From the NCBI RefSeq assembly GCF_001618385.1, contig NZ_BDCR01000004.1, forward strand, positions 744,001 through 808,000: a stretch of 64,000 bases of DNA, in the 5' to 3' direction. The position numbers were made by a program, and so were the translations under genes. The notes below the pieces were generated by a model. It ran no database searches. It saw only the letters and a program-made list of their open reading frames with translations, and was not told the DNA's origin. Origin of the DNA: Paludibacter jiangxiensis (GTDB taxonomy: Bacteria > Bacteroidota > Bacteroidia > Bacteroidales > Paludibacteraceae). Within the stretch, counting starts at the first letter, position 1. Each line of letters begins with the position of its first letter. Shown here in pieces: positions 1 through 64,000 of the stretch.

Positions 1-6
1 CCGGAA

Positions 7-36
7 GCGGATACTCATTCGGGTATCCGCTTTTTT
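7..36 (+). terminator. Rho-independent terminator of an upstream gene
   Basis: An 8-bp GC-rich stem (7-14 with 23-30) with an 8-nt loop is followed by six T on the plus strand. It ends transcription of a gene lying before the window. Confidence 0.8.
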
Positions 37-83
37 GCCTTATTTCAACATCATATTGTTTATAATAAACAGATTACCGTTAT

Positions 84-115
84 TTTGGAAGGAGTAAGGC
101 AAAAACGTATCTTTG
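84..115 (+). promoter_or_regulatory. Bacteroidetes-type promoter of thrA
   Basis: The -33 box TTTG lies at 84-87 and the -7 box TATCTTTG at 108-115, with 20 nt between them, which is the consensus layout for the phylum. Transcription would start near 122 and give a leader of about 125 nt before thrA. The leader holds a weak hairpin around 170-195 but no convincing threonine- or isoleucine-rich peptide. Confidence 0.75.
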
Positions 116-248
116 TACTGAGATTTATCCGAAGCCATTAGTCTGCATTTATTCTTTGCGCAGGCCGGGGAATGGATTTGTAACCATTTCCTTGTTGGAA
201 GAAGAAAATCATCACCAAATCTATTTATTTACTTAAAAAACAAAACAA

Positions 249-2684
249 ATGAAGGTCTTAAAATTTGGTGGAACATCCGTAGGTTCCATCGAAAGCATTC
301 TGGAGGTAAAAAAAATCGTTGAAGCCCAGCAGGAGCCGGTAATCGTAGTAGTTTCCGCACTGGGTGGTATCACCGATCAACTCTACCATGTTTCTAACTT
401 AGCCGCTAATGGCGACCCGACCTACATCGATGCCATGCAGGCAATTGTAAAAAGGCATATCGATGTGGTAAATGGCGTTGTTCCTGCCGAAAAACGAACT
501 CAGGTCACAACAACTATCACCGACTTACTGGAAGAACTCACCAACATTATGAAAGGTATCTTCCTGCTTCAAGACCTTACCCAAAAAATCACCGATTCTA
601 TTGTAAGTTATGGTGAACGTGCCTCTTCGACCATTGTCGGACAGGTGATTGACAATGCCGTTACGTACGACTCTCGTAAATTTATCAAAACTGTTCCGCA
701 GTTTACCAAACATATCGTCGATTTCCATACCACCAACACGCTTATCAAACAGCAGTTTGCCAACGAGCAGAAAGTGGTTGTGTGCGGAGGTTTCATCTCT
801 TCCGACACCCGCACCAATGTGGTGACCAACCTCGGTCGCGGCGGTTCCGACTACACGGCGGCTATTCTGGCGGCTGCTTTGAAAGCTGACGTGCTGGAAA
901 TATGGACCGACGTAGACGGTTTTATGACTGCCGACCCGCGCATTATCAGCAACACTTACGTTATTGATAAACTGTCGTTTATCGAAGCCATGGAGTTGTG
1001 TAACTTCGGTGCAAAAGTGATCTATCCGCCGACTATCTATCCTGCTTATCACAAAAATATTCCCATCCGGATCAAAAACACGTTCAATCCGTCTGCTCCG
1101 GGAACTTATATCTCCAACGACCGCACCACCGATACGGTAAAAGCAATCAAGGGTATTTCATCCATCAACGACACCTGTTTGATTACCGTTCAGGGATTGG
1201 GCATGGTAGGTGTAATCGGCGTGAATTATCGCATTTTCAAAGCACTGGCAAAAAATGGAATCAGTGTATTCCTCGTTTCGCAGGCAGCTTCGGAAAACAA
1301 CACCTCGTTTGCCGTTAAAAACAGCGATGCCGACCTGGCCGTGAAAGCGCTCGACGAAGAGTTTGCCCGTGAGATCGAACTGGGCGAAATGAATCGTGCC
1401 GTGGCAGAAAGAGATCTGGCTACCGTGGCCATCGTGGGCGAAAATATGAAACGCATTCCCGGTATTGCCGGAAAACTGTTCGGCACACTGGGGCGCAACG
1501 GCATCAACGTGATTGCCTGTGCGCAGGGTGCTTCGGAGACAAATATTTCGTTCGTTACCGACCTGAAATCGTTGCGCAAAGCGCTGAACGTAATCCACGA
1601 TTCGTTCTTCCTTTCCGACTATCAGGTGCTCAACGTATTCCTCACAGGTACGGGCACCGTGGGTGGTAGCCTGCTCGACCAGATCCGTCAGCAGCAACCC
1701 AAACTGATGGCAAAAAAAGGCTTAAAGCTTAACGTGGTAGGTATTGCCAATGCCGAAAAAGCGCTCTTTACCCGCGAAGGCATCGATCTGGAAACTTACA
1801 AGGAAGAAATCGAAGCAAAAGGCAAACCAACCTCTCCGCAACTGTTGCGCGACGAGATTCTGGGCATGAATATCTTCAACTCGGTATTTGTCGATTGTAC
1901 GGCGAGCCCCGAAGTGGCAACCATCTACAAAGATCTGTTGTCGAACAACGTTTCGGTGGTGGCTGCCAATAAAATTGCTGCTTCGTCGGAATACGAAAAC
2001 TATGCCGAACTGAAATCGATTGCCAGCAAACGCGGCATCAAATTCCTCTTCGAGACGAACGTAGGTGCCGGGCTGCCGATTATGAATACCATCAACAACC
2101 TGATTAACTCGGGCGACCGTATTTTGAAAATGGAGGCCGTACTTTCGGGTACACTCAACTATATTTTCAACACGCTGAGTGCCGAAAACACATTGAGCAA
2201 GACCATCCGCATGGCAAAAGAAGCCGGTTACTCCGAACCTGATCCCCGCATAGACCTGAGCGGCAAAGACGTGATTCGCAAGCTGATTATCCTGTCACGC
2301 GAAGCCGGTTACCGGGTGGAACAATCGGACGTAGAGTGCAACCTGTTTATCCCCGAAAAGTATTTCAAAGGTTCGCTGGAAGATTTCTGGAACACCATAG
2401 GCGAAATGGATGCGCAGTTCGAGCAACACCGCCAACGCCTCGAAACCGAGCACAAACGTCTCCGTTTTGTGGCTACCATGGAAGAGGGAAAATGCAGCGT
2501 AGGCTTGCAGGAGGTCGATCAGCGTCATCCGCTTTACGACCTAGAAGGAAGCAACAACATCCTGATGATTACCACCGAACGCTACAACGACTATCCGATG
2601 ATTATCAAAGGATATGGTGCCGGAGCCAGCGTAACTGCTGCTGGGGTGTTTGCCGACATCATCAGCATTGCAAATATCAGATAA
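249..2684 (+). CDS. thrA: Bifunctional aspartate kinase / homoserine dehydrogenase I
   Basis: This 811-residue cytoplasmic enzyme catalyses the first and third steps from aspartate to homoserine (threonine, methionine and lysine branches). The N-terminus MKVLKFGGTSVGS is the aspartokinase signature. Two ACT-type regulatory stretches follow (about 310-360 and 395-440; each has a G-ASE/TN motif). The homoserine dehydrogenase half begins near 465 with the Rossmann motif GTGTVGGSL. Length matches the fused family. It stands alone, with its own promoter and terminator, rather than in a thrA-thrB-thrC operon. Feedback inhibition by threonine is expected from the ACT domains but cannot be read from the sequence. 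The start is preceded by an A-rich, SD-less region, as usual for the phylum. Confidence 0.95.
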   Translation: MKVLKFGGTSVGSIESILEVKKIVEAQQEPVIVVVSALGGITDQLYHVSNLAANGDPTYIDAMQAIVKRHIDVVNGVVPAEKRTQVTTTITDLLEELTNIMKGIFLLQDLTQKITDSIVSYGERASSTIVGQVIDNAVTYDSRKFIKTVPQFTKHIVDFHTTNTLIKQQFANEQKVVVCGGFISSDTRTNVVTNLGRGGSDYTAAILAAALKADVLEIWTDVDGFMTADPRIISNTYVIDKLSFIEAMELCNFGAKVIYPPTIYPAYHKNIPIRIKNTFNPSAPGTYISNDRTTDTVKAIKGISSINDTCLITVQGLGMVGVIGVNYRIFKALAKNGISVFLVSQAASENNTSFAVKNSDADLAVKALDEEFAREIELGEMNRAVAERDLATVAIVGENMKRIPGIAGKLFGTLGRNGINVIACAQGASETNISFVTDLKSLRKALNVIHDSFFLSDYQVLNVFLTGTGTVGGSLLDQIRQQQPKLMAKKGLKLNVVGIANAEKALFTREGIDLETYKEEIEAKGKPTSPQLLRDEILGMNIFNSVFVDCTASPEVATIYKDLLSNNVSVVAANKIAASSEYENYAELKSIASKRGIKFLFETNVGAGLPIMNTINNLINSGDRILKMEAVLSGTLNYIFNTLSAENTLSKTIRMAKEAGYSEPDPRIDLSGKDVIRKLIILSREAGYRVEQSDVECNLFIPEKYFKGSLEDFWNTIGEMDAQFEQHRQRLETEHKRLRFVATMEEGKCSVGLQEVDQRHPLYDLEGSNNILMITTERYNDYPMIIKGYGAGASVTAAGVFADIISIANIR

Positions 2685-2709
2685 TCAATTAATAGTTAAC
2701 AACTAAATA

Positions 2710-2747
2710 AACACCCCGCTTTCGAAAACGAGAGCGGGGTGTTTTTG
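2710..2747 (+). terminator. Terminator of thrA
   Basis: A 10-bp GC-rich stem (ACACCCCGCT with AGCGGGGTGT) is followed by a T-rich tail, 26 nt after the thrA stop. Confidence 0.9.
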
Positions 2748-2822
2748 TTTTGCAAAATCTAAAAATATAATATGAGTGTCTTATATTTGATCTAATGGCT
2801 TGAAAAAACCTATTTGCATAAC

Positions 2823-2980
2823 CACAGGTCTGTGACCTGTGTGAATATAACCTTCAATCATCACGACCTGAAAGGTCAGACCATATATACTAAAAGTGAT
2901 GCCTTTCAGGCATTGAAGAATGGAGCTTTATCCAACCGTAAGCCATTGGCATACGGTTATGAAAATAACGCCTTTCAGAC
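2823..2980. repeat. Cluster of short REP-like palindromes in a gene-free stretch
   Basis: The gene-free stretch between thrA and the M13 peptidase gene (about 2690-3198) contains four short hairpins within 140 bp. They are an 8-bp stem with a 3-nt loop at 2823-2841 (CACAGGTC/GACCTGTG), GACCT-GAA-AGGTC at 2865-2877, ATGCCT-TTC-AGGCAT at 2899-2913 and a 25-nt near-perfect palindrome at 2934-2958. A degenerate fifth unit lies near 2970-2980. The core CCTGAAAGG of the second unit is the reverse complement of CCTTTCAGG in the third, so they look like inverted copies of one element. No ORF is credible here. The arrangement resembles REP/BIME elements mobilised by RAYT transposases, but no such transposase is in the window. 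Confidence 0.5.
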
Positions 2981-3131
2981 GATGTGAAATACAAGTAGGC
3001 AATATATCCGATAGTCAAAGATAGAATTATCCATATTTATATAGCTCCGTCTAAAAAGGCGAAGCTAATTCAAAGTTGATCGCATTTCGGTTTAGTCTTG
3101 ACGACAAAACAAATCCTCTTTCATCACTAAC

Positions 3132-3164
3132 AAAGCCCCGCCGGAATACATCCGACAGGGCTTT
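3132..3164 (-). terminator. Probable terminator after the M13 peptidase gene
   Basis: AAAGCCC (3132-3138) pairs with GGGCTTT (3158-3164), with an inner GGA/TCC pairing. It sits about 35 nt past the stop codon of the minus-strand gene. Confidence 0.5.
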
Positions 3165-3198
3165 CTTTGCTCTTTATTCTTTGTTCTTTGCTCTAAAC

Positions 3199-5244
3199 TT
3201 ACCAGATCAAGGCCTGTTTTTCTTTTGGCAAATACATTTTGTCGCCCGGTTTCACGCCGAAAGCTTCGAGGAACATGTCGATATGCGGCAAGGTACCGTC
3301 AACACGCCATTTAGCCAATGAGTGAGGATCGAGCTTTGTGAGACGCAACATTTCCTGTTCACGAATATTGCTTGCCCAAACTGTAGCATAACCGAGGAAG
3401 AAACGTTGAGCAGGGGTAAAGCCGTCCATTTTATTTGCGTTGACATCGCCTTTTTTCATAGCATTCTGCATAGCAACGTATGAAATATGAAGACCTCCGT
3501 TATCCGCAAGGTTTTCACCAAGTGTCAGTTTACCGTTAGCTTTGGTACCGGGAACCACTTCGATGTTGTTAAAATAGTCAACCAACACAGAAGCGCGGGT
3601 ATCAAATTTCTTAGAATCTTCGGGCTGCCACCAATCTTTCAGGTTACCTGTTAGGTCGTACTGGCGACCTTCGTCGTCGAAACCGTGTGTCATTTCGTGA
3701 CCAATTACCACACCGATAGCACCATAGTTGGTAGCATCGTCAGCCTGTTGGTTGAAGAAAGGAGGTTGCAGAATAGCTGCCGGGAAACAAATTTCGTTAG
3801 TTGTCGGTTGGTAATAAGCATTTACGGTTTGCGGAGTCATCAACCATTCGTTCACGTCGGTAGGTTTGTCCACTTTGTTAAGCATGTAAGCCAAATCAAA
3901 CTGATTGGAACGAAGGATATTTGCAAAATAGCTATCAGTCGACACTTTCAGATTGCTATAATCACGCCATTTGTCAGGATAACCGATCTTCACGTGAATA
4001 GCTTTCAGCTTTTCAACAGCTGTATTTTTGGTCTGCTGATCCATCCACTCCGAAGCCTGAATGCGTTGTGCAAAGGCATCCTGCAGATTGTGTACCAGTT
4101 CCACCATACGTTTTTTAGCTGAGGGCGGAAAATATTTTTCCACGTACATCTGGCCGACAGCTTCGCCCAACGAACCATTGATGGTAGTCACCACTCGTTT
4201 CCAGCGCGGACGCATCACTTCACGACCCGACATCGCCTTTCCGAAGAAAGCAAAGTTGGTTTTCACGAAATCTTCACTCAAATAAGGAGCTGCCGTATTG
4301 ATAACGTTCCATGCAAAATAAGCCTTGATGGCACTGGGTTTGCCGTTTTTCAGCACATTCTGAACCGCCTTGATAAATTCAGGCTGAGCCACGTTCATGC
4401 TTTTCATGTTCGGCAAACCGACACCTTTGAAATAGGCATTGAAGTCTACATCAGGAGTCATTGCAACCAGTTTGGCCAACTCCATTTTGTTGAAGTTTTT
4501 ATGCGGATCGCGGAGAGTTACACGGTCGAACGATGCTTTTGCCAATTCGGTTTCGAGTGCCATAACCTCTTCGGTCAGTTTAGCTGCCGGAGTTTTGGTC
4601 AGTTTGGCGTAACCCGAAAGGTCGAACATCTTGGTCATCATCTCCTGATATTTTGCACGAATTTCTTTTGTATGATCGTCGTTTTCGAGATAATAATCGC
4701 GTTGACCCATACCGATTCCTCCCTGATACAACCAGGCAATAGTCATTTTACTATTGGTATAATCGGCCTCGGCAGCCAGTTCGAAGAATGGAAAAATCCC
4801 GTTTTTATGCAGTGTAATCAACTCACTCTGAATCTGTTTTTTTGTAGCCAGTTTTGAAATAACATCAAGCAGAGGTTTAATAGGAGCCGCTCCCTGTTGT
4901 TGCAGTTTCACGCTGTCCATCCCCATATTGTAAAGGGTGGCAATTTTGTCTGGAATCGAACCCACAGCATGTTGCTGTTGAGCCAAACCGGTAATAAGTT
5001 CTTTCAACTTCGACTGGTTCTCTTCAGCTAGTTTGTCGAAACTTCCGTAACGTGCATATTCAGCTGTCAATGGGTGGTTTTTCATCCAACCGCCACAAGC
5101 ATACTGATAGAAATCGTCAGCCGGATTGGCCGTCGTGTCCATATTGGCACGATCAATTCCCGAAGTCTGATTCGGAGCCGGGACTGGCTTTGAGGCTGTA
5201 AAAAGTGCGAGGGCACATCCTGCCAGAATCACAAATTTTTTCAT
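3199..5244 (-). CDS. Exported M13-family zinc endopeptidase (neprilysin/PepO type)
   Basis: This 681-residue metallopeptidase is probably periplasmic or envelope-attached. The zinc-binding HEMTH motif lies at about residue 515 (context VIGHEMTHGFDDEG), and the second-shell ENLAD motif of the family comes about 60 residues later. NAYY and the C-terminal region also match the M13 catalytic domain. The long N-terminal part corresponds to the helical cap. The start chosen is the internal ATG giving MKKFVILAGCALALF, a signal peptide; the open frame extends 19 codons upstream but that stretch lacks export features. A lipobox-like LAGC is very close to the N-terminus, so lipidation is uncertain. Monocistronic, with its own promoter. 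Confidence 0.9.
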   Translation of the reverse strand: MKKFVILAGCALALFTASKPVPAPNQTSGIDRANMDTTANPADDFYQYACGGWMKNHPLTAEYARYGSFDKLAEENQSKLKELITGLAQQQHAVGSIPDKIATLYNMGMDSVKLQQQGAAPIKPLLDVISKLATKKQIQSELITLHKNGIFPFFELAAEADYTNSKMTIAWLYQGGIGMGQRDYYLENDDHTKEIRAKYQEMMTKMFDLSGYAKLTKTPAAKLTEEVMALETELAKASFDRVTLRDPHKNFNKMELAKLVAMTPDVDFNAYFKGVGLPNMKSMNVAQPEFIKAVQNVLKNGKPSAIKAYFAWNVINTAAPYLSEDFVKTNFAFFGKAMSGREVMRPRWKRVVTTINGSLGEAVGQMYVEKYFPPSAKKRMVELVHNLQDAFAQRIQASEWMDQQTKNTAVEKLKAIHVKIGYPDKWRDYSNLKVSTDSYFANILRSNQFDLAYMLNKVDKPTDVNEWLMTPQTVNAYYQPTTNEICFPAAILQPPFFNQQADDATNYGAIGVVIGHEMTHGFDDEGRQYDLTGNLKDWWQPEDSKKFDTRASVLVDYFNNIEVVPGTKANGKLTLGENLADNGGLHISYVAMQNAMKKGDVNANKMDGFTPAQRFFLGYATVWASNIREQEMLRLTKLDPHSLAKWRVDGTLPHIDMFLEAFGVKPGDKMYLPKEKQALIW

Positions 5245-5337
5245 TCGCGAAAAATTAAATGTAAATAAATATTCTACAAGAAATGCCATTATCCGGCACA
5301 AATCACTTGGGATAACAGCATTTTAAGGTTTAATGTG

Positions 5338-5367
5338 CAAAGTTAAATGAAAAAACAGAAAGGCAAA
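5338..5367 (-). promoter_or_regulatory. Promoter of the M13 peptidase gene
   Basis: Read on the minus strand, TTTG (5367-5364) is followed after 18 nt by TAACTTTG (5345-5338). This implies a leader of about 85 nt before the start at 5244. Confidence 0.6.
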
Positions 5368-5405
5368 CTTTTTTATGAAATTATATGCATGAAACATCTT
5401 ATTCT

Positions 5406-5450
5406 GAAAAATAAAAAAGAGCAAAACCGAATTATTTTCAGTTTTGCCCT
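5406..5450 (-). terminator. Terminator of the pRiA4b-like gene
   Basis: On the minus strand a GGGCAAAAC/GTTTTGCTC stem is followed by TTTTTTATTTTT. Confidence 0.8.
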
Positions 5451-5484
5451 TATCTTATTTTTGACTCAAAAGAGATGATTATTC

Positions 5485-6027
5485 TCAGCGTGGAGATTCT
5501 TCTTCAAAGTTCACGTCTCCAAATCCTTCACTATCAAGTTCGTCAGCATTAAATTCTTCATCACCGTAGAACTGTTCATCAATATCGCCGGTTCCCTGCG
5601 CAACAGCCATTTCATTAAAATCCACAAACTGTTTTGGAGGCGTTCCTTCAGAACGCGTACACACGGCTTTATCACTGTTTTGACGGGGGATCAGCTCCTG
5701 CATGGTGATAAAAAAGGCACGATCACCCATCAAATCGAAATAGTACAAAAGTTTTTGCTTCTCATCGGTAACATAATCCTCAAGAGCAGTTGTATCCATT
5801 ACCAAATTATCATATTCGGAACTGGTTTCCATTTCAATCAGGGTAATCTCCTGTTGTTTCTCCCATTCATCATCACAAAGGAAAAACGAGGTGATCTGAT
5901 CTTTTTCATAGTTGACGGAGTCTAAAATTGCATTGTGCAGGTCAAAAAATGTAGCACTTGCATCAATGGTAATTTCACGCATAAAATCATCAACTTCGTC
6001 CGATAGAATAAGGAATTTGTAGAGCAT
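5485..6027 (-). CDS. Plasmid pRiA4b ORF-3-like family protein
   Basis: This 180-residue soluble protein has an N-terminus (MLYKFLILSDEVDDFMREI, then ASATFFDLHNAILDSV) that resembles the pRiA4b ORF-3 / IS1096 TnpR-like fold, where a short strand-rich start is followed by an F-DLH-AI helix. The rest, with an FFLCDDEWE segment and a very acidic C-terminal tail (EEFNADELDSEGFGDVNFEEE), fits Bacteroidetes members. Biochemical role is unknown. The start is the ATG at 6027; the frame is open 45 codons further, but that region has no family similarity and overlaps the probable promoter area. It is divergent from dnaX, which starts about 200 nt away. No transposase is nearby, so a mobile origin is not supported here. 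Confidence 0.7.
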   Translation of the reverse strand: MLYKFLILSDEVDDFMREITIDASATFFDLHNAILDSVNYEKDQITSFFLCDDEWEKQQEITLIEMETSSEYDNLVMDTTALEDYVTDEKQKLLYYFDLMGDRAFFITMQELIPRQNSDKAVCTRSEGTPPKQFVDFNEMAVAQGTGDIDEQFYGDEEFNADELDSEGFGDVNFEEESPR

Positions 6028-6114
6028 AAATACTAGGTTTGAATTCGGCTGTAAAGATAGTACATTTTTAAATGACCTCAATAAAATAAGCTTACTTTTA
6101 CTTTCCAAACACGC

Positions 6115-6145
6115 TTTGTTGTTCCAAATTTTTGGTCTATATTTG
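6115..6145 (+). promoter_or_regulatory. Promoter of dnaX
   Basis: TTTG (6115-6118), a 19-nt spacer and TATATTTG (6138-6145) form a consensus promoter. The predicted leader contains a perfect 7-bp hairpin, CATGCTG (6167-6173) with CAGCATG (6182-6188). Confidence 0.7.
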
Positions 6146-6223
6146 CCTCCGTCTTCAGGCATTATCCATGCTGCAAATACACAGCATGATAAATACTGAA
6201 GATGGTTTTAATTCGTTGTACAA

Positions 6224-7969
6224 ATGGAGAATTTTATCGTTTCGGCCAGAAAATATCGTCCTGCCACTTTTATGTCGGTAGTGGGTCAGTCTGCGTTAAC
6301 CGCAACGCTCAAAAATGCCATCAGGAACAATCATTTGGCTCATGCGTACCTCTTCTGCGGACCCCGCGGAGTAGGCAAAACAACCTGTGCCCGTATTTTT
6401 GCAAAAACAATCAACTGCGCACATCTGACCCCGGAATTTGAAGCCTGCAACGAATGCGAATCATGCCGTGCCTTTAACGAGCAACGCTCCTATAATATCC
6501 ACGAACTCGATGCTGCCTCCAACAACTCGGTCGACGATATTCGGACACTGATCGATCAGGTGCGCATACCGCCACAAATCGGACACTACAGCGTTTATAT
6601 TATCGATGAGGTTCACATGCTATCGGCTTCGGCTTTCAACGCATTCCTAAAAACGCTGGAAGAGCCACCGGCACACGCCATTTTCATTTTGGCCACCACC
6701 GAAAAGCATAAAATTTTACCTACCATTCTTTCTCGCTGTCAGATATACGACTTCAACCGCATCAGCGTAAACGATACGGTGGAACATCTCCAGCACGTTG
6801 CCAACAAAGAAGGCATCAACGCCGAACCGCAAGCGCTGAACGTAATTGCTCAGAAAGCAGACGGTGGTATGCGCGATGCGCTTTCCATTTTCGACCAGGT
6901 GGTTAGTTTTTGCGGAAATAGCATCACCTATCAGTCCGTAATTCAAAACCTGAATGTTCTCGATTACGACTATTATTTCAAGCTGACCGATGTATTTCTC
7001 GAAAACAAGGTAAAAGAGGCATTACTTATCTTCAACGAAATCCTGAATAAAGGCTTCGATGCCCACAATTTTGTAGGAGGGCTCAGTTCTCACCTGCGGG
7101 ATGTGCTCATGTGCAAAGACCCCGAAACAGTGCAACTACTCGAAGTTGCCGATTCGGTGAAAGAGTCCTACGCCGCGCAGGCGCAGAAGTGCCCCAATGA
7201 CTTCCTCTATTCGGCACTGGCAGTCATAAACGACTGCGACATGAATTTCAGGCTCAGCCGAAACAAACGATTACTTACTGAACTCACGCTTATCCGTCTC
7301 TGCCAATTGACGGACAAAAAAAAAAATGAGTTAAGCGAAGAATTCGCATTACCTCCAATTGAACTTATTCCGGAGATGCATCTTGGGCAACCTGATGCAC
7401 AACAAGCTAACACCGCTCCGATACAGAGAGCCGTTGCATCCAACGCGCAACCGGCACCTTCTTCGCAACCGGCAGCACAGCCGACAAAGAGAAACGTTGT
7501 CACGGCACCACCGCCCATCAGCATCTCTATTACAAAACCACCTGTAAAAAAAGAAGAAACAGACACAAGAACCACCGTCAGGAGTCAACAAACCGAGAAA
7601 CAAGACAACAACTTTACTGTTGATTCACTCGAAAAAGCATGGAAACATTTTGCAACAGAGATCATTCCTGAAAAGACTCATGCCAAAAACATTATGCTGA
7701 ACAATCTGCCTACGATTGAAAGTAAGCATAAGCTAAAACTCATTTTGGACCAGAAACTTCAGGAAAGCTCCATGAATGAAGTTCTATACGATCTGACATC
7801 CTTCCTTAGACGTAATTTGATGAATGATTTCGTTGAAATGGAAATCATTGTCGACACCACAAAGGAAAACACCAAAGTAATGTCACCTCAGGACAAATTC
7901 GCCAAAATGGCAGAATCCAATCCTGCTTTGCTGCGTTTAAAGAAAGAATTCGGGCTGGAAATTGACTGA
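6224..7969 (+). CDS. dnaX: DNA polymerase III subunits gamma/tau
   Basis: This is the clamp-loader ATPase of the replisome, 581 residues. Seen in order: Walker A GPRGVGKT (46-53), a zinc-binding cysteine set (C65, C75, C78, C81), Walker B DEVHML near 125, the TTEKHKI and SRCQIYDF sensor region, and domain III to about residue 367. A proline/alanine/glutamine-rich linker (about 390-450) and a tau-specific C-terminal domain follow. Codons 365-368 lie in a run of 11 A (7316-7326). A one-base shift in either direction meets a stop within three codons, so a short gamma-like product of about 368 residues is possible. The start at 6224 fits the conserved N-terminus (ARKYRPATF). An alternative ATG at 6202 opens a different frame and is not used. 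Confidence 0.95.
   Translation: MENFIVSARKYRPATFMSVVGQSALTATLKNAIRNNHLAHAYLFCGPRGVGKTTCARIFAKTINCAHLTPEFEACNECESCRAFNEQRSYNIHELDAASNNSVDDIRTLIDQVRIPPQIGHYSVYIIDEVHMLSASAFNAFLKTLEEPPAHAIFILATTEKHKILPTILSRCQIYDFNRISVNDTVEHLQHVANKEGINAEPQALNVIAQKADGGMRDALSIFDQVVSFCGNSITYQSVIQNLNVLDYDYYFKLTDVFLENKVKEALLIFNEILNKGFDAHNFVGGLSSHLRDVLMCKDPETVQLLEVADSVKESYAAQAQKCPNDFLYSALAVINDCDMNFRLSRNKRLLTELTLIRLCQLTDKKKNELSEEFALPPIELIPEMHLGQPDAQQANTAPIQRAVASNAQPAPSSQPAAQPTKRNVVTAPPPISISITKPPVKKEETDTRTTVRSQQTEKQDNNFTVDSLEKAWKHFATEIIPEKTHAKNIMLNNLPTIESKHKLKLILDQKLQESSMNEVLYDLTSFLRRNLMNDFVEMEIIVDTTKENTKVMSPQDKFAKMAESNPALLRLKKEFGLEID
7316..7326 (+). other. A11 slippage / frameshift site inside dnaX
   Basis: Eleven consecutive A encode K-K-K-N in frame. 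With one extra A, or a -1 ribosomal shift, the frame reads into TGA directly after the run. With one A fewer it reads ATG AGT TAA. Either event would end the protein at the domain III boundary, where gamma ends in other bacteria. Confidence 0.55.
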
Positions 7970-8027
7970 TTGTTAGGACTGATCGGCCTTTTTAGCTTTT
8001 TTATCGTAGCACTTGAAATAAATTATG

Positions 8028-8035
8028 TACATTTG
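8028..8035 (+). promoter_or_regulatory. Possible -7 element before the type IX-secreted protein gene
   Basis: TACATTTG matches TAnnTTTG. No clear TTTG lies at the expected -33 distance, so the call is tentative. A leader of about 110 nt would result. Confidence 0.4.
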
Positions 8036-8154
8036 CACACTCGTTGTCACATTTCATTTTTCCTGTCAAAACGTTGTGCAGTTCGAGCAGCAAAACTGGG
8101 TGTAAACTTGTAAACAAGAGCAACAACACAATTCTATTAATTTAAAAAATTCAG

Positions 8155-8745
8155 ATGAAGCGTATTTTATTGCTTTTCTTTGCTTTGGGTTTCATTGCTT
8201 GTTTGGCTCAGGCACAAACAAAACCCCAAATCTACTCCCGTTGGAGTGGTCGTGTTATTATATGCAGCGACCCGCAAAGCATTTATAAATCTTACCAGTG
8301 GTATGCCGATTCACTTTCTTCGGTAGGAATCGATTTAACGAAAACGAAACCGACTCAATTTGGTCCCATAAAAGGAGCGACTTCTCAATATTACTCTAAA
8401 AACGGGCAAGGATTGTATGGCTATTATTATGTAGTTGCTAAATTGGCAGACGGCACCAGCGTCACCTCAGACACTATCGCACTTCACGTAAGCCAATCAG
8501 CATCAAAAGTATCTATTGCCCCCAACCCGGTTTCAAAAAGCAGTGCTCTTAATGTTGAAACAATCTCACCTGATATTCAGTTAGCTAAAGTTCAAATTTA
8601 CACTATGAGTGGAATAATGGTGCGTCAGTACACAACCTCCGACGCAAGTGCAGCCATTGAAGCTCCATCAGCCACAGGTTGTTATATGGTCCGAATTCAA
8701 CTTGCCGATGGTAGCACATCAACACAAAAGCTGTTTGTAAAATAA
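8155..8745 (+). CDS. Secreted protein with type IX secretion (Por) C-terminal sorting domain
   Basis: This 196-residue protein starts with a signal peptide (MKRILLLFFALGFIACLAQAQ). A middle part of unknown fold (about 22-115) is rich in Tyr and Ser. The last 75 residues (APNPVSKSSALNVET..., VQIYTMSGIMVRQY, then GCYMVRIQLADGS...KLFVK) match the type A sorting domain of the type IX secretion system: an APNP start, a Y-x-x-x-G turn and a terminal K-(L/V)-V-K strand. Such proteins cross the outer membrane and are often anchored to the surface. The passenger has no recognised catalytic motif. The gene is followed 28 nt later by an outer-membrane protein gene, so the two are probably co-transcribed. 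Confidence 0.75.
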   Translation: MKRILLLFFALGFIACLAQAQTKPQIYSRWSGRVIICSDPQSIYKSYQWYADSLSSVGIDLTKTKPTQFGPIKGATSQYYSKNGQGLYGYYYVVAKLADGTSVTSDTIALHVSQSASKVSIAPNPVSKSSALNVETISPDIQLAKVQIYTMSGIMVRQYTTSDASAAIEAPSATGCYMVRIQLADGSTSTQKLFVK

Positions 8746-8773
8746 ACCATTTATCCATTTTCTTATCAGACAA

Positions 8774-9718
8774 ATGAAAAAAACAGTCGTCTCTTTATTA
8801 GCAATACTATTATCCATTTCCATGTTTGCTCAGAAAGCCAATTTCAAAGGCTTTGAATTATATGGAACTGCAGCTACCGGCATGTTTGGAACCAATTACT
8901 GGCCAACCAGCGGCTCTCAATTCAATGGTCCCGGCTTGCGAGTAGGTATCGGCGGAGGATTTTTCATAACTCCGCATTGGGGAATAACTACAGGGATAAA
9001 CCTCTCCACCTATAGCGCGTTTTCGAGCATCAAAGCCGGAACTTCATATTCTTACACAACCTACGACAGCGACGGGCTGCCATATACTGAAAACATCAAG
9101 GTAGACAGCAAGATAAAAGAGCAAGACATAATGTACCGGATAGAGTTTCCGTTTTTGTTGAACTATCGTTACTATCTTCCATCAGGCAATGCTCTTTATG
9201 CTGCCGGAGGTATAACAATCTCTCTACCAATGGCGGGATATTACCATGCCAGCCAAGGAACCTTCACAACTACAGGAAAATATGAGGACCTAAATGCGAC
9301 ATTATCAAATATGCCTTGGTTAGGTTTTACGTCCACAGACATTAGCGGTGCACATGGCATGATTCCTTCCAACAAATCGTACAACGCATCTTTTGAACTC
9401 GGATACCTACATCGCTTAAAGAAAACCACTTATTTAACCCTTGGTGTTTTTGGCGACTATGGATTAAAGGATTTGCGCCGCACAGTGGGAGCTTCTTACC
9501 TGATTTATCCCTCCTCTCAATATATCGGCATTCCGAATTCCGGTACTATCAGCTTTAACCGTCTAATGTCATTTGGAGTAAAAGCTGCATGGCACCTGAA
9601 CATCTCAGGAGAACCTATGCCCAAAGGAAAGAAGAAAACATACGAACAACCCCAAAAATCGGTTGATCCACCGTCCTTTAACCACACAAAAGGCGGACAC
9701 CAACGTACAGGCAAATAA
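8774..9718 (+). CDS. Outer-membrane beta-barrel protein
   Basis: A 314-residue protein with signal peptide MKKTVVSLLAILLSISMFAQ and a pattern of alternating hydrophobic/aromatic strands with glycines (for example GLRVGIGGGFFITPHWGITTGINLSTYSAF). This is typical of the small porin/OmpA-like barrels of Bacteroidetes (outer membrane protein beta-barrel domain). The C-terminal 35 residues are a polar, lysine- and proline-rich tail, which is unusual since many barrels end in an aromatic residue. No OmpA peptidoglycan-binding domain is present. Function unknown; probably in one transcript with the preceding sorting-domain protein. Confidence 0.65.
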   Translation: MKKTVVSLLAILLSISMFAQKANFKGFELYGTAATGMFGTNYWPTSGSQFNGPGLRVGIGGGFFITPHWGITTGINLSTYSAFSSIKAGTSYSYTTYDSDGLPYTENIKVDSKIKEQDIMYRIEFPFLLNYRYYLPSGNALYAAGGITISLPMAGYYHASQGTFTTTGKYEDLNATLSNMPWLGFTSTDISGAHGMIPSNKSYNASFELGYLHRLKKTTYLTLGVFGDYGLKDLRRTVGASYLIYPSSQYIGIPNSGTISFNRLMSFGVKAAWHLNISGEPMPKGKKKTYEQPQKSVDPPSFNHTKGGHQRTGK

Positions 9719-9781
9719 CAACTAAAATATTATCAATTCGTTCAGATTGATGAAGAATCAATCCTCAAGTCATTTTAAGAT

Positions 9782-10492
9782 ATGGGAAGAGCATTTGAAT
9801 ACAGAAAAGCACGTAAAATGAAAAGATGGGGCAACATGGCCCGCGTGTTTACAAAATTAGGTAAAGAAATTTCTATTGCAGTAAAAGCCGGTGGACCTGA
9901 AGCGTCAAGCAACCCTCGCCTTCGCGCATTAATTCAAAATGCGAAAGCTGCGAATATGCCCAAAGAAAACGTAGAGCGTGCCATCAAAAAAGCTATTTCT
10001 AAAGATGAAGCCGACTACAAAGAAATGGTGTATGAAGGATATGCTCCTCATGGTATTGCTGTAGTAGTTGAAACCGCAACAGACAATCCAACAAGAACTG
10101 TAGCCAATGTTCGGAGTTACTTCAATAAATTAGGCGGTTCTTTGGGAACAACCGGTAGCTTGTCATTTTTATTCGACCGGAAAAGTGTTTTCAAAATCGT
10201 ACCGAAAGCCGAAATGGATCTGGAAGAGCTGGAGCTCGAACTAATCGATTACGGTGTTGATGAAATTTTTGCAGAAGAAAGCGAAGTCATTCTTTATGGA
10301 GAATTTGAATCGTTCAATAAAATTCAGAAATACCTTGAAGAAAACGGATTCGAAATCATCAGTTCCGAGTTTGAACGAATCCCGAATGACACAAAAGAAT
10401 TGGGAGAAGAAGAACAAGCTCAGGTAATGAAACTCATTGAAAGAATTGAAGAAGATGAAGACGTTCAAAACGTTTTCCACAACATGAAATAA
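9782..10492 (+). CDS. yebC: YebC/PmpR family protein (TACO1 family)
   Basis: A 236-residue cytoplasmic protein with the family start MGRAFEYRKARKMKRWGNMARVFTKLGKEI and the KAANMPKENVERAIKKA segment. Family members were long annotated as transcription regulators and are now linked to translation of difficult (for example polyproline) stretches. Length is normal and the C-terminus is acidic (EEEQAQVMKLIERIEEDEDVQNVFHN). It stands alone before a strong terminator. Confidence 0.92.
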   Translation: MGRAFEYRKARKMKRWGNMARVFTKLGKEISIAVKAGGPEASSNPRLRALIQNAKAANMPKENVERAIKKAISKDEADYKEMVYEGYAPHGIAVVVETATDNPTRTVANVRSYFNKLGGSLGTTGSLSFLFDRKSVFKIVPKAEMDLEELELELIDYGVDEIFAEESEVILYGEFESFNKIQKYLEENGFEIISSEFERIPNDTKELGEEEQAQVMKLIERIEEDEDVQNVFHNMK

Positions 10493-10514
10493 TTTTCTTT
10501 TCAATTAAAATAAC

Positions 10515-10546
10515 AAAGCCCTTCGTGTTGACACCGAAGGGCTTTT
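10515..10546 (+). terminator. Terminator of yebC
   Basis: An AAAGCCCTTCG-type stem with its complement around a short loop, ending in TTTT, begins 22 nt after the yebC stop. Confidence 0.85.
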
Positions 10547-10557
10547 ATTCTTATGAT

Positions 10558-11391
10558 ATGCGACGTCTATTTCTTGCCATTATCCTTGGATGTACTCTAT
10601 GTTCATTATTCAGTGCAACAAAAATATCCAGAGATGAAATCTTGCTGAAAGGGCTATTCGGACGACTATACAAAGCTTCATCGGACTCTGTCCGCAGCAT
10701 CCTGAACGACTCAATATGTCATCAATTCAGCGTCACACTGCGTAACGATTCTTCGTTTCAATATGCCTTTGATTCACTGGCATATCTTGGCAAGATATAC
10801 TCCACTGATCATAAGCTCAGAATTTATTCCTGGAATTACATTTCCGACAACGGTGACTATCGTTTCTTCTCTTATTTTCAGTTCGCCACAAAACAACTCA
10901 TTCAACTCGTTCAGAATCGTCCGTGTTATCTGCCTGACGAGAACAAGATGATAACAGCCAATAATTGGTACGGAGCACTTTACTACAATGCAATTCCCAT
11001 CAATCGCGACAATCAGATTCAATATATTTTATTAGGATGGTCACACCTGTCCGAATCCGAGAATTTCAAGATAATAGATGTCCTTTCTCTCAAAGACAGC
11101 ACAATCACGTTTGGAGCTCCCATATTTAATACAGAAAACAGGTTACGCATTGCCATGCCCTACTCTTCCGCCCATTCATTAGCATTGCAATACGATGCAA
11201 AACGCAGCCTCTTTATTTTCAACCACCTGCATGAAGAGGGTAATAAAGATAAAAAGATACCCGATGAATCGTTTTCCGGTTATCAGCTGGTAAACGACAA
11301 ACTAGTTTACAAAGAAGAGGTTACATTCGACCACAAAGAAGAAAACCAACCCCGGACAAAAGTTGAATATGGTCTGGAACCCAACAAATAA
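10558..11391 (+). CDS. Exported protein of unknown function
   Basis: A 277-residue protein beginning MRRLFLAIILGCTLCSLFSATKIS, a likely signal peptide. The open frame extends 11 codons upstream into the yebC terminator, so the ATG at 10558 is chosen. The mature part has a helical start (SRDEILLKGLFGRLYKASSDSVRSIL) and then a long strand-rich region with repeated aromatic residues (YSWNYISDNGDYRFFSYFQFA, YILLGWSHLSES). It looks like a periplasmic or lipid-face beta domain. The last 40 residues are charged. No catalytic motif or recognised family is visible. It sits between a terminator and the rplS promoter, so it is probably monocistronic. Confidence 0.6.
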   Translation: MRRLFLAIILGCTLCSLFSATKISRDEILLKGLFGRLYKASSDSVRSILNDSICHQFSVTLRNDSSFQYAFDSLAYLGKIYSTDHKLRIYSWNYISDNGDYRFFSYFQFATKQLIQLVQNRPCYLPDENKMITANNWYGALYYNAIPINRDNQIQYILLGWSHLSESENFKIIDVLSLKDSTITFGAPIFNTENRLRIAMPYSSAHSLALQYDAKRSLFIFNHLHEEGNKDKKIPDESFSGYQLVNDKLVYKEEVTFDHKEENQPRTKVEYGLEPNK

Positions 11392-11416
11392 TTCAAAGTA
11401 ATTTACACGCTGTCTC

Positions 11417-11448
11417 TTTGGAAATTACAAGAAAATAACTTATCTTTG
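11417..11448 (+). promoter_or_regulatory. Promoter of rplS
   Basis: TTTG (11417-11420), 20 nt, then TATCTTTG (11441-11448): a consensus promoter. Transcription would start near 11455 and leave a leader of about 75 nt. Confidence 0.8.
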
Positions 11449-11461
11449 CAGCTCATTTGGT

Positions 11462-11500
11462 CGCAATCGCTGGCAGAAGAGAGAGAACTGTTATGTTGCG
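11462..11500 (+). promoter_or_regulatory. Candidate structured leader of rplS
   Basis: In the leader, CGCAA (11462-11466) can pair with TTGCG (11496-11500), and inside it GCAG (11473-11476) pairs with CTGT (11488-11491) around a purine-rich loop AAGAGAGAGAA. The layout resembles ribosomal-protein autoregulatory leaders. Stability and conservation were not tested. Confidence 0.35.
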
Positions 11501-11531
11501 TACTAAGTCTAAATTAATTAATTGAAAAACA

Positions 11532-11879
11532 ATGGATTTAGTTAAAGTTGCAGAACAAGCTTTCGCCCTTGAGCGTAGCCTTCCTGCTTTCAAAAGTGGT
11601 GATACAATCACTGTTGCTTATCGTATTATTGAAGGAAACAAAGAACGTATCCAGCAGTACAGAGGTGTGGTAATCAAAATCACAGGATCTGGCGACAAAA
11701 AACGTTTTACTGTTCGTAAAATGTCTGACAATGTTGGTGTTGAACGTATCTTCCCTATGGATTCTCCATTTATCGACAGCATCACAGTAAACAAAGTTGG
11801 TAAAGTTCGCAGAGCAAAATTGTACTACTTGCGTGCACTTACCGGCAAAAAAGCCCGTATCAAAGAAAAACGTGTTTGA
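11532..11879 (+). CDS. rplS: 50S ribosomal protein L19
   Basis: 115 residues with the L19 core: [31 protein letters not shown] and the C-terminal signature [26 protein letters not shown]19 sits at the 30S-50S interface. Length is normal. The gene is monocistronic here, with a strong promoter and a terminator, not in the rpsP-trmD-rplS arrangement of many bacteria. Confidence 0.97.
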
Positions 11880-11903
11880 TTTGTTTTTCAAGCAATCATC
11901 TAT

Positions 11904-11936
11904 AAAAAGGAAGCTCGAAACGAGTTTCCTTTTTTT
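11904..11936 (+). terminator. Terminator of rplS
   Basis: AAAAAGGAAGCTCG, a 3-nt loop, then CGAGTTTCCTTTTTT; the hairpin begins about 25 nt after the rplS stop. Confidence 0.85.
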
Positions 11937-11947
11937 GATTAAGTACT

Positions 11948-12688
11948 ATGCAAAAATCCATGAACCTAATTATCGATCACGGCAATAGCGCTGTAAAGAT
12001 TGCCATATTTGAGCAAGACAGACTACTCGTTGTTGAAAGATATCCTCTTTTAACAGCAACAATTGTGGCTGATTTTATGAGTCGGTTTCCAGTCAAAGCT
12101 ATCATCCTGTGCTCTGTCATTTCTATTGATCTACATACAAAACAATATTTACAAAACCTTCCCGTCTATTTTACGGAACTCACACACCACACGCCTCTCC
12201 CGATCAAAAATGAATATGAAACCCCCGATACGTTAGGGAAAGACCGAATTGCAGCCGCTGTTGGAGCCAATTGGTTACTGCCAAACGCCAATCTGCTTAT
12301 CATTGATGCAGGAACTGCAATTACTTACGATCTTGTTTCTTCAGAAAACACATTTCTGGGCGGAACTATTTCGCCGGGGGCTCAAATCCGGTTTAGAGCA
12401 TTGCACGAATTTACCGGGAAATTGCCATTGGCGGAAGAAAAAAGCACTGATTTATTAATCGGTAAAAATACAATTGATGCAATTACGGTCGGAGTAATGC
12501 AAGGCATTGAGTTTGAAATAGAAGGATACATAACTTTGTTTATGCAAAAGTATCCAAACCTTTCAGTTTTTTTAACTGGTAGAGGCTCAATTCCTTTTGT
12601 GGCAAAGCTAAAAAACCCCATCTTTGTAGAGTTAAACTTAGTATTGATAGGACTTAACCGCATATTAACTTATAATGTACAGCTATAG
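11948..12688 (+). CDS. coaX: Type III pantothenate kinase
   Basis: About 246 residues. CoaX phosphorylates pantothenate in the first step of coenzyme A synthesis. Seen motifs are the N-terminal phosphate-binding loop (LIIDHGNSAVKIAIF), the DTLGKDRIAAAVGA stretch, DAGTAITYDLV and GGTISPGAQIRFRALHEFTGKLP, all characteristic of type III enzymes of the ASKHA fold. Two in-frame ATGs are possible, at 11948 and 11960. The second matches the usual N-terminus MNLIID, so the first four residues may not be real. It begins a tight cluster (coaX, outer-membrane protein, lptC, CorC-like) and overlaps the next gene by 14 nt, implying co-transcription. Confidence 0.93.
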   Translation: MQKSMNLIIDHGNSAVKIAIFEQDRLLVVERYPLLTATIVADFMSRFPVKAIILCSVISIDLHTKQYLQNLPVYFTELTHHTPLPIKNEYETPDTLGKDRIAAAVGANWLLPNANLLIIDAGTAITYDLVSSENTFLGGTISPGAQIRFRALHEFTGKLPLAEEKSTDLLIGKNTIDAITVGVMQGIEFEIEGYITLFMQKYPNLSVFLTGRGSIPFVAKLKNPIFVELNLVLIGLNRILTYNVQL

Positions 12689-13934
12689 AATTGTTTGCGC
12701 ACTTGTTGCCTTAACCATTGGTGTTGCCGTAATGGCACAGAACAACACGAATTCACCTTATACCCGTTATGGACTTGGAGAATTGCGAGAACCCGGCTTC
12801 GGTCGTAGTCAGGCAATGGGTGGAATTGGTTTCGGAGTAAGAGATCACGCTTCAATCAACCCGGCAAACCCTGCTTCATACAGTGCTATCGACTCTATGA
12901 CTTTTCTGTTCGATCTTGGCATTTCCGGTCTAGCCTCACATTTCAATGACGCAAGCGGAAGTCGCAGTACCCACAATGGGAACCTGGACTATCTGGCAAT
13001 GCAAATGCCGTTAAGCAAATTTATGGGAGCAAGCATCGGAGTAATTCCATATTCTTTTACAGGTTACGATTATTCATTGTCTGGAATAACCCCAGTTAAC
13101 GGCCTTTCCGACACTATCAATTATATTCAGCAATACAATGGTTCAGGTGGTATTTCTCAGATTTACGGTGGATTATCGTTTCGTTTATTCAAACATATAT
13201 CCCTCGGAGCAAATGCCATTTATCTTTTTGGAAGCAACTCTTATAACAGAGCATTAAGCATCGTTGATATATCCAACACATCACTGACAACTCATTCAAC
13301 TTCTGAAAAGATTAGCATAGATGTCAACTCTTTCAATGTTCGACTTGGAGCTCAGGTGTTTGGAAAGATCTCAAAAAAAGGATATTTAACCGTGGGTGCA
13401 ATGTTTGAACCCAAAATGAACTTACACGGCACTTATGACAAGGTCATTCTGGGTCTCGACAGCACGAAAGACGCACTTACTTCGCATTCGTTTGAAACTC
13501 CCATGCAATTTGGGGTTGGAACAAGCTATACCTACGATAACCGCTTAACCCTTGGAGCCGATTTCTTGTATCAAAAATGGGGCGACGCAAAATATTTTGG
13601 TCAGACCGGAGCTTTGAAAAACCGCACTAAGATATCTATTGGTGGTGAATATATCGATAACCCATATGGTAAGACATATTTCCAGCGTATGAGTTTCAGA
13701 TTCGGGGCGTATTATTCTGACTCTTATATCAATGTAAACGGATATACACCTAGTCAGATGGCAGTAACCTGTGGTTTTGGATTTCCTCTGCGTTCTTCAA
13801 AAAGTATGATCAACACATCCTTTGAATATGGGATTAAAGGAAAATCGACTGACACCTCAATTAAAGAGAATTATTTCAGATTTACACTGGGTCTTTCACT
13901 TAATGAAATCTGGTTCTTTAAACGCAAACTATAA
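12675..13934 (+). CDS. Outer-membrane beta-barrel protein in the coaX-lptC operon
   Basis: A 419-residue protein with signal peptide MYSYRIVCALVALTIGVAVMAQ, followed by NSPYTRYGLGELREPGFGRSQAMGGIGFGVRDHASINPANPASYS. This is the characteristic N-terminus of a Bacteroidetes family of FadL-like or PorV-like barrels, with a conserved NPANPASY. Alternating strands continue to the end (YGIKGKSTDTSIKENYFRFTLGLSLNEIWFFKRKL). Its gene lies between coaX and lptC, which suggests a link to envelope assembly, but the substrate is unknown. It overlaps coaX by 14 nt. Confidence 0.75.
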   Translation: MYSYRIVCALVALTIGVAVMAQNNTNSPYTRYGLGELREPGFGRSQAMGGIGFGVRDHASINPANPASYSAIDSMTFLFDLGISGLASHFNDASGSRSTHNGNLDYLAMQMPLSKFMGASIGVIPYSFTGYDYSLSGITPVNGLSDTINYIQQYNGSGGISQIYGGLSFRLFKHISLGANAIYLFGSNSYNRALSIVDISNTSLTTHSTSEKISIDVNSFNVRLGAQVFGKISKKGYLTVGAMFEPKMNLHGTYDKVILGLDSTKDALTSHSFETPMQFGVGTSYTYDNRLTLGADFLYQKWGDAKYFGQTGALKNRTKISIGGEYIDNPYGKTYFQRMSFRFGAYYSDSYINVNGYTPSQMAVTCGFGFPLRSSKSMINTSFEYGIKGKSTDTSIKENYFRFTLGLSLNEIWFFKRKL

Positions 13935-13956
13935 TTGGAAGAAGCTGGCCGCATAA

Positions 13957-14535
13957 ATGTATAACCAACATATAAAATACAACATCAAATGCTTAACAAT
14001 CGCCCTTGGGGCGGTTGTTTTGTGCTTTTGTACAGGATGCAAAAAAACGGAATCTGAGATCCCCGTAAAACCTATTGACAGGACCAAACTGCCGAGAATG
14101 TATGCCGAAAATGTAACCACGTTAATTTCCGACTCGGGGATTACAAGATACAGGATTACTACGCCGGTTTGGTATATTTACGACAAATCGTCCGAACCGT
14201 ACTGGGCTTTTCCAAAAGGCGTTCATTTGCAACGATTTGACCAGTCATTCCATGTTGACGCCGAAATCAACTGTAAGAAAGCCTACTACTATCAGGTGCG
14301 TCAGCTTTGGCGACTTGACGGTAAAGTCCGGATGATTAATTTACAGGGAGATATGTTTGAAAGCGAACAAGTCTACTGGAACCAGCGGGATCAAAAAATC
14401 TATTCTGATTCTCTGATCAAAATCACACAACGCACAAAGATTATTACCGGATTAGGTTTTGAGTCCAACCAGACTCTAACGCAATATGTCATCAAAAAGC
14501 CGCAGGGTATTATTCCGGTCAGCTCTGCAATGTAG
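13957..14535 (+). CDS. lptC: LPS export ABC transporter periplasmic protein LptC
   Basis: 192 residues. The N-terminus has a hydrophobic segment ending FCTGCKK, an imperfect lipobox, so it may be a lipoprotein rather than the membrane-anchored form of Proteobacteria. The mature part (LPRMYAENVTTLISDSGITRYRITTPVWYIYD... YWAFPKGVHLQRFD... EINCKKAYYYQVRQLWRLDGKVRMINLQGDMFESEQVYWNQRDQKIYSDSLIKI) shows the repeating beta-jellyroll strands of LptC/OstA-like proteins. In the Lpt bridge it would pass lipopolysaccharide from LptBFG towards LptA/LptD. It lies 22 nt after the outer-membrane protein gene and 7 nt before the CorC-like gene, so one operon is likely. Confidence 0.8.
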   Translation: MYNQHIKYNIKCLTIALGAVVLCFCTGCKKTESEIPVKPIDRTKLPRMYAENVTTLISDSGITRYRITTPVWYIYDKSSEPYWAFPKGVHLQRFDQSFHVDAEINCKKAYYYQVRQLWRLDGKVRMINLQGDMFESEQVYWNQRDQKIYSDSLIKITQRTKIITGLGFESNQTLTQYVIKKPQGIIPVSSAM

Positions 14536-14542
14536 GTCATAA

Positions 14543-15796
14543 ATGGAAATTTACCTTATAATAATTATTTCATTGCTATTTTCAGCCTTCTTTTCGGGAA
14601 TGGAAATAGCTTATATATCTTCCAACAAACTAAGGTTTGAACTGGAAAAAAGTCAGAGTCATGTGACCAACTTTTTCCTTTCCATTTTTTATCGATACCC
14701 CGAGCAATTCATTACAACCACCTTAGTTGGCAATAATATTGCATTAGTCATTTTCAGTATAATGACTGCTCAGCTAATGCACCCGCTCTTGCTGACCGTC
14801 ACAGGCAGCGACCTTTTTATCACATTAATCGAAACTGCATTAGCTACTGCTTTCATCCTATTGGCTGGAGAATATATTCCGAAGATTATCTTTCGTTCAA
14901 ATCCCAATCTTTGGTTGAGAATATTTTCTCCGTTGTTTTTCCTGTTTTACATTGTTCTCTATCCTATTTCCAAAATCAGTGTCTGGGTCTCCATCTTCCT
15001 GCTCCGCACAGTTGGTGTCAAAGTGAATTCGAAGCATCATCATGTGTTCTCCCGTATAGATTTAGACCATTTGATTCAGGAAAGCATAGATCATCAGGAC
15101 GAGGAACAGGATTTGGATACCGAAGTGAAAATTTTCCAGAATGCGCTGGACTTCTCTTCCGTTAAACTGCGGGATTGCATGGTGCCCCGCACCGAAATCA
15201 TTGCCATTGATGAAGCTGAAGCATCGCTACAACAACTAAAACAGCTTTTTATTGAGACAGGACATTCAAAAATTCTCATCTACCAAAACAACATAGATTC
15301 CATCATAGGCTCTATCCATTCATCAGAAATGCTTCGCCATCCGGATACCTGGACAGAACATATTAATGACGTGCCTATTGTTCCGGAAACGATGCAGGCG
15401 AATAAATTGATGAAGTTATTCAACCAGCAAAAAAAGAGTATTGCCGTAGTGGTTGATGAATATGGAGGAACAGCCGGAATTGTAACCCTCGAAGATATTC
15501 TTGAAGAAATTTTTGGAGAAATAGAAGATGAACATGATCGCAGTGGATTGATCTCCAAGAAGCTTGAAAACGGGGAATATATCCTTTCCGGAAGAATGGA
15601 AATAGATCAGGTTAACGAGCTTTTTGACCTTGAGATTCCCGAATCTGACGAATACAGCACTATAGCAGGTTTTATATTAAGCCACTATCAGAACCTGCCA
15701 AAAGCCAACGAAACCATAAAAGTTCTGCATTTTACATTCCGTATACTCAAAGTAGAAAACAACAGGATAGACCTTGTTAAGCTTAGGCTTAATTGA
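14543..15796 (+). CDS. CNNM/CBS-domain hemolysin-type membrane protein (CorC/HlyC family)
   Basis: 417 residues. An N-terminal CNNM domain of about four membrane segments (MEIYLIIIISLLFSAFFSGMEIAYISS..., LVGNNIALVIFSIMTAQL, LFITLIETALATAFILLAGEYIPKIIF, IFSPLFFLFYIVLYPISKISVWVSIFLL) is followed by a linker and two CBS motifs. The first begins at VKLRDCMVPRTEIIAIDEAE near 200, the second at NDVPIVPETMQANKLMKLFNQQKKSIAVVVDEYGGTAGIVTLEDILEEIFGEIEDEHD. A C-terminal CorC_HlyC domain closes the protein. Family members are implicated in divalent cation (Mg/Co) efflux or gliding in Flavobacteria (GldE). It ends the coaX operon; its last 8 bp overlap the convergent rsmD gene. Confidence 0.85.
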   Translation: MEIYLIIIISLLFSAFFSGMEIAYISSNKLRFELEKSQSHVTNFFLSIFYRYPEQFITTTLVGNNIALVIFSIMTAQLMHPLLLTVTGSDLFITLIETALATAFILLAGEYIPKIIFRSNPNLWLRIFSPLFFLFYIVLYPISKISVWVSIFLLRTVGVKVNSKHHHVFSRIDLDHLIQESIDHQDEEQDLDTEVKIFQNALDFSSVKLRDCMVPRTEIIAIDEAEASLQQLKQLFIETGHSKILIYQNNIDSIIGSIHSSEMLRHPDTWTEHINDVPIVPETMQANKLMKLFNQQKKSIAVVVDEYGGTAGIVTLEDILEEIFGEIEDEHDRSGLISKKLENGEYILSGRMEIDQVNELFDLEIPESDEYSTIAGFILSHYQNLPKANETIKVLHFTFRILKVENNRIDLVKLRLN

Positions 15797-16334
15797 CTTT
15801 CCTGGTAAACAGCGAAAAATTCACATTGCCATACTGACGATGTTCCAGAAAATTCGGCTCCTGACTAAAGTCCTGCTTGGCTGAATGTTCAAGAATAAAT
15901 ATTCCGTCATCACTCAGCAAATTGCCCTGCAGCACTAACGCCGGTAATTGAGGTAATTCTTTCATTTCATAGGGAGGATCAGCAAATATCACATCGAATT
16001 GTTCCTTCCCCTGTTGAATATAGCGAAACACATTCATTTTAATCGGATAAACGACCTTCATCAAGCCCAGCTCCTGTCTGATTTTATGTATAAAATCCAG
16101 ATGCTTATCGCTCATCTCAACACTCACAACCCGTTTTACTCCTCTGGAGGCGAATTCGTAACTAATGCTGCCCGTACCTGCAAAAAGATCGAGGACTACA
16201 CAATCCTCAAAACTAATGTAGTTATTCAGGACATTAAATAAAGCTTCTTTGGCAAAGTCCGTTGTTGGACGTGCCGTGATGTGGGTTGGCGGGCTAAACC
16301 GACGACCTTTGAATTTTCCGCTTACAATTCGCAT
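15789..16334 (-). CDS. rsmD: 16S rRNA (guanine(966)-N(2))-methyltransferase RsmD
   Basis: 181 residues. The N-terminus MRIVSGKFKGRRF and ARPTTDFAKEALFNVL are RsmD signatures. The S-adenosylmethionine-binding DLFAGTGS lies at 49-56 and the catalytic DPPY motif at 119-122. It methylates helix 31 of 16S rRNA in the small subunit. It is co-transcribed with the DUF3822 gene, overlapping it by 13 nt, an arrangement common in Bacteroidetes. Confidence 0.93.
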   Translation of the reverse strand: MRIVSGKFKGRRFSPPTHITARPTTDFAKEALFNVLNNYISFEDCVVLDLFAGTGSISYEFASRGVKRVVSVEMSDKHLDFIHKIRQELGLMKVVYPIKMNVFRYIQQGKEQFDVIFADPPYEMKELPQLPALVLQGNLLSDDGIFILEHSAKQDFSQEPNFLEHRQYGNVNFSLFTRKVN

Positions 16335-17149
16335 ATAGGAAGGTAAAACAAGTCTGTAAAAATTTCTTTGGCTTCTGCCTTTATCTCCGGAGTCAACTGA
16401 AACAGATCAGGCAATGGAAGTAAATTCAACTTTGCAAAATGCTGCTTCAAAACGACAATCCGTTCGTCCAGCAAATTATCGACTCCCTGAAAATAGATAC
16501 GCACTTTTGACGTCTGGAAGCCAAACTGTTCGCAAAGGCGCAAGAGCCAATAAACTATATCATCGCAAGTCTTAATCGCAAAATAGTTAGACAACATCAA
16601 TTTCCCATTATCAAATACACAGACATACAAATAATTATCCGTGATCCGAATTCCCATGGTGGGACTTGAATCGACAGATCGTGATAAATTGGCAGCTGCA
16701 ATCAGCATTGCCGAAGAAGTATGAATAAGATTTGCCTTGGGAAAATAGGGAGCAATAAATGATTTGAAAGAAGGAGCAACAGCAAAAAGGTTCACCATTG
16801 ACAAGGAAGGAATAAACTGCTCAATCACTTCATGTTCTTCGTTAAATTCGGATGTGAATGCCAATAAATTCCGTTTATTTTCTTGCCTGAATAAAGCCCG
16901 GGGAATCATCAGGCTGGGCTGTGCATCAAGGGCTATAGATACACGAGAGAAAGGAATTGCTGATAGTTCGTCAAACAATTCAATTGTTTTTGTCAATGAG
17001 ATATGGCTAACCCTCTTTATGCCAACAAATAGCTTTGAAGTATCGTCCAAAATAACAAACGAGCAATCATTATCGCTAAGGTATAACCATAAACTATAGC
17101 GATTAGCTTGTTGAAGTTTGAATTCGTCTGAAATAATCTCAATATCCAT
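16322..17149 (-). CDS. DUF3822 family protein
   Basis: A 275-residue protein typical of Bacteroidetes, always found beside rsmD in my recollection. Strands such as NRYSLWLYLSDNDCSFVILDDTSKLFVGIKRVS and the later MGIRITDNYLYVCVFDNGKLMLSNYFAIKTCDDIVYWLLRLCEQFGF suggest an actin/ASKHA-like duplicated fold, but no nucleotide-binding residues can be assigned. Role unknown. It is translated just before rsmD with a 13-nt overlap, suggesting coupled expression. Confidence 0.8.
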   Translation of the reverse strand: MDIEIISDEFKLQQANRYSLWLYLSDNDCSFVILDDTSKLFVGIKRVSHISLTKTIELFDELSAIPFSRVSIALDAQPSLMIPRALFRQENKRNLLAFTSEFNEEHEVIEQFIPSLSMVNLFAVAPSFKSFIAPYFPKANLIHTSSAMLIAAANLSRSVDSSPTMGIRITDNYLYVCVFDNGKLMLSNYFAIKTCDDIVYWLLRLCEQFGFQTSKVRIYFQGVDNLLDERIVVLKQHFAKLNLLPLPDLFQLTPEIKAEAKEIFTDLFYLPICEL

Positions 17150-17237
17150 TGTACTTTTTTCTTAGGTCTGTTGATCCCTTTCTTTCACAAAAGTACAAAA
17201 ATATCTTCATTTCGAATAACATATCTTTGGCGACATG

Positions 17238-18056
17238 TCAGGCAAAAACTGCTTCAATTTCGGCAGGAATCGTTTGATAATGCAACACACTCCAATTCCC
17301 TTGTTCGTCTTCCACCAATGCCGAAAGGCTTTCCACCCAATCGCCGGAATTCAAATAGTGAACATCACCATAGTAACAATTTGCCGGAGAGTGAATATGT
17401 CCGCATATCACGCCGCCGCAATGCTTATGCTTGGTAAGTCTGACCAGTTCTTTTTCAAAGTCTGAGATATAAGATACAGCACTCTTCACTTTCTGCTTCA
17501 TATGCTGAGCAAGTGAAGAATATGGCTTTCCTCTCTTTATTCTGAAATAATTGTAGATGCGATTCAGATTCAAAAGAAAATTATAGCCGACATCCCCAAT
17601 CATAGCCAACCACCGCATGTTTACCGTGATGTTATCAAATACATCACCATGCAGTACAAAATACCGTTTACCATTCGACTCCAGCATATAGTCTTTCACC
17701 ACCTGAATATTGGGAAACGCAAAAGGAACTATTTTATCCAGAAAATCATCATGGTTTCCCCTTACATATATCACATCAGTTTGTTCTTTGACAATCTTTG
17801 ATATGATTTTCTTAATAAACTGCGTATTCTTTTCACTCCAATATTTTTGTGATTTTCTTAACTGCCAACCATCAATAATATCTCCATTGAGAATTAGCTT
17901 TTCGCAGGAAAATGAAGAGAGAAAGCCAAGCACTTCATGCACTTTGCTATGCTTAGAACCCAAGTGAATATCAGAAAGAACGATAGTGCGATATCTGGTT
18001 TGCGAAACAGTTTCTCCGCATCCATTAATCATTTGAAAGTCTTTGTCTAGTTCCAA
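17238..18056 (-). CDS. UDP-2,3-diacylglucosamine diphosphatase-like metallophosphoesterase (LpxH-like)
   Basis: 272 residues of the calcineurin-like phosphoesterase fold. All five metal motifs are visible: SDIHLG (28-33), GDIID (58-62), GNHDD (100-104), HGD and GHIH. The helical insert (QKYWSEKNTQFIKKIISKIV, RWLAMIGDVGYNFLLNLNRIYNYFRIKRGKPYSSLAQHMKQKVKSA) is that of the LpxH/UDP-2,3-diacylglucosamine diphosphatase group, which hydrolyses UDP-diacylglucosamine to lipid X in lipid A synthesis. The enzyme is membrane-associated. Whether this is the sole LpxH of the cell or a paralogue cannot be told here. It is transcribed alone, from an AT-rich upstream region with an 11-bp dyad. Confidence 0.85.
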   Translation of the reverse strand: MELDKDFQMINGCGETVSQTRYRTIVLSDIHLGSKHSKVHEVLGFLSSFSCEKLILNGDIIDGWQLRKSQKYWSEKNTQFIKKIISKIVKEQTDVIYVRGNHDDFLDKIVPFAFPNIQVVKDYMLESNGKRYFVLHGDVFDNITVNMRWLAMIGDVGYNFLLNLNRIYNYFRIKRGKPYSSLAQHMKQKVKSAVSYISDFEKELVRLTKHKHCGGVICGHIHSPANCYYGDVHYLNSGDWVESLSALVEDEQGNWSVLHYQTIPAEIEAVFA

Positions 18057-18088
18057 AACGTAAATAATTTAGCAATTAACCACATGCA

Positions 18089-18119
18089 AAATATTGATTA
18101 TCAAGACAAATCAATATTT
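18089..18119. repeat. 11-bp inverted repeat upstream of the LpxH-like gene
   Basis: AAATATTGATT (18089-18099) and AATCAATATTT (18109-18119) are perfect complements separated by 9 nt. The dyad lies about 45 nt upstream of the start of the minus-strand gene. It could be an operator or an RNA hairpin. The rest of 18060-18338 is AT-rich and shows nothing else recognisable. Confidence 0.4.
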
Positions 18120-18338
18120 GTAATTACAAATTAAAAATAGACTTTCGTCATTGCTATTTTATTACGGCGATGTTACCTTTATATTATTATGAGAGTGGAT
18201 TATAGGAAAACAATATCTATTTGTAGAATCACACGGACACCTATTAAACCCGAAATGCAAGATCAATTTTAAATGGAATTAATGTCGATAGAAGAATAAT
18301 CTGAACAACATTTTTTCTTTTAGTTTTCGAAGAAACTA

Positions 18339-18369
18339 TTTGCGAAAAAGAAAAAAGATATTACCTTTG
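18339..18369 (+). promoter_or_regulatory. Promoter of tRNA-Pro
   Basis: TTTG (18339-18342), 19 nt, TACCTTTG (18362-18369). The start point would fall about 7 nt before the tRNA. Confidence 0.8.
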
Positions 18370-18382
18370 CACCACAATTGAG

Positions 18383-18458
18383 CGGGGTGTAGCTCAGCCC
18401 GGTTTAGAGTACGCGTCTGGGGGGCGTGTGGTCGCAAGTTCGAATCTTGTCACCCCGA
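18383..18458 (+). tRNA. tRNA-Pro (anticodon GGG)
   Basis: Full cloverleaf: acceptor CGGGGTG with CACCCCG, D arm GCTC...GAGT, anticodon stem CGCGT/GCGTG with loop CTGGGGG giving anticodon GGG, and T arm GCAAG-TTCGAAT-CTTGT. The discriminator is A and the CCA end is not encoded. Confidence 0.93.
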
Positions 18459-18470
18459 CTTAAATCCCTC

Positions 18471-18499
18471 AAATACCGCCTTTTATGGGCGGTATTTTT
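18471..18499 (+). terminator. Terminator-like hairpin between tRNA-Pro and tRNA-Val
   Basis: AATACCGCC pairs with GGCGGTATT around a 7-nt loop, followed by a short T run. It ends only 5 nt before tRNA-Val. It may instead be a processing signal, and its T run also forms a TATTTTTG box. Confidence 0.7.
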
Positions 18500-18504
18500 G
18501 TCTT

Positions 18505-18579
18505 GAGATATTAGCTCAGCTGGTTTAGAGCGCTTGCTTGACAGGCAAGAGGTCACTGGTTCGAATCCAGTATGTCTCA
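18505..18579 (+). tRNA. tRNA-Val (anticodon GAC)
   Basis: Acceptor GAGATAT pairs with ATGTCTC. The D arm is GCTC...GAGC. The anticodon stem CTTGC/GCAAG holds loop TTGACAG with anticodon GAC, and the T arm is ACTGG-TTCGAAT-CCAGT. The discriminator is A and no CCA is encoded. Confidence 0.93.
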
Positions 18580-18581
18580 CA

Positions 18582-18624
18582 CAAAAAAGCCACTTACAAA
18601 GAATTTTGCAAGTGGCTTTTTTGT
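18582..18624. terminator. Bidirectional terminator after tRNA-Val and the lipoprotein gene
   Basis: CAAAAAAGCCACTT pairs with AAGTGGCTTTTTTG, giving a T run on both strands. It serves tRNA-Val (plus) and the convergent gene ending at 18638. Confidence 0.85.
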
Positions 18625-18637
18625 GTCCTTTTCTATT

Positions 18638-19126
18638 TTATTCCTTTTCTGACCCAACAACTTTAGTCAGCCTTATATCAAAAAAGAACTGATAAGTAAC
18701 TGTTCCTTGTGACGGAGTTTTGAAAGTATGAGACATTTTCCATCCGACATACTGCCCCCTGAAAGATTTTGCATAAATATCAGCTTGTGTTTTGAGCAAT
18801 GCAGCAGAATCTTCGTATTGCTTTACTTTTTCCTGTACAGCCTCCTGTTCTTTTGATGTAGGAGCCAGAATAGCATTGCCTGTTTCTGTCACAAATAAGT
18901 TATGGTAATATTCGGCTTTTCGTGCCAGATCAACATATCCTGAATCAGTCTTATAAGAAGAGAATAAAGAATCAAGGCTTCCAAAACTAATCGGGTGATA
19001 ACTTTTATAATCACTTAAAGTGTGCGATAACTCTTCATCAATCAACTTCTGCGCTGTTTCTTTATTATTACCGCACGATGACAAAACAGCAACAACCACT
19101 ACAAATAAAAAGAGTCGTTTCATCAT
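18638..19126 (-). CDS. Small lipoprotein of unknown function
   Basis: 162 residues. MMKRLFLFVVVVAVLSSCGNNKE is a lipoprotein signal with lipobox LSSC. The mature part has a helical segment rich in Lys/Glu (KEQEAVQEKVKQYEDSAALLKTQADIYAKSF) and ends in two strands (YVGWKMSHTFKTPSQGTVTYQFFFDIRLTKVVG). No family is recognised. Either of two adjacent Met codons could be the start. A TATCTTTG box stands about 55 nt upstream and a shared terminator follows. Confidence 0.7.
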   Translation of the reverse strand: MMKRLFLFVVVVAVLSSCGNNKETAQKLIDEELSHTLSDYKSYHPISFGSLDSLFSSYKTDSGYVDLARKAEYYHNLFVTETGNAILAPTSKEQEAVQEKVKQYEDSAALLKTQADIYAKSFRGQYVGWKMSHTFKTPSQGTVTYQFFFDIRLTKVVGSEKE

Positions 19127-19180
19127 AAATTCAGATTTTACGCGCTTGAAAACTGCGATTCAAACACTCATTGTAAATCG

Positions 19181-19188
19181 CAAAGATA
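19181..19188 (-). promoter_or_regulatory. -7 element of the small lipoprotein gene
   Basis: TATCTTTG on the minus strand is an exact -7 match. No TTTG is seen at the expected -33 position. Confidence 0.45.
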
Positions 19189-19309
19189 CAATGATTCTAT
19201 CGATTAGTCTGCTTGAAAAGCAGAAAATATTGTTGTTCAAGCAAAAATAAATCTAATGACTCGCTTTCAACGAGGAAACCCGCCACAAACAATCCCGCAC
19301 AAATAACTA

Positions 19310-21217
19310 CTAATCAGTTTTCAAGACAATCTGTGCAGAGAATGCATTATTTATTGCCAAAATAAAATCTTTCATTTCGTTATTCATGTTGGCAGGATAA
19401 GTACCTCGTTTAATGTTTATCTTCTGAATTATCATCAACTTCCCATCGTGTTGCTGAATAGCAGAATAAAAACTGCCAAATGGTTTTTTCAAAGACACGT
19501 TTGACGGACAAGACTCAATCCGCACTCCTTCCGGTAGTGCAATTTGAATTGTATCATATTCCAAACCTCCATTTTCAAAAACAAACGGATATTTTCTGCT
19601 TCGTTTTGAAAATAGCTTCATGCTATTCTTCAAAGGATTGACTGGACAAAACATGCGTGTACCGGATTTGGCTGCATACGTTTCTGAATTCAACTTATAT
19701 TTTACAGTCATCCGAGGAAGCGCATCTCTTTTTTCCACACATGAAATGTCGGATATTGTCATATTCGGCAAGTGAAAATCAGATTTGATATCTTTAACAC
19801 GTTCGTCATTATTCATATTTTTCTCAAAATCGAGCATTTCTCTAAACTCATGCATCTCATATCCGCACTGTACATTCGCCTTCATCATGCCATTCTTGTC
19901 TACACTCACTTGCAAACATTTATGTGTATAAGACAATGTATCTGCATATTGAGGTAGTTTATATAGCTTGCCTCCCTCCGGTGTTACCAAAAGAGCATTA
20001 TGCCCTGCAATATTATCATGAACGTACCCAAAAGGAGTATACTGGCTTGTGCACTCCAAGGGAATTGTATCCGTTTTAAAAGGTACTGTAAGAATGGCAT
20101 GATTAAACTGTGCGGGCGTTGCGAATTCTTTCATAAACTGTTTCTTATCTCCGCTATAGATTATCGTGAAATAAGATTCGATACCTACAGCTTTCAACAT
20201 TGCCCTCAAATAATTACTTAATCCTTTGCAATCACCAAATCCTGTTTGATAAACACTAGATGCGGCGATAGGCTGCCATCCGCCGACACCCAATTGGATA
20301 CTTACATAACGAGTGGATTTCTGCAAAAATTCAAAGATTTTTTTTACCTTTTCTTTATCAGAAGCCAGCCCAGAAACCATACCTTTAAGTTTTTCAACAA
20401 ATTGATCCGGCAAAACATCTCTGTCTTTGAGAAGGCTCCATTCAAATTTACCGACATCACTCCAGGAATTCAATGAACCTATGAACTTATCATAAGCGAA
20501 CTCACACGGTTTTATCATCATCAAAGGCACAAAACTATCTATCCCTGCCATTACAGGCTCTTCATCAATAGCTTTAAATCCCACGGACTCCCACCGGCAC
20601 ACATCGGACCCGTCTTTGCTTGTCTTCACGGCTTCTTTTGCAAAATTGCGCGTAAAGACATTATATTCAACCCCTTTGGGAATTTGCAAAAAATACTCCG
20701 CATTCTGCAAAGACTGATTATAATTATGTACAGGAGCAAAGACAGGAAACATTACAATCCCGTTCTTAAATTTAATTTCATACTCATATTTGATGGTATA
20801 TGGGTAATTAGGCTGACTGTAACTGTAAATGTTTTTAATTTCATCAGATGCCACTTCCTGAGAAAATGAAGATGTAATCAAATCCGAATTCCGTATTTTT
20901 TTTACCAACTTCCCATTGGCATCGTACACTTCTCCTGAAAACTTTTTAAGTTCCCAAAATTGACCCGTGCCCTCAAAAAAATCCGCTTCATCTTTCCCTT
21001 TTTCATCCAGTATAGTCACAACACGAATCACTTTCTGCAATCCATTATGTTGATCATAATACTCGAAGTGTGTCGATTCATACCGCACTACTGAATATGC
21101 ATCCGTTTTTAATGAATCCGGAATCTGACTGACCGGGTAATTCAGGGTTTCTGCCCCTGAGACAGAAACAAAAACACCAAACAAAAATGCTATTAGAACA
21201 AAGTGTGACTTCCACAT
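19310..21217 (-). CDS. DUF3857 / transglutaminase-like exported protein (active-site residues present)
   Basis: 635 residues. Signal peptide MWKSHFVLIAFLFGVFVSVSGA, a DUF3857 beta-sandwich (about 30-230), a transglutaminase-like core with the catalytic cysteine in GFGDCKGLSNYL (C330) and histidine in FNHAIL (H373), and a C-terminal DUF3858-like beta domain. The third triad position reads PLECTS where Asp is usual. Such proteins are periplasmic or surface-exposed; their substrates in Bacteroidetes are not established. The gene follows a longer relative with an 11-nt gap, so the two form an operon. Confidence 0.85.
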   Translation of the reverse strand: MWKSHFVLIAFLFGVFVSVSGAETLNYPVSQIPDSLKTDAYSVVRYESTHFEYYDQHNGLQKVIRVVTILDEKGKDEADFFEGTGQFWELKKFSGEVYDANGKLVKKIRNSDLITSSFSQEVASDEIKNIYSYSQPNYPYTIKYEYEIKFKNGIVMFPVFAPVHNYNQSLQNAEYFLQIPKGVEYNVFTRNFAKEAVKTSKDGSDVCRWESVGFKAIDEEPVMAGIDSFVPLMMIKPCEFAYDKFIGSLNSWSDVGKFEWSLLKDRDVLPDQFVEKLKGMVSGLASDKEKVKKIFEFLQKSTRYVSIQLGVGGWQPIAASSVYQTGFGDCKGLSNYLRAMLKAVGIESYFTIIYSGDKKQFMKEFATPAQFNHAILTVPFKTDTIPLECTSQYTPFGYVHDNIAGHNALLVTPEGGKLYKLPQYADTLSYTHKCLQVSVDKNGMMKANVQCGYEMHEFREMLDFEKNMNNDERVKDIKSDFHLPNMTISDISCVEKRDALPRMTVKYKLNSETYAAKSGTRMFCPVNPLKNSMKLFSKRSRKYPFVFENGGLEYDTIQIALPEGVRIESCPSNVSLKKPFGSFYSAIQQHDGKLMIIQKINIKRGTYPANMNNEMKDFILAINNAFSAQIVLKTD

Positions 21218-21228
21218 ACAACCGATTT

Positions 21229-23205
21229 TTACAGATTCATTTTTTTCAGAACAACCTGCTCATTATTTTTTGCCACAATATGAGACCAAAAATCTTTAAG
21301 GTTCACATACTCAGTTGTAGGATAAATAGTCTGATTAAATGTAAGAGAAGATACGAGCTGTATTGATTCTCCTGCACTCTGAACCAGATAACTATACAAC
21401 GCGTCTTTGTCATTAATTGCTACCTTTTCCGATTTGGGCATTTCTTCAACTGCAAAACCATTCGGCACAAGAATGGATATGGCATTTTTTACTATCCGTG
21501 GATATGAGAGCTCTACCGGTAATTCTCTTTTATCTGCCGTAAATGGATTTGATTTCTCCTGAAATAGCGTTAACAGATTAACATAAAGCTTTGAGTCTGC
21601 CAAAGAAGCTGCCTTATTAAAAGTAAATTTCTCAACAATAGGTTTATTTATACTATCAAGCCCGTTAATCTCATAACTATCAATATTCACACCATATTTA
21701 TTCTGCAAAGACTCAATCCATTCATCCCTGTTTTTATACTTTTTATATTGCTCACGAAAATCATAGGCCAGTTGATTTGTTTTCATTGACGAAACTTCTA
21801 CCATCATTTTATCATTTTCAAATTTAATCAATGAAACATTTCTCTCTAAGCTCGAATTAATATGCGACAAATCAACCCAATCTGACAAATTACTTTCCAC
21901 ACCTCTGAATGAACGGGCCATATCTACCAAATACTCATCATCCAGCACATTTATCGGAGCATTTTTTCGGGATACATCCATAAAATATTTATTGTCATCC
22001 ACATCTAACCCAACAACAAAATAGTTAATGCTATTGATCGAAGGATTAGCTCTCGGAAGCCTTCCTTCACTCTTACTACTCATAACAATCGGATATGCGT
22101 CAAAGCCCGCATCCTTAAGAATATTAATCAAAATAAAATTCATATCAGCACTATTCCCTACTCCATCTTTCAATGCCTTCTTCAGAGAAGCATTGTATAT
22201 CGATGTTTTTTCATTCCACTTTACTTTCGATTTGACCAAATCGTATAATGCCTGTATTTTTTCGACATTCGTCATTTTTGAATCCTTTATCGCTTTCACT
22301 TCTTCTTTCAGCAAACCCGATTTTTTAAGATTTCCCCCGAAATCACTATCATCCATCAATTGCTTTTCAACATCTTTCCATGTATAAGCAAATGATTTAT
22401 AGACTGCTCCTGGAATCTGCACCCCAGATATTTCAAAAGACACCGAGGTTATATAATCATTCATATAAGCGACAAATTTATCTTTCTTAAGAGCTGGAAG
22501 GTTCTTGGCTTTCAAGAAAATATGCTGACTGGTACATAATAAAGGACCTCCGTTTAGCAGCAAGGTTTGATTTTCTGGTTCACGAATATTTTCCATAGGA
22601 CAATATCCCCTGGTATTGACATTAAACGAAAAATATTCAGGAATCAGAACATCATAGATACTCTGGCATACAGGAATCTCTCTCTGGAATCTCCATGAGC
22701 GAATACTTCCCTCAAAATCAGACACAATAGTATACTTATATTCTATTAATGTACCTGCTTTTACGTTCGGCAACGTAATTTTTTTCTGAAAAACCTTTTC
22801 TTTAATATTCTCTGTGAAAATATATTCTTTTGATAATCTTGTCTTCTCAACCTTTCCACCTACATAATTGTAAGAATAGCCATCAATACTTTGCACAGTT
22901 TCTCTGCTATTAGGTCCATAATCCTCGTATCTAATTTTTATGTTTGCACAATCAGCTCCTGCGGGTTTGAGAATTTTAATTTTGGCATAAACATCAAAAC
23001 ACACCTGAAGATTATCATTATTTACCTGATAATAGCTGCTCCCCTTTTCGTAAAGAACAACAGCTACAGCACTCGTATCTTCCGCAAAAGAACTCATCTT
23101 CACTTCTTCTTCTGATACTTTACCAAATTTATTGGTATCTTTTTCTGCCGCTAGCATAAACGCATAAGATAAACAGCAGACCAGGCACACGAAAATTTTC
23201 TTCAT
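21229..23205 (-). CDS. DUF3857 / transglutaminase-like exported protein, apparently inactive
   Basis: 658 residues. Signal peptide MKKIFVCLVCCLSYAFMLAAE, DUF3857 region (about 40-270), transglutaminase-like core (about 300-420) and C-terminal beta domain. Aligned with its downstream neighbour, the catalytic Cys is replaced by Ser352 (GNSADMN) and the His by Tyr395 (INYFVV), while the Asp region YFMDVS is kept. It therefore looks like a pseudoenzyme that may bind rather than cleave or cross-link. In my recollection GNSAD-type members are common in the family, so this is inherited rather than fresh decay. First gene of the pair; the promoter is not clear in the AT-rich upstream region. Confidence 0.8.
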   Translation of the reverse strand: MKKIFVCLVCCLSYAFMLAAEKDTNKFGKVSEEEVKMSSFAEDTSAVAVVLYEKGSSYYQVNNDNLQVCFDVYAKIKILKPAGADCANIKIRYEDYGPNSRETVQSIDGYSYNYVGGKVEKTRLSKEYIFTENIKEKVFQKKITLPNVKAGTLIEYKYTIVSDFEGSIRSWRFQREIPVCQSIYDVLIPEYFSFNVNTRGYCPMENIREPENQTLLLNGGPLLCTSQHIFLKAKNLPALKKDKFVAYMNDYITSVSFEISGVQIPGAVYKSFAYTWKDVEKQLMDDSDFGGNLKKSGLLKEEVKAIKDSKMTNVEKIQALYDLVKSKVKWNEKTSIYNASLKKALKDGVGNSADMNFILINILKDAGFDAYPIVMSSKSEGRLPRANPSINSINYFVVGLDVDDNKYFMDVSRKNAPINVLDDEYLVDMARSFRGVESNLSDWVDLSHINSSLERNVSLIKFENDKMMVEVSSMKTNQLAYDFREQYKKYKNRDEWIESLQNKYGVNIDSYEINGLDSINKPIVEKFTFNKAASLADSKLYVNLLTLFQEKSNPFTADKRELPVELSYPRIVKNAISILVPNGFAVEEMPKSEKVAINDKDALYSYLVQSAGESIQLVSSLTFNQTIYPTTEYVNLKDFWSHIVAKNNEQVVLKKMNL

Positions 23206-23300
23206 TTTAGCATGTTTTTAATTAGTATGTAAATCCAAGGTTATTATTGCAAATAAAATTAAACATCTATTTTGCAGCATTTTAAATATAAAAAGCAAAA

Positions 23301-23392
23301 ACATTACATGTTAAATTTTATCGGGATAAATATACTATATTTTTCATAATTAAAACTATATAAACAATTTTTCCTAATTAACATTGTAATGT
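23301..23392. repeat. Imperfect long inverted repeat in AT-rich intergenic DNA
   Basis: ACATTACATGTTAA (23301-23314) matches the complement of TTAACATTGTAATGT (23378-23392) with a single-base bulge. It lies about 100 bp upstream of the tandem DUF3857 genes. Could be chance in AT-rich DNA. Confidence 0.3.
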
Positions 23393-23418
23393 ATTGTCAA
23401 AGCGACAGCAATAGCCAC

Positions 23419-23461
23419 AAAAAAAAAGGAGTCATTTATTATTATAACAAATGACTCCTTT
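23419..23461 (-). terminator. Terminator of the ApgM-like gene
   Basis: On the minus strand a 13-bp perfect stem (AAAGGAGTCATTT with its complement), 11-nt loop, then at least eight T. Confidence 0.9.
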
Positions 23462-23483
23462 AATAACAAAAAGCAGATATCGA

Positions 23484-24689
23484 TCAACTCAACAGTATTT
23501 GCATAAACTGCTGGCTTTGTAGAATTCCGTATGAACCTTTTTGCGCCTCATATTCATCGTAAATAAGTACTGCATCGGGCTCTTGGTGCGGACGATAAAT
23601 AACAAACGGCACCGGGGCTGCGGTGTGAGTTCTTATACTGCACGGCGTCGGATGATCCGGCAAAACAGCAATAGTAACCGGCTCATTCCATTTTGAAACT
23701 TCTTCGAATATCGGCTTCACCACTCTGCTATCCAAATATTCGATGGTCTTTACTTTAAGAGCCACATCTCCTTCATGGCCTGCTTCATCACTCGCTTCGA
23801 TATGAAGATAGACAAAATCGTCGGTGCGCAAAGCATCAATTGCAGCCTGCGCCTTACCTTCGTAATTAGTATTGTAAAGTCCGGTTGCACCATCCACAAC
23901 AATAGGCCGTAATCCGGCATACACACCGATTCCCTTAATGAGGTCCACGGCTGAAATAACAGCCCCACTCTTCACCCCAAATAACTGATTTATAGTTTTC
24001 ATCTGAGGGCGATAACCGGGAGACCACAACCAGATACTATTTGCAGGATCCTTTCCCGCCGCCTTTCTTTTAAGATTCACCGGATGATTTTCCAGTAATT
24101 GTTGCGATTTCAAGGTAAGCTCATTCAATTTTTTAGCGGTTTGTTCCGCTTCTGTCGCCTGTGCCTTTATCATCACATTCTCAAAAGGAGTACCCGGCAC
24201 ATCGTGCGGAGGAGTACAATCAAGATGCTTATCTCCACCCTTCATCTTCAACAAATGACGATAGGAAACCCCCGGGAAAAACTTTATAACATCATCGCTA
24301 AGTTCTTTATTTAAAAATTCAATCAGTTCGGAAGCCTCTTCGTTTGAAATATGGCCTGCCGAATGGTTTTTTATTTTTCCATCCTCAATGCAAATCAAAT
24401 TACAACGCATAGCCATTTCTCCATCTTCAATATCAATACCCATACTGGCAGCCTCCAAAGAACCTCTTCCTTCAAAGACCTTCGGAACGTCATATCCTAA
24501 TACAGCCAGATTTGCAATCTCACTACCAGGAGCGAAACCTTCCGGAATAGTTTTCAGCATACCGGAACAACCCAGTGCTGCGAGCCTGTCAATATTAGGC
24601 TTGTGAGCGGCTTGCAACGGAGTTTTGCCCCCGAGTTCTGCAATAGGCTCATCAGCCATACCATCGCCTAGAATTACAATATATTTCAT
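23484..24689 (-). CDS. ApgM-like enzyme: proposed homoserine kinase or cofactor-independent phosphoglycerate mutase
   Basis: 401 residues of the alkaline-phosphatase-like metalloenzyme superfamily (archaeal-type phosphoglycerate mutase group). Seen are the metal-binding start KYIVILGDGMADEPI, the substrate-site PGSEIANLAVLGYD with a catalytic Ser-type residue, GRGSLEAASMGI, NHSAGHIS, HIEASDEAGHEGD and LPDHPTPCSIRTHTAAPVPF. I recall a model for a proposed homoserine kinase within this group, found beside thrA/thrC in species without thrB. In this window thrA is unlinked and no thrB is seen, so that role is plausible but unproven. Terminator downstream; a TATCTTTG box lies about 180 nt upstream. 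Confidence 0.85.
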   Translation of the reverse strand: MKYIVILGDGMADEPIAELGGKTPLQAAHKPNIDRLAALGCSGMLKTIPEGFAPGSEIANLAVLGYDVPKVFEGRGSLEAASMGIDIEDGEMAMRCNLICIEDGKIKNHSAGHISNEEASELIEFLNKELSDDVIKFFPGVSYRHLLKMKGGDKHLDCTPPHDVPGTPFENVMIKAQATEAEQTAKKLNELTLKSQQLLENHPVNLKRKAAGKDPANSIWLWSPGYRPQMKTINQLFGVKSGAVISAVDLIKGIGVYAGLRPIVVDGATGLYNTNYEGKAQAAIDALRTDDFVYLHIEASDEAGHEGDVALKVKTIEYLDSRVVKPIFEEVSKWNEPVTIAVLPDHPTPCSIRTHTAAPVPFVIYRPHQEPDAVLIYDEYEAQKGSYGILQSQQFMQILLS

Positions 24690-24867
24690 TTGCTAATAAT
24701 TTTCTTGTTTAAGGAGATCAGGAAACTGTATCACTAAAAACCACTTTCACACCTATTGGGATTGCGAAACTGCATATCGGTTTCATTCTGTGATATTTTC
24801 ACTGAAATATATTACACAAAGTAATTTTTATCCTATTAATTTTTACAAACAACTCTTTTTTACACCA

Positions 24868-24875
24868 CAAAGATA
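24868..24875 (-). promoter_or_regulatory. Possible -7 element of the ApgM-like gene
   Basis: TATCTTTG on the minus strand is an exact match but lacks a -33 box at the right spacing. It would give a leader of about 170 nt. Confidence 0.4.
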
Positions 24876-24929
24876 CAAAAAAGAGCCATGACAGACCGCC
24901 CCAAATTTCAGTCTTGCTACTTTTAGCGA

Positions 24930-26660
24930 TCAATACATCAGGTACGCCTTCAAATATCCAACATGATATGATCGGGTCCTGCGATTATAATCTCCAGACA
25001 CAGAGATAATAATCATTCTATAATTAGGCCCGTTCAAAGTCATTTCTTCTTTAGTGCATCTATTTCTCTTTTCAGTTCCCGCATTCACAAACTGCTGTAG
25101 CCTGGATCCCAGCGAAACCGTTATATATCTGGATGGCTGCGTTTTGATTTGAACCAAAACAACAGCTCCATCAATTTTCAAAACAACATTTTCATCCTCG
25201 TATGGATTATCCGGAGAGAACGACTTGTTAATCGCCACAATGTTTGAATAAGGAGCCACTTTGGACGACCAGGTATTTTCTGGTTGCCAGGCATCAAATT
25301 GCTGAATGACTTTAGAGTTTGTTTCCTGTATTCCAAAACGATTCACTATTTCCCGTGAACTCATTTTACTAACGGGATATGCAAACAAATACTGCAAGCT
25401 TTCCACACCGTATGTATCAAAGAGATAATTAGTGATCTCTGTAATTCTGTCTTTTGAAGTTGAATCTACATACATTGCCGGAATCTTCATTTTTACTGTC
25501 CCTCCATTTTCCAGAAAATGCAAACCCGATAGGCGACTCTTCAATTCATGACGCAAACTATATTTGGAGATATTCCCAATGCTCCATGGACCTACCGATG
25601 ATAGAAATGCAACCAATGCAAACGACACAACAATCCACTTAATATATTTTGATTTCACAATAAACAACCAGATACTGACACCAAACAACCACAAATTCAG
25701 CAACAAGACATAGAGACGATTAATCGTCATGCCGTAATCATCCAGCCTTCTTGCAATAGCAACAAACATCAACACTAACAAAGGAAGAAGAACCAACGGA
25801 AAATATTTTGCCAACCACACCACCGTTCGGTTTTCCCCCCGAATACGAAGCGGATAAAGAATTATTATTGTAAGCAGCCCTCCGATTCCAAGCGCAGACA
25901 CCAACATGGAAACCCACCCATTGGGTAATTCCCACTTCGCAATTATCTGAAACATGTACACATACAAAATTGACAGATAAATACAAAGGATTGGCAACAG
26001 AATATACAGTCCGAGTATTTTGAGCACTTTATTAAATTGGACTCGACTATCAAATTTCTCATCCGAATGAGGGATTGACGCCAGCCAATAAACCGGGGCA
26101 AAAATCACAAAACAAAAAACATTGAGGTATCCATATATTTTTTCGTTTATAACAACATGGAATAATTTATCGAGCGACAGAAGCGCCAGACCCAATCCAC
26201 CCATCAGTACTGATGCGAAAAGATACGTCACCAGCAACAGTACAATAATATTATACACAAAGTTCCAAAATGGAATTTCGCAGGCCTTTTTCAGAAAAGC
26301 AATAAAAAATATGGATAATGCAAATGAGACCGAGACAACAACCACCTGATAAATATGTACAGGCTGCATGTGTTTAGGCAAGGTTAAACAATAAACAAGC
26401 CAGACTATTACCACCAGAATCTCCACTGATATAGCAGCGAGTTTATTTCTCATCTCCTCACATAACAGGGTGGTAGCGATTGACAAGAAGACTCCCCCCA
26501 AAAACAAAGGCCACATAAATTCGCTGATTTCAACCTTATAGTCATGAATTTTCAGCACAAACAGCACGCTTGTTCCTAAAACAAACAACAATGATAAAGG
26601 GAAACGAACTAACACCAGCTTTAGCTTTTCGTTCCAGTTCTTAAAAAAATAGAGTTTCAT
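24930..26660 (-). CDS. DUF4153 family multi-spanning membrane protein
   Basis: 576 residues with about ten hydrophobic segments from residue 15 to about 350 (for example VRFPLSLLFVLGTSVLFVL, MWPLFLGGVFLSIATTLL, ISVEILVVIVWLVYCLTL, VVVVSVSFALSIFFIAFL). A soluble C-terminal region of about 200 residues follows, probably outside the membrane, with TITEITNYLFDTYGVESLQYLF-like and beta segments. The pattern matches DUF4153 inner-membrane proteins of Bacteroidetes. No function is known. Monocistronic between the ApgM-like gene and a divergent DUF2851 gene. Confidence 0.75.
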   Translation of the reverse strand: MKLYFFKNWNEKLKLVLVRFPLSLLFVLGTSVLFVLKIHDYKVEISEFMWPLFLGGVFLSIATTLLCEEMRNKLAAISVEILVVIVWLVYCLTLPKHMQPVHIYQVVVVSVSFALSIFFIAFLKKACEIPFWNFVYNIIVLLLVTYLFASVLMGGLGLALLSLDKLFHVVINEKIYGYLNVFCFVIFAPVYWLASIPHSDEKFDSRVQFNKVLKILGLYILLPILCIYLSILYVYMFQIIAKWELPNGWVSMLVSALGIGGLLTIIILYPLRIRGENRTVVWLAKYFPLVLLPLLVLMFVAIARRLDDYGMTINRLYVLLLNLWLFGVSIWLFIVKSKYIKWIVVSFALVAFLSSVGPWSIGNISKYSLRHELKSRLSGLHFLENGGTVKMKIPAMYVDSTSKDRITEITNYLFDTYGVESLQYLFAYPVSKMSSREIVNRFGIQETNSKVIQQFDAWQPENTWSSKVAPYSNIVAINKSFSPDNPYEDENVVLKIDGAVVLVQIKTQPSRYITVSLGSRLQQFVNAGTEKRNRCTKEEMTLNGPNYRMIIISVSGDYNRRTRSYHVGYLKAYLMY

Positions 26661-26819
26661 AGTCTGGCTGATTTAATGTAGTTACAAAAATAAAATTTGC
26701 TTAACAAAGAGAAACAATCAATTGACTTCAAAGATACTACCTACACTAACAAATCTGCGCATAAGAAGTTCATTTTACCAACAGACCAATACATATTTTT
26801 CAAATTAAACAAAATCTGC

Positions 26820-26827
26820 TAACTTTG
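26820..26827 (+). promoter_or_regulatory. -7 element of the DUF2851 gene
   Basis: TAACTTTG matches TAnnTTTG; a TTTT at 26797-26800 sits at the -33 position. Leader about 38 nt. Confidence 0.55.
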
Positions 26828-26871
26828 AGTCACTACACAAAGAGAAAAATCTAAACATAAATTACTTACGG

Positions 26872-28143
26872 ATGAAGGAAGCACTACTCCAGTATGCATG
26901 GCAGCATAAACTTTTCTACGCTGGCAATCTGGCTACAATCAAAGGGAAAAGAGTCGAAGTCATAGATCCCGGACAAATAAACAGAGATGCGGGACCTGAT
27001 TTTTTTAACGCAAAAATCAAAATCGGAGAAACTGTGTGGGCCGGCAATGTTGAAGTGCACATAAATTCGTCTGACTGGAAAGACCATCACCATACCAATG
27101 ACAGTGCCTACAACAATATCATTCTACACGTTATAGCCAAACATGACGCTGACATTTTCAGAATTTCCGGTGAAGAAATCGAACAATTACTACTCCCCTG
27201 CTACGAAGATCTTGAATCACGACACGAAGCATTGATGGGACAAAAATCGTTTGTTTCGTGTGCTGAACATTTAGATAAAGTTCCACGTATTCTTCTTTCC
27301 GACTGGAAAAATGCATTGCTAACAGAACGACTTGAGCTTAAAGTAAACGATATTGAAACACTTCTTCAAAACACGCAGAACAATTGGGAAGAAGCTTTTT
27401 ATATAACATTGGCGCGTAATTTCGGAACAGGCATCAATTCTATTCCATTTGAACTTTTAGCCAAGAGTTTACCGCAGATATACCTAGCAAAACACAAAGA
27501 CAATCTGACGCAAATTGAAGCGATGCTATTCGGTCAATCCGGACTACTAAATCAATCGCCGGCAAGCGATTATACAGACAAATTAAAACAGGAATACTCC
27601 TTTCTGAAAGCCAAATATCAACTCCAACCGATTGACGCCCATCTTTGGAAACTACTCCGCTTGCGCCCGCAAAATTTTCCTCACGTCCGGATTGCCCAGT
27701 TTGCTACTTTAACGAACAAATCCTCCAAACTCTTCTCAAAAGTTGTCAATGCAAAATCCATCGAAGAAATGGAGTCTTTGTTTGAATGTAGCACATCCGA
27801 ATACTGGCAATCGCATTATACCTTCAACAAAGCCGCAGATTCAAAGAACAAAGCGATAGGTAAATCAACCATCAAAATTTTATTAATCAACACGGCTGCT
27901 CCGTTCCTATTTGCTTACGGACGATACAAAAACGACGAAAGAATGCAGGAAAAAGCACTTACATTGTTGGAACAAGTTACTCCCGAGCAAAACAGTATTA
28001 TCAAAAACTGGAAGCAATACAATATCGCTGCAACCTCCGCTTTTGACAGTCAGGCCCTCATTCATCTCAAAAAACATTATTGCGATTGTAAAAAGTGCCT
28101 TCAATGCCGCATAGGACATTATGTGCTGAAACACGACTCTTAA
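26872..28143 (+). CDS. DUF2851 family protein
   Basis: 423 residues. The N-terminus (LLQYAWQHKLFYAGNLATIKGKRVEVIDPGQINRDAGPDFFNAKIKIGETVWAGNVEVHINSSDWKDHHHTNDSAYNNIILHVI) is a hallmark of DUF2851. Its VEVIDPG...N-DAGPDFFNA...GNVEVH-SDW pattern resembles a nuclease-like core, with D, E and H residues that could hold metal, though this is inference. The rest is helical. A C-terminal CDCKKCLQCRIGHYVL cluster of cysteines could bind zinc. It is cytoplasmic, with no signal peptide. Transcribed alone. Confidence 0.8.
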   Translation: MKEALLQYAWQHKLFYAGNLATIKGKRVEVIDPGQINRDAGPDFFNAKIKIGETVWAGNVEVHINSSDWKDHHHTNDSAYNNIILHVIAKHDADIFRISGEEIEQLLLPCYEDLESRHEALMGQKSFVSCAEHLDKVPRILLSDWKNALLTERLELKVNDIETLLQNTQNNWEEAFYITLARNFGTGINSIPFELLAKSLPQIYLAKHKDNLTQIEAMLFGQSGLLNQSPASDYTDKLKQEYSFLKAKYQLQPIDAHLWKLLRLRPQNFPHVRIAQFATLTNKSSKLFSKVVNAKSIEEMESLFECSTSEYWQSHYTFNKAADSKNKAIGKSTIKILLINTAAPFLFAYGRYKNDERMQEKALTLLEQVTPEQNSIIKNWKQYNIAATSAFDSQALIHLKKHYCDCKKCLQCRIGHYVLKHDS

Positions 28144-28268
28144 ACCGAAAAAATTACACAAAAATACCAAACCGAACATTAAACTTTTTAGCGTTTCTTG
28201 TATCTAACTAATAATTATTATTTGAAACACACCTTTCCCAATAATTTAACCGCTAAATTTTAGACTAA

Positions 28269-31175
28269 ATGAAAAATTTGTTTCTCGCTCTGTTTCTAAT
28301 TCTTTCGGCGACTGTTTCGGCTCAAAACATCACGGCAACCGGATCTATTTTTGATTCGAAGCACCAGCCACTGGTTGGGGCCACCGCAACTCTCGTTAGC
28401 AAAAGCAACCCAAACCATAAGTTGGGTGATGTCGCAAATGCCAACGGTAATTTTACTGTCAAAGGGCTATCGATTGGTACATACACCATGCAAATTTCGT
28501 TTGTAGGATTTACGACTCTGACCAAGAGTATTGAAATAAAACAAAACAATCAACGCTTAGGAAGTTTTACACTAAAAGAAGAGTCGATAGACCTCAAAGA
28601 AATAACTGCTGTAGGTCGGGCAACAAGAGCGCAACAAACAGAAGATACCATTAAATACAATGCTGATGCCTTTAAAACCATTCAGGGTGCTGATGCAAGC
28701 ACGCTGATTTCTAAAATGCCGGGTATCGTAGTGGACGGATCGGGCAAAATACAGGCTCAGGGTGAAACAGTACAGAAAGTAATGGTAGATGGCAAACCGT
28801 TTTTTGACGGTGACCCGAACTTAGCTTTGAAGAATTTGCCGGCAGAAGTTGTACAAAACATCGAAGTATTTGACAAGAAAAGCGAACAAGCCGAATTTAC
28901 CGGATTTGAAGATGGAAACTCGGTCAAAACGATCAATGTTATCACCCGAAGAGGCATGCAAACCGGAGTGTTCGGAAAACTGAATGCCGGTATCGGAATA
29001 AACGAAGACAACAAGACCGATTACCAGGGATCACTCTCTATGAATATCTTCAAAGGCAATCGCCGCATTACCCTGCTGGGAATGTCTAACAACATTAATC
29101 AACAAAACTTTTCGCAGGACGATTTAGCTGGCATAATGGGCGGTGGAATGGGAATGGGACGAGGTGGTCGTGGCGGAGGCTTCGGCGGTGGTTCCACATT
29201 GGTTTCGGGCGGTGGCGGTATAACCAAAACCAATGCCGGTGGGTTAAACTATACCGATAAATGGGGAAAGAAAATCGATATTACCGGTGGTTATTTCTTC
29301 AACATAACAAACAACACTTTGATCCAATCAAAGAATGATACCTATTTCAAGCAGGATGCATTGGGTCGATTCCAAACTTCGGACGAAAACGATTTTTCTC
29401 AAACAAAGAATATCAACCACCGTTTCAATCTCAAACTGGACTATCAGATCGACGCGAACAACTCGTTGACATTTATGCCGAACTTAAGTTTCCAGTCCAA
29501 CAACGGAAATAGTTCGATGCTCTATAACACCTATCTGAACGGAGCCTCATCAACTAAAACCAACACGGCCACGAGCCGAGATGTAACTGCCAACAATCTA
29601 TCGGGTATGTTGTTATATCGTCACCGGTTTAGCAAGTCTGGACGAACCATTTCACTTACCTTGAATGGAAGTTCCAACCAAAACAACAATGACGGATATA
29701 CCGAAAAACATTTCCTAAACAATGTAATAACAGAAGATGACTATCAAACGATTCTGAACAATTCAAACGGCTATAGTCTGGGGGCCAATGCCATATACAC
29801 CGAGCCATTGAGTAAAACATCGCAATTGCAAGCCACCTACCGCGTCAATTACAACCACCGCGACATCGACAAGCAAACAAGAGATCGTTTGACGATGGTT
29901 TTGGACACCGCATTGTCCAACTTATACAACAGCGACTATCTTACACAATCGGGTGGTTTGGGATATCGTCTCAGCAGTAAAGGATTAATGTTGATGGCTA
30001 ATGTCGATGTTCAACATGCAGCCCTTCAGGGAGATCAGACCTATCCATTAATGGTCAATACCGATAAGTCGTATAACAGTATATTACCCAATATGATGTT
30101 GAATTACCGTTTCAACCCATACAATACGATAAGAGTATTTTTACGTGCGTCAACATCTGCTCCGTCAATTCAACAGTTACAAAATGTCATCGACAACTCA
30201 AATCCGGCTGCTATCACCGGAGGGAACCCGAATCTGAACCAGCAAATATCAAACAACGCCATGTTCCGATACACTTTCACCCCAAAATCGGGTCAAACCC
30301 TGATCGTCATGTTCAGTGCTGGTAACACCCTGCATTACATCGGGAATTCAACTATTTTGGCTACCAAAGATAGTGTATTGCAAAAAGGCATTATTCTCCG
30401 AAATGGTGCTCAATACAGCTCTCCGGTCAACTTAACCGGTAGCTGGAACATGAATTCGATGTTTACATTTGGATTTCCGGTCGACTTTCTCAAGAGCAAC
30501 CTGAATATTTCGACCAATTTCGGATTCAATCAGATTCCCTCTCTTTACAACGGGGTAAAACAGATGACTAAAAACTACACTATCGCGCCTAAGGCAATCC
30601 TCGGAAGTAACATCAGCGACAAGCTCGACTTTACCCTCTCTTATGGTGCAGCCTATAACATTGCCCGTAACAATGTATCCTCAATATCGAACAATACCTA
30701 TTTGAATCAAACAGCTAGTTTCAAGCTCGACTGGATATTCTGGAAAGGATTGACCTTCCAAAACAACATGTCTTACCAAAACTACCGCAGTTTTGCGAAT
30801 AGTCTTTCAAGCGGTTTTTCTCAAAACTACTTTATGTGGACTGCCAGTGTGGGTAAAAAAATCATGAAAAATGACAGAGGGGAGATCAAGCTACAGGCTT
30901 ATGACATCCTACGCCAGAACAAATCGTTGACACGCAATGTTTACGACAATTATTACGAAGATGCAATATCGAATGTAATGAAGCCATTTGTAATGTTGAG
31001 TTTCACATACGATTTACGTAATTTCAGCGGACAAAAATATCAACAGCAACAACAAAAACAGAATCGCCAAAGACAACAAATGTGGGAAAAAGGCGGAATG
31101 CCTCCTGCCGGTAGTATGCCTCCCGGAGGCGGTATGCCAGGTGGAATGCCTCCTGGCGGTATGCCAATGATGTAA
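28269..31175 (+). CDS. Outer-membrane beta-barrel protein, TonB-receptor-like, with carboxypeptidase-regulatory domain
   Basis: 968 residues. Signal peptide MKNLFLALFLILSATVSAQ, a CarboxypepD-regulatory-like domain (about 22-105; SIFDSKHQPLVGATATL...GNFTVKGLSIGTYTMQISFVGF), a plug domain (about 125-235; GADASTLISKMPGIVVDGSGKI...VMVDGKPFFDGDPNLALKNLPAEVVQNIEVFDKKSEQAEFTGFEDGNSVKTINVITRR) and a long barrel (outer membrane protein beta-barrel family). A Gly-rich loop (about 288-320) and a Gln-rich then Gly/Met/Pro-rich C-terminus (MPPGG-type repeats) stand out. A normal TonB-dependent receptor ends in an aromatic residue, which this one lacks. Substrate unknown; no SusD partner is adjacent. Confidence 0.8.
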   Translation: MKNLFLALFLILSATVSAQNITATGSIFDSKHQPLVGATATLVSKSNPNHKLGDVANANGNFTVKGLSIGTYTMQISFVGFTTLTKSIEIKQNNQRLGSFTLKEESIDLKEITAVGRATRAQQTEDTIKYNADAFKTIQGADASTLISKMPGIVVDGSGKIQAQGETVQKVMVDGKPFFDGDPNLALKNLPAEVVQNIEVFDKKSEQAEFTGFEDGNSVKTINVITRRGMQTGVFGKLNAGIGINEDNKTDYQGSLSMNIFKGNRRITLLGMSNNINQQNFSQDDLAGIMGGGMGMGRGGRGGGFGGGSTLVSGGGGITKTNAGGLNYTDKWGKKIDITGGYFFNITNNTLIQSKNDTYFKQDALGRFQTSDENDFSQTKNINHRFNLKLDYQIDANNSLTFMPNLSFQSNNGNSSMLYNTYLNGASSTKTNTATSRDVTANNLSGMLLYRHRFSKSGRTISLTLNGSSNQNNNDGYTEKHFLNNVITEDDYQTILNNSNGYSLGANAIYTEPLSKTSQLQATYRVNYNHRDIDKQTRDRLTMVLDTALSNLYNSDYLTQSGGLGYRLSSKGLMLMANVDVQHAALQGDQTYPLMVNTDKSYNSILPNMMLNYRFNPYNTIRVFLRASTSAPSIQQLQNVIDNSNPAAITGGNPNLNQQISNNAMFRYTFTPKSGQTLIVMFSAGNTLHYIGNSTILATKDSVLQKGIILRNGAQYSSPVNLTGSWNMNSMFTFGFPVDFLKSNLNISTNFGFNQIPSLYNGVKQMTKNYTIAPKAILGSNISDKLDFTLSYGAAYNIARNNVSSISNNTYLNQTASFKLDWIFWKGLTFQNNMSYQNYRSFANSLSSGFSQNYFMWTASVGKKIMKNDRGEIKLQAYDILRQNKSLTRNVYDNYYEDAISNVMKPFVMLSFTYDLRNFSGQKYQQQQQKQNRQRQQMWEKGGMPPAGSMPPGGGMPGGMPPGGMPMM

Positions 31176-31191
31176 TTCTAAAACTCAACGG

Positions 31192-31230
31192 AAAGGCAGT
31201 AAGTAAAGAAGATTACTTACTGCCTTTTTC
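31192..31230 (+). terminator. Terminator of the barrel-protein gene
   Basis: A 15-bp perfect stem (AAAGGCAGTAAGTAA with its complement), 6-nt loop, then TTTTTC. Confidence 0.9.
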
Positions 31231-31241
31231 TTTTACTCCCA

Positions 31242-31272
31242 TTTTAGGATGCGACGGCTTTTCTTAACTTTG
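31242..31272 (+). promoter_or_regulatory. Promoter of the nitrilase-transglutaminase operon
   Basis: A TTTT box (31242-31245), 19 nt, then TAACTTTG (31265-31272). It falls inside the upstream extension of the open frame, which argues for the start at 31297. Confidence 0.6.
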
Positions 31273-31296
31273 TACGGAAAAATCAGCCCGCATAAG

Positions 31297-32025
31297 ATGA
31301 AAATTTGTATCGTCCAGACATCCGCCTTCAAAGGTGATATTGAAAAAAATATTTCCAAACATCTGCAATTTCTTGATCTTGCCATTGCAAACCAATGCGA
31401 TTTGGTGGTGTTTCCTGAACTCTCTCTTACCGGCTATGAGCCAACGCTTGCCAAAGAACTTGCAACAACCAGTAATGATGATCGACTCAGTTGTTTTCAA
31501 AAAATAAGTGATCAGCAAAATATCATTATCTGTATCGGATTACCGACTCAAATGGATGCAACGCTTTTTATCAGCATGATCATCTTCCAACCTGACAAAG
31601 AGCCCATCACTTATTCAAAGCAACACCGCTACCCTAGTGAGGTCGATTATTTCTCTCCGGGAGCTACGCCTGTTTATCTCCATATTGACGAAACAGTTGT
31701 TGCGCCGGCCATCTGTTATGAACTATCGGTTTCTCAACATGCAGAGAATGCATACCGCAATCAGGCATCCGTTTACCTTGCCAGCGTGCTTAATTCAGTA
31801 AGCGGCGTAGATGCGGACTTACAAAAACTATCCGACATCGCACGAAAATATCACATGACAACTGTTATGGCAAACTATGTGGGCGAATCGGGAGGATATG
31901 AGTGTGCCGGCAAAAGCTCGGTTTGGCATGCAGACGGCAATTTGGCAGGTCAACTCGATGGCACAAGCGAAGGAATCCTTATCTACGACACAACGACCAA
32001 ATCTGTATTTCAAAAATTGATATAA
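31297..32025 (+). CDS. Carbon-nitrogen hydrolase (nitrilase superfamily)
   Basis: 242 residues from the ATG at 31297 (MKICIVQTSAFKGD, the usual first strand); the frame is open 16 codons upstream but covers the promoter. The catalytic Glu41 (VVFPELSLTGYEP), Lys108 (YSKQHRYP) and Cys140 (APAICYELS) are all present, so it is predicted to be an active amidase-type enzyme. The exact substrate cannot be told. The transglutaminase-like gene follows after 9 nt, an operon. No signal peptide, so cytoplasmic. Confidence 0.88.
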   Translation: MKICIVQTSAFKGDIEKNISKHLQFLDLAIANQCDLVVFPELSLTGYEPTLAKELATTSNDDRLSCFQKISDQQNIIICIGLPTQMDATLFISMIIFQPDKEPITYSKQHRYPSEVDYFSPGATPVYLHIDETVVAPAICYELSVSQHAENAYRNQASVYLASVLNSVSGVDADLQKLSDIARKYHMTTVMANYVGESGGYECAGKSSVWHADGNLAGQLDGTSEGILIYDTTTKSVFQKLI

Positions 32026-32034
32026 CCCGATCCT

Positions 32035-33201
32035 ATGAGATTCAAAATTCTTTTTCTGCTTTTACTCTGCATATCTTTACATTCACAGGCTCAAACCGAT
32101 TATCCCTCCGTTGATCAGATAGCGCTCCGGCTTCCCGAATCAGAGAGCAAGACAATAAACGGGATTGCGGCTTATATCAACAGCCATTTCAATACCCCGG
32201 ACGATAAAGCCCGTGCTATCTTCTGCTGGATCACCCACAACATTGCCTATGATGTGGAGAACATGTACAAAGTCAACCTCTACCAAAACACAAATGATAT
32301 TGTAGAGCGGACACTGAACACGCGGAAAGGCATTTGCATGTCTTACACCGAACTGTTCAATGCCATTGCAGCAAAAACTGGGTTAAAATCATTTGCAGTA
32401 CAAGGGTACACAAAACAGAACAACAAAGTGGATATACTGCCACACGCGTGGAATGCAGTTCTGATTGGGTTGGAATGGAGTCTAATAGATGCCACCTGGG
32501 GTGCCGGATATATACAAAACGGGAAATTTGTCCGCCACATCGAAAACCGCAATTTCAAACCAAATCCACGCCAGTTCATCAATACGCATATACCATTCGA
32601 TCCATTGTGGCAAATGCTCGATTATACCGTTACCAATCAGGATTTCTACGAAGGAAAAACGGGATCGGCCAATAAGAAGATATTCAACTATAAAGATTCT
32701 TTATCCGAATATCAAACGTTACCGGAAAGTAAACAACTCAGCGATGCCTCCCGGCGAGTGGAAGCCAACGGGGTGAAAAATGCCATGATTTACGAACATT
32801 TGCAACACCTTCACCAACAGTTGGAGTATCTGCATAATTACAAAATGACTGATCTTTTCAATCAGGCCGTCGCTCATTACAATAACGGCATTGCCCTGAT
32901 GAATCAGTTTATCAATTACAGGAATAACCAATTTAATCCGAAGAAAGAAGACAAAGAAATCCGGCAAATGGTGGACACTGTTAGCATAGAACTTTCGGCA
33001 TCACAAAGTAGATTGTCTGAAATTCAAAAGCCGGATGCACAAACAGCGGCATCCATTACTCAGTTAAACAAATCGTTGGAGCAGGCTACCGCCGGAATGA
33101 ACGAACAAAAAGCATTTGTAGATAAATATTTCAAAACCGGGAAATTATTTCGTAAAACATTGTTCTACAAATACACCTTGATGGGCATACCCGTTCGTTG
33201 A
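32035..33201 (+). CDS. Exported transglutaminase-like (kyphoscoliosis-peptidase-like) protein
   Basis: 388 residues. Signal peptide MRFKILFLLLLCISLHSQAQ, then a transglutaminase domain with the catalytic triad Cys101 (RKGICMSYTELF), His137 (LPHAWNAVL) and Asp152 (LIDATWG). The W-I-x-x-N-I-A-Y-D start (CWITHNIAYDVE) is typical of the Cyk3/kyphoscoliosis-type family. The C-terminal half is a helical, coiled-coil-prone region (about 235-375). It would act in the periplasm as a peptidase or cross-linker. It is translated right behind the nitrilase gene. Confidence 0.85.
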   Translation: MRFKILFLLLLCISLHSQAQTDYPSVDQIALRLPESESKTINGIAAYINSHFNTPDDKARAIFCWITHNIAYDVENMYKVNLYQNTNDIVERTLNTRKGICMSYTELFNAIAAKTGLKSFAVQGYTKQNNKVDILPHAWNAVLIGLEWSLIDATWGAGYIQNGKFVRHIENRNFKPNPRQFINTHIPFDPLWQMLDYTVTNQDFYEGKTGSANKKIFNYKDSLSEYQTLPESKQLSDASRRVEANGVKNAMIYEHLQHLHQQLEYLHNYKMTDLFNQAVAHYNNGIALMNQFINYRNNQFNPKKEDKEIRQMVDTVSIELSASQSRLSEIQKPDAQTAASITQLNKSLEQATAGMNEQKAFVDKYFKTGKLFRKTLFYKYTLMGIPVR

Positions 33202-33209
33202 CATTCAGT

Positions 33210-35012
33210 CTACTGTTTTCCGAAATAATCGCGGGTTACCATCAAATCAGAGACATTCCAGGCTGATTTTATATGTTCACGGACGTTAGAAGCTGCTATT
33301 TGTGCCACACCAAACTCATGCATACGTGCATTGACGGCAAACGGAGTTTTTTCGGGAGCAAAAATACTGGTTCCCAAACCATGCCATTGATATTTCTGCA
33401 GGCCGAGAATAGAAATTAAAGACGGATAAATATCAATCTGTCCCATAACCGGAGCATAAGTTTGTTGCCGGTTTCCATTTACAACAATAAAGGGAGTAAG
33501 AGCAGTCTCGGCATTCCATCGCTTTGCATACACCCGCCACTGAGCCGGTTGACGTTTGGTACAATCGTGATCGCCAGTAATAATCAATACCGATTTAGAA
33601 AGCAAGCCGTTACTACGCAGTCCATCAACAAACCTTCCGATACATTGATCCACATAATGAATGGCATTCAGGTAAGCAGCCATGTCGGCAGGACAATTGG
33701 ACGGCACTTTCAGGTAAATGCGGTCATTGGGCAATTTATAGGGATCGTGCGAACTTAACGTAATCATCTGCGCCATAAAAGGCTGTTTAAACGCTTTCAG
33801 CTTTTCCACCGACTGAGCCAAAAAGGTACTGTCGGTGAGTCCCATCTCGTAATACTCATCACAATTATATTGATCGACAGCTATCAGATCGTCATAACCC
33901 AATTGCCTGGTCAAAACTCCCTGATTCCAGAACGAAGCATTACCACCCAGCATGGTATGGGTGTTGTAACCTTTCTCTTTCAACGCCTTTGCCAATGTAA
34001 AATAGCTATTGCGCGCATAACGAAAACAAGCCGCTCCGGTACGGGGAGGAAGCATTCCGGCATTAAATATCAGCTGAGCGTCACTCGAATGTCCGCCATT
34101 TACCTGAGGTACCACATGAGGAGCATACAGGCACGATTCTTCTTTCAGCAATCGATTAAGATTGGGTGTAATTTCAGTTCCGTTCAGCGAATTGCCAATG
34201 GGGAAAGATTCAAGTGACTCCACTATCAGGATGATGACATTCTTGCTTCCGGCTTCGTGAACCGTCACCGGACTCATATCCTTCTTATTATCCTTCAACC
34301 ATTTTTCCACAATTCGTTTCTCCGCCGCTGTCATTTGTGCTTGTTCGTGCAGGAGACTTTTGGCCTGATAAACCCAGCAATGAAAGAAGCCATAAGTTGA
34401 AGCGCCTTCCACCAAATCGTATCGAAACTCATTCTCTTCCGACAGCAGGTTACTCACCTGATTTCTATCCTTAAAAAGGTTATAGCCGATAGTAATCACA
34501 ATGGCAGCCAAAACAACCGCACCACTAATTGCCCTCAAGCGAATAGATTCCGGAATGATTGATTTGCGAAAGAAGAACAGATAGCTCAACAATAATAAGA
34601 CAGATGGAATCGGGAAAAACCAGTCGACTTTCCGGAAGGAACCGAGAATACTGTCGCCCAAGCCATTCAGGTTATTCACCATTGTGAATGAGTCGAAGGG
34701 AAGAAGAGTAAAATAGGTACGGTAATACAACAAGTTACTGATGCAGTAAAAGTTGAGCAAAAACAACACAACCAATAAAATCTCCTTATGCCTGCGCATT
34801 AAAAAATAAGGCAGGACTAAAATCAGCGACGTGGCAATATGAAGAAATACAGACGAAGGAATATCCGTACTAATCGGCTGTTCTACAATGTCCAGAAACA
34901 ACCAGAAATTGTAATAAAAAGCAGCTGTGAACAAGAGGAAAAACAGAATATTGTAGCGATATGGCAACGAATTCTGTAAGAAAAATTTACACCGGAGGAA
35001 GAAGGTTCTCAT
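33210..35012 (-). CDS. LTA synthase-like sulfatase family membrane enzyme
   Basis: 600 residues. Five N-terminal membrane segments (about 20-180) precede an extracytoplasmic alkaline-phosphatase/sulfatase domain. Visible metal-site parts are IVESLESFPIGN (Glu), the nucleophile region NGGHSSDAQL and ITGDHDC (Asp/His) near residue 470. This is the LtaS/OpgB-type phosphoglycerol or phosphoethanolamine transferase fold. In Gram-negatives such enzymes modify periplasmic glycans or lipids; the substrate here is unknown. Its 3' end comes within 9 nt of the convergent transglutaminase gene. Confidence 0.85.
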   Translation of the reverse strand: MRTFFLRCKFFLQNSLPYRYNILFFLLFTAAFYYNFWLFLDIVEQPISTDIPSSVFLHIATSLILVLPYFLMRRHKEILLVVLFLLNFYCISNLLYYRTYFTLLPFDSFTMVNNLNGLGDSILGSFRKVDWFFPIPSVLLLLSYLFFFRKSIIPESIRLRAISGAVVLAAIVITIGYNLFKDRNQVSNLLSEENEFRYDLVEGASTYGFFHCWVYQAKSLLHEQAQMTAAEKRIVEKWLKDNKKDMSPVTVHEAGSKNVIILIVESLESFPIGNSLNGTEITPNLNRLLKEESCLYAPHVVPQVNGGHSSDAQLIFNAGMLPPRTGAACFRYARNSYFTLAKALKEKGYNTHTMLGGNASFWNQGVLTRQLGYDDLIAVDQYNCDEYYEMGLTDSTFLAQSVEKLKAFKQPFMAQMITLSSHDPYKLPNDRIYLKVPSNCPADMAAYLNAIHYVDQCIGRFVDGLRSNGLLSKSVLIITGDHDCTKRQPAQWRVYAKRWNAETALTPFIVVNGNRQQTYAPVMGQIDIYPSLISILGLQKYQWHGLGTSIFAPEKTPFAVNARMHEFGVAQIAASNVREHIKSAWNVSDLMVTRDYFGKQ

Positions 35013-35042
35013 CTAATAATTTGGGCCCTGATTTTGGCGCGA

Positions 35043-35050
35043 CAAAGGTA
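35043..35050 (-). promoter_or_regulatory. -7 element of the LTA synthase-like gene
   Basis: TACCTTTG on the minus strand, about 30 nt upstream of the start codon. No matching -33 box. Confidence 0.45.
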
Positions 35051-35178
35051 TATACTTTTTGGTCAATGCCGCACGACAATTGGTTAAAAATACTAAGAAG
35101 CAACACTTTACAGCAATGGCCACCCTCGGAGTCCCGCTTACTGAATGAAAACATGTCCTAAATTGCATCTATTGTGAT

Positions 35179-35208
35179 CTTGTCCCTCGCAGGGAACGGC
35201 TATATTTG
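35179..35208 (+). promoter_or_regulatory. Promoter of the GH16 gene
   Basis: CTTG (35179-35182), 18 nt, then TATATTTG (35201-35208). It overlaps the extended open frame, so translation must begin later, at 35231. Confidence 0.55.
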
Positions 35209-35230
35209 CATTCACCAAATCCGGTCTGAC

Positions 35231-36106
35231 ATGAAAACACCTTTCTTCCTTTTTGTTCTCTTTGCATGTTTTATGAGCAAAGCAATAGCCATCAATCCCT
35301 ACTCTCCCGATTTTTCAAAACCGAAGCCACCTGCCAGAATGAAACTGGTTTTCAGCGAAGAGTTCAACTACACCGGCACGCCTGATTCAGCTGTTTGGTC
35401 GTACGAAACGGGATTCAAACGCAACCAGGAATTACAATGGTATCAGAGTGATAACGCTTACTGCAAAAACGGATGTCTTGTCATCGAAGGTCGCAAAGAA
35501 AACCGACCCAACCCGAACTATCGGGTGGAAAGTTCTGACTGGCGCGCCAGTCGCAAAGATATCCAATACACCTCGGCCAGCATTCAGACTGCTGGAAAGA
35601 AAAGCTGGCTTTTCGGACGGTTTGAAATACGTGCCCGGATTGATACCGCCACCGGATCATGGCCGGCCATCTGGACGCTGGGATCCGGTCGTGAATGGCC
35701 ATCGTGCGGAGAAATTGATCTTATGGAATTTTATCGACCAGAAGGAATTCCGACTATTCTGTCCAATGTTGCATGGGGTACTAACGTTCGCTACAGAGCA
35801 AAATGGAACTCGGCCAGAAAAGCTATTGCTCCGTTCATCGCTAAAGACAAAAACTGGCCCCGCAAGTTTCATGTATGGCGCATGGATTGGACTAAAGAGT
35901 ACATAAAGCTTTATATCGACGACATTCTCCTAAACACCACATCATTGAGCGAAACCATCAATCCGGACGGCAGCAATCCCTTCTTAAAACCTCAATATCT
36001 ATTGCTCAATCTGGCTCTTGGCAGCAATGGCGGAGACCCGTCTAACAGCACCTCCCCCATTAAATATGAAGTGGATTATGTAAGGATTTACCAACAGATA
36101 CAATAA
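35231..36106 (+). CDS. Glycoside hydrolase family 16 (laminarinase/beta-glucanase type), secreted
   Basis: 291 residues from MKTPFFLFVLFACFMSKAIA, a signal peptide. The catalytic motif GEIDLMEF gives Glu161 (nucleophile), Asp163 and Glu166 (acid/base), the GH16 beta-bulge form. The WPAIWTLG, FGRFEIRARID and FHVWRMDWTKEYIKLYIDD stretches complete the jellyroll. It probably cleaves beta-1,3/1,4-glucans in the periplasm or outside. No SusC/SusD pair is next to it, so it is not in a classical polysaccharide utilisation locus within this window. Confidence 0.9.
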   Translation: MKTPFFLFVLFACFMSKAIAINPYSPDFSKPKPPARMKLVFSEEFNYTGTPDSAVWSYETGFKRNQELQWYQSDNAYCKNGCLVIEGRKENRPNPNYRVESSDWRASRKDIQYTSASIQTAGKKSWLFGRFEIRARIDTATGSWPAIWTLGSGREWPSCGEIDLMEFYRPEGIPTILSNVAWGTNVRYRAKWNSARKAIAPFIAKDKNWPRKFHVWRMDWTKEYIKLYIDDILLNTTSLSETINPDGSNPFLKPQYLLLNLALGSNGGDPSNSTSPIKYEVDYVRIYQQIQ

Positions 36107-36191
36107 ATTTTCTTTCCATAATTTGAACATTTTTTACATTCAGATTGTAACTTCGTTGCATCGGAACATCAACCATAAATGATTAATCACC

Positions 36192-37529
36192 ATGCAAGTA
36201 GAACAAGTCCTCAACGATCTGAAGCAACGGTTCCCAAACGAACCCGAGTATCATCAAGCTGTAGAAGAAGTACTACTTTCAATCGAAGATGTGTATAATG
36301 CCCATCCCGAGTTTGAAGCTCACAACATCATCGAACGCATATGCATACCGGATCGCATCTTTACTTTCCGCGTAAGCTGGGTCGACGACAAAGGCAAGGT
36401 ACGTACCAACATGGCTTATCGTGTGCAGCACAACAATGCCATCGGGCCCTATAAAGGAGGGATGCGCTTTCATGCCTCCGTTACTCTCTCTATTCTAAAG
36501 TTCCTTGCTTTTGAACAAACCTTCAAAAATGCTCTCACCACTTTACCTATGGGCGGCGCCAAAGGAGGATCGGATTTCAGTACCGAGGGCAAGTCGGATG
36601 GCGAAATCATGCGTTTCTGTCAGGCATTCATGACGGAACTATGGCGGCATATTGGGCCCGAAACAGATGTTCCGGCTGGAGACATCGGAGTCGGTGCGCG
36701 TGAAGTGGCTTATATGTATGGTATGTACAAAAAACTAGCCCGCGAAAATACAGGAACCTTTACCGGCAAAGGACTCGAATTCGGAGGCTCACTGATTCGA
36801 CCTGAAGCTACCGGTTATGGCAACATCTATTTTCTGATGAACATGTTGAAACGCAAAGGCATTACCGACCTGAGCGGCCAGACCATCGCCATTTCGGGGT
36901 CAGGCAATGTGGCAACCTATACGGCACAAAAAGCGTTAGAGTTGGGGGGAAAAGTTGTAACGATGTCGGACAGTAACGGTTATATCTACGATCCGGATGG
37001 TATCAACAAACAAAAATTAGACTACATTTTTGAATTGAAAAACATCCGGCGCGGACGCATTAAAGAGTATGCCGAAACGTATGGATGTAAATATGTTGCC
37101 GACGATACACCATGGAAAGAACCCTGCACTATTGCTCTACCATCTGCCACACAAAACGAAATTAATGAGGAAGATGCCGAAGCTTTGGTACAAAACGGTT
37201 GCATTGCCGTATCCGAAGGTGCTAATATGCCAAGCACCCCCGAAGCGATCGAAGTCTTTCTGAAAAACAAAATCATGTATGCTCCCGGCAAAGCTGCCAA
37301 TGCGGGTGGCGTTTCCGTTTCGGGACTGGAGATGAGTCAGAATTCCATGAAGCTAAGCTGGCCAAAAGAAGAAGTGGATCAACGCCTCCAGCATATCATG
37401 GCCAGCATTCACGATGCCTGCGTAAAATATGGTACCGAACCCGATGGTTATGTTAACTACCAGAAAGGTGCCAATATTGCCGGATTCATGAAAGTAGCCA
37501 GAGCCATGATGGCACAGGGAATCCTGTAA
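36192..37529 (+). CDS. gdhA: NADP-type glutamate dehydrogenase
   Basis: 445 residues. It interconverts glutamate with 2-oxoglutarate and ammonia. Seen are the substrate-binding GPYKGGMRFHASV, the catalytic-lysine motif PMGGAKGGSDF, DVPAGDIGVGAREVAYMYG and the Rossmann part ISGSGNVATYTAQKALELG. The hexameric short form (about 445-450 residues) fits. It is monocistronic, with a terminator downstream. A weak promoter candidate lies at 36122-36155 (TTTG, 22 nt, TAACTTCG). Confidence 0.95.
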   Translation: MQVEQVLNDLKQRFPNEPEYHQAVEEVLLSIEDVYNAHPEFEAHNIIERICIPDRIFTFRVSWVDDKGKVRTNMAYRVQHNNAIGPYKGGMRFHASVTLSILKFLAFEQTFKNALTTLPMGGAKGGSDFSTEGKSDGEIMRFCQAFMTELWRHIGPETDVPAGDIGVGAREVAYMYGMYKKLARENTGTFTGKGLEFGGSLIRPEATGYGNIYFLMNMLKRKGITDLSGQTIAISGSGNVATYTAQKALELGGKVVTMSDSNGYIYDPDGINKQKLDYIFELKNIRRGRIKEYAETYGCKYVADDTPWKEPCTIALPSATQNEINEEDAEALVQNGCIAVSEGANMPSTPEAIEVFLKNKIMYAPGKAANAGGVSVSGLEMSQNSMKLSWPKEEVDQRLQHIMASIHDACVKYGTEPDGYVNYQKGANIAGFMKVARAMMAQGIL

Positions 37530-37548
37530 TAATGATTAATTGTTAATG

Positions 37549-37576
37549 AAACGCCCGGAAAAATTCGGGCGTTTTT
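37549..37576 (+). terminator. Terminator of gdhA
   Basis: AAACGCCCG pairs with CGGGCGTTT around an 8-nt loop, followed by T. Confidence 0.88.
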
Positions 37577-37652
37577 CGTAGGGACGAATCAGCAATGACC
37601 AGGGTCAATAAATTGCATCAATATTTCTATTGATACATTGAATATTTTTCAT

Positions 37653-37684
37653 ATTGCAAAAAGATTATAACAAATGTATATTTG
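37653..37684 (+). promoter_or_regulatory. Promoter of the TonB-dependent receptor gene
   Basis: ATTG (37653-37656), 20 nt, TATATTTG (37677-37684). It overlaps the first codons of the longest open frame, showing that the true start lies downstream. Confidence 0.65.
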
Positions 37685-37718
37685 CAAGCGAAAACGAACA
37701 ACCGATATTCTTAAAAAT

Positions 37719-40115
37719 ATGGAAATTATGTTGATGCGAATATACTCTATGCTTACTTTACTGCTATTGCTGATCATTTCTCCGATTCAGGCTCAGCAAC
37801 AAACACATGCCATCCGGGGCAATGTATTAGACAAAACCACTCGCGAAATGCTACCTTTTATCAATGTAGTGATTTGGGAAACTACGAAAGGCGCCACTAC
37901 CGACAGTGTCGGAAACTACACTATTGGCGGTGTGAAAAGCGGCACTTACCGTTTGCAAGCCTCCGCCGTTGGTTACAAAACTTTTATATCGCCCGAATTT
38001 TCTGTGGTAAATAAAGATATGGAATTCAACATTGAACTGGAGGAGAATACAGAAACGCTAAAGGAAGTAAAAGTGACAGCTGGTCCGTACCGTAAACCCG
38101 CCGAAAGTCCTGTGTCGATGCGGGTGATCGGTTTTGCAGAAATTGAAAAGAGTGCCGGAGCCAACCGCGACATTTCAAGAGTTATCCAATCGTTTCCGGG
38201 AGTGGCCTCGGCTCCATCCGGCTATCGCAACGACCTGATTGTGCGTGGTGGTGGCCCCTCCGAAAACCGATACTATATCGACGGAGTAGAAATCCCCAAC
38301 ATCAACCACTTCTCCACGCAAGGTGCATCGGGCGGTCCGGTGGGCATTATCAATGCCGAGTTGATTCGTGAAACCGACTTCTACTCGGGAGCTTTTCCGG
38401 CAGGAAAAGGCAATGCTATGAGTTCAATTCTCGATTTCCGGCTCAAAGACGGCAACAGCACGACCCGCACTTACAATATTGCGCTTGGTTCGTCCGAAGC
38501 TGCCTTCACCACCGACGGATACATCAACAAAAAGACGACCTACCTCTTTTCAGCACGCCAATCGTACCTACAACTGCTCTTCAAGGCATTGAAACTTCCG
38601 TTTCTGCCGGCTTACACCGATACGCAGTTCAAGGTAAAAGTCAAGTTCGACAAAAAGAACGAACTGACCTTGCTTGGCCTCGGTGCTATCGACAACATGT
38701 CGCTAAACACCGATACGGCCGGACAAACCGATGGCAACAAATACATTCTGACCACCATTCCAGTGATCCGCCAAACCACCTATACACTGGGTGGCGTGTG
38801 GAAACATTTTGCAGGGAATACGGTTCAGAGTTATGTACTGAGCATAAATAACCTCGACAACAAACAACATAAATACCGCAACAACGACGACAGTTCGGAA
38901 GCCAACAAGATACTCGATTATTCCTCGTTCGAACGCGAAATCAAGTTCCGCTTTGAAAACAGCAGCCAACTTGACCACTTCCGTCTCAATATTGGTGCAA
39001 ACACTGAACTGGCACGCTATTTCAACAACACACGCCAAACTGTTTATGCGAATGGCATCTCTACCAACTTGGCCTACAACACCGACATTTCGTTCTTCAA
39101 ATGGGGACTTTATTCCTCATTAAACTATGACAGCAACGATGGTAAACTCACTGTCTCGGCTGGTCTGCGCACTGATGCCAATACCTTTACCAGCTCCATG
39201 TCGAACCCTCTTCGCCAACTCTCGCCTCGTATCTCGCTGGCCTATTGCATTGCCGACGGGTGGTATATCAACGGAAATTTAGGGCGCTATTACCAACTGC
39301 CCTCCTACACCGTGCTAGGCTATAAGAATGACTACGGAATGCTGGTCAATAAGGCCAACAACATACGCTACCAGAGATCGGACCAAGTGGTTATCGGACT
39401 GGAGCAACGCCCCACCAACTACATACGCCTGACGCTCGAAGGCTTTTACAAACGATATACAGACGGATTGCTATCTGTCTCCGACGGCATTCCTCTCTCC
39501 TCCAAAGGAAATGACTATACGCTGTTCGGGACGGAAGCGGTCACCTCCTCAGCAAAAGGGCGAGCCTACGGAGCTGAAGCACTGGCACGTTGGTTCGGAT
39601 ACAAAAACCTGAACCTGATCGTGGCTTATACCTTTGTGCGAAGTGAATTTTTGGAGCCGGCAACCGGCAAATATATCCCGTCGTCATGGGACAACCGCCA
39701 CCTATTAACCATGACCGGCAGCTACAAACTACCACGCAACTGGGACATCGGCACCAAACTACGGGTAATCGGCGGAGCACCATACACGCCTTACGATGCT
39801 TACAAATCGTCGATCAAAGCCGCCTGGGATGCGCAAAATCGTCCGTATTACGACTATTCTCGATTCAATGCCGAACGTGGTGCTGTATTCTCACAACTCG
39901 ATATCCGCATTGATAAAACCTACTATTTCAAAGGATGGATGCTCGGCTTCTATTTCGATGTACAGAACGCGACCAACAGTAAATACCGTCAGGCTCCTGT
40001 GCTAAATAGCACCGGAGTAACCGACCCGACTGATGCCAACCGCTACCTCATGAAAACTATTGATGTAGAAAACGGCTCTGTGGTTCCATCCATCGGTATC
40101 ATGATGCAGTTCTAA
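37719..40115 (+). CDS. TonB-dependent receptor with carboxypeptidase-regulatory domain
   Basis: About 798 residues. The start at 37719 (MEIMLMRIYSMLTLLLLLIISPIQAQ) lies after the promoter; ATGs at 37728 and 37734 are alternatives. Order: signal peptide, CarboxypepD-regulatory-like domain (about 30-110; IRGNVLDKTTREMLPFINVVIWETTKGATTDSVGNYTIGGV), plug (about 125-235; ANRDISRVIQSFPGVASAPSGYRNDLIVRGGGPSENRYYIDGVEIPNINHF) and a barrel to a C-terminal Phe (GIMMQF), as in functional TonB receptors. Ligand unknown. It stands alone, without SusD, so sugar-type import is not implied. It shares a bidirectional terminator with the next gene. Confidence 0.88.
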   Translation: MEIMLMRIYSMLTLLLLLIISPIQAQQQTHAIRGNVLDKTTREMLPFINVVIWETTKGATTDSVGNYTIGGVKSGTYRLQASAVGYKTFISPEFSVVNKDMEFNIELEENTETLKEVKVTAGPYRKPAESPVSMRVIGFAEIEKSAGANRDISRVIQSFPGVASAPSGYRNDLIVRGGGPSENRYYIDGVEIPNINHFSTQGASGGPVGIINAELIRETDFYSGAFPAGKGNAMSSILDFRLKDGNSTTRTYNIALGSSEAAFTTDGYINKKTTYLFSARQSYLQLLFKALKLPFLPAYTDTQFKVKVKFDKKNELTLLGLGAIDNMSLNTDTAGQTDGNKYILTTIPVIRQTTYTLGGVWKHFAGNTVQSYVLSINNLDNKQHKYRNNDDSSEANKILDYSSFEREIKFRFENSSQLDHFRLNIGANTELARYFNNTRQTVYANGISTNLAYNTDISFFKWGLYSSLNYDSNDGKLTVSAGLRTDANTFTSSMSNPLRQLSPRISLAYCIADGWYINGNLGRYYQLPSYTVLGYKNDYGMLVNKANNIRYQRSDQVVIGLEQRPTNYIRLTLEGFYKRYTDGLLSVSDGIPLSSKGNDYTLFGTEAVTSSAKGRAYGAEALARWFGYKNLNLIVAYTFVRSEFLEPATGKYIPSSWDNRHLLTMTGSYKLPRNWDIGTKLRVIGGAPYTPYDAYKSSIKAAWDAQNRPYYDYSRFNAERGAVFSQLDIRIDKTYYFKGWMLGFYFDVQNATNSKYRQAPVLNSTGVTDPTDANRYLMKTIDVENGSVVPSIGIMMQF

Positions 40116-40118
40116 AAA

Positions 40119-40160
40119 CAAAATGCTCTGTAAATATAAAACCCACAGAGCATTTTGTTT
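40119..40160. terminator. Bidirectional terminator between receptor and synthetase genes
   Basis: CAAAATGCTCTGT (40119-40131) pairs perfectly with ACAGAGCATTTTG (40145-40157) and lies between two convergent stop codons. Confidence 0.88.
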
Positions 40161-40166
40161 ATCCTT

Positions 40167-43100
40167 CTATATTGACTTCGCTGGTGCTCCCACAAATTCT
40201 GTATCGGCAGGCAAAGTTTCGCTCTTCATCAAAACGGACAAAGGATGAAGTACGGAATTTGTTTCCATCTTTGAATCGTAAAGTACTACCGACATGCCTC
40301 CCACGCTGCATTTATCGGCAATATCCACATACGACATCTTCATCACGCGGTCTTCAAAAAGATGAGTTTGCAGCGTACAGTTGTCGTTTACCGTCACATC
40401 GTCGCCCATACGAACAAGATCGAATTCTGTAATCTGTGTAGTAAACATGCAAACCCGTTTGCCGATCTTACAACCCAGCAACCGCAACGGATATTTGATA
40501 AACGGCGTTCCCGTTAGCAAATTGAGGAAGAAAAGCACGAGAAAATTCTCATAAATTCCCGTTATCAGTTCGCTTCGCCACACATAGTTACTCCAAAGCG
40601 GTTTGCGGGCAGGTTTGTACTTTCCGATAACAATCCACTTCAAAAGAGCTGTAACCAGTGTTCCAAGAATAGCAGCGCCGAGATAGAGAAACGGAAAAAC
40701 CAGGAACAGCTCCCACAAAGATTTCTCCACCTGAAGATAAGACACAACGTTGGTGATCAGAGCCGCACAGGTAATAAACAGAGTTGAAGGCAAAACTACA
40801 CGAAAAAACTCGATAACATAGCGTTGTACAAAAAGCTTACGTGTCGGTTTATAGGTACGTTCGGCAGAAAATTCATGATTGATATCACGCTTAGGTAGAA
40901 AAACGGCCGGCGATCCAAACCACGAGGTTCCATCGGCAGCCGGGAGATTTTCCGGATTCATCTTTGAAAGCACACCTACCAATACATCATCTCCGAGTCG
41001 TGTACCCGGGCTCACCACGGCACTGTTACCCACAAACGTGCGATTACCGATACGTGCCTTGGCAATGGTGATATAGCCATTTCGCACATGTGAGGCTCCC
41101 ACAGAAACCGAATCGGCCAAAAAGCATTCGTTCCCGGTTTCGAGCAGATCAGGAGAAATGAATTCGACAGTCGATATTTCCACCCGTTTTCCCATCTTAA
41201 CGCCCAGCATTTTGAACCAGATTTGCAAATAAAGCGTAGTGTAAAGTGTTCCGATAACTTGCAGACTCAGCTTCATCAGCTGATCGAAAAACCATTTTTT
41301 ATAATAGAAGAAACTGTTGACCGGATATTTCCCTTCTTTGATATTTCCCAGCATTGACCATTTCAGAAAAACTATGATTAACGTCAGCAAAACCACAAAT
41401 GAAAAACCCACACCAATGGTTGTCCACAGAAAATGGTAATGTTCTGAAATATAGTCCAAATGCGTAATCAGCATCAAACCAGGGAAATAGGCCAGCATAG
41501 TAATCAACGGGATGATAAAAATGCTAACAAAAAAGAGAAATGAATTGCGGAAAGACCATAATTTACGGGAAGACTGCACTTTGTTTTCATATATTTTCTC
41601 AGCAGGCGAGCCGCCCCAATGTTCGTTGACCGGAATAACAGTGCCTTCCGAAACTAAAGTCAAGTCCTCGATGGAAGAATTGGCTTCCATTCTGGTGTCG
41701 GGAGCCAAACAGCAACGCGTTCCCACAAAACAATCTTTCTCAACCGTTATTTTGCCGATATAGAGGTAGCCGTCGGCAATAGTATATCCCCGCAAATGGG
41801 TGTCGGTGCAAATGCTCGCATTATCGCCCACTTCCAGCAAATCAAAAACCGATATTGCCGAAGTATTGATATAGACATTCTTACCAATTTTCGCACCCAA
41901 CATCCGTAAAAAAGCATTCATGATAGATGTTCCGGTAAAATAGGTAACCGGACAAATATTGATTACCTTATCGACTATCCAGAACCGAAAGTAATAGCTA
42001 CTCCACATTTTATATTTACCCGGCTTTATTTTCCCAATAACTGCCCATTTGAAACCAATGGCAAAACAAGACAAGATCGGCAATAGGGCAAAATACATCC
42101 AGAGCATAGTAGCAAGCGAATCAAAAACCCCATTATCAGCCTGATAATAATAAGAATACACAAAGAAAGGCCCTAACCATTCTATCCCAAACAATAGCAG
42201 CAGGAAAAACATCGACACTCCCTGGGCAAATACACAAGTGAAATACTTCCATTTGGGTGGAGTATAAATATCGCGTTTCTTTTTCATATGCTGCGTTGCT
42301 GCTCGCGGCTTTTTTTTCTCCAATTCACCTGCAAGATCGGACAGTACCGGATGTTTATAAATATCCACTACCGACATATTTTCAAACATCGTATTCTGTC
42401 TCATCTCCGAAACAATAACGGCAGCCAACAACGAATGCCCACCCAGATCGTTGAAAAAATGATCAGACATTGAAATATCGTCCCGACCGAAATTCCTGCT
42501 CATTACCTCCACCATGGCTTTTTCCAAATCAGTCACCGGCTCCTTGATTTCACTTTCTGACGAAAATGTAAGTGGCGTTTGGGGTAACGGCAATCGTTTC
42601 CGGTCTATTTTCTGACTGGATGTCATCGGTAGTTCCGGCACTACATCAAGCGTAGCCGGTATCATGTAATAAGGCAATTTGATGCGCAGCAATTTGGCAA
42701 TCGTTTCCCGGTCGGGTTCTTCATTATTTTGCATCACCGTATAGGCCGCTAATTGTTGTGTTTCGATGTTGAGCGCCACAGCAGCAGCCTGTACCCCGTT
42801 GAACTTCATCAACAATCCTTCAATCTCCGTAAGCTCCACCCTGAATCCGCGCACTTTCACTTGTGCATCAGACCGACCTAAAAATACAATATTGCCATCA
42901 TCTGCATATTTGGCAAGATCTCCCGTATGGTAGTATCGTTGATTTTTATAATCAAAGCGATCCGTTTCAATAAATTTCGCCTTTGTCAGGTCATCACGAT
43001 GAAGATAGCCTCGGGCAACGCTCTCTCCTCCGATGATGATCTCTCCCTCAACTCCAGCTCCAACCGGCTGCAGGTTTTCATCCACGATATATACCGAATA

Positions 43101-44066
43101 ACCTGGAAGTTGTTTCCCGATAGTAACAGGCACATCCGGCTGAAGAACAGAATAAGTAGCTATAACAGCAGCCTCGGTAGGACCGTAAGTATTGAAAACT
43201 GTACGACTTTTTCTGCACCAACGATGAGCAATATCCGGTGAACACACCTCTCCTCCGAAGATCAACGTCTTCAGCGATGGAATATCTTCTTTCACCATCG
43301 ACAACAAGGTAGGTGCACACGACAGGAAGGTGATTCCAAGGTTATTCAAAACAGAGGCAAACCGATCGCCCGAACGCATAATATCAAAAGTACCCACCAC
43401 CAAAGTCGCTCCCGAAGCAAAGGCCATCCAAATTTCTTCCACCGATGCGTCGAAAGCAACGGAAAAACCCTGCAGAATCCGTTGATTTTCGTCAACATCA
43501 TAGATTTGTTTGGCTGCTTTGATGTAATTAACAACGTTCCTGTGTTCCAACAAAACACCTTTAGGTTCGCCACTGCTGCCCGAAGTGTAAATAATGTAAC
43601 ACAAATCTTTACCGTTTCTATTCCCAACGATCGGCTTTTGTGTTGAGAATGATGTCAGCTTATCAACGTCGCTATCAAACAGGAACATCGTTGTTGCTTC
43701 GGGTTGAGCCTCTATCTGACGAAGAAAGCGTTCAGATGAAATAAGCACTTTAGCGTCAGAATCTTTCAGTATGAAGTTAACCCGGGCAACCGGAAGCTCA
43801 GGATCAAGAGGAATGTAAGCACCACCTGCTTTTAATACAGCTAACATTGCAATGTACACTTCCGGGGAACGTGGCAGCCAAATCACCACCTTTGCTTCCG
43901 GTTGTACACCTTGTCGTTGCAGCCAACCTGCCAGTTGATTTGCCATCTCATCAACCTCTTTGTAGGTAAATGCCTGTTGAGAAGACTCTATTGCAATATT
44001 TTGCGGATATTTTGCGACAGATGTTTCAAAAATCCAATCCAACAAAACAGTTCCTTCTTCCATCAT
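40167..44066 (-). CDS. Pls/PosA-like non-ribosomal peptide synthetase (A-T plus three membrane/left-handed-helix repeats)
   Basis: 1299 residues, membrane-bound. Adenylation domain about 10-500 with core motifs YIIYTSGSSGEPKG (A3), NTYGPTEAA (A5), YHTGDL (A7), GRSDAQVKVRGFRVELTEIE (A8) and SQKIDRKRLP (A10). Carrier domain about 510-580 with phosphopantetheine site GGHS (S545). The rest contains three repeats, each with membrane segments, an F/LKW-x-x-G-K-x-K-G-K motif, an LG-x-K-(I/M)-GK strand and left-handed-helix hexapeptides (about 660-820, 890-1060, 1110-1290). This is the layout of epsilon-poly-lysine synthetase and the PosA group. By alignment to PheA the pocket reads D206 A207 E210 S249 I269 G271 T293 V301 I302 K486, close to a lysine code. 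It needs a phosphopantetheinyl transferase, not in the window. The product is unproven. Divergent from the photolyase gene. Confidence 0.9.
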   Translation of the reverse strand: MMEEGTVLLDWIFETSVAKYPQNIAIESSQQAFTYKEVDEMANQLAGWLQRQGVQPEAKVVIWLPRSPEVYIAMLAVLKAGGAYIPLDPELPVARVNFILKDSDAKVLISSERFLRQIEAQPEATTMFLFDSDVDKLTSFSTQKPIVGNRNGKDLCYIIYTSGSSGEPKGVLLEHRNVVNYIKAAKQIYDVDENQRILQGFSVAFDASVEEIWMAFASGATLVVGTFDIMRSGDRFASVLNNLGITFLSCAPTLLSMVKEDIPSLKTLIFGGEVCSPDIAHRWCRKSRTVFNTYGPTEAAVIATYSVLQPDVPVTIGKQLPGYSVYIVDENLQPVGAGVEGEIIIGGESVARGYLHRDDLTKAKFIETDRFDYKNQRYYHTGDLAKYADDGNIVFLGRSDAQVKVRGFRVELTEIEGLLMKFNGVQAAAVALNIETQQLAAYTVMQNNEEPDRETIAKLLRIKLPYYMIPATLDVVPELPMTSSQKIDRKRLPLPQTPLTFSSESEIKEPVTDLEKAMVEVMSRNFGRDDISMSDHFFNDLGGHSLLAAVIVSEMRQNTMFENMSVVDIYKHPVLSDLAGELEKKKPRAATQHMKKKRDIYTPPKWKYFTCVFAQGVSMFFLLLLFGIEWLGPFFVYSYYYQADNGVFDSLATMLWMYFALLPILSCFAIGFKWAVIGKIKPGKYKMWSSYYFRFWIVDKVINICPVTYFTGTSIMNAFLRMLGAKIGKNVYINTSAISVFDLLEVGDNASICTDTHLRGYTIADGYLYIGKITVEKDCFVGTRCCLAPDTRMEANSSIEDLTLVSEGTVIPVNEHWGGSPAEKIYENKVQSSRKLWSFRNSFLFFVSIFIIPLITMLAYFPGLMLITHLDYISEHYHFLWTTIGVGFSFVVLLTLIIVFLKWSMLGNIKEGKYPVNSFFYYKKWFFDQLMKLSLQVIGTLYTTLYLQIWFKMLGVKMGKRVEISTVEFISPDLLETGNECFLADSVSVGASHVRNGYITIAKARIGNRTFVGNSAVVSPGTRLGDDVLVGVLSKMNPENLPAADGTSWFGSPAVFLPKRDINHEFSAERTYKPTRKLFVQRYVIEFFRVVLPSTLFITCAALITNVVSYLQVEKSLWELFLVFPFLYLGAAILGTLVTALLKWIVIGKYKPARKPLWSNYVWRSELITGIYENFLVLFFLNLLTGTPFIKYPLRLLGCKIGKRVCMFTTQITEFDLVRMGDDVTVNDNCTLQTHLFEDRVMKMSYVDIADKCSVGGMSVVLYDSKMETNSVLHPLSVLMKSETLPADTEFVGAPAKSI

Positions 44067-44092
44067 CGTATCTTTTATGTGACTTTACATTT

Positions 44093-44126
44093 CTTGAATC
44101 AAAACAGTCTTAATTTTCTATCTTTG
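44093..44126 (+). promoter_or_regulatory. Possible promoter of the photolyase gene
   Basis: CTTG (44093-44096), 22 nt, TATCTTTG (44119-44126). Exact -7 box but a spacer slightly long; leader about 100 nt. Confidence 0.5.
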
Positions 44127-44230
44127 ACATTGTAAAAACAGAGCCCTTAAATTACTAAAAGTTTCAACCCCAACGACTCATTTGCATAAAATTTTAAAGA
44201 CAAGACGAATTTATATTTATTCCTGAAGCG

Positions 44231-45583
44231 ATGAATGATTTGCGCATCAAAATACACAAGCCGGAAACTAAATCCGGCGGAATGATTATCTATCGCATGA
44301 GCCGCGATCAACGGGTCTGGGATAACTGGGCGTTGCTTTTTGCACGCCAGCTGGCGGAGTCAACAGGAAGGAGCTTGGCGGTGGTATTTACGTTGATGCC
44401 CTCCTACCCGGGAGCCAACCTTCGCCACTTCGACTTTATGTTGCGCGGGCTAGAAACAGTAGAACAAAAGCTGCGCGCACTCAACATCCCGTTTTGCATT
44501 CTTCTCAACAACGACGTTTCGGTTGCTCTGAAAGAGTTTATCGAACACAATAATGTCACAGCAGTTATTTCCGACTTCGATCCTCTGCGGCACAAACAAA
44601 AATGGATCAGCGACATCAATGCCGTCGAAGGAGTGGCGCACTACGAGGTAGATACCCACAATATCGTTCCTTGTTGGAAAGCATCGCCCAAAGCCGAATT
44701 CGGCGCCTATACCCTGAGGCCAAAAATCAAACGTCTTTTACCAGAATTTCTGACCGGGTTTCCAGAATTGAAGCCACAACATAATATTCCTGCAATAGCA
44801 GGAAACTATCCGTCCGTTCGGGAAGCGTATACGTTAGCTACCTTCGATTCATCGGTGACAATTATTAAAAATATTGTTCCGGGGGAAGATGCGGCATTGA
44901 ATACACTGCATCATTTCATCTCGCACAAACTGGAGGGCTATGCCGTAAACCGCAACAACCCCTGCATCGACGGACAATCGGGACTGTCACCCTACCTGCA
45001 TTTCGGCCAATTATCGGCTCAACGGATCGCATGGGAAGTCTATCTCCTACCCGACTCACCCGACAAGGATGCCCTGCTCGAAGAGCTGATTGTTCGACGA
45101 GAGCTGGCTGATAACTTTTGTTTCTACAATCCACATTACGATTCGTCTGAAGGTTTTCCCGAATGGGCACGAACAGACATTGTCCTGCACAGGAAAGACG
45201 AACGGGAATATATTTACACACGGGATGAGTTGGAAACGGCAACAACGCACGATCCGCTTTGGAATGCTGCGCAAACGGAGATGGTGCGTACCGGAAAGAT
45301 GCACGGCTACATGCGGATGTACTGGGCAAAAAAGATTCTGGAATGGACACCATCGGTTGAAACGGCCATGGAGTATGCCATCTGGCTCAACGACAAGTAC
45401 TCACTCGACGGTCGCGATGCCAACGGCTATGCCGGTATTGCCTGGAGCATCGGCGGAGTACACGACCGTGCATGGTTCCCGCGTCCGGTATTTGGCAAAA
45501 TCCGTTATATGAGCTATTCGGGTTGCAAAAGTAAGTTCGACATTCAAAAATACATTCTGAAATGCATGTCACTTCCCCTTTAA
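44231..45583 (+). CDS. phr: Class II CPD photolyase
   Basis: 450 residues. It repairs cyclobutane pyrimidine dimers using blue light and FAD. Class II signatures seen are the N-terminal YRMSRDQRVWDNWALLFA, the GQSGLSPYLHFGQLSAQRIA, EELIVRRELADNFCFYNPHYDS and GYMRMYWAKKILEWTPS with WLNDKYSLDGRDANGYAGIAWSIGGVHDRAW. The last segments line the FAD and electron-transfer pocket. Class II enzymes occur in scattered bacteria, so lateral spread is possible, but base composition is not obviously different from neighbours. Confidence 0.92.
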   Translation: MNDLRIKIHKPETKSGGMIIYRMSRDQRVWDNWALLFARQLAESTGRSLAVVFTLMPSYPGANLRHFDFMLRGLETVEQKLRALNIPFCILLNNDVSVALKEFIEHNNVTAVISDFDPLRHKQKWISDINAVEGVAHYEVDTHNIVPCWKASPKAEFGAYTLRPKIKRLLPEFLTGFPELKPQHNIPAIAGNYPSVREAYTLATFDSSVTIIKNIVPGEDAALNTLHHFISHKLEGYAVNRNNPCIDGQSGLSPYLHFGQLSAQRIAWEVYLLPDSPDKDALLEELIVRRELADNFCFYNPHYDSSEGFPEWARTDIVLHRKDEREYIYTRDELETATTHDPLWNAAQTEMVRTGKMHGYMRMYWAKKILEWTPSVETAMEYAIWLNDKYSLDGRDANGYAGIAWSIGGVHDRAWFPRPVFGKIRYMSYSGCKSKFDIQKYILKCMSLPL

Positions 45584-45667
45584 CTTTATTCGTATCTATT
45601 TGTTTTACACGGGCGTTTTTAAAGAGTTAAAATCAACCACAAAAGAACATTTTTCACCAATCACCTG

Positions 45668-45675
45668 TACATTTG
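45668..45675 (+). promoter_or_regulatory. -7 element before the orphan membrane-protein gene
   Basis: TACATTTG; no clear -33 partner. It would start a leader of about 100 nt. Confidence 0.4.
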
Positions 45676-45694
45676 AATAGGCAAAAGAAACTGC

Positions 45695-45770
45695 AGGAGA
45701 GCAGAGAATGCTTACGATCTCACCTGATTCGGGTCGCATAAAGAGATAAATTCGGATTCCACTGAAGCAT
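45695..45770 (+). promoter_or_regulatory. Candidate structured leader with a 13-residue upstream ORF
   Basis: AGGAGA (45695-45700) precedes an ATG at 45708 that opens MLTISPDSGRIKR and stops at 45749, in the same frame as the gene at 45783. The same segment can fold into three nested stems: ATGCTT/AAGCAT (45708-45713 with 45765-45770), ATCTC/GAGAT (45717-45721 with 45743-45747) and ACC/GGT (45722-45724 with 45732-45734). It does not match a riboswitch that I know. Confidence 0.3.
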
Positions 45771-45782
45771 AACCCTGTAAAA

Positions 45783-46529
45783 ATGAATCTTATGAAAGTA
45801 CAACTTCACCACAGGTCTATTGCTCAGGGCTTTTACAGCCTATGCAAGATTATTGTATTGACTGTTATGGTCAATATTTTGCTTATAGCATGTCAGTTGA
45901 ACGTAATACCAGGCAATCCGGTTACCTCCGATAAACAAATCTCTTCCTTTGGTTTATCCATCATATCGGGCTTGGTTACCATAGAAAAGACGGATATTTT
46001 TACGCAAGCGCAAGATCCGCCTGTTGATCCGCAGGAAAAAACGCAAACTGAAATCAACTCTTACCGCAAAGTGGTTGTAATAGTTTTTTTCAGCTTTGTA
46101 CTATTATTCCTCTTTCGAGACTTTTTCATCTTCATTATCTGGGCGATTAGTAGTCACAACAGTAAATTACAAAAAAGTAACATGCTTGCCTTAGAAAATT
46201 TAGTAAGAAGCCATAAAAAAAGAGTCTTATTCAGGGCTCATCGGCGTAGGATTCACTCAAAATGGAATACTTTTAAGCTAACGTATTGGGGAAGAAATAT
46301 TATTTGTATTTTATTCTCCATAATTGCCTGGATTGTGATGTTTGTAATCTTTGTGCACCAAGCACATCCTTACTCCGATCTCACCCCTTTATGGAAAGCT
46401 ATAGCTTATGCTCCGATAGTTATTGTATTGGGTTACATCATCCAAAAAGTGATTAAGGGAGCAAATGATATTATGCACCACGCCAACAAAAGCAATTATG
46501 AGAAACATGCTTTAGGCCTGGACAACTAA
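45783..46529 (+). CDS. Orphan membrane protein of unknown function
   Basis: 248 residues with no family I recognise. The N-terminal hydrophobic stretch ends in LLIACQLN, a possible lipobox, and three more membrane segments follow: about 96-120 (KVVVIVFFSFVLLFLFRDFFIFIIWAI), about 173-193 (IICILFSIIAWIVMFVIFV) and about 208-224 (IAYAPIVIVLGYIIQKVI). Between the second and third is a very basic loop (SHKKRVLFRAHRRRIHSKWNTFK), probably cytoplasmic. The region between the first two (QDPPVDPQEKTQTEINSY) would be outside. It is transcribed alone, between a photolyase gene and a tRNA, behind an unusual leader. Confidence 0.65.
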   Translation: MNLMKVQLHHRSIAQGFYSLCKIIVLTVMVNILLIACQLNVIPGNPVTSDKQISSFGLSIISGLVTIEKTDIFTQAQDPPVDPQEKTQTEINSYRKVVVIVFFSFVLLFLFRDFFIFIIWAISSHNSKLQKSNMLALENLVRSHKKRVLFRAHRRRIHSKWNTFKLTYWGRNIICILFSIIAWIVMFVIFVHQAHPYSDLTPLWKAIAYAPIVIVLGYIIQKVIKGANDIMHHANKSNYEKHALGLDN

Positions 46530-46535
46530 CTAAAT

Positions 46536-46578
46536 AAAAGAGCGATAACTTTCATTACTGAAAATTACCGCTCTTTTT
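46536..46578. terminator. Bidirectional terminator
   Basis: AAAAGAGCG (46536-46544) pairs with CGCTCTTTT (46569-46577), and the stem continues inward with AT pairs. It lies between the orphan gene and the tRNA-Leu 3' end. Confidence 0.8.
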
Positions 46579-46580
46579 AG

Positions 46581-46664
46581 TACCCAGAGCCGGGATCGAA
46601 CCGGCATGGAAGTGAATCCACTGGTGTTTGAGACCAGCGCGTCTACCAATTCCGCCATCTGGGC
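46581..46664 (-). tRNA. tRNA-Leu (anticodon CAA)
   Basis: 84 nt with a long variable arm. Acceptor GCCCAGA pairs with TCTGGGT (one G-T). The anticodon stem CTGGT/ACCAG holds loop CTCAAAC, anticodon CAA. The T arm is GCCGG-TTCGATC-CCGGC. The discriminator is A and no CCA is encoded. Confidence 0.93.
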
Positions 46665-46675
46665 TTTTGCGGTTG

Positions 46676-46706
46676 CAAAGGTAGTTATATTTTTCAAATT
46701 AACAAA
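46676..46706 (-). promoter_or_regulatory. Promoter of tRNA-Leu
   Basis: On the minus strand TTTG (46706-46703), 19 nt, TACCTTTG (46683-46676). The start point lies about 5 nt before the tRNA. Confidence 0.75.
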
Positions 46707-46772
46707 CGATACCAGCGTATTTTCTGCATTAAATTTTACCCGTCATCATAACCTTCTGCTTACAAATACAAT

Positions 46773-46813
46773 AAAAAAGCCACAAAGGACGATTCAGTAT
46801 CCTTTGTAGCTTT
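46773..46813 (-). terminator. Terminator of the serC-serA-ridA operon
   Basis: On the minus strand an AGC-ACAAAGGA stem pairs with TCCTTTGT-GCT, then TTTTTT, about 20 nt after the ridA stop. Confidence 0.85.
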
Positions 46814-46831
46814 CTATATAAGCTGAAATCG

Positions 46832-47209
46832 TTATTTCACTGCAATTGTTTCAATTTCGACAAGAGAACCAAGGGGAAGTCCTTTTACCGCAAAAGCAGC
46901 CCTGGCAGGGCATTCCGTCTGATAATACTCCTTGTAGACTGCATTCACATCGGCAAAGTAGCTCATATCGGACAGATATACGGTCGATTTAACTACATCT
47001 ACAAAAGAGTAGCCTGCCTCATCCAAAATAGCTTTAATATTACAGAAAACCTGTTTCGCCTGGGCAGAAACATCTCCTTCCACCAGCTTACCTGTTGCAG
47101 GATCGATAGGAATCTGACCCGAAACATACAATGTTCCATTAGCCTCTACCGCCTGACTGTAAGGGCCAATAGCCGCCGGCGCGTTTGAAGTTGAAATAAT
47201 GCGTTTCAT
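46832..47209 (-). CDS. ridA: RidA family 2-iminobutanoate/2-iminopropanoate deaminase
   Basis: 125 residues matching the YjgF/YER057c/UK114 family. It removes reactive enamine/imine intermediates released by PLP enzymes such as serine/threonine dehydratase. Visible signatures are APAAIGPYSQAVEANGTLYVSGQIPIDPATGKLV and the C-terminal CPARAAFAVKGLPLGSLVEIETIAVK with the conserved Arg. It is six nt downstream of serA and probably translated from the serine operon, which fits its detoxifying role near serine metabolism. Confidence 0.93.
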   Translation of the reverse strand: MKRIISTSNAPAAIGPYSQAVEANGTLYVSGQIPIDPATGKLVEGDVSAQAKQVFCNIKAILDEAGYSFVDVVKSTVYLSDMSYFADVNAVYKEYYQTECPARAAFAVKGLPLGSLVEIETIAVK

Positions 47210-47215
47210 GACTGA

Positions 47216-48136
47216 TTATTTATTAACCTGAAATTTCTTATCTCCGGTCTTCAGAAAAGAGACAATCTGATTAGCCGCGGCCAAACCTGCATTGATATTG
47301 GCTTCAGCTGTTTCTGCACCCATTTTCTTAGGTGTAGAGAAGTAGCGGGCTCCGAATTTTTCTGCGAGTACAGCATGTGAATCCGGCATGATATCGGTCA
47401 CATATTTCAGATCGGTACGTTCTTCCAACAATTTTGCCAAACCTTCTTCATCAATCACCTCTTTACGGGCAGTATTTACCAGGCAACCGCCTTTCGGCAT
47501 TTTAGACAACAAGTCGTAATTGATCGACTTTTTAGTTTCGGGAGTTGCCGGAATATGCAACGAAATATAGTTACAGGTGCTATACAACTCTTCTACCGAA
47601 GCAACAGCTTTCACTCCTTCATTTGCCATTACATCAGCAGGGACAAAAGGATCGAAGGCGTAGATTTCCATACCAAAACCTTTGGCAATATGGGCAACCA
47701 GTTTACCCACATTACCGTAAGCATGAATACCCAGCTTTTTACCTTTCAATTCGCTACCGGTACCCGGTTGGAAATTATTACGAGCCATAAAAACCATCAT
47801 GCCCAAAGCAAGTTCAGCAACGGCATTTGAATTTTGACCCGGAGTGTTCATCGCTACAATGCCACGAGCAGTACAAGCAGCAAGATCAAGGTTATCGTAC
47901 CCTGCACCAGCGCGAACAACTATTTTAAGTTGTTTTGCAGCATCAACAACTGCCTGTGTAACTTTATCGGAACGAACAATCATAGCGTCAGCATCGGCCA
48001 CCGCTGCATAAAGATCATTCACATCGGTATACTTTTCCAGCAAAGCAAGTTCATAACCTGCTTCTTCAGTAATTTTTCTGATTCCGTCTGTTGCTGCTTT
48101 GGCAAACGGTTTGTCGGTTGCTACAAGAATCTTCAT
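47216..48136 (-). CDS. serA: D-3-phosphoglycerate dehydrogenase
   Basis: 306 residues from the ATG at 48136 (MKILVATDKPFAKAATDGI). It oxidises 3-phosphoglycerate to phosphohydroxypyruvate in serine synthesis. Short form without the C-terminal ACT domain, so serine feedback through an ACT site is absent. Seen are AGAGYDNLDLAACTARGIVAMNTPGQNSNAVAELALGM, the NAD motif GIHAYGNVGKLVA, LHIPATPETK and NTARKEVIDEEGL. The usual catalytic Glu/His pair looks altered: the region expected to hold it reads YVTDIMPDS, and a clear active-site His is not obvious in ARYFSTPKKMGAET. The open frame extends 11 codons upstream but that stretch lacks family similarity. Confidence 0.9.
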   Translation of the reverse strand: MKILVATDKPFAKAATDGIRKITEEAGYELALLEKYTDVNDLYAAVADADAMIVRSDKVTQAVVDAAKQLKIVVRAGAGYDNLDLAACTARGIVAMNTPGQNSNAVAELALGMMVFMARNNFQPGTGSELKGKKLGIHAYGNVGKLVAHIAKGFGMEIYAFDPFVPADVMANEGVKAVASVEELYSTCNYISLHIPATPETKKSINYDLLSKMPKGGCLVNTARKEVIDEEGLAKLLEERTDLKYVTDIMPDSHAVLAEKFGARYFSTPKKMGAETAEANINAGLAAANQIVSFLKTGDKKFQVNK

Positions 48137-48167
48137 AGTAGTATAAAAATTTAGTGGTAAGAATGAC

Positions 48168-48209
48168 AAAACCCTCAGCTAATATCATATTAATGACTTA
48201 GGAGGGTTT
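48168..48209 (-). terminator. Hairpin between serC and serA
   Basis: On the minus strand AAACCCTC pairs with GAGGGTTT around a 25-nt loop, then TTTGTCATTC. The T run is short, so it may be a partial terminator or attenuator that lowers serA/ridA relative to serC. Confidence 0.45.
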
Positions 48210-48230
48210 CGTATTCACTCGAATATTGTA

Positions 48231-49298
48231 TTAATGTAACTTTTCGAATTCTTTCATTGCGTCGATCAGGGCAACAACGCTTTCTTTAGGAAGAGCATTG
48301 TAAGTAGAAGCTCTGAAGCCGCCTACCGAACGGTGACCTTTGATACCTACCATACCTTGGGCAGCCGCAAATTTACCGAATTCGTCTTCAAGTTCTTTGT
48401 ATTCTTCTTTCATTACGAAGCAGATGTTCATCAATGAACGGTCTTCTGTTGCGGCTGTACCGACGAACAATTTATTGCGGTCGATTTCATCATACAACAA
48501 AGACGCCTTTTCGATGTTCATTTTTTCCATTGCGCTAACACCACCCAACTCCTTCAGCCATTTCAACGTTTGCAAAGAAGCGTAAATAGGAACTACCGGA
48601 GGAGTATTAAACATAGAACCTTCTTTGATATGAGTGCGATAATCGAGCATCGTAGGAATAGGACGGCTTACTTTACCCAGCAATTCGTCTTTTACAATTA
48701 CGATGGTAACACCGGCAGGTCCGAGATTCTTTTGTGCACCGGCATAAATCAAACCATATTTTGAAACATCAATAGGACGAGACAAAATATCAGATGACAT
48801 GTCAGCGATCAATGGAACCGGAGAATCAAGATCTTTGCGAAGCTCTGTACCGAAGATGGTATTGTTTGTTGTAATGTGGAAATAATCTGCGTCTGCAGGA
48901 ATAGTAAAATCTTTAGGAATATAATTAAAGTTAGCGCCTTTAGAAGATGCAACTTCAACAACTTCGCCAAACAATTTAGCTTCTTTTTCTGCTTTGCTAG
49001 CCCATGTACCTGTATTAAGATATGCAGCTTTCTTTTCTAACAGGTTGAAAGGAACCATACAGAATTGAAGACTCGCGCCACCTCCTAAGAAAAGTACCGA
49101 ATAACCTTCCGGAATCGACATCAATTCTTTAACTAAAGCTACAGCTTCATCAACTACCGGTTGAAAATCTTTCGAACGGTGGCTGATTTCCATGATTGAA
49201 AGTCCGATACCATTAAAATCGAGAACAGCTTTCGCTGTGTTTTCAATCGTAAACTGAGGCAAAACAGAAGGCCCCGCGTTAAAATTGTGTTTTTTCAT
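48231..49298 (-). CDS. serC: Phosphoserine aminotransferase
   Basis: 355 residues, PLP fold type I. It transfers the amino group from glutamate to 3-phosphohydroxypyruvate, the second serine step. Seen are [35 protein letters not shown] and the PLP lysine in [12 protein letters not shown] (Lys190). First gene of the serC-serA-ridA operon. The start codon sits inside TCGTATGA, a sequence that recurs upstream and can be masked by a complementary CATACGA in the leader. No phosphoserine phosphatase (serB) is in the window. Confidence 0.95.
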
Positions 49299-49431
49299 AC
49301 GAAAATAATTTGTTTTTTAAGAGTCGTATGTAGCGCATCCCGACAAAACGGAACTCTGTTTCATACGAGAAACAATATTGAATGAATTATGGATGCAAGA
49401 AGTAATATTTCCAACTTCTAAAAAAAGAAGT
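49295..49431 (-). promoter_or_regulatory. Candidate regulatory leader of serC with serine-rich upstream ORF
   Basis: The stretch 49299-49660 holds no ordinary gene. Reading the mRNA, TCGTATGA occurs at 49368-49361 and again at 49302-49295, the latter containing the serC ATG. Between them CATACGA (49330-49324) can pair with either copy. The first copy starts an upstream ORF, MKQSSVLSGCATYDS (49364-49317), with four serines (codons AGT, TCC, TCG, TCT), the last next to the stop; CATACGA is within its codons 12-14. Further upstream ACTTCT (49431-49426), AGAAGT (49419-49414) and ACTTCT (49403-49398) form another pair of exclusive hairpins. Confidence 0.4.
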
Positions 49432-49483
49432 CATTGAAAATAAGCAAACTACACAAAACCGATCACTTTCCTGAACGGTTGCT

Positions 49484-49491
49484 CAAAGGTA
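49484..49491 (-). promoter_or_regulatory. -7 element of the serC operon
   Basis: TACCTTTG on the minus strand is the only good match upstream of serC. It implies a leader of about 180 nt. The -33 region is poor. Confidence 0.5.
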
Positions 49492-49630
49492 CAATAATAT
49501 TTTGAGAAAAAGGGAACAAAATTTGCATTGACATCAATCGTCCTACATCATAGTCAGTTGAATATCAAAACCTTAAAAATACTAATATTTTTTGAGTTAT
49601 TTTTAGATTAAATATACACCCGCTACTCTC

Positions 49631-49660
49631 AAAACAAGCAGTATCAAAACGACTGCTGCT
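49631..49660 (-). terminator. Probable terminator of the DPP-IV gene
   Basis: On the minus strand AGCAGT pairs with ACTGCT, then TGTTTTG. Short stem. Confidence 0.5.
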
Positions 49661-51859
49661 TTACAAATTTTTCTTCAGGAAATCTGTCATTCTTTTATAA
49701 AGATGGAAGCGGGTATTGCCCCCATAAATACTATGATTACGGTTGGTGTAGGTCTGCATTTCAAATTGCTTATTAGCCTGTACCAGCTTTTCTACAAATT
49801 CAAAAGTATTTTGAGGATGCACGTTGTCGTCTGCCAAGCCACAAACAATCAACAAGCTTCCCTGTAAGTTCGCTGCATTATTTAAAGGAGAGTTTTTAGT
49901 ATACCCATCTTCATTTTCTTGTGGAGTCTTCATAAAACGCTCTGTGTATGCGGCATCATAGAAGTGCCAGTCTGTTACAGGAGCAACAGAAACCCCGGCT
50001 TTGAATACATCACTCGTTGTCATACACATCAGAGTCATAAATCCGCCATAACTCCAGCCCCAGATCCCAATTCTCGATTTATCGGCAAAAGGCAAGGTAC
50101 CCACATATTTTGCCACAGCTATCTGATCCTGCGACTCAATATTACCCAATTGCTCATACGTGCATTTCCTAAAACGTTCACCACGCGCTGCCGTGCCACG
50201 TCCATCGACGCATACCACGGCGTAACCGTTCGATGCAAGATAATATTCCCAGTCAACTTTCCATTTATCGGTTGCTTCCTGCGAATCAGGTCCGCTATAC
50301 TGCACCAACAGCACCGGCAATTTTGCTCCATTTCCGGCATTAACCGGTTTTACAATCCAACCGTTCAACGGTGTTCCGTCGGCAGCAGTGCAGGTAAACG
50401 GTTCCTTTTTAGGAAGACCAAGTGCCGCAAAATCTTTTTTAAGCGCCGAATTGGCTTCCAGAGTTCTAACCGGCTGTCCCAAATGATTGTACAACACGAA
50501 CTCATCAGGAGAATTCCATGATGAAGACTGATCGATAAAATACGAGAAATCGTTACTGAAGGTTGCAGAATGCGAGCCTTTTCCATTGGAAAGTCGCTTC
50601 ATAATTCCTTTGGCGTCAACTGTATAAATATCCCTTCCTGTTGATGAAACCTCTGCAGCCTGAAAATAACTAGCCCTCTTCACCTCATCATATCCGTAAA
50701 AGTTTGTCACATCGAATTTTCCCTTAGTCAGCTGTTGAGCCAAAACGCCGTTGGTATTATACAGATAGGCATGACGGTAGCCATCCTTTTCGCTCACAAA
50801 TGTAAAATGGTGTCCATCGGGTAAAAAGCGGAAGTAATTCAGATTCTCATAATCAACGTACGAACTACTTTTATCGGTCAGGATTAATTTTGAAACCGTA
50901 GAACGCGGATTGGCAAAAAACAGCTCCAGTCTGGTCTGATCTCTGCCAAATTTTGGGATAGCCAGTTCTTCCATCTTGTTGCCCCACACGAGCTTCGGAT
51001 AATATGCATCCAAATCACTGCCAAGATTCATTTTCTTAATGGTCTTGTAGTATGTATCGTACACCTGAACACTTGCCTGAGGAATGGGAGTCCCGGCTTT
51101 GGAATATTTAAACGTTACCACTTCCGGATATTCTGCCGCATTCGCAAACTCAGGATTAGAACCTTTGTAACGAATGTAGCTATAGCTCTGCACATTATTC
51201 AAATCAAGCCGTACAAAGGCCACCAGTTTACTATCAGGCGACCAGACAAACAATTTGGTACAATCAAACTCTTCTTCGTACAACCAATCGGGCATCCCGT
51301 TGATTATCTTATTTTCTTCACCATCTTTGGTCATGGCAATTTCAGTCCCATAATCCAGTTTATTGAGGTAAAGATTATTATTTCTGGCAAATACCACCAT
51401 CCGCCCGTTTGGAGAGAAAGTTGCAGCTTGTTGCGGCCCTCCTTCCGAAACCGGCTTCATATTACGACGCTTGATGTCGTACACGTAATAATCAGCGGCA
51501 AAAGCGCGACGGTAGGTTTTCTTTGAATTGAGATACACCAGCATCTTTACTTCTGCAGAGTCCAGTTCATATCCTTCAATATATTTGATCGGACAATTGA
51601 TAACGCGTCTGATATTAAACAAAGTATCGACTACCCGACCTGTTTTGAAACTATATTTCAACACCAGTTTGCCGGAATCCGACATCTGAGTGTAAAATTC
51701 GCCATTACGCATCGAGCGCAGTTCCTGAATTTGTTTCGGTCTAAAATGTCCGGAAACAATTTGACGCAGAAAGCTATCATCGGAAGTGTTTTGTGCGAAA
51801 GAAGAGAAACAGCACGAAAGAAGTAACACTAACAGAGAAGTAATACGAAACATATGCAA
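49661..51859 (-). CDS. Dipeptidyl-peptidase IV family serine peptidase (S9), exported
   Basis: 732 residues. Signal peptide MHMFRITSLLVLLLSCCFSSFAQ, an eight-bladed propeller (about 40-480) containing WLYEEEF, whose glutamates hold the free N-terminus in DPP-IV, and the catalytic domain with GWSYGG (Ser near 601), GLADDNV (Asp near 677) and NRNHSIYGG (His near 709). It removes X-Pro or X-Ala dipeptides from peptides in the periplasm. Met1 or Met3 could be the start. Monocistronic, with a TACCTTTG box about 25 nt upstream of the start. Confidence 0.93.
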   Translation of the reverse strand: MHMFRITSLLVLLLSCCFSSFAQNTSDDSFLRQIVSGHFRPKQIQELRSMRNGEFYTQMSDSGKLVLKYSFKTGRVVDTLFNIRRVINCPIKYIEGYELDSAEVKMLVYLNSKKTYRRAFAADYYVYDIKRRNMKPVSEGGPQQAATFSPNGRMVVFARNNNLYLNKLDYGTEIAMTKDGEENKIINGMPDWLYEEEFDCTKLFVWSPDSKLVAFVRLDLNNVQSYSYIRYKGSNPEFANAAEYPEVVTFKYSKAGTPIPQASVQVYDTYYKTIKKMNLGSDLDAYYPKLVWGNKMEELAIPKFGRDQTRLELFFANPRSTVSKLILTDKSSSYVDYENLNYFRFLPDGHHFTFVSEKDGYRHAYLYNTNGVLAQQLTKGKFDVTNFYGYDEVKRASYFQAAEVSSTGRDIYTVDAKGIMKRLSNGKGSHSATFSNDFSYFIDQSSSWNSPDEFVLYNHLGQPVRTLEANSALKKDFAALGLPKKEPFTCTAADGTPLNGWIVKPVNAGNGAKLPVLLVQYSGPDSQEATDKWKVDWEYYLASNGYAVVCVDGRGTAARGERFRKCTYEQLGNIESQDQIAVAKYVGTLPFADKSRIGIWGWSYGGFMTLMCMTTSDVFKAGVSVAPVTDWHFYDAAYTERFMKTPQENEDGYTKNSPLNNAANLQGSLLIVCGLADDNVHPQNTFEFVEKLVQANKQFEMQTYTNRNHSIYGGNTRFHLYKRMTDFLKKNL

Positions 51860-51881
51860 TTATAATTTTGTTTAGGCCACG

Positions 51882-51889
51882 CAAAGGTA
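51882..51889 (-). promoter_or_regulatory. -7 element of the DPP-IV gene
   Basis: TACCTTTG on the minus strand, without a clear -33 partner. Confidence 0.45.
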
Positions 51890-51947
51890 AGGAATAATTA
51901 TCTTCAATATTCCCATAAAAACAGCTTTAATTATCAATATAACGCGA

Positions 51948-52586
51948 TTAAAATTCAAGAGAAGTCTGGTTTTCGAGCAAACGAAAACTTTTCCGGTGAT
52001 GAGGTGTAATGCCGAATTCACGAATGGCATCACGATGCTTAGCGGTAGGATAACCTTTATTTGACAGCCAGTTATAAGCAGGGAAATCCTGATGAATAGC
52101 ATTCATATAATCATCACGATACGTCTTTGCCAGAACTGACGCAGCCGCTATTGAAAGGTATTTGCCATCACCCTTCACAATGCACTGATGAGGAATATCT
52201 CTGTATTTTTTGAAACGATTACCATCAATAATGAGATGTCCGGGTCGTAATATCAGTTGATCGACAGCCCTATGCATTGCTAGAATCGAAGCATTCAGAA
52301 TATTGATCTGATCAATTTCCTCTGCAGAAACAATACCGACAGCCCATGCAACAGCGCTCTGTTCAATTTCGGGACGGAGTTGATAGCGCACTTTCTCGGA
52401 CAACTGTTTTGAGTCATTCAAAACATCGTTGTCATAATCGGGAGGTAAAATTACAGCTGCCGCAAAAACAGGACCGGCCAGGCATCCACGCCCGGCCTCG
52501 TCACATCCTGCTTCGTTACAATCAGCTAACAGAAAAGGAGCTAGCTTTGTATGTCCTATGCTGTTTCTTGACATGTTTCTTGACAT
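51948..52586 (-). CDS. rnhB: Ribonuclease HII
   Basis: 212 residues. It removes RNA-DNA hybrids and single ribonucleotides. Signatures: [20 protein letters not shown] (catalytic Asp29, Glu30), [39 protein letters not shown] and the C-terminal [24 protein letters not shown]. The gene starts inside the end of ndh. A 12-nt tandem duplication there gives two start codons (52586 and 52574), encoding MSRNMSRNS; the second gives the shorter overlap. Co-transcribed with ndh. Confidence 0.93.
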
Positions 52587-53890
52587 GTTTCTTTACCTTC
52601 ACTTTCTGGCACTTCATCTTTCAACAAAAGACGCAGCGACTGGTCATATGTGATATAGCTCCACATCCAGTTAATAAATACCAACAAACGGTTTTTTACG
52701 CCAACAATGGTCATAATATGCACAAACAACCACAGCACCCAGGCCAAAAAGCCACGGAACCGGGCGTAAGGTAACTCAGCCACAGCCGAATTACGACCAA
52801 TCGTTGCAAGAGATCCTTTATCTACATATTTGAAGGGCTTAAATGCAGTTCCGTCAGCCTCAAACTTATTCAGGTTATTTGCCACATTTATTCCCTGCTG
52901 TATAGCCGGTTGTGCCACCTGTGGATGACCATTTGGAGTATCCTGTGTAGTAACAAGAGCCGTATCACCGATAGCGAACACATTCTTAAATCCATTGACC
53001 TGATTAAATTCGTTTACTACAATACGATTACCCCGGCCATATAATTCTTTCTCGAAACCTTTAATACTGTTACCCCTAACACCGGCAACCCAAATAAGGT
53101 TCTTTGTTTTGATAGATTCTCCATTGCTTAGCTGCACTTGATCGTTTTCATACGAAGTTACCGTTGCTCCAAGAATAACGTCCACATGAAGCTTGGTGAG
53201 GTGCTCCAAAGCTTCTTTTGACGCTTTTTCCGAAAATGCGTTCAGCAAACGATTCAGACCATCCACCAAATAGATACGCATACGTTGCACCTTGAAGTCC
53301 GGGTAATCTTTGGGTAATACGAACTTCCGCATTTCAGCAAGAGCTCCTGCCAATTCCACACCTGTAGCACCACCACCAACAACAACGAAATTGAGCAATT
53401 TTTCACGTTCTTCCGTGTCAGCCGTACTTGCTGCACGTTCCAGTGAGAAAATAATTTCGTTCCGCATATTAATAGCCTCTGTCGTCGATTTCAAGACCAG
53501 GCTTGACTCTTTCAGTTTTTGATTTCCAAAGAAATTGGTATCACAGCCGGTTGCCACAACCAGATAATCATAGCGAACACGACCGATAGTCGTTTCAACA
53601 CAGCTCAGTTCTGTATCCACACTCAAAGCTTCACATAAGCGAAAGTGTAAATCTGGTCTCTTTTGTAGCACTTTACGAAAAGGAAACGATATTGTACTTG
53701 GTTCAAGACCCGAAGTAGCAACCTGATAAAACAAAGGCTGAAACTGATGATAGTTCCGCTTATCAAGCAAAACAATCTGAAAATACTTTGGATCCAATGT
53801 TGTAGCCACTTTCAGGCCACCAAAGCCACCGCCAATAATAACAACACGTTTCTTGTCTTTCGCTGGAGGAATGTTACAAATGGTAGTCAT
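52556..53890 (-). CDS. ndh: Type II NADH dehydrogenase (NDH-2)
   Basis: 444 residues, FAD-dependent, attached to the inner membrane. It passes electrons from NADH to quinone without pumping protons. FAD motif [14 protein letters not shown] (about 16-29), the quinone-site-like [14 protein letters not shown], second Rossmann motif [15 protein letters not shown] (about 166-180), FAIGDTA and the C-terminal amphipathic/hydrophobic segment ([39 protein letters not shown]) are all present. The last residues [12 protein letters not shown] reflect a 12-nt duplication shared with the start of rnhB. Confidence 0.92.
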
Positions 53891-53918
53891 AATAAGGAAA
53901 TAGTTAAAAGTTAAAACT

Positions 53919-53946
53919 TACACACAATCTAATATACACACAATCT
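53919..53946. repeat. 12-bp direct repeat upstream of ndh
   Basis: TACACACAATCT occurs at 53919-53930 and 53935-53946, a 16-nt period, 29-57 nt upstream of the ndh start. It could be a regulator site or a tandem duplication. The rest of 53891-54003 shows nothing further. Confidence 0.45.
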
Positions 53947-54003
53947 CAACGTGATTTACACGGATAGGAGAAAACAAAAAGAGGAGGGTTAACAAAAAAG
54001 CAG

Positions 54004-54039
54004 AAAGGCGCCTATTGAAGGGATTCAACAGGCGCCTTT
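54004..54039 (-). terminator. Terminator of tRNA-Met
   Basis: A 10-bp perfect stem AAAGGCGCCT/AGGCGCCTTT with an inner TTGAA/TTCAA helix. On the minus strand a T-rich tail follows (TTTCTGCTTTTTT). Confidence 0.85.
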
Positions 54040-54041
54040 AG

Positions 54042-54115
54042 TAGCGACTCGGGGACTTGAACCCCGGACCTCATGATTATGAATCATGCGCTCTAACCGG
54101 CTGAGCTAAATCGCC
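54042..54115 (-). tRNA. tRNA-Met (anticodon CAT, probably elongator)
   Basis: Acceptor GGCGATT pairs with AGTCGCT, the anticodon stem CATGA/TCATG holds loop TTCATAA, and the T arm is CGGGG-TTCAAGT-CCCCG. The initiator features (unpaired position 1, GGG/CCC anticodon stem) are absent. A tRNA-Ile with modified CAT is the alternative. Confidence 0.88.
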
Positions 54116-54126
54116 GTTTCGCAGTG

Positions 54127-54156
54127 CAAAAGTACAACAATTTCGTTAATTTCAAA
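54127..54156 (-). promoter_or_regulatory. Promoter of tRNA-Met
   Basis: On the minus strand TTTG (54156-54153), 18 nt, TACTTTTG (54134-54127). Confidence 0.65.
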
Positions 54157-54245
54157 ATAGATTGACGACTTTTTTTGCTGTATTTTCAACATAAATCATA
54201 AATACAAGATAATCAACATATCATCCATTTTTAGCATATTCCGGA

Positions 54246-54265
54246 TTGCAAACCCGGGTTTACAA
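54246..54265. repeat. 20-nt near-perfect palindrome around AAACCCGGGTTT
   Basis: The 12-bp perfect palindrome at 54250-54261 extends to 20 nt with one mismatched pair. It sits in otherwise featureless AT-rich DNA (54157-54383) between tRNA-Met and the YiiX-like gene. Confidence 0.35.
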
Positions 54266-54383
54266 AACCACGCTTTTTATTCACTTTAGATAGCGGGGAA
54301 CAAATAATCATGTCGTACTTATCCCGATTTTTCAATTCAAAATTGATCGGCTCGTCACATCATTTTCGAATAAAAAACAAATT

Positions 54384-55040
54384 TTACTCAGAAACGGAGA
54401 TTAAAATGAGTCTGGACGAATGGGAAAGCAAGCCCGGATTGATACCCGGTTTTCCCTGAGGAATGGAGAAATTCAGATTTTTATAATATTCTACCCACGA
54501 AGGGAAAAGCTTTCCTGTATCAGGATCTTTAAAAGTCATTGGTTTCAGTACAAAGAAAGGCTTTCCGTCATTAGCCATTTTGAATGCCTCATAGATTAAC
54601 TCGCTGCAATAAAGCCGCCCATTATCCATTTCAAAATAGTCATCATAAGGCACTCCCTGCAAAGCAAGTGCTGCTTTTTCCGCTTTAACTATCAAAGAAC
54701 TAAATTTCGGCTTCAATCTACCGACAAGCAAATCAGTCTCCGAACACCTTCCTTCAAATTCCTTAATGGTTGTAAGGTGAACATTTTTACCGATCGCCTC
54801 AACCACTATCAACGAATCCCCCACCCTGACAACCAATCCGCAATGATTATAATCCCGCCCTCTGTATCCACGCGTCACTTTATCAATGGCACGCCCCAGC
54901 TCACCACCATTCAGATGCTGAAAAACAATATCACCTTCCTTCACCAGAGTTGCAAAGTTCTTTTGCTGAGCAAAACAACTTCCAGTTATAAATAAGAACA
55001 AAAGGAAAGGTTGAAAAACAACAAATCTTTTCACCCACAT
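54384..55040 (-). CDS. YiiX/YebB-like N1pC/P60 cysteine hydrolase, exported
   Basis: 218 residues. Signal peptide MWVKRFVVFQPFLLFLFITGSCFAQ. The permuted papain-like fold is shown by GDIVFQHL, His66 in YNHCGLVVRVGD, Glu81 in VVEAIGKNV and Cys145 in RLYCSELIYEAF, the usual permuted triad. Family members cleave amide or ester bonds in the envelope; the substrate is unknown. The next gene, an esterase, lies 40 nt further upstream on the same strand. Confidence 0.85.
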   Translation of the reverse strand: MWVKRFVVFQPFLLFLFITGSCFAQQKNFATLVKEGDIVFQHLNGGELGRAIDKVTRGYRGRDYNHCGLVVRVGDSLIVVEAIGKNVHLTTIKEFEGRCSETDLLVGRLKPKFSSLIVKAEKAALALQGVPYDDYFEMDNGRLYCSELIYEAFKMANDGKPFFVLKPMTFKDPDTGKLFPSWVEYYKNLNFSIPQGKPGINPGLLSHSSRLILISVSE

Positions 55041-55080
55041 ACAGAATTATAATTCAACAATTTACAACAAATAAATTTTC

Positions 55081-56064
55081 TTATTTCAAAGTCTTATTCA
55101 AAAAATTGACCACATACGGCATTGCCTCATCAAACCAGGGACGGAACAACCAAAACGTATGGGGTGTATTTTCAATTGTATGCACTTCGTGATAAATGCC
55201 GAGTGCATTCAGCTTTTTAATCATATCGTCACGGCCGGCATGAAAGCGTGGCAAAGCACTATTCACAAACAAGAATGGCGCAGTTTGCTTGCCAACATGT
55301 GTGAGAGCAGACGCCTCATTGAAGGGAGCCGGATTTTCTTTCGGAGAAACGCCAAACCACAAAGTCGCAGCCGATAATTTCCCCGGTTGATCCTGTCCTT
55401 CGGAAGATTCAGGATGCAGAAAAGCAAGTACGCCGTCCATATCGACAACCGCCTGCACTTTATCCGAAAATTGCTTGTAATAGTTTGTTTTATACAAAGG
55501 CACAGTACCATTCTCACTTCCGATCAAAGCCGCCAGTTGACCTCCGGCCGAAGTTCCAAAAATTGCAATTTTATTCCCAGCCAAATGATTTTTAGCTGCA
55601 TTAGCGCGCACCCATCGAATAGCAGTTTTTACGTCCTGAACACCAGCCGGATATTTTGCTTCCATCGACAAGCGATATTCCACACATACCGTTGCAAACC
55701 CATTTCTGGACAATTCGTACGCAATATGACGATCCATATTCTTTTCGCCCGAACGCCAGCCTCCGGCATGAATAATAACCACCACAGGGACTTTCTTCTC
55801 CCCTTTGGGGCGTACCAAATCCAAATGCATTTCGCGTTGCCCGTACTTTGCATACACCAAATCATTGTTGATAGACAGCTTACTCTGATCACCCAACCCC
55901 ACCAAAGATATCTCAGGATATTTTTTGCGGTTTTTGATCAACTCATTCTGAGCATTATAAGAACTATCGGTCGGAATAGTTGGATGCATTCGGTAATGTT
56001 GTGCAGAAACATTACCCGACATGCCAAGCAGTACCATCACAATCAAACAAACATAGAAACGCAT
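55081..56064 (-). CDS. Secreted alpha/beta hydrolase (esterase/lipase family)
   Basis: 327 residues from the ATG at 56064 (MRFYVCLIVMVLLGMSGNVSAQ, a signal peptide); the frame is open 49 codons upstream through the terminator of the next gene. Oxyanion motif HAGGW (99-103), nucleophile GTSAGG (Ser172), an Asp in the FLFVNSALPRFHAGRD region and His in ENTPHTFW (about 303). The HGGGW-type oxyanion hole and GTSAGG place it in the BD-FAE/hormone-sensitive-lipase-like group, which includes feruloyl and acetyl-xylan esterases. Substrate unknown. Confidence 0.85.
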   Translation of the reverse strand: MRFYVCLIVMVLLGMSGNVSAQHYRMHPTIPTDSSYNAQNELIKNRKKYPEISLVGLGDQSKLSINNDLVYAKYGQREMHLDLVRPKGEKKVPVVVIIHAGGWRSGEKNMDRHIAYELSRNGFATVCVEYRLSMEAKYPAGVQDVKTAIRWVRANAAKNHLAGNKIAIFGTSAGGQLAALIGSENGTVPLYKTNYYKQFSDKVQAVVDMDGVLAFLHPESSEGQDQPGKLSAATLWFGVSPKENPAPFNEASALTHVGKQTAPFLFVNSALPRFHAGRDDMIKKLNALGIYHEVHTIENTPHTFWLFRPWFDEAMPYVVNFLNKTLK

Positions 56065-56111
56065 AAGGATAAAATTTAGGGTGCAATTGTAGCAAAATTT
56101 AACGACAGCAA

Positions 56112-56146
56112 CAAAAAAATCCCGCAGAGCGATTAACCCTGCGGGA
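56112..56146 (-). terminator. Terminator of the tryptophanase-family gene
   Basis: On the minus strand CCCGCAG pairs with CTGCGGG, then ATTTTTTTG. Confidence 0.9.
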
Positions 56147-56185
56147 GCGAGATATTTCAATGATATTAGATAATTATCTATTGAA

Positions 56186-57655
56186 TTACAGGCTATCACC
56201 GAAATCGGCACGGAATTTAGCCACCAATTTTTGCGGCCAGTCGGATGTCGGCTCCAGCTTACCCATAAAGAAGCGCAGCACCGAAGGTTCGTAATAAAAT
56301 TTCAAACCACCGATCATTTCCCGGTTATCATACAACCATTTCAAACGGTCAATAACATATTTCACCTGTGAAAGGGTGAACACACGGCGCGGGACAGCCA
56401 AGCGAAGCAATTCCATATCAGCATATGTTTCGTTGCCATTTTCATCACGCTGATTTGAGACAGAACCGCGTTCCATACCACGAACCCCCGAAATAAGGAA
56501 GAACGCAGCAGCCAGAGCTCCAGCCGGATATTGTGTTTGAGGGATATGACTACAGAATGACATAGCATCCACGTGGGCCCCCAAAACACCCGGAGGTGTA
56601 ATCATCGGGATTCCCAGTTTCTTAGCTTCTTCCACCAGATATTTAATAAACGATGGACTTTGCGAAATCATTGTTTCATCCAGTGTTTCGTACAAACCTA
56701 CGGCCATCGCTTCCACTTCGCGGATAGAAATACCGCCATAGGTCAGGAAGCCTTCAAAGAGAGGAACTAAAGCTTCAAGTTCCTTGTATACTTTTATGTC
56801 GTTGGTACAAATACCACCACCACGGGATGAGCTTAATTTCCGTGCTGAAAAATAGATAATATCGGCCATTCCTGTGAATGTCAACAGGATTTCTGCCATC
56901 GACTTATCTTGAAATTCGGCTTCGCGTTGTTTTACCAGATACGCATTTTCGCCCAACAAACTTGCATCAAGCACCAAGCGAATACCATATTTATCGGCAA
57001 TTGCACGTACATCGCGCATATTCTGCACCGAGAAAGGCTGCCCGCCAATCAGATTGGTAGAGGCTTCCATACGAATGTAAGGAATATTATCTTTCCCGTG
57101 TTTTTGAATACATTCTTCCAAAGCCTCAATATTCATATTGCCCTTAAAGGGGTGATCCGAGTCAATTTTATAAGCTTCAGGATACAGCAATTCCGAGATC
57201 TGTCCACCACATTCGGTAATGTGAGCCAATGCGGTAGTAAAGTGATAGTTCATCGGAACCATGCTCCCTTTTTTCACATAAGCCACACCCAGAATGTGCT
57301 CAGCAGCACGACCCTGGTGTACCGGGAGCAAGTATTTTTTGCCTAAAACATCGTCGACCGCTTTTTGCAAACGGATAAAACTTTGCGAACCGGCATAAGC
57401 ATCATCGGCAATCATCATAGCAGACAACTGTTTGTCGCTCATTGCGTTTGTACCGCTATCCGTCAACATATCAAGAAAAACGTCTGTTGTATTCAGTTGG
57501 AATGTATTAAAGCCACCTTCGTACAAGGCTTCCAAACGTCTTTCGATAGGTACTAAATGAAGTTTTTGTACGATGCGCACTTTGTGCAGTTCGAGAGGAA
57601 TATTTTCTCCGCTATAAAACTTTACTGCACTCGAATTCTGTGATAATGAGTCCAT
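56186..57655 (-). CDS. tnaA: Tryptophanase-family beta-eliminating lyase
   Basis: 489 residues. PLP enzyme of the tryptophanase/tyrosine phenol-lyase family: TTDVFLDMLTDSGTNAMSDKQLSAMM, PVHQGRAAEHI, NLIGGQPFS, VVLDASLLGENAYLVKQREAEF, the PLP lysine in FSARKLSSSRGGG (Lys273), GFLTYGG and the C-terminal YEPSVLRFF. Tryptophan cleavage gives indole, pyruvate and ammonia; tyrosine cleavage gives phenol. The sequence is nearer TnaA in these motifs, yet the segment after Lys273 (LSSSRGGG) differs from both E. coli enzymes, so substrate is not certain. The leader carries a perfect Shine-Dalgarno and a short upstream ORF, unlike E. coli tnaC in sequence. Confidence 0.85.
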   Translation of the reverse strand: MDSLSQNSSAVKFYSGENIPLELHKVRIVQKLHLVPIERRLEALYEGGFNTFQLNTTDVFLDMLTDSGTNAMSDKQLSAMMIADDAYAGSQSFIRLQKAVDDVLGKKYLLPVHQGRAAEHILGVAYVKKGSMVPMNYHFTTALAHITECGGQISELLYPEAYKIDSDHPFKGNMNIEALEECIQKHGKDNIPYIRMEASTNLIGGQPFSVQNMRDVRAIADKYGIRLVLDASLLGENAYLVKQREAEFQDKSMAEILLTFTGMADIIYFSARKLSSSRGGGICTNDIKVYKELEALVPLFEGFLTYGGISIREVEAMAVGLYETLDETMISQSPSFIKYLVEEAKKLGIPMITPPGVLGAHVDAMSFCSHIPQTQYPAGALAAAFFLISGVRGMERGSVSNQRDENGNETYADMELLRLAVPRRVFTLSQVKYVIDRLKWLYDNREMIGGLKFYYEPSVLRFFMGKLEPTSDWPQKLVAKFRADFGDSL

Positions 57656-57682
57656 TGGTGTAATTTGTATTAGATTTATCAG

Positions 57683-57743
57683 TTAATTTGTACTGTTCGC
57701 AAGGTAGATAAAATATCTTGAATTTTTCAACTATCACCTCCTT
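57683..57743 (-). promoter_or_regulatory. Perfect extended Shine-Dalgarno and short upstream ORF before tnaA
   Basis: In the 340-nt gene-free stretch 57656-57995 the minus strand contains AAGGAGGTGAT (57743-57733), the exact complement of the usual 16S rRNA 3' end. Six nt after GGAGG comes a TTG codon opening MKNSRYFIYLANSTN (57730-57683). Alternatively a promoter (TTG 57730-57728, 21 nt, TACCTTG 57706-57700) overlaps it, in which case the ORF would not be transcribed. The rest of the stretch shows only the FKBP promoter. Confidence 0.3.
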
Positions 57744-57918
57744 AAAAGTTTCAATTATCAATAAATTTATATTAAATGATTCGTTTTTTCAAGACAAAGA
57801 TTCAAAAACGGCATCTCAACGACTTATTTCACATCAACACTAAAACATAAAACGAAAAAATTCCGGAATAATATGAATTAACAACTCTTCTGTCACTTCG
57901 TAAAATTTATTGTCAGAC

Positions 57919-57949
57919 ATTGAATTTCATCATTTATGCGCTATCTTTG
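57919..57949 (+). promoter_or_regulatory. Promoter of the FKBP gene
   Basis: ATTG (57919-57922), 19 nt, TATCTTTG (57942-57949); leader about 40 nt. Confidence 0.7.
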
Positions 57950-57995
57950 CACCGTTTTTATCAGATTGTGCAAAACAGACAAATAATTGATTGAT

Positions 57996-58586
57996 ATGAG
58001 TATTCAAAACAACAAAATGGTTTCAGTTACCTACGATTTATATGTCGGTGGTGAAAACGAGGAACCCGAATTAATGGAGCAGGCAACTGCACAAAATCCG
58101 CTTACCTTTTGCTTTGGTATCGGTATGATGCTTGCTGAATTTGAAAAGAATTTACATGGGCTTAAAGTTTCAGATACATTCGATTTCAAGATTGACAGCA
58201 AAGACGCTTACGGAGAATATGACGACGAGAATCTGGTTGATCTGCCCCGTGAAATCTTTGAAGTAGACGGTAAACTGGATGAAAATATGGTTTTTGTGGG
58301 CAACGTTGTTCCTTTGATGGACTCTGACGGCACCCGCATCAACGCTCAGGTTGTTGAAATCAGCGACAAAACTATCAAAGTTGACTTCAACCATCCTCTT
58401 GCAGGCGAAACTTTGCACTTCAAAGGCTCTGTACTGGAAGTTCGTGATGCTACAGAACAAGAACTGGCTTCATTTATGGGCGGCGGTTGCAGCGGTGGCT
58501 GTTCAGGCTGCGGCGGTGGTTGCGGCGACGACCATGATGCTGAAGGTTCAAGCTGTGGCTGTGGCGGCGATTGCGACTGCAAATAA
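57996..58586 (+). CDS. SlyD-like FKBP peptidyl-prolyl isomerase with Cys-rich metal-binding tail
   Basis: 196 residues from the ATG at 57996; the frame also has an upstream TTG. The FKBP core with IF insert follows SlyD: MVSVTYDLYVGGENEE, NPLTFCFGIGMMLAEFEKNLHGLKVSD, DAYGEYDDENLVDLPREIF, then FNHPLAGETLHFKGSVLEV. The C-terminal 35 residues are Gly/Cys-rich with eight Cys and one His, likely to bind nickel or zinc as in E. coli SlyD (whose tail is His-rich). It would act in the cytoplasm on folding and metal delivery. A strong terminator follows. Confidence 0.9.
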   Translation: MSIQNNKMVSVTYDLYVGGENEEPELMEQATAQNPLTFCFGIGMMLAEFEKNLHGLKVSDTFDFKIDSKDAYGEYDDENLVDLPREIFEVDGKLDENMVFVGNVVPLMDSDGTRINAQVVEISDKTIKVDFNHPLAGETLHFKGSVLEVRDATEQELASFMGGGCSGGCSGCGGGCGDDHDAEGSSCGCGGDCDCK

Positions 58587-58609
58587 GCTTTCCACAGAAT
58601 AATCTTACA

Positions 58610-58672
58610 CGAGGTGAGAGGTGAACAATCCTGTTGCAGGATGCCGTTTCACTTCTCACCTTGTTTTTTAGG
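58610..58672 (+). terminator. Terminator of the FKBP gene
   Basis: A long stem AGGTGAGAGGTGAA with its near-complement, an inner ATCCTG/CAGGAT helix, and TTTTTT after it. Confidence 0.88.
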
Positions 58673-58754
58673 ATTAAGCACAACAAAGTCCGCTTTTGCA
58701 ACAATCTGATTACCGAATTCTTGTTACTCATTATTCACTTCTCATTACTACATT

Positions 58755-59828
58755 ATGTCCAACACTTTCGGAAATATATACAAATTAACCTCTTATGGCG
58801 AATCGCATGGCGCTGCTGTAGGCGGAGTGATTGACGGATGCCCTGCCGGTATCGAAATCGACATGGAGTTTATTCAGAACGAACTGAACCGGCGCCGTCC
58901 GGGACAGTCTAACATTGTTACTCCACGCAAAGAACCCGACGAAGTGGAATTTCTTTCCGGAATTTTTGAAGGTAAAACAACGGGTGTTCCTATCGGATTC
59001 ATCATTCGTAACACCAACCAGCATTCATCCGATTACGATAATCTTCGCGAAACATACCGCCCTTCACACGCCGATTTTACATATCAGACCAAATATGGAG
59101 TGCGCGATCACCGTGGAGGAGGCCGCAGCTCAGCGCGCGAAACCATTGCTCGAGTGGTTGCCGGTGCTATTGCCAAACTTGCACTCCGTTCAACCGGGGT
59201 TCAGATCAACGCGTTCACCTCTCAGGTAGGTTCAATTGCGCTTCCGGGCCGCTATACCGATTACGATCTGGGCAAAACGGAAGAGAGCATTGTACGCTGT
59301 CCGGATCCTGCCACTTCCGACAAAATGGAAGAGCTGATCCGCGAAATACGCAAAAACGGAGATACCATCGGCGGCATTATTACCTGCGTGGCCAAAAACG
59401 TTCCTGTGGGTTGGGGAGAACCGGTATTCGGAAAGCTTCATGCTGCACTGGGAGGCGCCATGCTCTCGATCAACGCAGTAAAAGGCTTTGATTATGGAAG
59501 CGGCTTTGACGGAATCCCTTACAAAGGATCGGAATCCAACGACGTTTTTATCAACCAGGATGGCAAAATAACCACCACAACCAACCGTTCGGGTGGTATT
59601 CAGGGTGGCATTTCCAATGGTCAGGACATCTATTTCCGGGTGGTATTCAAACCGGTTGCCACGATCCTGATGGAACAAGAAACCGTAGATATCCATGGCA
59701 ATGAAACTGTACTGAAGGCTCGTGGTCGTCATGATGCCTGCGTTCTGCCCCGTGCTGTACCTATCGTGGAAGCAATGACTGCAATGACCTTGCTTGACTA
59801 CTGTTTACTTGCAAAAACAAACCACTGA
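58755..59828 (+). CDS. aroC: Chorismate synthase
   Basis: 357 residues. It converts 5-enolpyruvylshikimate 3-phosphate to chorismate, the last common aromatic step, needing reduced FMN. Signatures: [71 protein letters not shown] and the C-terminal [19 protein letters not shown]. Length normal. No other shikimate gene is adjacent. Confidence 0.97.
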
Positions 59829-59903
59829 TCAATTGACAATTGAAAGATTTACAATTTGCCATTGAACAACCCATTTGTTGAATGACAATCAAATACTTCC
59901 GCC

Positions 59904-60593
59904 ATGAAAAATTTCATTATCAAATCCGGCATTATCGTTGCCTTATTGCTTAGTTGCCATTTTACTCACGCACAGGATTGGCCCAATTTAAGCAGATTCG
60001 CCAACGAGAATGCAGCCCTGAAAGCACCTGCAAAAAATGAAGTGAGAATTGTCTTTATGGGAAACTCCATCACTGAAGGATGGATTAAGAAACATCCCGA
60101 CTTTTTCGCCGGCAAACCTTATCTCGACAGAGGAATAAGCGGACAGACCACACCGCAAATGCTGATTCGTTTTCGTGCCGATGTAATCCACCTGCAACCC
60201 AAAGTTGTGGTGATACTTGCAGGTACGAATGACATTGCAGGCAACACCGGCCCGTCAACATTGGAAATGATTGAAGACAATATTGCCTCTATGACTGAAA
60301 TAGCTCAGGCCAACGGAATCAAAGTGGTTCTTTCGTCTGTACTTCCCGTATATGACTATCCATGGAAGAAAGGATTGCAACCTGCCGAAAAAATCATCGC
60401 TTTAAATGCATGGATCAAAGAATATTGCGCAAAGAAAAAGATCATTTATGTGGATTATTTCAGCGCAATGGTTGATGAACGCAAAGGATTAAAAGCCGAA
60501 CTGACTTACGATGGTGTTCACCCTAACCTTGCCGGCTACATGGTGATGGAACCTTTAGTAGAAAAAGCTATTCAAAAAGCATTGTCAAAATAA
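59904..60593 (+). CDS. Secreted SGNH/GDSL hydrolase
   Basis: 229 residues. Signal peptide MKNFIIKSGIIVALLLSCHFTHAQ. SGNH blocks: GNSITEG with Ser55, the Gly in DRGISGQTT, GTND, and DGVHPN with Asp203 and His206. This group contains esterases, including acetyl-ester hydrolases on glycans. It lies 12 nt upstream of a macrodomain gene, with which it is likely co-transcribed. Confidence 0.9.
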   Translation: MKNFIIKSGIIVALLLSCHFTHAQDWPNLSRFANENAALKAPAKNEVRIVFMGNSITEGWIKKHPDFFAGKPYLDRGISGQTTPQMLIRFRADVIHLQPKVVVILAGTNDIAGNTGPSTLEMIEDNIASMTEIAQANGIKVVLSSVLPVYDYPWKKGLQPAEKIIALNAWIKEYCAKKKIIYVDYFSAMVDERKGLKAELTYDGVHPNLAGYMVMEPLVEKAIQKALSK

Positions 60594-60605
60594 AAACCGT
60601 TGTCT

Positions 60606-61142
60606 ATGCAATCTTCAAACAGTCGCATAGAAGTGCTAAAGGGCGACATCACAAAGGTTCGTGTTGATGTCGTTGTAAATGCAGCCAATTCGTCGCTTAT
60701 GGGAGGCGGAGGAGTGGATGGAGCAATACATCGTGCGGGAGGACCGGCAATTCTCGAAGAGTGCAAGCGTATTGTTGCCCGGCAGGGAGACTGCCCTACC
60801 GGCGAAGCCGTAATCACAACAGGAGGTAATCTGCCCGCTAAATATGTCATACATACCGTCGGACCGGTTTGGTACGGAGGTAGCCATCAGGAAGAAGAAA
60901 AGCTTGCCGAATGTTATCGGAATTCCTTGGCACTTGCCGTTGCCAATCATTGTAAGACCATCGCCTTTCCCAATATCAGCACCGGCATCTATCACTTTCC
61001 TAAGGAAAAAGCTGCTCATATTGCAGTCCGCACCGTGCTGGACTTCCTTCAAAAAGAGACGTCAATCGAAAAGGTGATTTTTGTCTGCTTCGATGCTGAA
61101 AACGAAAGTCTTATCCGCAAAGAGATGGATCAGACACGTTAA
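60606..61142 (+). CDS. Macrodomain protein (O-acetyl-ADP-ribose deacetylase type)
   Basis: 178 residues from the ATG at 60606; a TTG lies two codons earlier. MacroD-type motifs: [36 protein letters not shown] and [17 protein letters not shown]. Family members remove ADP-ribose from proteins or deacetylate O-acetyl-ADP-ribose in the cytoplasm. The gene follows the GDSL hydrolase and its 3' end overlaps the convergent lipoprotein gene by 4 nt. Confidence 0.92.
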
Positions 61143-62533
61143 AGAACAGACCTGTAGCCATCCGGGTTTATCCAATAAATATCTCCGTTGGCAGTAACAT
61201 ACATATACCGCCCCCGACTGTCTTTATCAATATAAACACAGTTAGAGAAACTATACAACGGAATATTCGCAATCAAGGTTCCGTCCGGGTTCAACTCCCT
61301 GATCAGATAAGTGGAATAAGTGGATGCTGCCATCAACAGATTATGATTTGTCAAAACACTACAAGCTTGAGGATTACCTCCTCCAGCAGTTCCTCCCTGC
61401 AAATCCCACAATATGGTTCCATCTGAAGAAAGCTTCATAGACCTTGTATAAGAAGACCCGGAATAAATCGTTCCCACAGCATAAAAATTACCATCGCCAG
61501 TTGCCAACAAACTAAATGGATAAGTAGATGTGCTGAAGACTTTTTCGGATAGCACAACTGCACTTTCATCAATTTCCATTAAATTCATCCGGGGATCTGA
61601 AGATTCAATATTTCCGCTTACCCAATAATGGCCACCACCTTTAGAAACGATACGATACGCTATATTTCGGGAAGAAACCCCACTATATTTTTCCCATAGT
61701 TTAGTTCCGTTCGATGCATATTTCACAAACAGGAAAGGCATATTAGTTCCCCCAAAACTTTTGGAAATAGTACCTACACCCAAATAAGAGCCATCCGACA
61801 ATTCTACAACATCATTCACTTCAGAAGAAGCCGGGGTATCGCGCCACAAAAGCACCCCCGAAGATGAAACCTTGGCTATCTTTTTGCGATTTGCAATAAG
61901 AAAACCTCCGTCTGAGCAATTGAGAATATTCACTGAAGCCCCATACCCAGTCCCAAGATCGAAACCTCCAAATGCTATTTCCGTGACCCAAAGCACCTTA
62001 AAACTACTATCGGTCTTGATCACAGCTTCAGAATTATTAGCGTTTTTAGTGCCGGTTGCAACCAGAACATATCCGCCATCTGCTGTTTTCCGACAAGAGG
62101 TGTAATAAGTTAACTGGAATGCATATTTATTTAGATATATCTTACTTTGATTTTCAAAAAAAACAGGCTTTGTCTTAAATGTAACCAATGTCGATTTTAC
62201 GGACAAATCCGCACTGACTGCTCTGATCGTAATTTTCTGATCCGTATTGGGTTTAAGTCCATATACACTATAATAATTATCCGTAATTCCATGAATAGCC
62301 ATCGTATCATTCACAAGTATATCATAATGGTTAGCATGAGAAGATGCCGTCCAGGTAAGATATACGCCCATATCCGACACCGAAAAGACTTTCACTGCAA
62401 AATCGCCAACAGTCGTCACATTCTGAGATGTCGGAACAACAGGCTCCACGGCAGGCAGATATTCATTACACGAAATAAATACGAATGTAAGAATGAGCAC
62501 TATCAGGTATTTTATAGCATTTATCATTGTCAT
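61139..62533 (-). CDS. Lipoprotein with fibronectin type III domain and propeller-like repeats
   Basis: 464 residues. Lipoprotein signal [22 protein letters not shown] with lipobox FISC. A fibronectin type III-like domain (about 45-130; [32 protein letters not shown]...[20 protein letters not shown]) is followed by repeated blades with a conserved (V/L)LW or KLW plus a Gly-Gly motif ([28 protein letters not shown]). This suggests a beta-propeller of the SBBP or PQQ type. Probably surface-exposed; no enzymatic motif. Translated 13 nt after the kelch protein gene. Confidence 0.75.
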
Positions 62534-62546
62534 GCTAACGATTAAT

Positions 62547-64000
62547 TTATGGGGTTACAACAATGTTGTAATACAGACTGTTATAATATTCATACGCGAA
62601 TCCGACATATAATTTGTCATTATAAAAATAGGTTGGCAATTTTGAATATTCAAATGGGATGTTCGGATTAGCATTGTATCTGTTTCTCAACGTCCAGCTA
62701 TCGGTTGTCAGATTATATGCCCAGGTGTCGGTTAAGTTAATTTGGGCTCCTTCAAGGTAAGTATATCCTCCGGACAAATAAATTGTTCCGTTTTGATACA
62801 AAAGTGTGCTTGAATTGCGAAAGATTGGGCCACCATTCAACGTACTAATTTTCTGCCATTGATCTGTAAAGACATTATATTGATACAGCTCCCTGTTACC
62901 TGTAAACACATACCCATAATTTGGAGAAGCACAACTTGCAATGGCATAGGTTGCCAGATAAGTGCTTAAATCTTTTTTCTGAAGCCATTTTCTTGTCACA
63001 AAATCATATTCCCAGAAATCCGGTGCTACATCCATACCATATCCGCTACTGCCTCCGCCCATATAAAGCTTGTCGCCCACAACAAAAGCAAACGTTTTGG
63101 AGCCGGCTTTCCCCGGGTAACGTGTTTCTACCGTCCAATTATCGATAACATCATCATACCTCCACAATTCCATTCTGGAATTCGAAGAATCGAACTTATT
63201 ACTTACATTCGGGAGTATATAGCTTTTACCTCCATAAACAAAGGAGGCATCATTAATCCAGGATACAGATTCGGTAACATCTGCAGGATCCGGCAATTTA
63301 TTTTTGCGCATCCAAACCTTGGATTCAAGATCATAAACAATGACAGAATAAGCGGGTTGACGATAAACATAGTAAACTTTACTTCCGAGCTTAAAACAAG
63401 TACGCAATGCTCCATAACTATACCAGGAAGATGATGGTGGTGTTATATTTTCTATGACCGAGCTACCCGGATAACTTCTCAATTTACTATTCACCAGGTA
63501 TTTTACACCATTTATATAAACGGATACGGTATAATCACCTGCAGCCAGATTTTCGGGAATCACCGGTTGACACCACGAAACCCCATCGGTCATAGTTCCG
63601 GAAGAGCTTAAAGAAGCGGGAAGAGTTATATTATCATTGAGCTTAACGACTACAGAACTGGAAGAAGGAATAAACTTCGTATAATGAACATTGAGTGAGA
63701 CCGATTTACCTTTTAAAGGTGTTGAACCAATTCCCTGACCTTCGTCAGTATAGTAGCTATCAATTCCGGAACTGTAAAAATCGATATACTTTATACCGAA
63801 ATCCGTATTATTAAAATCCGAAGACAAATAGACTACCTTGTATGAGGACGAATAAACATTTTTGTCCGATTCGAGTACCGCTCTCACCTTATAATCATGA
63901 TATTGCGTAGGCATCTTTATTTTCACCCAGGATGAATCCAATCTGTTTTCTGACAAGTTCAAATCATAGGTAAAATGATTATTCATATCTGTAAGCTCAT
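62547..64000 (-). CDS. Kelch-repeat surface protein, cut by the window end
   Basis: At least 484 residues. The frame has no stop up to base 64000 and no signal peptide, so the N-terminus lies outside. An IPT/TIG-like beta domain appears near the start (PENLAAGDYTVSVYINGVKYLV). Several kelch blades follow with a conserved W and GG pair: KVYYVYRQPAYSVIVYDLESKVWMRK, GDKLYMGGGSSGYGMDVAPDFWEYDFVTRKWLQK, NRELYQYNVFTDQWQKI and GTIYLSGGYTYLEGAQINLTDTWAYNLTTDSWTLR. Such propellers mediate binding or sugar recognition. It is in an operon with the following lipoprotein. Confidence 0.75.
   Translation of the reverse strand, partial: ELTDMNNHFTYDLNLSENRLDSSWVKIKMPTQYHDYKVRAVLESDKNVYSSSYKVVYLSSDFNNTDFGIKYIDFYSSGIDSYYTDEGQGIGSTPLKGKSVSLNVHYTKFIPSSSSVVVKLNDNITLPASLSSSGTMTDGVSWCQPVIPENLAAGDYTVSVYINGVKYLVNSKLRSYPGSSVIENITPPSSSWYSYGALRTCFKLGSKVYYVYRQPAYSVIVYDLESKVWMRKNKLPDPADVTESVSWINDASFVYGGKSYILPNVSNKFDSSNSRMELWRYDDVIDNWTVETRYPGKAGSKTFAFVVGDKLYMGGGSSGYGMDVAPDFWEYDFVTRKWLQKKDLSTYLATYAIASCASPNYGYVFTGNRELYQYNVFTDQWQKISTLNGGPIFRNSSTLLYQNGTIYLSGGYTYLEGAQINLTDTWAYNLTTDSWTLRNRYNANPNIPFEYSKLPTYFYNDKLYVGFAYEYYNSLYYNIVVTP

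Follow-up and report, generated by a model that had tools for sequence, protein, structure and literature searches.

Poly-lysine, which serves to preserve food and acts as an antimicrobial, is known from actinobacteria, some fungi, and reportedly a few Bacillaceae (PMC8117764, PMC7179176). The closest described enzymes to the one analyzed here are the epsilon-poly-L-lysine synthetase Pls, whose adenylation (A) domain has been solved (PDB 7wew), and PosA, the delta-poly-L-ornithine synthetase of Acinetobacter baumannii. The authors of the PosA study expected further producers across bacteria (PMC10522769). They also linked substrate choice to position 2 of the A-domain pocket, with alanine corresponding to lysine, methionine to ornithine, and phenylalanine to diaminopropionate or diaminobutyrate; the M218A replacement in PosA increased lysine use nearly tenfold (PMC10522769).

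We analyzed a gene of this family in a 64,000-nucleotide stretch of DNA from Paludibacter jiangxiensis, hereafter the window. The first-pass annotation had considered a cationic homopolymer in a Gram-negative bacterium to be new. That claim does not survive, since PosA has already been proven in Acinetobacter (PMC10522769) and a published table lists a NAPAA cluster for a Bacteroidota member, Hymenobacter psoromatis (PMC11925752). Judged by its domains, the window gene probably fits this antiSMASH class as well; NAPAA is a cluster label, not a characterized product. What the window enzyme adds is a new branch within a known family, not a new kind of system.

Architecture of the synthetase

The Pls/PosA-family gene begins with ATG and encodes 1299 amino acids with 0 internal stops. 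Its features, in window coordinates, are:

40167-44066, minus strand: Pls/PosA-family homopolymer synthetase, 1299 aa, sole gene of its unit (ORF, profile matches)
42591-44030, minus strand: adenylation domain, residues 13-492 (Pfam PF00501/PF13193, TIGR01733; model pLDDT 90.0)
42609-43451, minus strand: span of the ten pocket residues, D206 to K486, DAESIGTVIK (motif and alignments)
42327-42512, minus strand: thiolation (T) domain, residues 519-580, with Ser545 as the pantetheine site (Pfam PF00550)
40179-42224, minus strand: polymerizing terminal domain TIGR02353, residues 615-1296 (NCBIfam profile)
42039-42254, minus strand: membrane helix pair 1, about residues 605-676 (model, hydropathy)
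41580-41897, minus strand: left-handed beta-helix C1, about residues 724-829 (model; weak hexapeptide acetyltransferase matches)
41349-41552, minus strand: membrane helix pair 2, about residues 839-906 (model, hydropathy)
40896-41204, minus strand: left-handed beta-helix C2, about residues 955-1057 (model)
40629-40841, minus strand: membrane helix pair 3, about residues 1076-1146 (model, hydropathy)
40170-40475, minus strand: left-handed beta-helix C3, about residues 1198-1299 (model)
40362-40364, minus strand: His1235 in the QTHLFEDR motif of C3 (conserved in 95/95 rows)
40116-40160, no strand assigned: perfect 16-bp inverted repeat, terminator-like, between two convergent genes (sequence)

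Profile searches place a TIGR01733 adenylation match at residues 34-430 (420 bits; cut-off, 317) and a match to TIGR02353, the NCBIfam model of the Pls/PosA terminal domain, at residues 615-1296 (618.2 bits; curated cut-off, 423.1). The protein contains one A and one T domain, and none of the six Pfam families detected in its 1299 residues is a condensation or thioesterase domain. Ser545 is conserved in 95 of 95 aligned rows. An AlphaFold2 model of residues 598-1299 (mean pLDDT 90.6, pTM 0.89) reveals six long helices arranged as three pairs, each pair being followed by a beta-helix; the three-beta-helix, six-helix layout reported for PosA is alike (PMC10522769). Hydropathy maxima fall in all six modeled helices, with weaker windows above the same threshold at residues 60-78, 212-230, and 1167-1185. 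The three C-terminal repeats are mutually homologous (BLASTP E values of 3e-27, 8e-22, and 2e-13). Thus, profiles, model, hydropathy, and internal BLASTP all bear out the Pls-like layout first proposed for this gene, in which an A and a T domain are followed by three membrane/left-handed-helix repeats.

This A-T-(TM2-C)x3 layout and the TIGR02353 domain are shared with Pls, from which the window enzyme differs in sequence (35% identity in the A domain and 30% in the terminal domain relative to Streptomyces Pls). PosA has the same architecture in a Gram-negative host, and its terminal domain is 36% identical. Terminal-domain profile, layout, and the Asp and Glu of the pocket identify the protein as a member of the Pls/PosA family.

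Substrate pocket

Pocket residues were assigned by motif, and their columns were then followed in multiple alignments. Rows dropped from the alignments were ORFs shorter than 1200 aa (L050, L051, L077, L080, L091, L095, and L132), L145 (897 aa), and five duplicates. The pocket consists of D206, A207, E210, S249, I269, G271, T293, V301, I302, and K486, or D-A-E-S-I-G-T-V-I-K. In an A. baumannii family member, the same columns read DMEHNGTVSK, which is the code printed in the PosA paper (PMC10522769); the choice of columns is therefore calibrated. Position 1 is Asp206, and Glu210 at position 3 is present in 95 of 95 rows.

A Streptomyces gene annotated as pls encodes an A domain that can be aligned across 508 residues with 7wew, the solved epsilon-poly-L-lysine synthase; its pocket reads D-A-E-S-I-G-T-V-V-K. 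It agrees with the window pocket at 9 of 10 positions, the sole difference being Ile for Val at position 9. With the fixed D and K excluded, 7 of 8 positions agree with the 7wew-type Pls (binomial P of 0.0035, a rough figure). Given A domains that are only 35% identical, the aligned residues suggest an agreement with Pls beyond chance. Five relatives with other pockets (Met, Leu, or Phe at position 2) agree at 4-6 of 10 positions at 36-41% identity; among them, PosA, with Met at position 2 where the window enzyme has Ala, agrees at 6 of 10, and two Phe-type members of the family, diaminobutyrate/diaminopropionate type by the rule of the PosA paper, agree at 4 (L143) and 6 (L140). The first-pass annotation had described a lysine-like pocket by comparison with bacitracin; the calibrated columns yield the same ten residues, and Pls provides a better match than the one it had cited. 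According to an Epichloe paper, the bacitracin lysine pocket is itself conserved with that of Pls (PMC7179176).

Because position 2 is Ala, the residue tied to lysine by the PosA paper, lysine is favored over alternative substrates. The same polymerizing mechanism could nevertheless act on another long cationic substrate, such as beta-lysine, ornithine, arginine, or a modified lysine, to yield a polymer other than epsilon-poly-lysine. Neighboring pocket types provide precedent: DGESISVVNK, with Gly at position 2, belongs to an epsilon-poly-beta-lysine enzyme, and DSECYGGVTK, with Ser at this position, showed arginine activation (PMC10522769). Assays of members of the window's clade were absent from the open-access literature searched. 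However, these two pockets differ from that of the window enzyme at 4 and 5 positions, respectively, compared with one for Streptomyces Pls, and ornithine-type and Phe-type enzymes sit in other groups of the trees described below. We consider a substrate other than lysine unlikely.

Terminal domain and fold comparisons

His1235 is the only histidine of the window enzyme's terminal domain that is retained in 95 of 95 rows, and its conservation makes it a candidate catalytic base. A catalytic histidine in C1 was rejected. H757 occurs in 27 of 27 clade rows but in only 5 of 68 others, and the internal-repeat alignment sets it four residues away from the H1235-equivalent position, so H757 does not duplicate the H1235 site.

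When compared with solved structures by fold, the modeled A-T portion matched A domains of nonribosomal peptide synthetases (NRPSs); 7wew was not among the 50 matches listed. No solved structure of a whole terminal domain appeared among the fold matches listed. The terminal-domain model matched hexapeptide acetyltransferases weakly (best Z of 8.0, rmsd 2.8, 141 aligned). Z values of this size arise often, so we draw no function from these matches.

Acylation of lipid precursors or small acceptors is a common activity of left-handed beta-helix enzymes. Together with the membrane-bound nature of the terminal domain, this would fit a scheme in which lysine is activated but single residues or short chains are passed to a lipid or glycan acceptor of the envelope, much as the Dlt system D-alanylates teichoic acids, and no free polymer is released. 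DltA is a distant relative of the A domain (280 bits, under its cut-off), and the weak fold matches include 4ihh (LpxD), a complex with acyl carrier protein from lipid A synthesis. Against this scheme, a Z of up to 8.0 is no proof of function, and Pls and PosA make free homopolymers with the same terminal domain (PMC10522769). Transfer to an envelope acceptor is, in our estimation, rather improbable. Likeness of pockets, for its part, need not determine acceptor or chain length, which we counted against the poly-lysine reading.

Gene neighborhood

Neighboring genes were clustered for the window and 25 clade loci, using up to six ORFs per side and fewer on short contigs. Conserved neighbors were not found: the largest shared family, which is glutamate dehydrogenase-like, occurs at 4 of 26 loci, and the others at 2 or 3. 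A TonB receptor and a photolyase adjoin the window gene; we rejected them as partners because no neighbor family is shared by more than 4 loci. The synthetase gene is solitary. PosA is likewise a single-gene unit without obvious neighbors. In L143, genes for diaminobutyrate transaminase and aspartate kinase directly follow the synthetase gene, whereas neither directly follows the window gene.

A linked phosphopantetheinyl transferase or poly-lysine hydrolase, which the first reading of this DNA had suggested looking for, was sought (the hydrolase as M1-type peptidases) and not found near the gene. Searches by tblastn of the window and of 27 loci of the clade, with the Streptomyces peptidase and four phosphopantetheinyl transferases as queries, returned 0 matches; the transferase queries missed one another too, which makes this a weak test. 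The more reliable profile searches with PF01648 identified a single phosphopantetheinyl transferase of 221 aa in the window genome and matches in 24 of 24 clade genomes, none near the synthetase gene. They lie on a different contig from the synthetase save in two finished or near-finished genomes, where the distances are ~0.74 and 1.75 Mb. Peptidase_M1 matches are present in 17 of 25 clade genomes, and none is on the synthetase contig except in the window's own genome, where one match under the cut-off lies at a distance of ~529 kb. Streptomyces pls adjoins a peptidase gene, whereas the Bacteroidales genes have no M1-type counterpart nearby; such a neighbor is not a strict requirement for Pls.

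Phylogeny, distribution, and selection

Trees of the A part and of the C-terminal part, both built by a quick method with midpoint rooting only and flagged by tree checks for long branches, place the window enzyme in one 27-row Bacteroidales clade. Because the two trees agree on this clade, there is no sign of domain swapping. The exact pocket DAESIGTVIK is found in 26 of the 27 rows. Actinobacterial Pls forms a long separate branch in both trees and is not sister to the window enzyme; PosA and the other ornithine-type enzymes, as well as Phe-type enzymes, fall in other groups.

At the level of the order, the family gene was found in 13 of 393 genomes, and at that of the phylum in 6 of 395, with the window's own genome counted. 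Seven of eight genomes of the genus keep the gene and one lacks it; in a sister species, the corresponding site is empty. Besides many environmental genomes, the clade includes named strains, for example Bacteroides neonati MS4 and Segatella paludivivens DSM 17968. One of the two genome-scan patterns accepts only Ala or Met at pocket position 2, which skews the pocket counts among the scanned relatives. Among 21 Bacteroidota relatives found by the terminal-domain model alone and read, a set that left out two genomes with fragments only (G600 and G836), 17 are lysine-type (one reading DAESVGTVVK) and 4 are ornithine-type.

Such a sporadic distribution, including absence from one genome of the genus, would fit a degenerate or silent relic that makes no product. 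The ORF is intact, however, and the checked A-domain positions, Glu210, Lys486, and Ser545 are all present. Moreover, dN/dS is 0.094 and 0.070 relative to the two nearest relatives, and these values under 0.1 come from the two of six comparisons in which dS is not saturated. These substitution rates point to strong purifying selection. With the gene also kept in most of the genus, a relic is highly improbable.

Proposed mechanism and significance

We consider it probable, judging from the sequence comparisons, that the gene encodes a stand-alone, membrane-bound NRPS-like synthetase that makes a cationic homopolymer of the epsilon-poly-L-lysine type. The A domain would bind L-lysine, with Asp206 and Glu210 holding its alpha- and epsilon-amines, respectively, and form lysyl-AMP. 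Lysine would then be attached through a thioester to the pantetheine of Ser545, the T domain having been primed by an Sfp-sized transferase whose gene lies elsewhere in the genome. In the membrane terminal domain, with its three left-handed beta-helices and six helices, the lysine side-chain amine may attack the thioester repeatedly, with His1235 of C3 as the candidate base, and the polymer would exit into or through the membrane. Its role would probably be antagonism of competitors or a surface function. Several observations count against this reading: actinobacterial Pls sits on its own long branch, terminal-domain identity to Pls is only 30%, the Bacteroidales genes have no M1-type peptidase nearby, pocket position 9 carries Ile for Val, and 7wew was not among the fold matches listed for the A-T model.

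Bacteroidota are abundant in guts and anoxic sediments. We found no product of this polymer type from the phylum in the open-access literature searched. There is about an even chance that a one-gene cassette, placed at unrelated chromosomal sites and with no dedicated partner or resistance gene alongside, allows the Bacteroidales clade to produce epsilon-poly-L-lysine or something closely related. The defined clade, its near-unchanged lysine pocket, and strains held in named collections allow a direct test in Bacteroidota. Heterologous expression should be simple for a self-contained gene without adjoining substrate-supply or degrading partners, and the split of Bacteroidota enzymes between lysine-type and ornithine-type pockets offers a ready test of the position-2 rule. 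If our reading is true, the clade would give Bacteroidota their first demonstrated polymer of this kind, within the open-access literature searched, and it would raise the question of how such a Gram-negative bacterium survives its own polycation.

Domain architecture of the synthetase

The features discussed here are as follows:
35016-37604: GH16 and glutamate dehydrogenase genes
37674-40115, plus strand: TonB receptor
40167-44066, minus strand: homopolymer synthetase of the Pls/PosA family (Pls, epsilon-poly-L-lysine synthetase; PosA, delta-poly-L-ornithine synthetase of Acinetobacter baumannii)
44231 onward, plus strand: photolyase

The synthetase gene is an uninterrupted ORF of 1299 amino acids and the sole full-length match in its own genome; a further six matches are confined to portions of the adenylation (A) domain, at 26-44% identity. 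Among NCBIfam models, AA-adenyl-dom scores 420 bits against a cut-off of 317, and TIGR02353, the terminal domain of the Pls/PosA family, matches residues 615-1296 at 618 bits (cut-off 423); Pfam places a phosphopantetheine site at residues 519-580. Three C-terminal repeats, designated C1 to C3, can be aligned with one another (E values of 3e-27 to 2e-13). AlphaFold2 models of residues 1-592 (pLDDT 90.0) and 598-1299 (pLDDT 90.6, pTM 0.89) reveal A and thiolation (T) domains followed by three units in which a helix pair leads into a beta-helix, a layout shared with that predicted for PosA by its authors (PMC10522769). Together, these models and the repeat alignment bear out the Pls-like organization (one A domain, one T domain, three membrane/helix repeats) proposed in the first-pass annotation.

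Substrate pocket and proposed mechanism

Aligned columns place the ten pocket residues at D206, A207, E210, S249, I269, G271, T293, V301, I302, and K486. The columns were checked with two controls. An A. baumannii family member yielded DMEHNGTVSK, which is identical to the code printed for PosA (PMC10522769), and a Streptomyces gene annotated as pls, whose A domain matches the epsilon-poly-L-lysine synthase structure 7wew over 508 residues (983 bits), yielded DAESIGTVVK. The window pocket agrees with that of Streptomyces Pls at 9 of 10 positions at an A-domain identity of 34.9%; the corresponding figures for five relatives with other pocket types are 4-6 of 10 and 35.6-41.0%. The lysine-like pocket that had been read by eye was thus recovered residue for residue. 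According to the PosA study, Asp at position 1 and Glu at position 3 hold the two substrate amines, while chain length is governed by position 2, where lysine goes with Ala, ornithine with Met, and shorter substrates with Phe; PosA M218A used lysine nearly tenfold more (PMC10522769). The lysine pocket is common to the epsilon-poly-L-lysine enzyme of the fungus Epichloe as well (PMC7179176).

In the mechanism that we propose, the A domain would activate lysine, which would then be loaded on Ser545, and the side-chain amine would attack repeatedly within the membrane domain. H1235 in C3 (Q-T-H-L-F-E-D-R), a candidate catalytic base, is the sole terminal-domain histidine of the protein that is invariant in all 95 rows of our alignments, as are Q1233, E1214, D985, and N1014. 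The three domains were reportedly the subject of a mutational study by Kito et al. in 2013. H757 in C1 (41796-41798; D-T/S/C-H) is present in 27/27 rows of the Bacteroidales clade described below and in 5/68 others.

Gene neighborhood and selection

Because the photolyase is divergent, the TonB receptor is convergent, and a perfect 16-bp inverted repeat separates the convergent ends, the synthetase looks like a one-gene unit. In a 96% complete genome of the same genus (G060), no synthetase match was found at 1e-15, and the receptor and photolyase adjoin, their matches lying 56 bp apart compared with 4,124 bp in the window. The GH16 and glutamate dehydrogenase genes are likewise absent from the matching place in G060. 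In more distant relatives, the synthetase gene is flanked by different neighbors. The empty site and these other neighbors indicate that the synthetase has been gained or lost as a single gene, in either direction. Selection on the gene, as estimated from sequence, is strong (dN/dS 0.094 and 0.070 in two unsaturated comparisons).

Distribution and phylogeny

Counting the window's own genome, relatives were found in 7/8 genomes of the genus, 8/150 of the family (over cut-off), 13/393 of the order at E <=1e-60 (12 of these over cut-off; 10/207 genera), and 6/395 of the phylum (6/171 genera). The synthetase is single-copy in all 24 clade genomes searched. In a scan of named genomes, 500 of 590 stretches encoded a relative. 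The best 80, which were retained, include Paludibacter genomes (the nearest named genus among the matches listed), Bacteroides neonati MS4, Segatella paludivivens DSM 17968, and one Muribaculaceae genome, with Elusimicrobia, Verrucomicrobia, and others more distant. Relatives occur in 69 of 72,556 plasmid records; 17 among the 40 plasmid matches listed are annotated "Pls/PosA family".

Two quick, midpoint-rooted trees of 95 rows each, in which several long branches are unsure, were built from the terminal domain and from the A domain minus pocket columns. In both, the window belongs to a Bacteroidales clade of 27 rows (SH-aLRT 100 each), itself nested in a set of 30 rows that also takes in Elusimicrobia and Sporomusa (SH-aLRT 99 each). 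Clade pockets read DAESIGTVIK in 26 rows and DAESVGTVVK in one. The Pls pocket is found in five actinobacterial rows, which occupy a long branch of their own, apart from that clade in both trees. Position 2 requires 6 and 5 changes of type on the two trees. One of two scan patterns demands Ala or Met at this position, which skews pocket counts; among 21 Bacteroidota relatives read from a set free of that bias, 17 are lysine-type and 4 ornithine-type.

The trees contain two other Bacteroidota groups. Seven rows (L052-L055, L120, L127, and L131) carry an ornithine-type pocket, DMEHNGSV[TS]K, close to that of Acinetobacter PosA, and are possible poly-ornithine makers. Three rows (L103, L105, and L107) carry a lysine-type pocket; their separation from the window's clade in both trees suggests acquisition on more than one occasion.

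Two plasmid relatives have other settings. The Streptomyces relative L143 (6097-8683) combines a Phe-type pocket with diaminobutyrate transaminase and aspartate kinase genes directly after it, which would fit poly-diaminobutyrate. The Mycobacterium avium family member L150 (946-4926; pocket DAESIGTVVK) adjoins a cysteine-synthase-like gene.

Accessory enzymes

A linked phosphopantetheinyl transferase or poly-lysine hydrolase had been envisaged in related genomes. PF01648 proteins are encoded in each of 24 clade genomes (at least one per genome), none near the synthetase. The single one in the window's genome (221 amino acids, on a different contig) could in principle suffice to prime Ser545. 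In the alphaproteobacterial relatives L139, L142, and L151, unlike those of Bacteroidales, a phosphopantetheinyl transferase gene lies within two genes. Streptomyces pls adjoins a gene for a Peptidase_M1 enzyme, whereas in 25 clade genomes, 17 of which have Peptidase_M1 matches (11 over cut-off), none lies near the synthetase.

Relation to known systems

The Pls/PosA family is already known. A cationic homopolymer enzyme had been thought new for a Gram-negative bacterium, a view overturned by PosA, which proves the family there (PMC10522769); the main text of that paper contains no word starting with "bacteroid". The class is called NAPAA in antiSMASH, and a published table lists one such cluster in Hymenobacter psoromatis (PMC11925752). 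Our comparison of sequences adds to this by defining a lysine-type clade within Bacteroidales in which the pocket is almost invariant, the gene is solitary, and its sites change.
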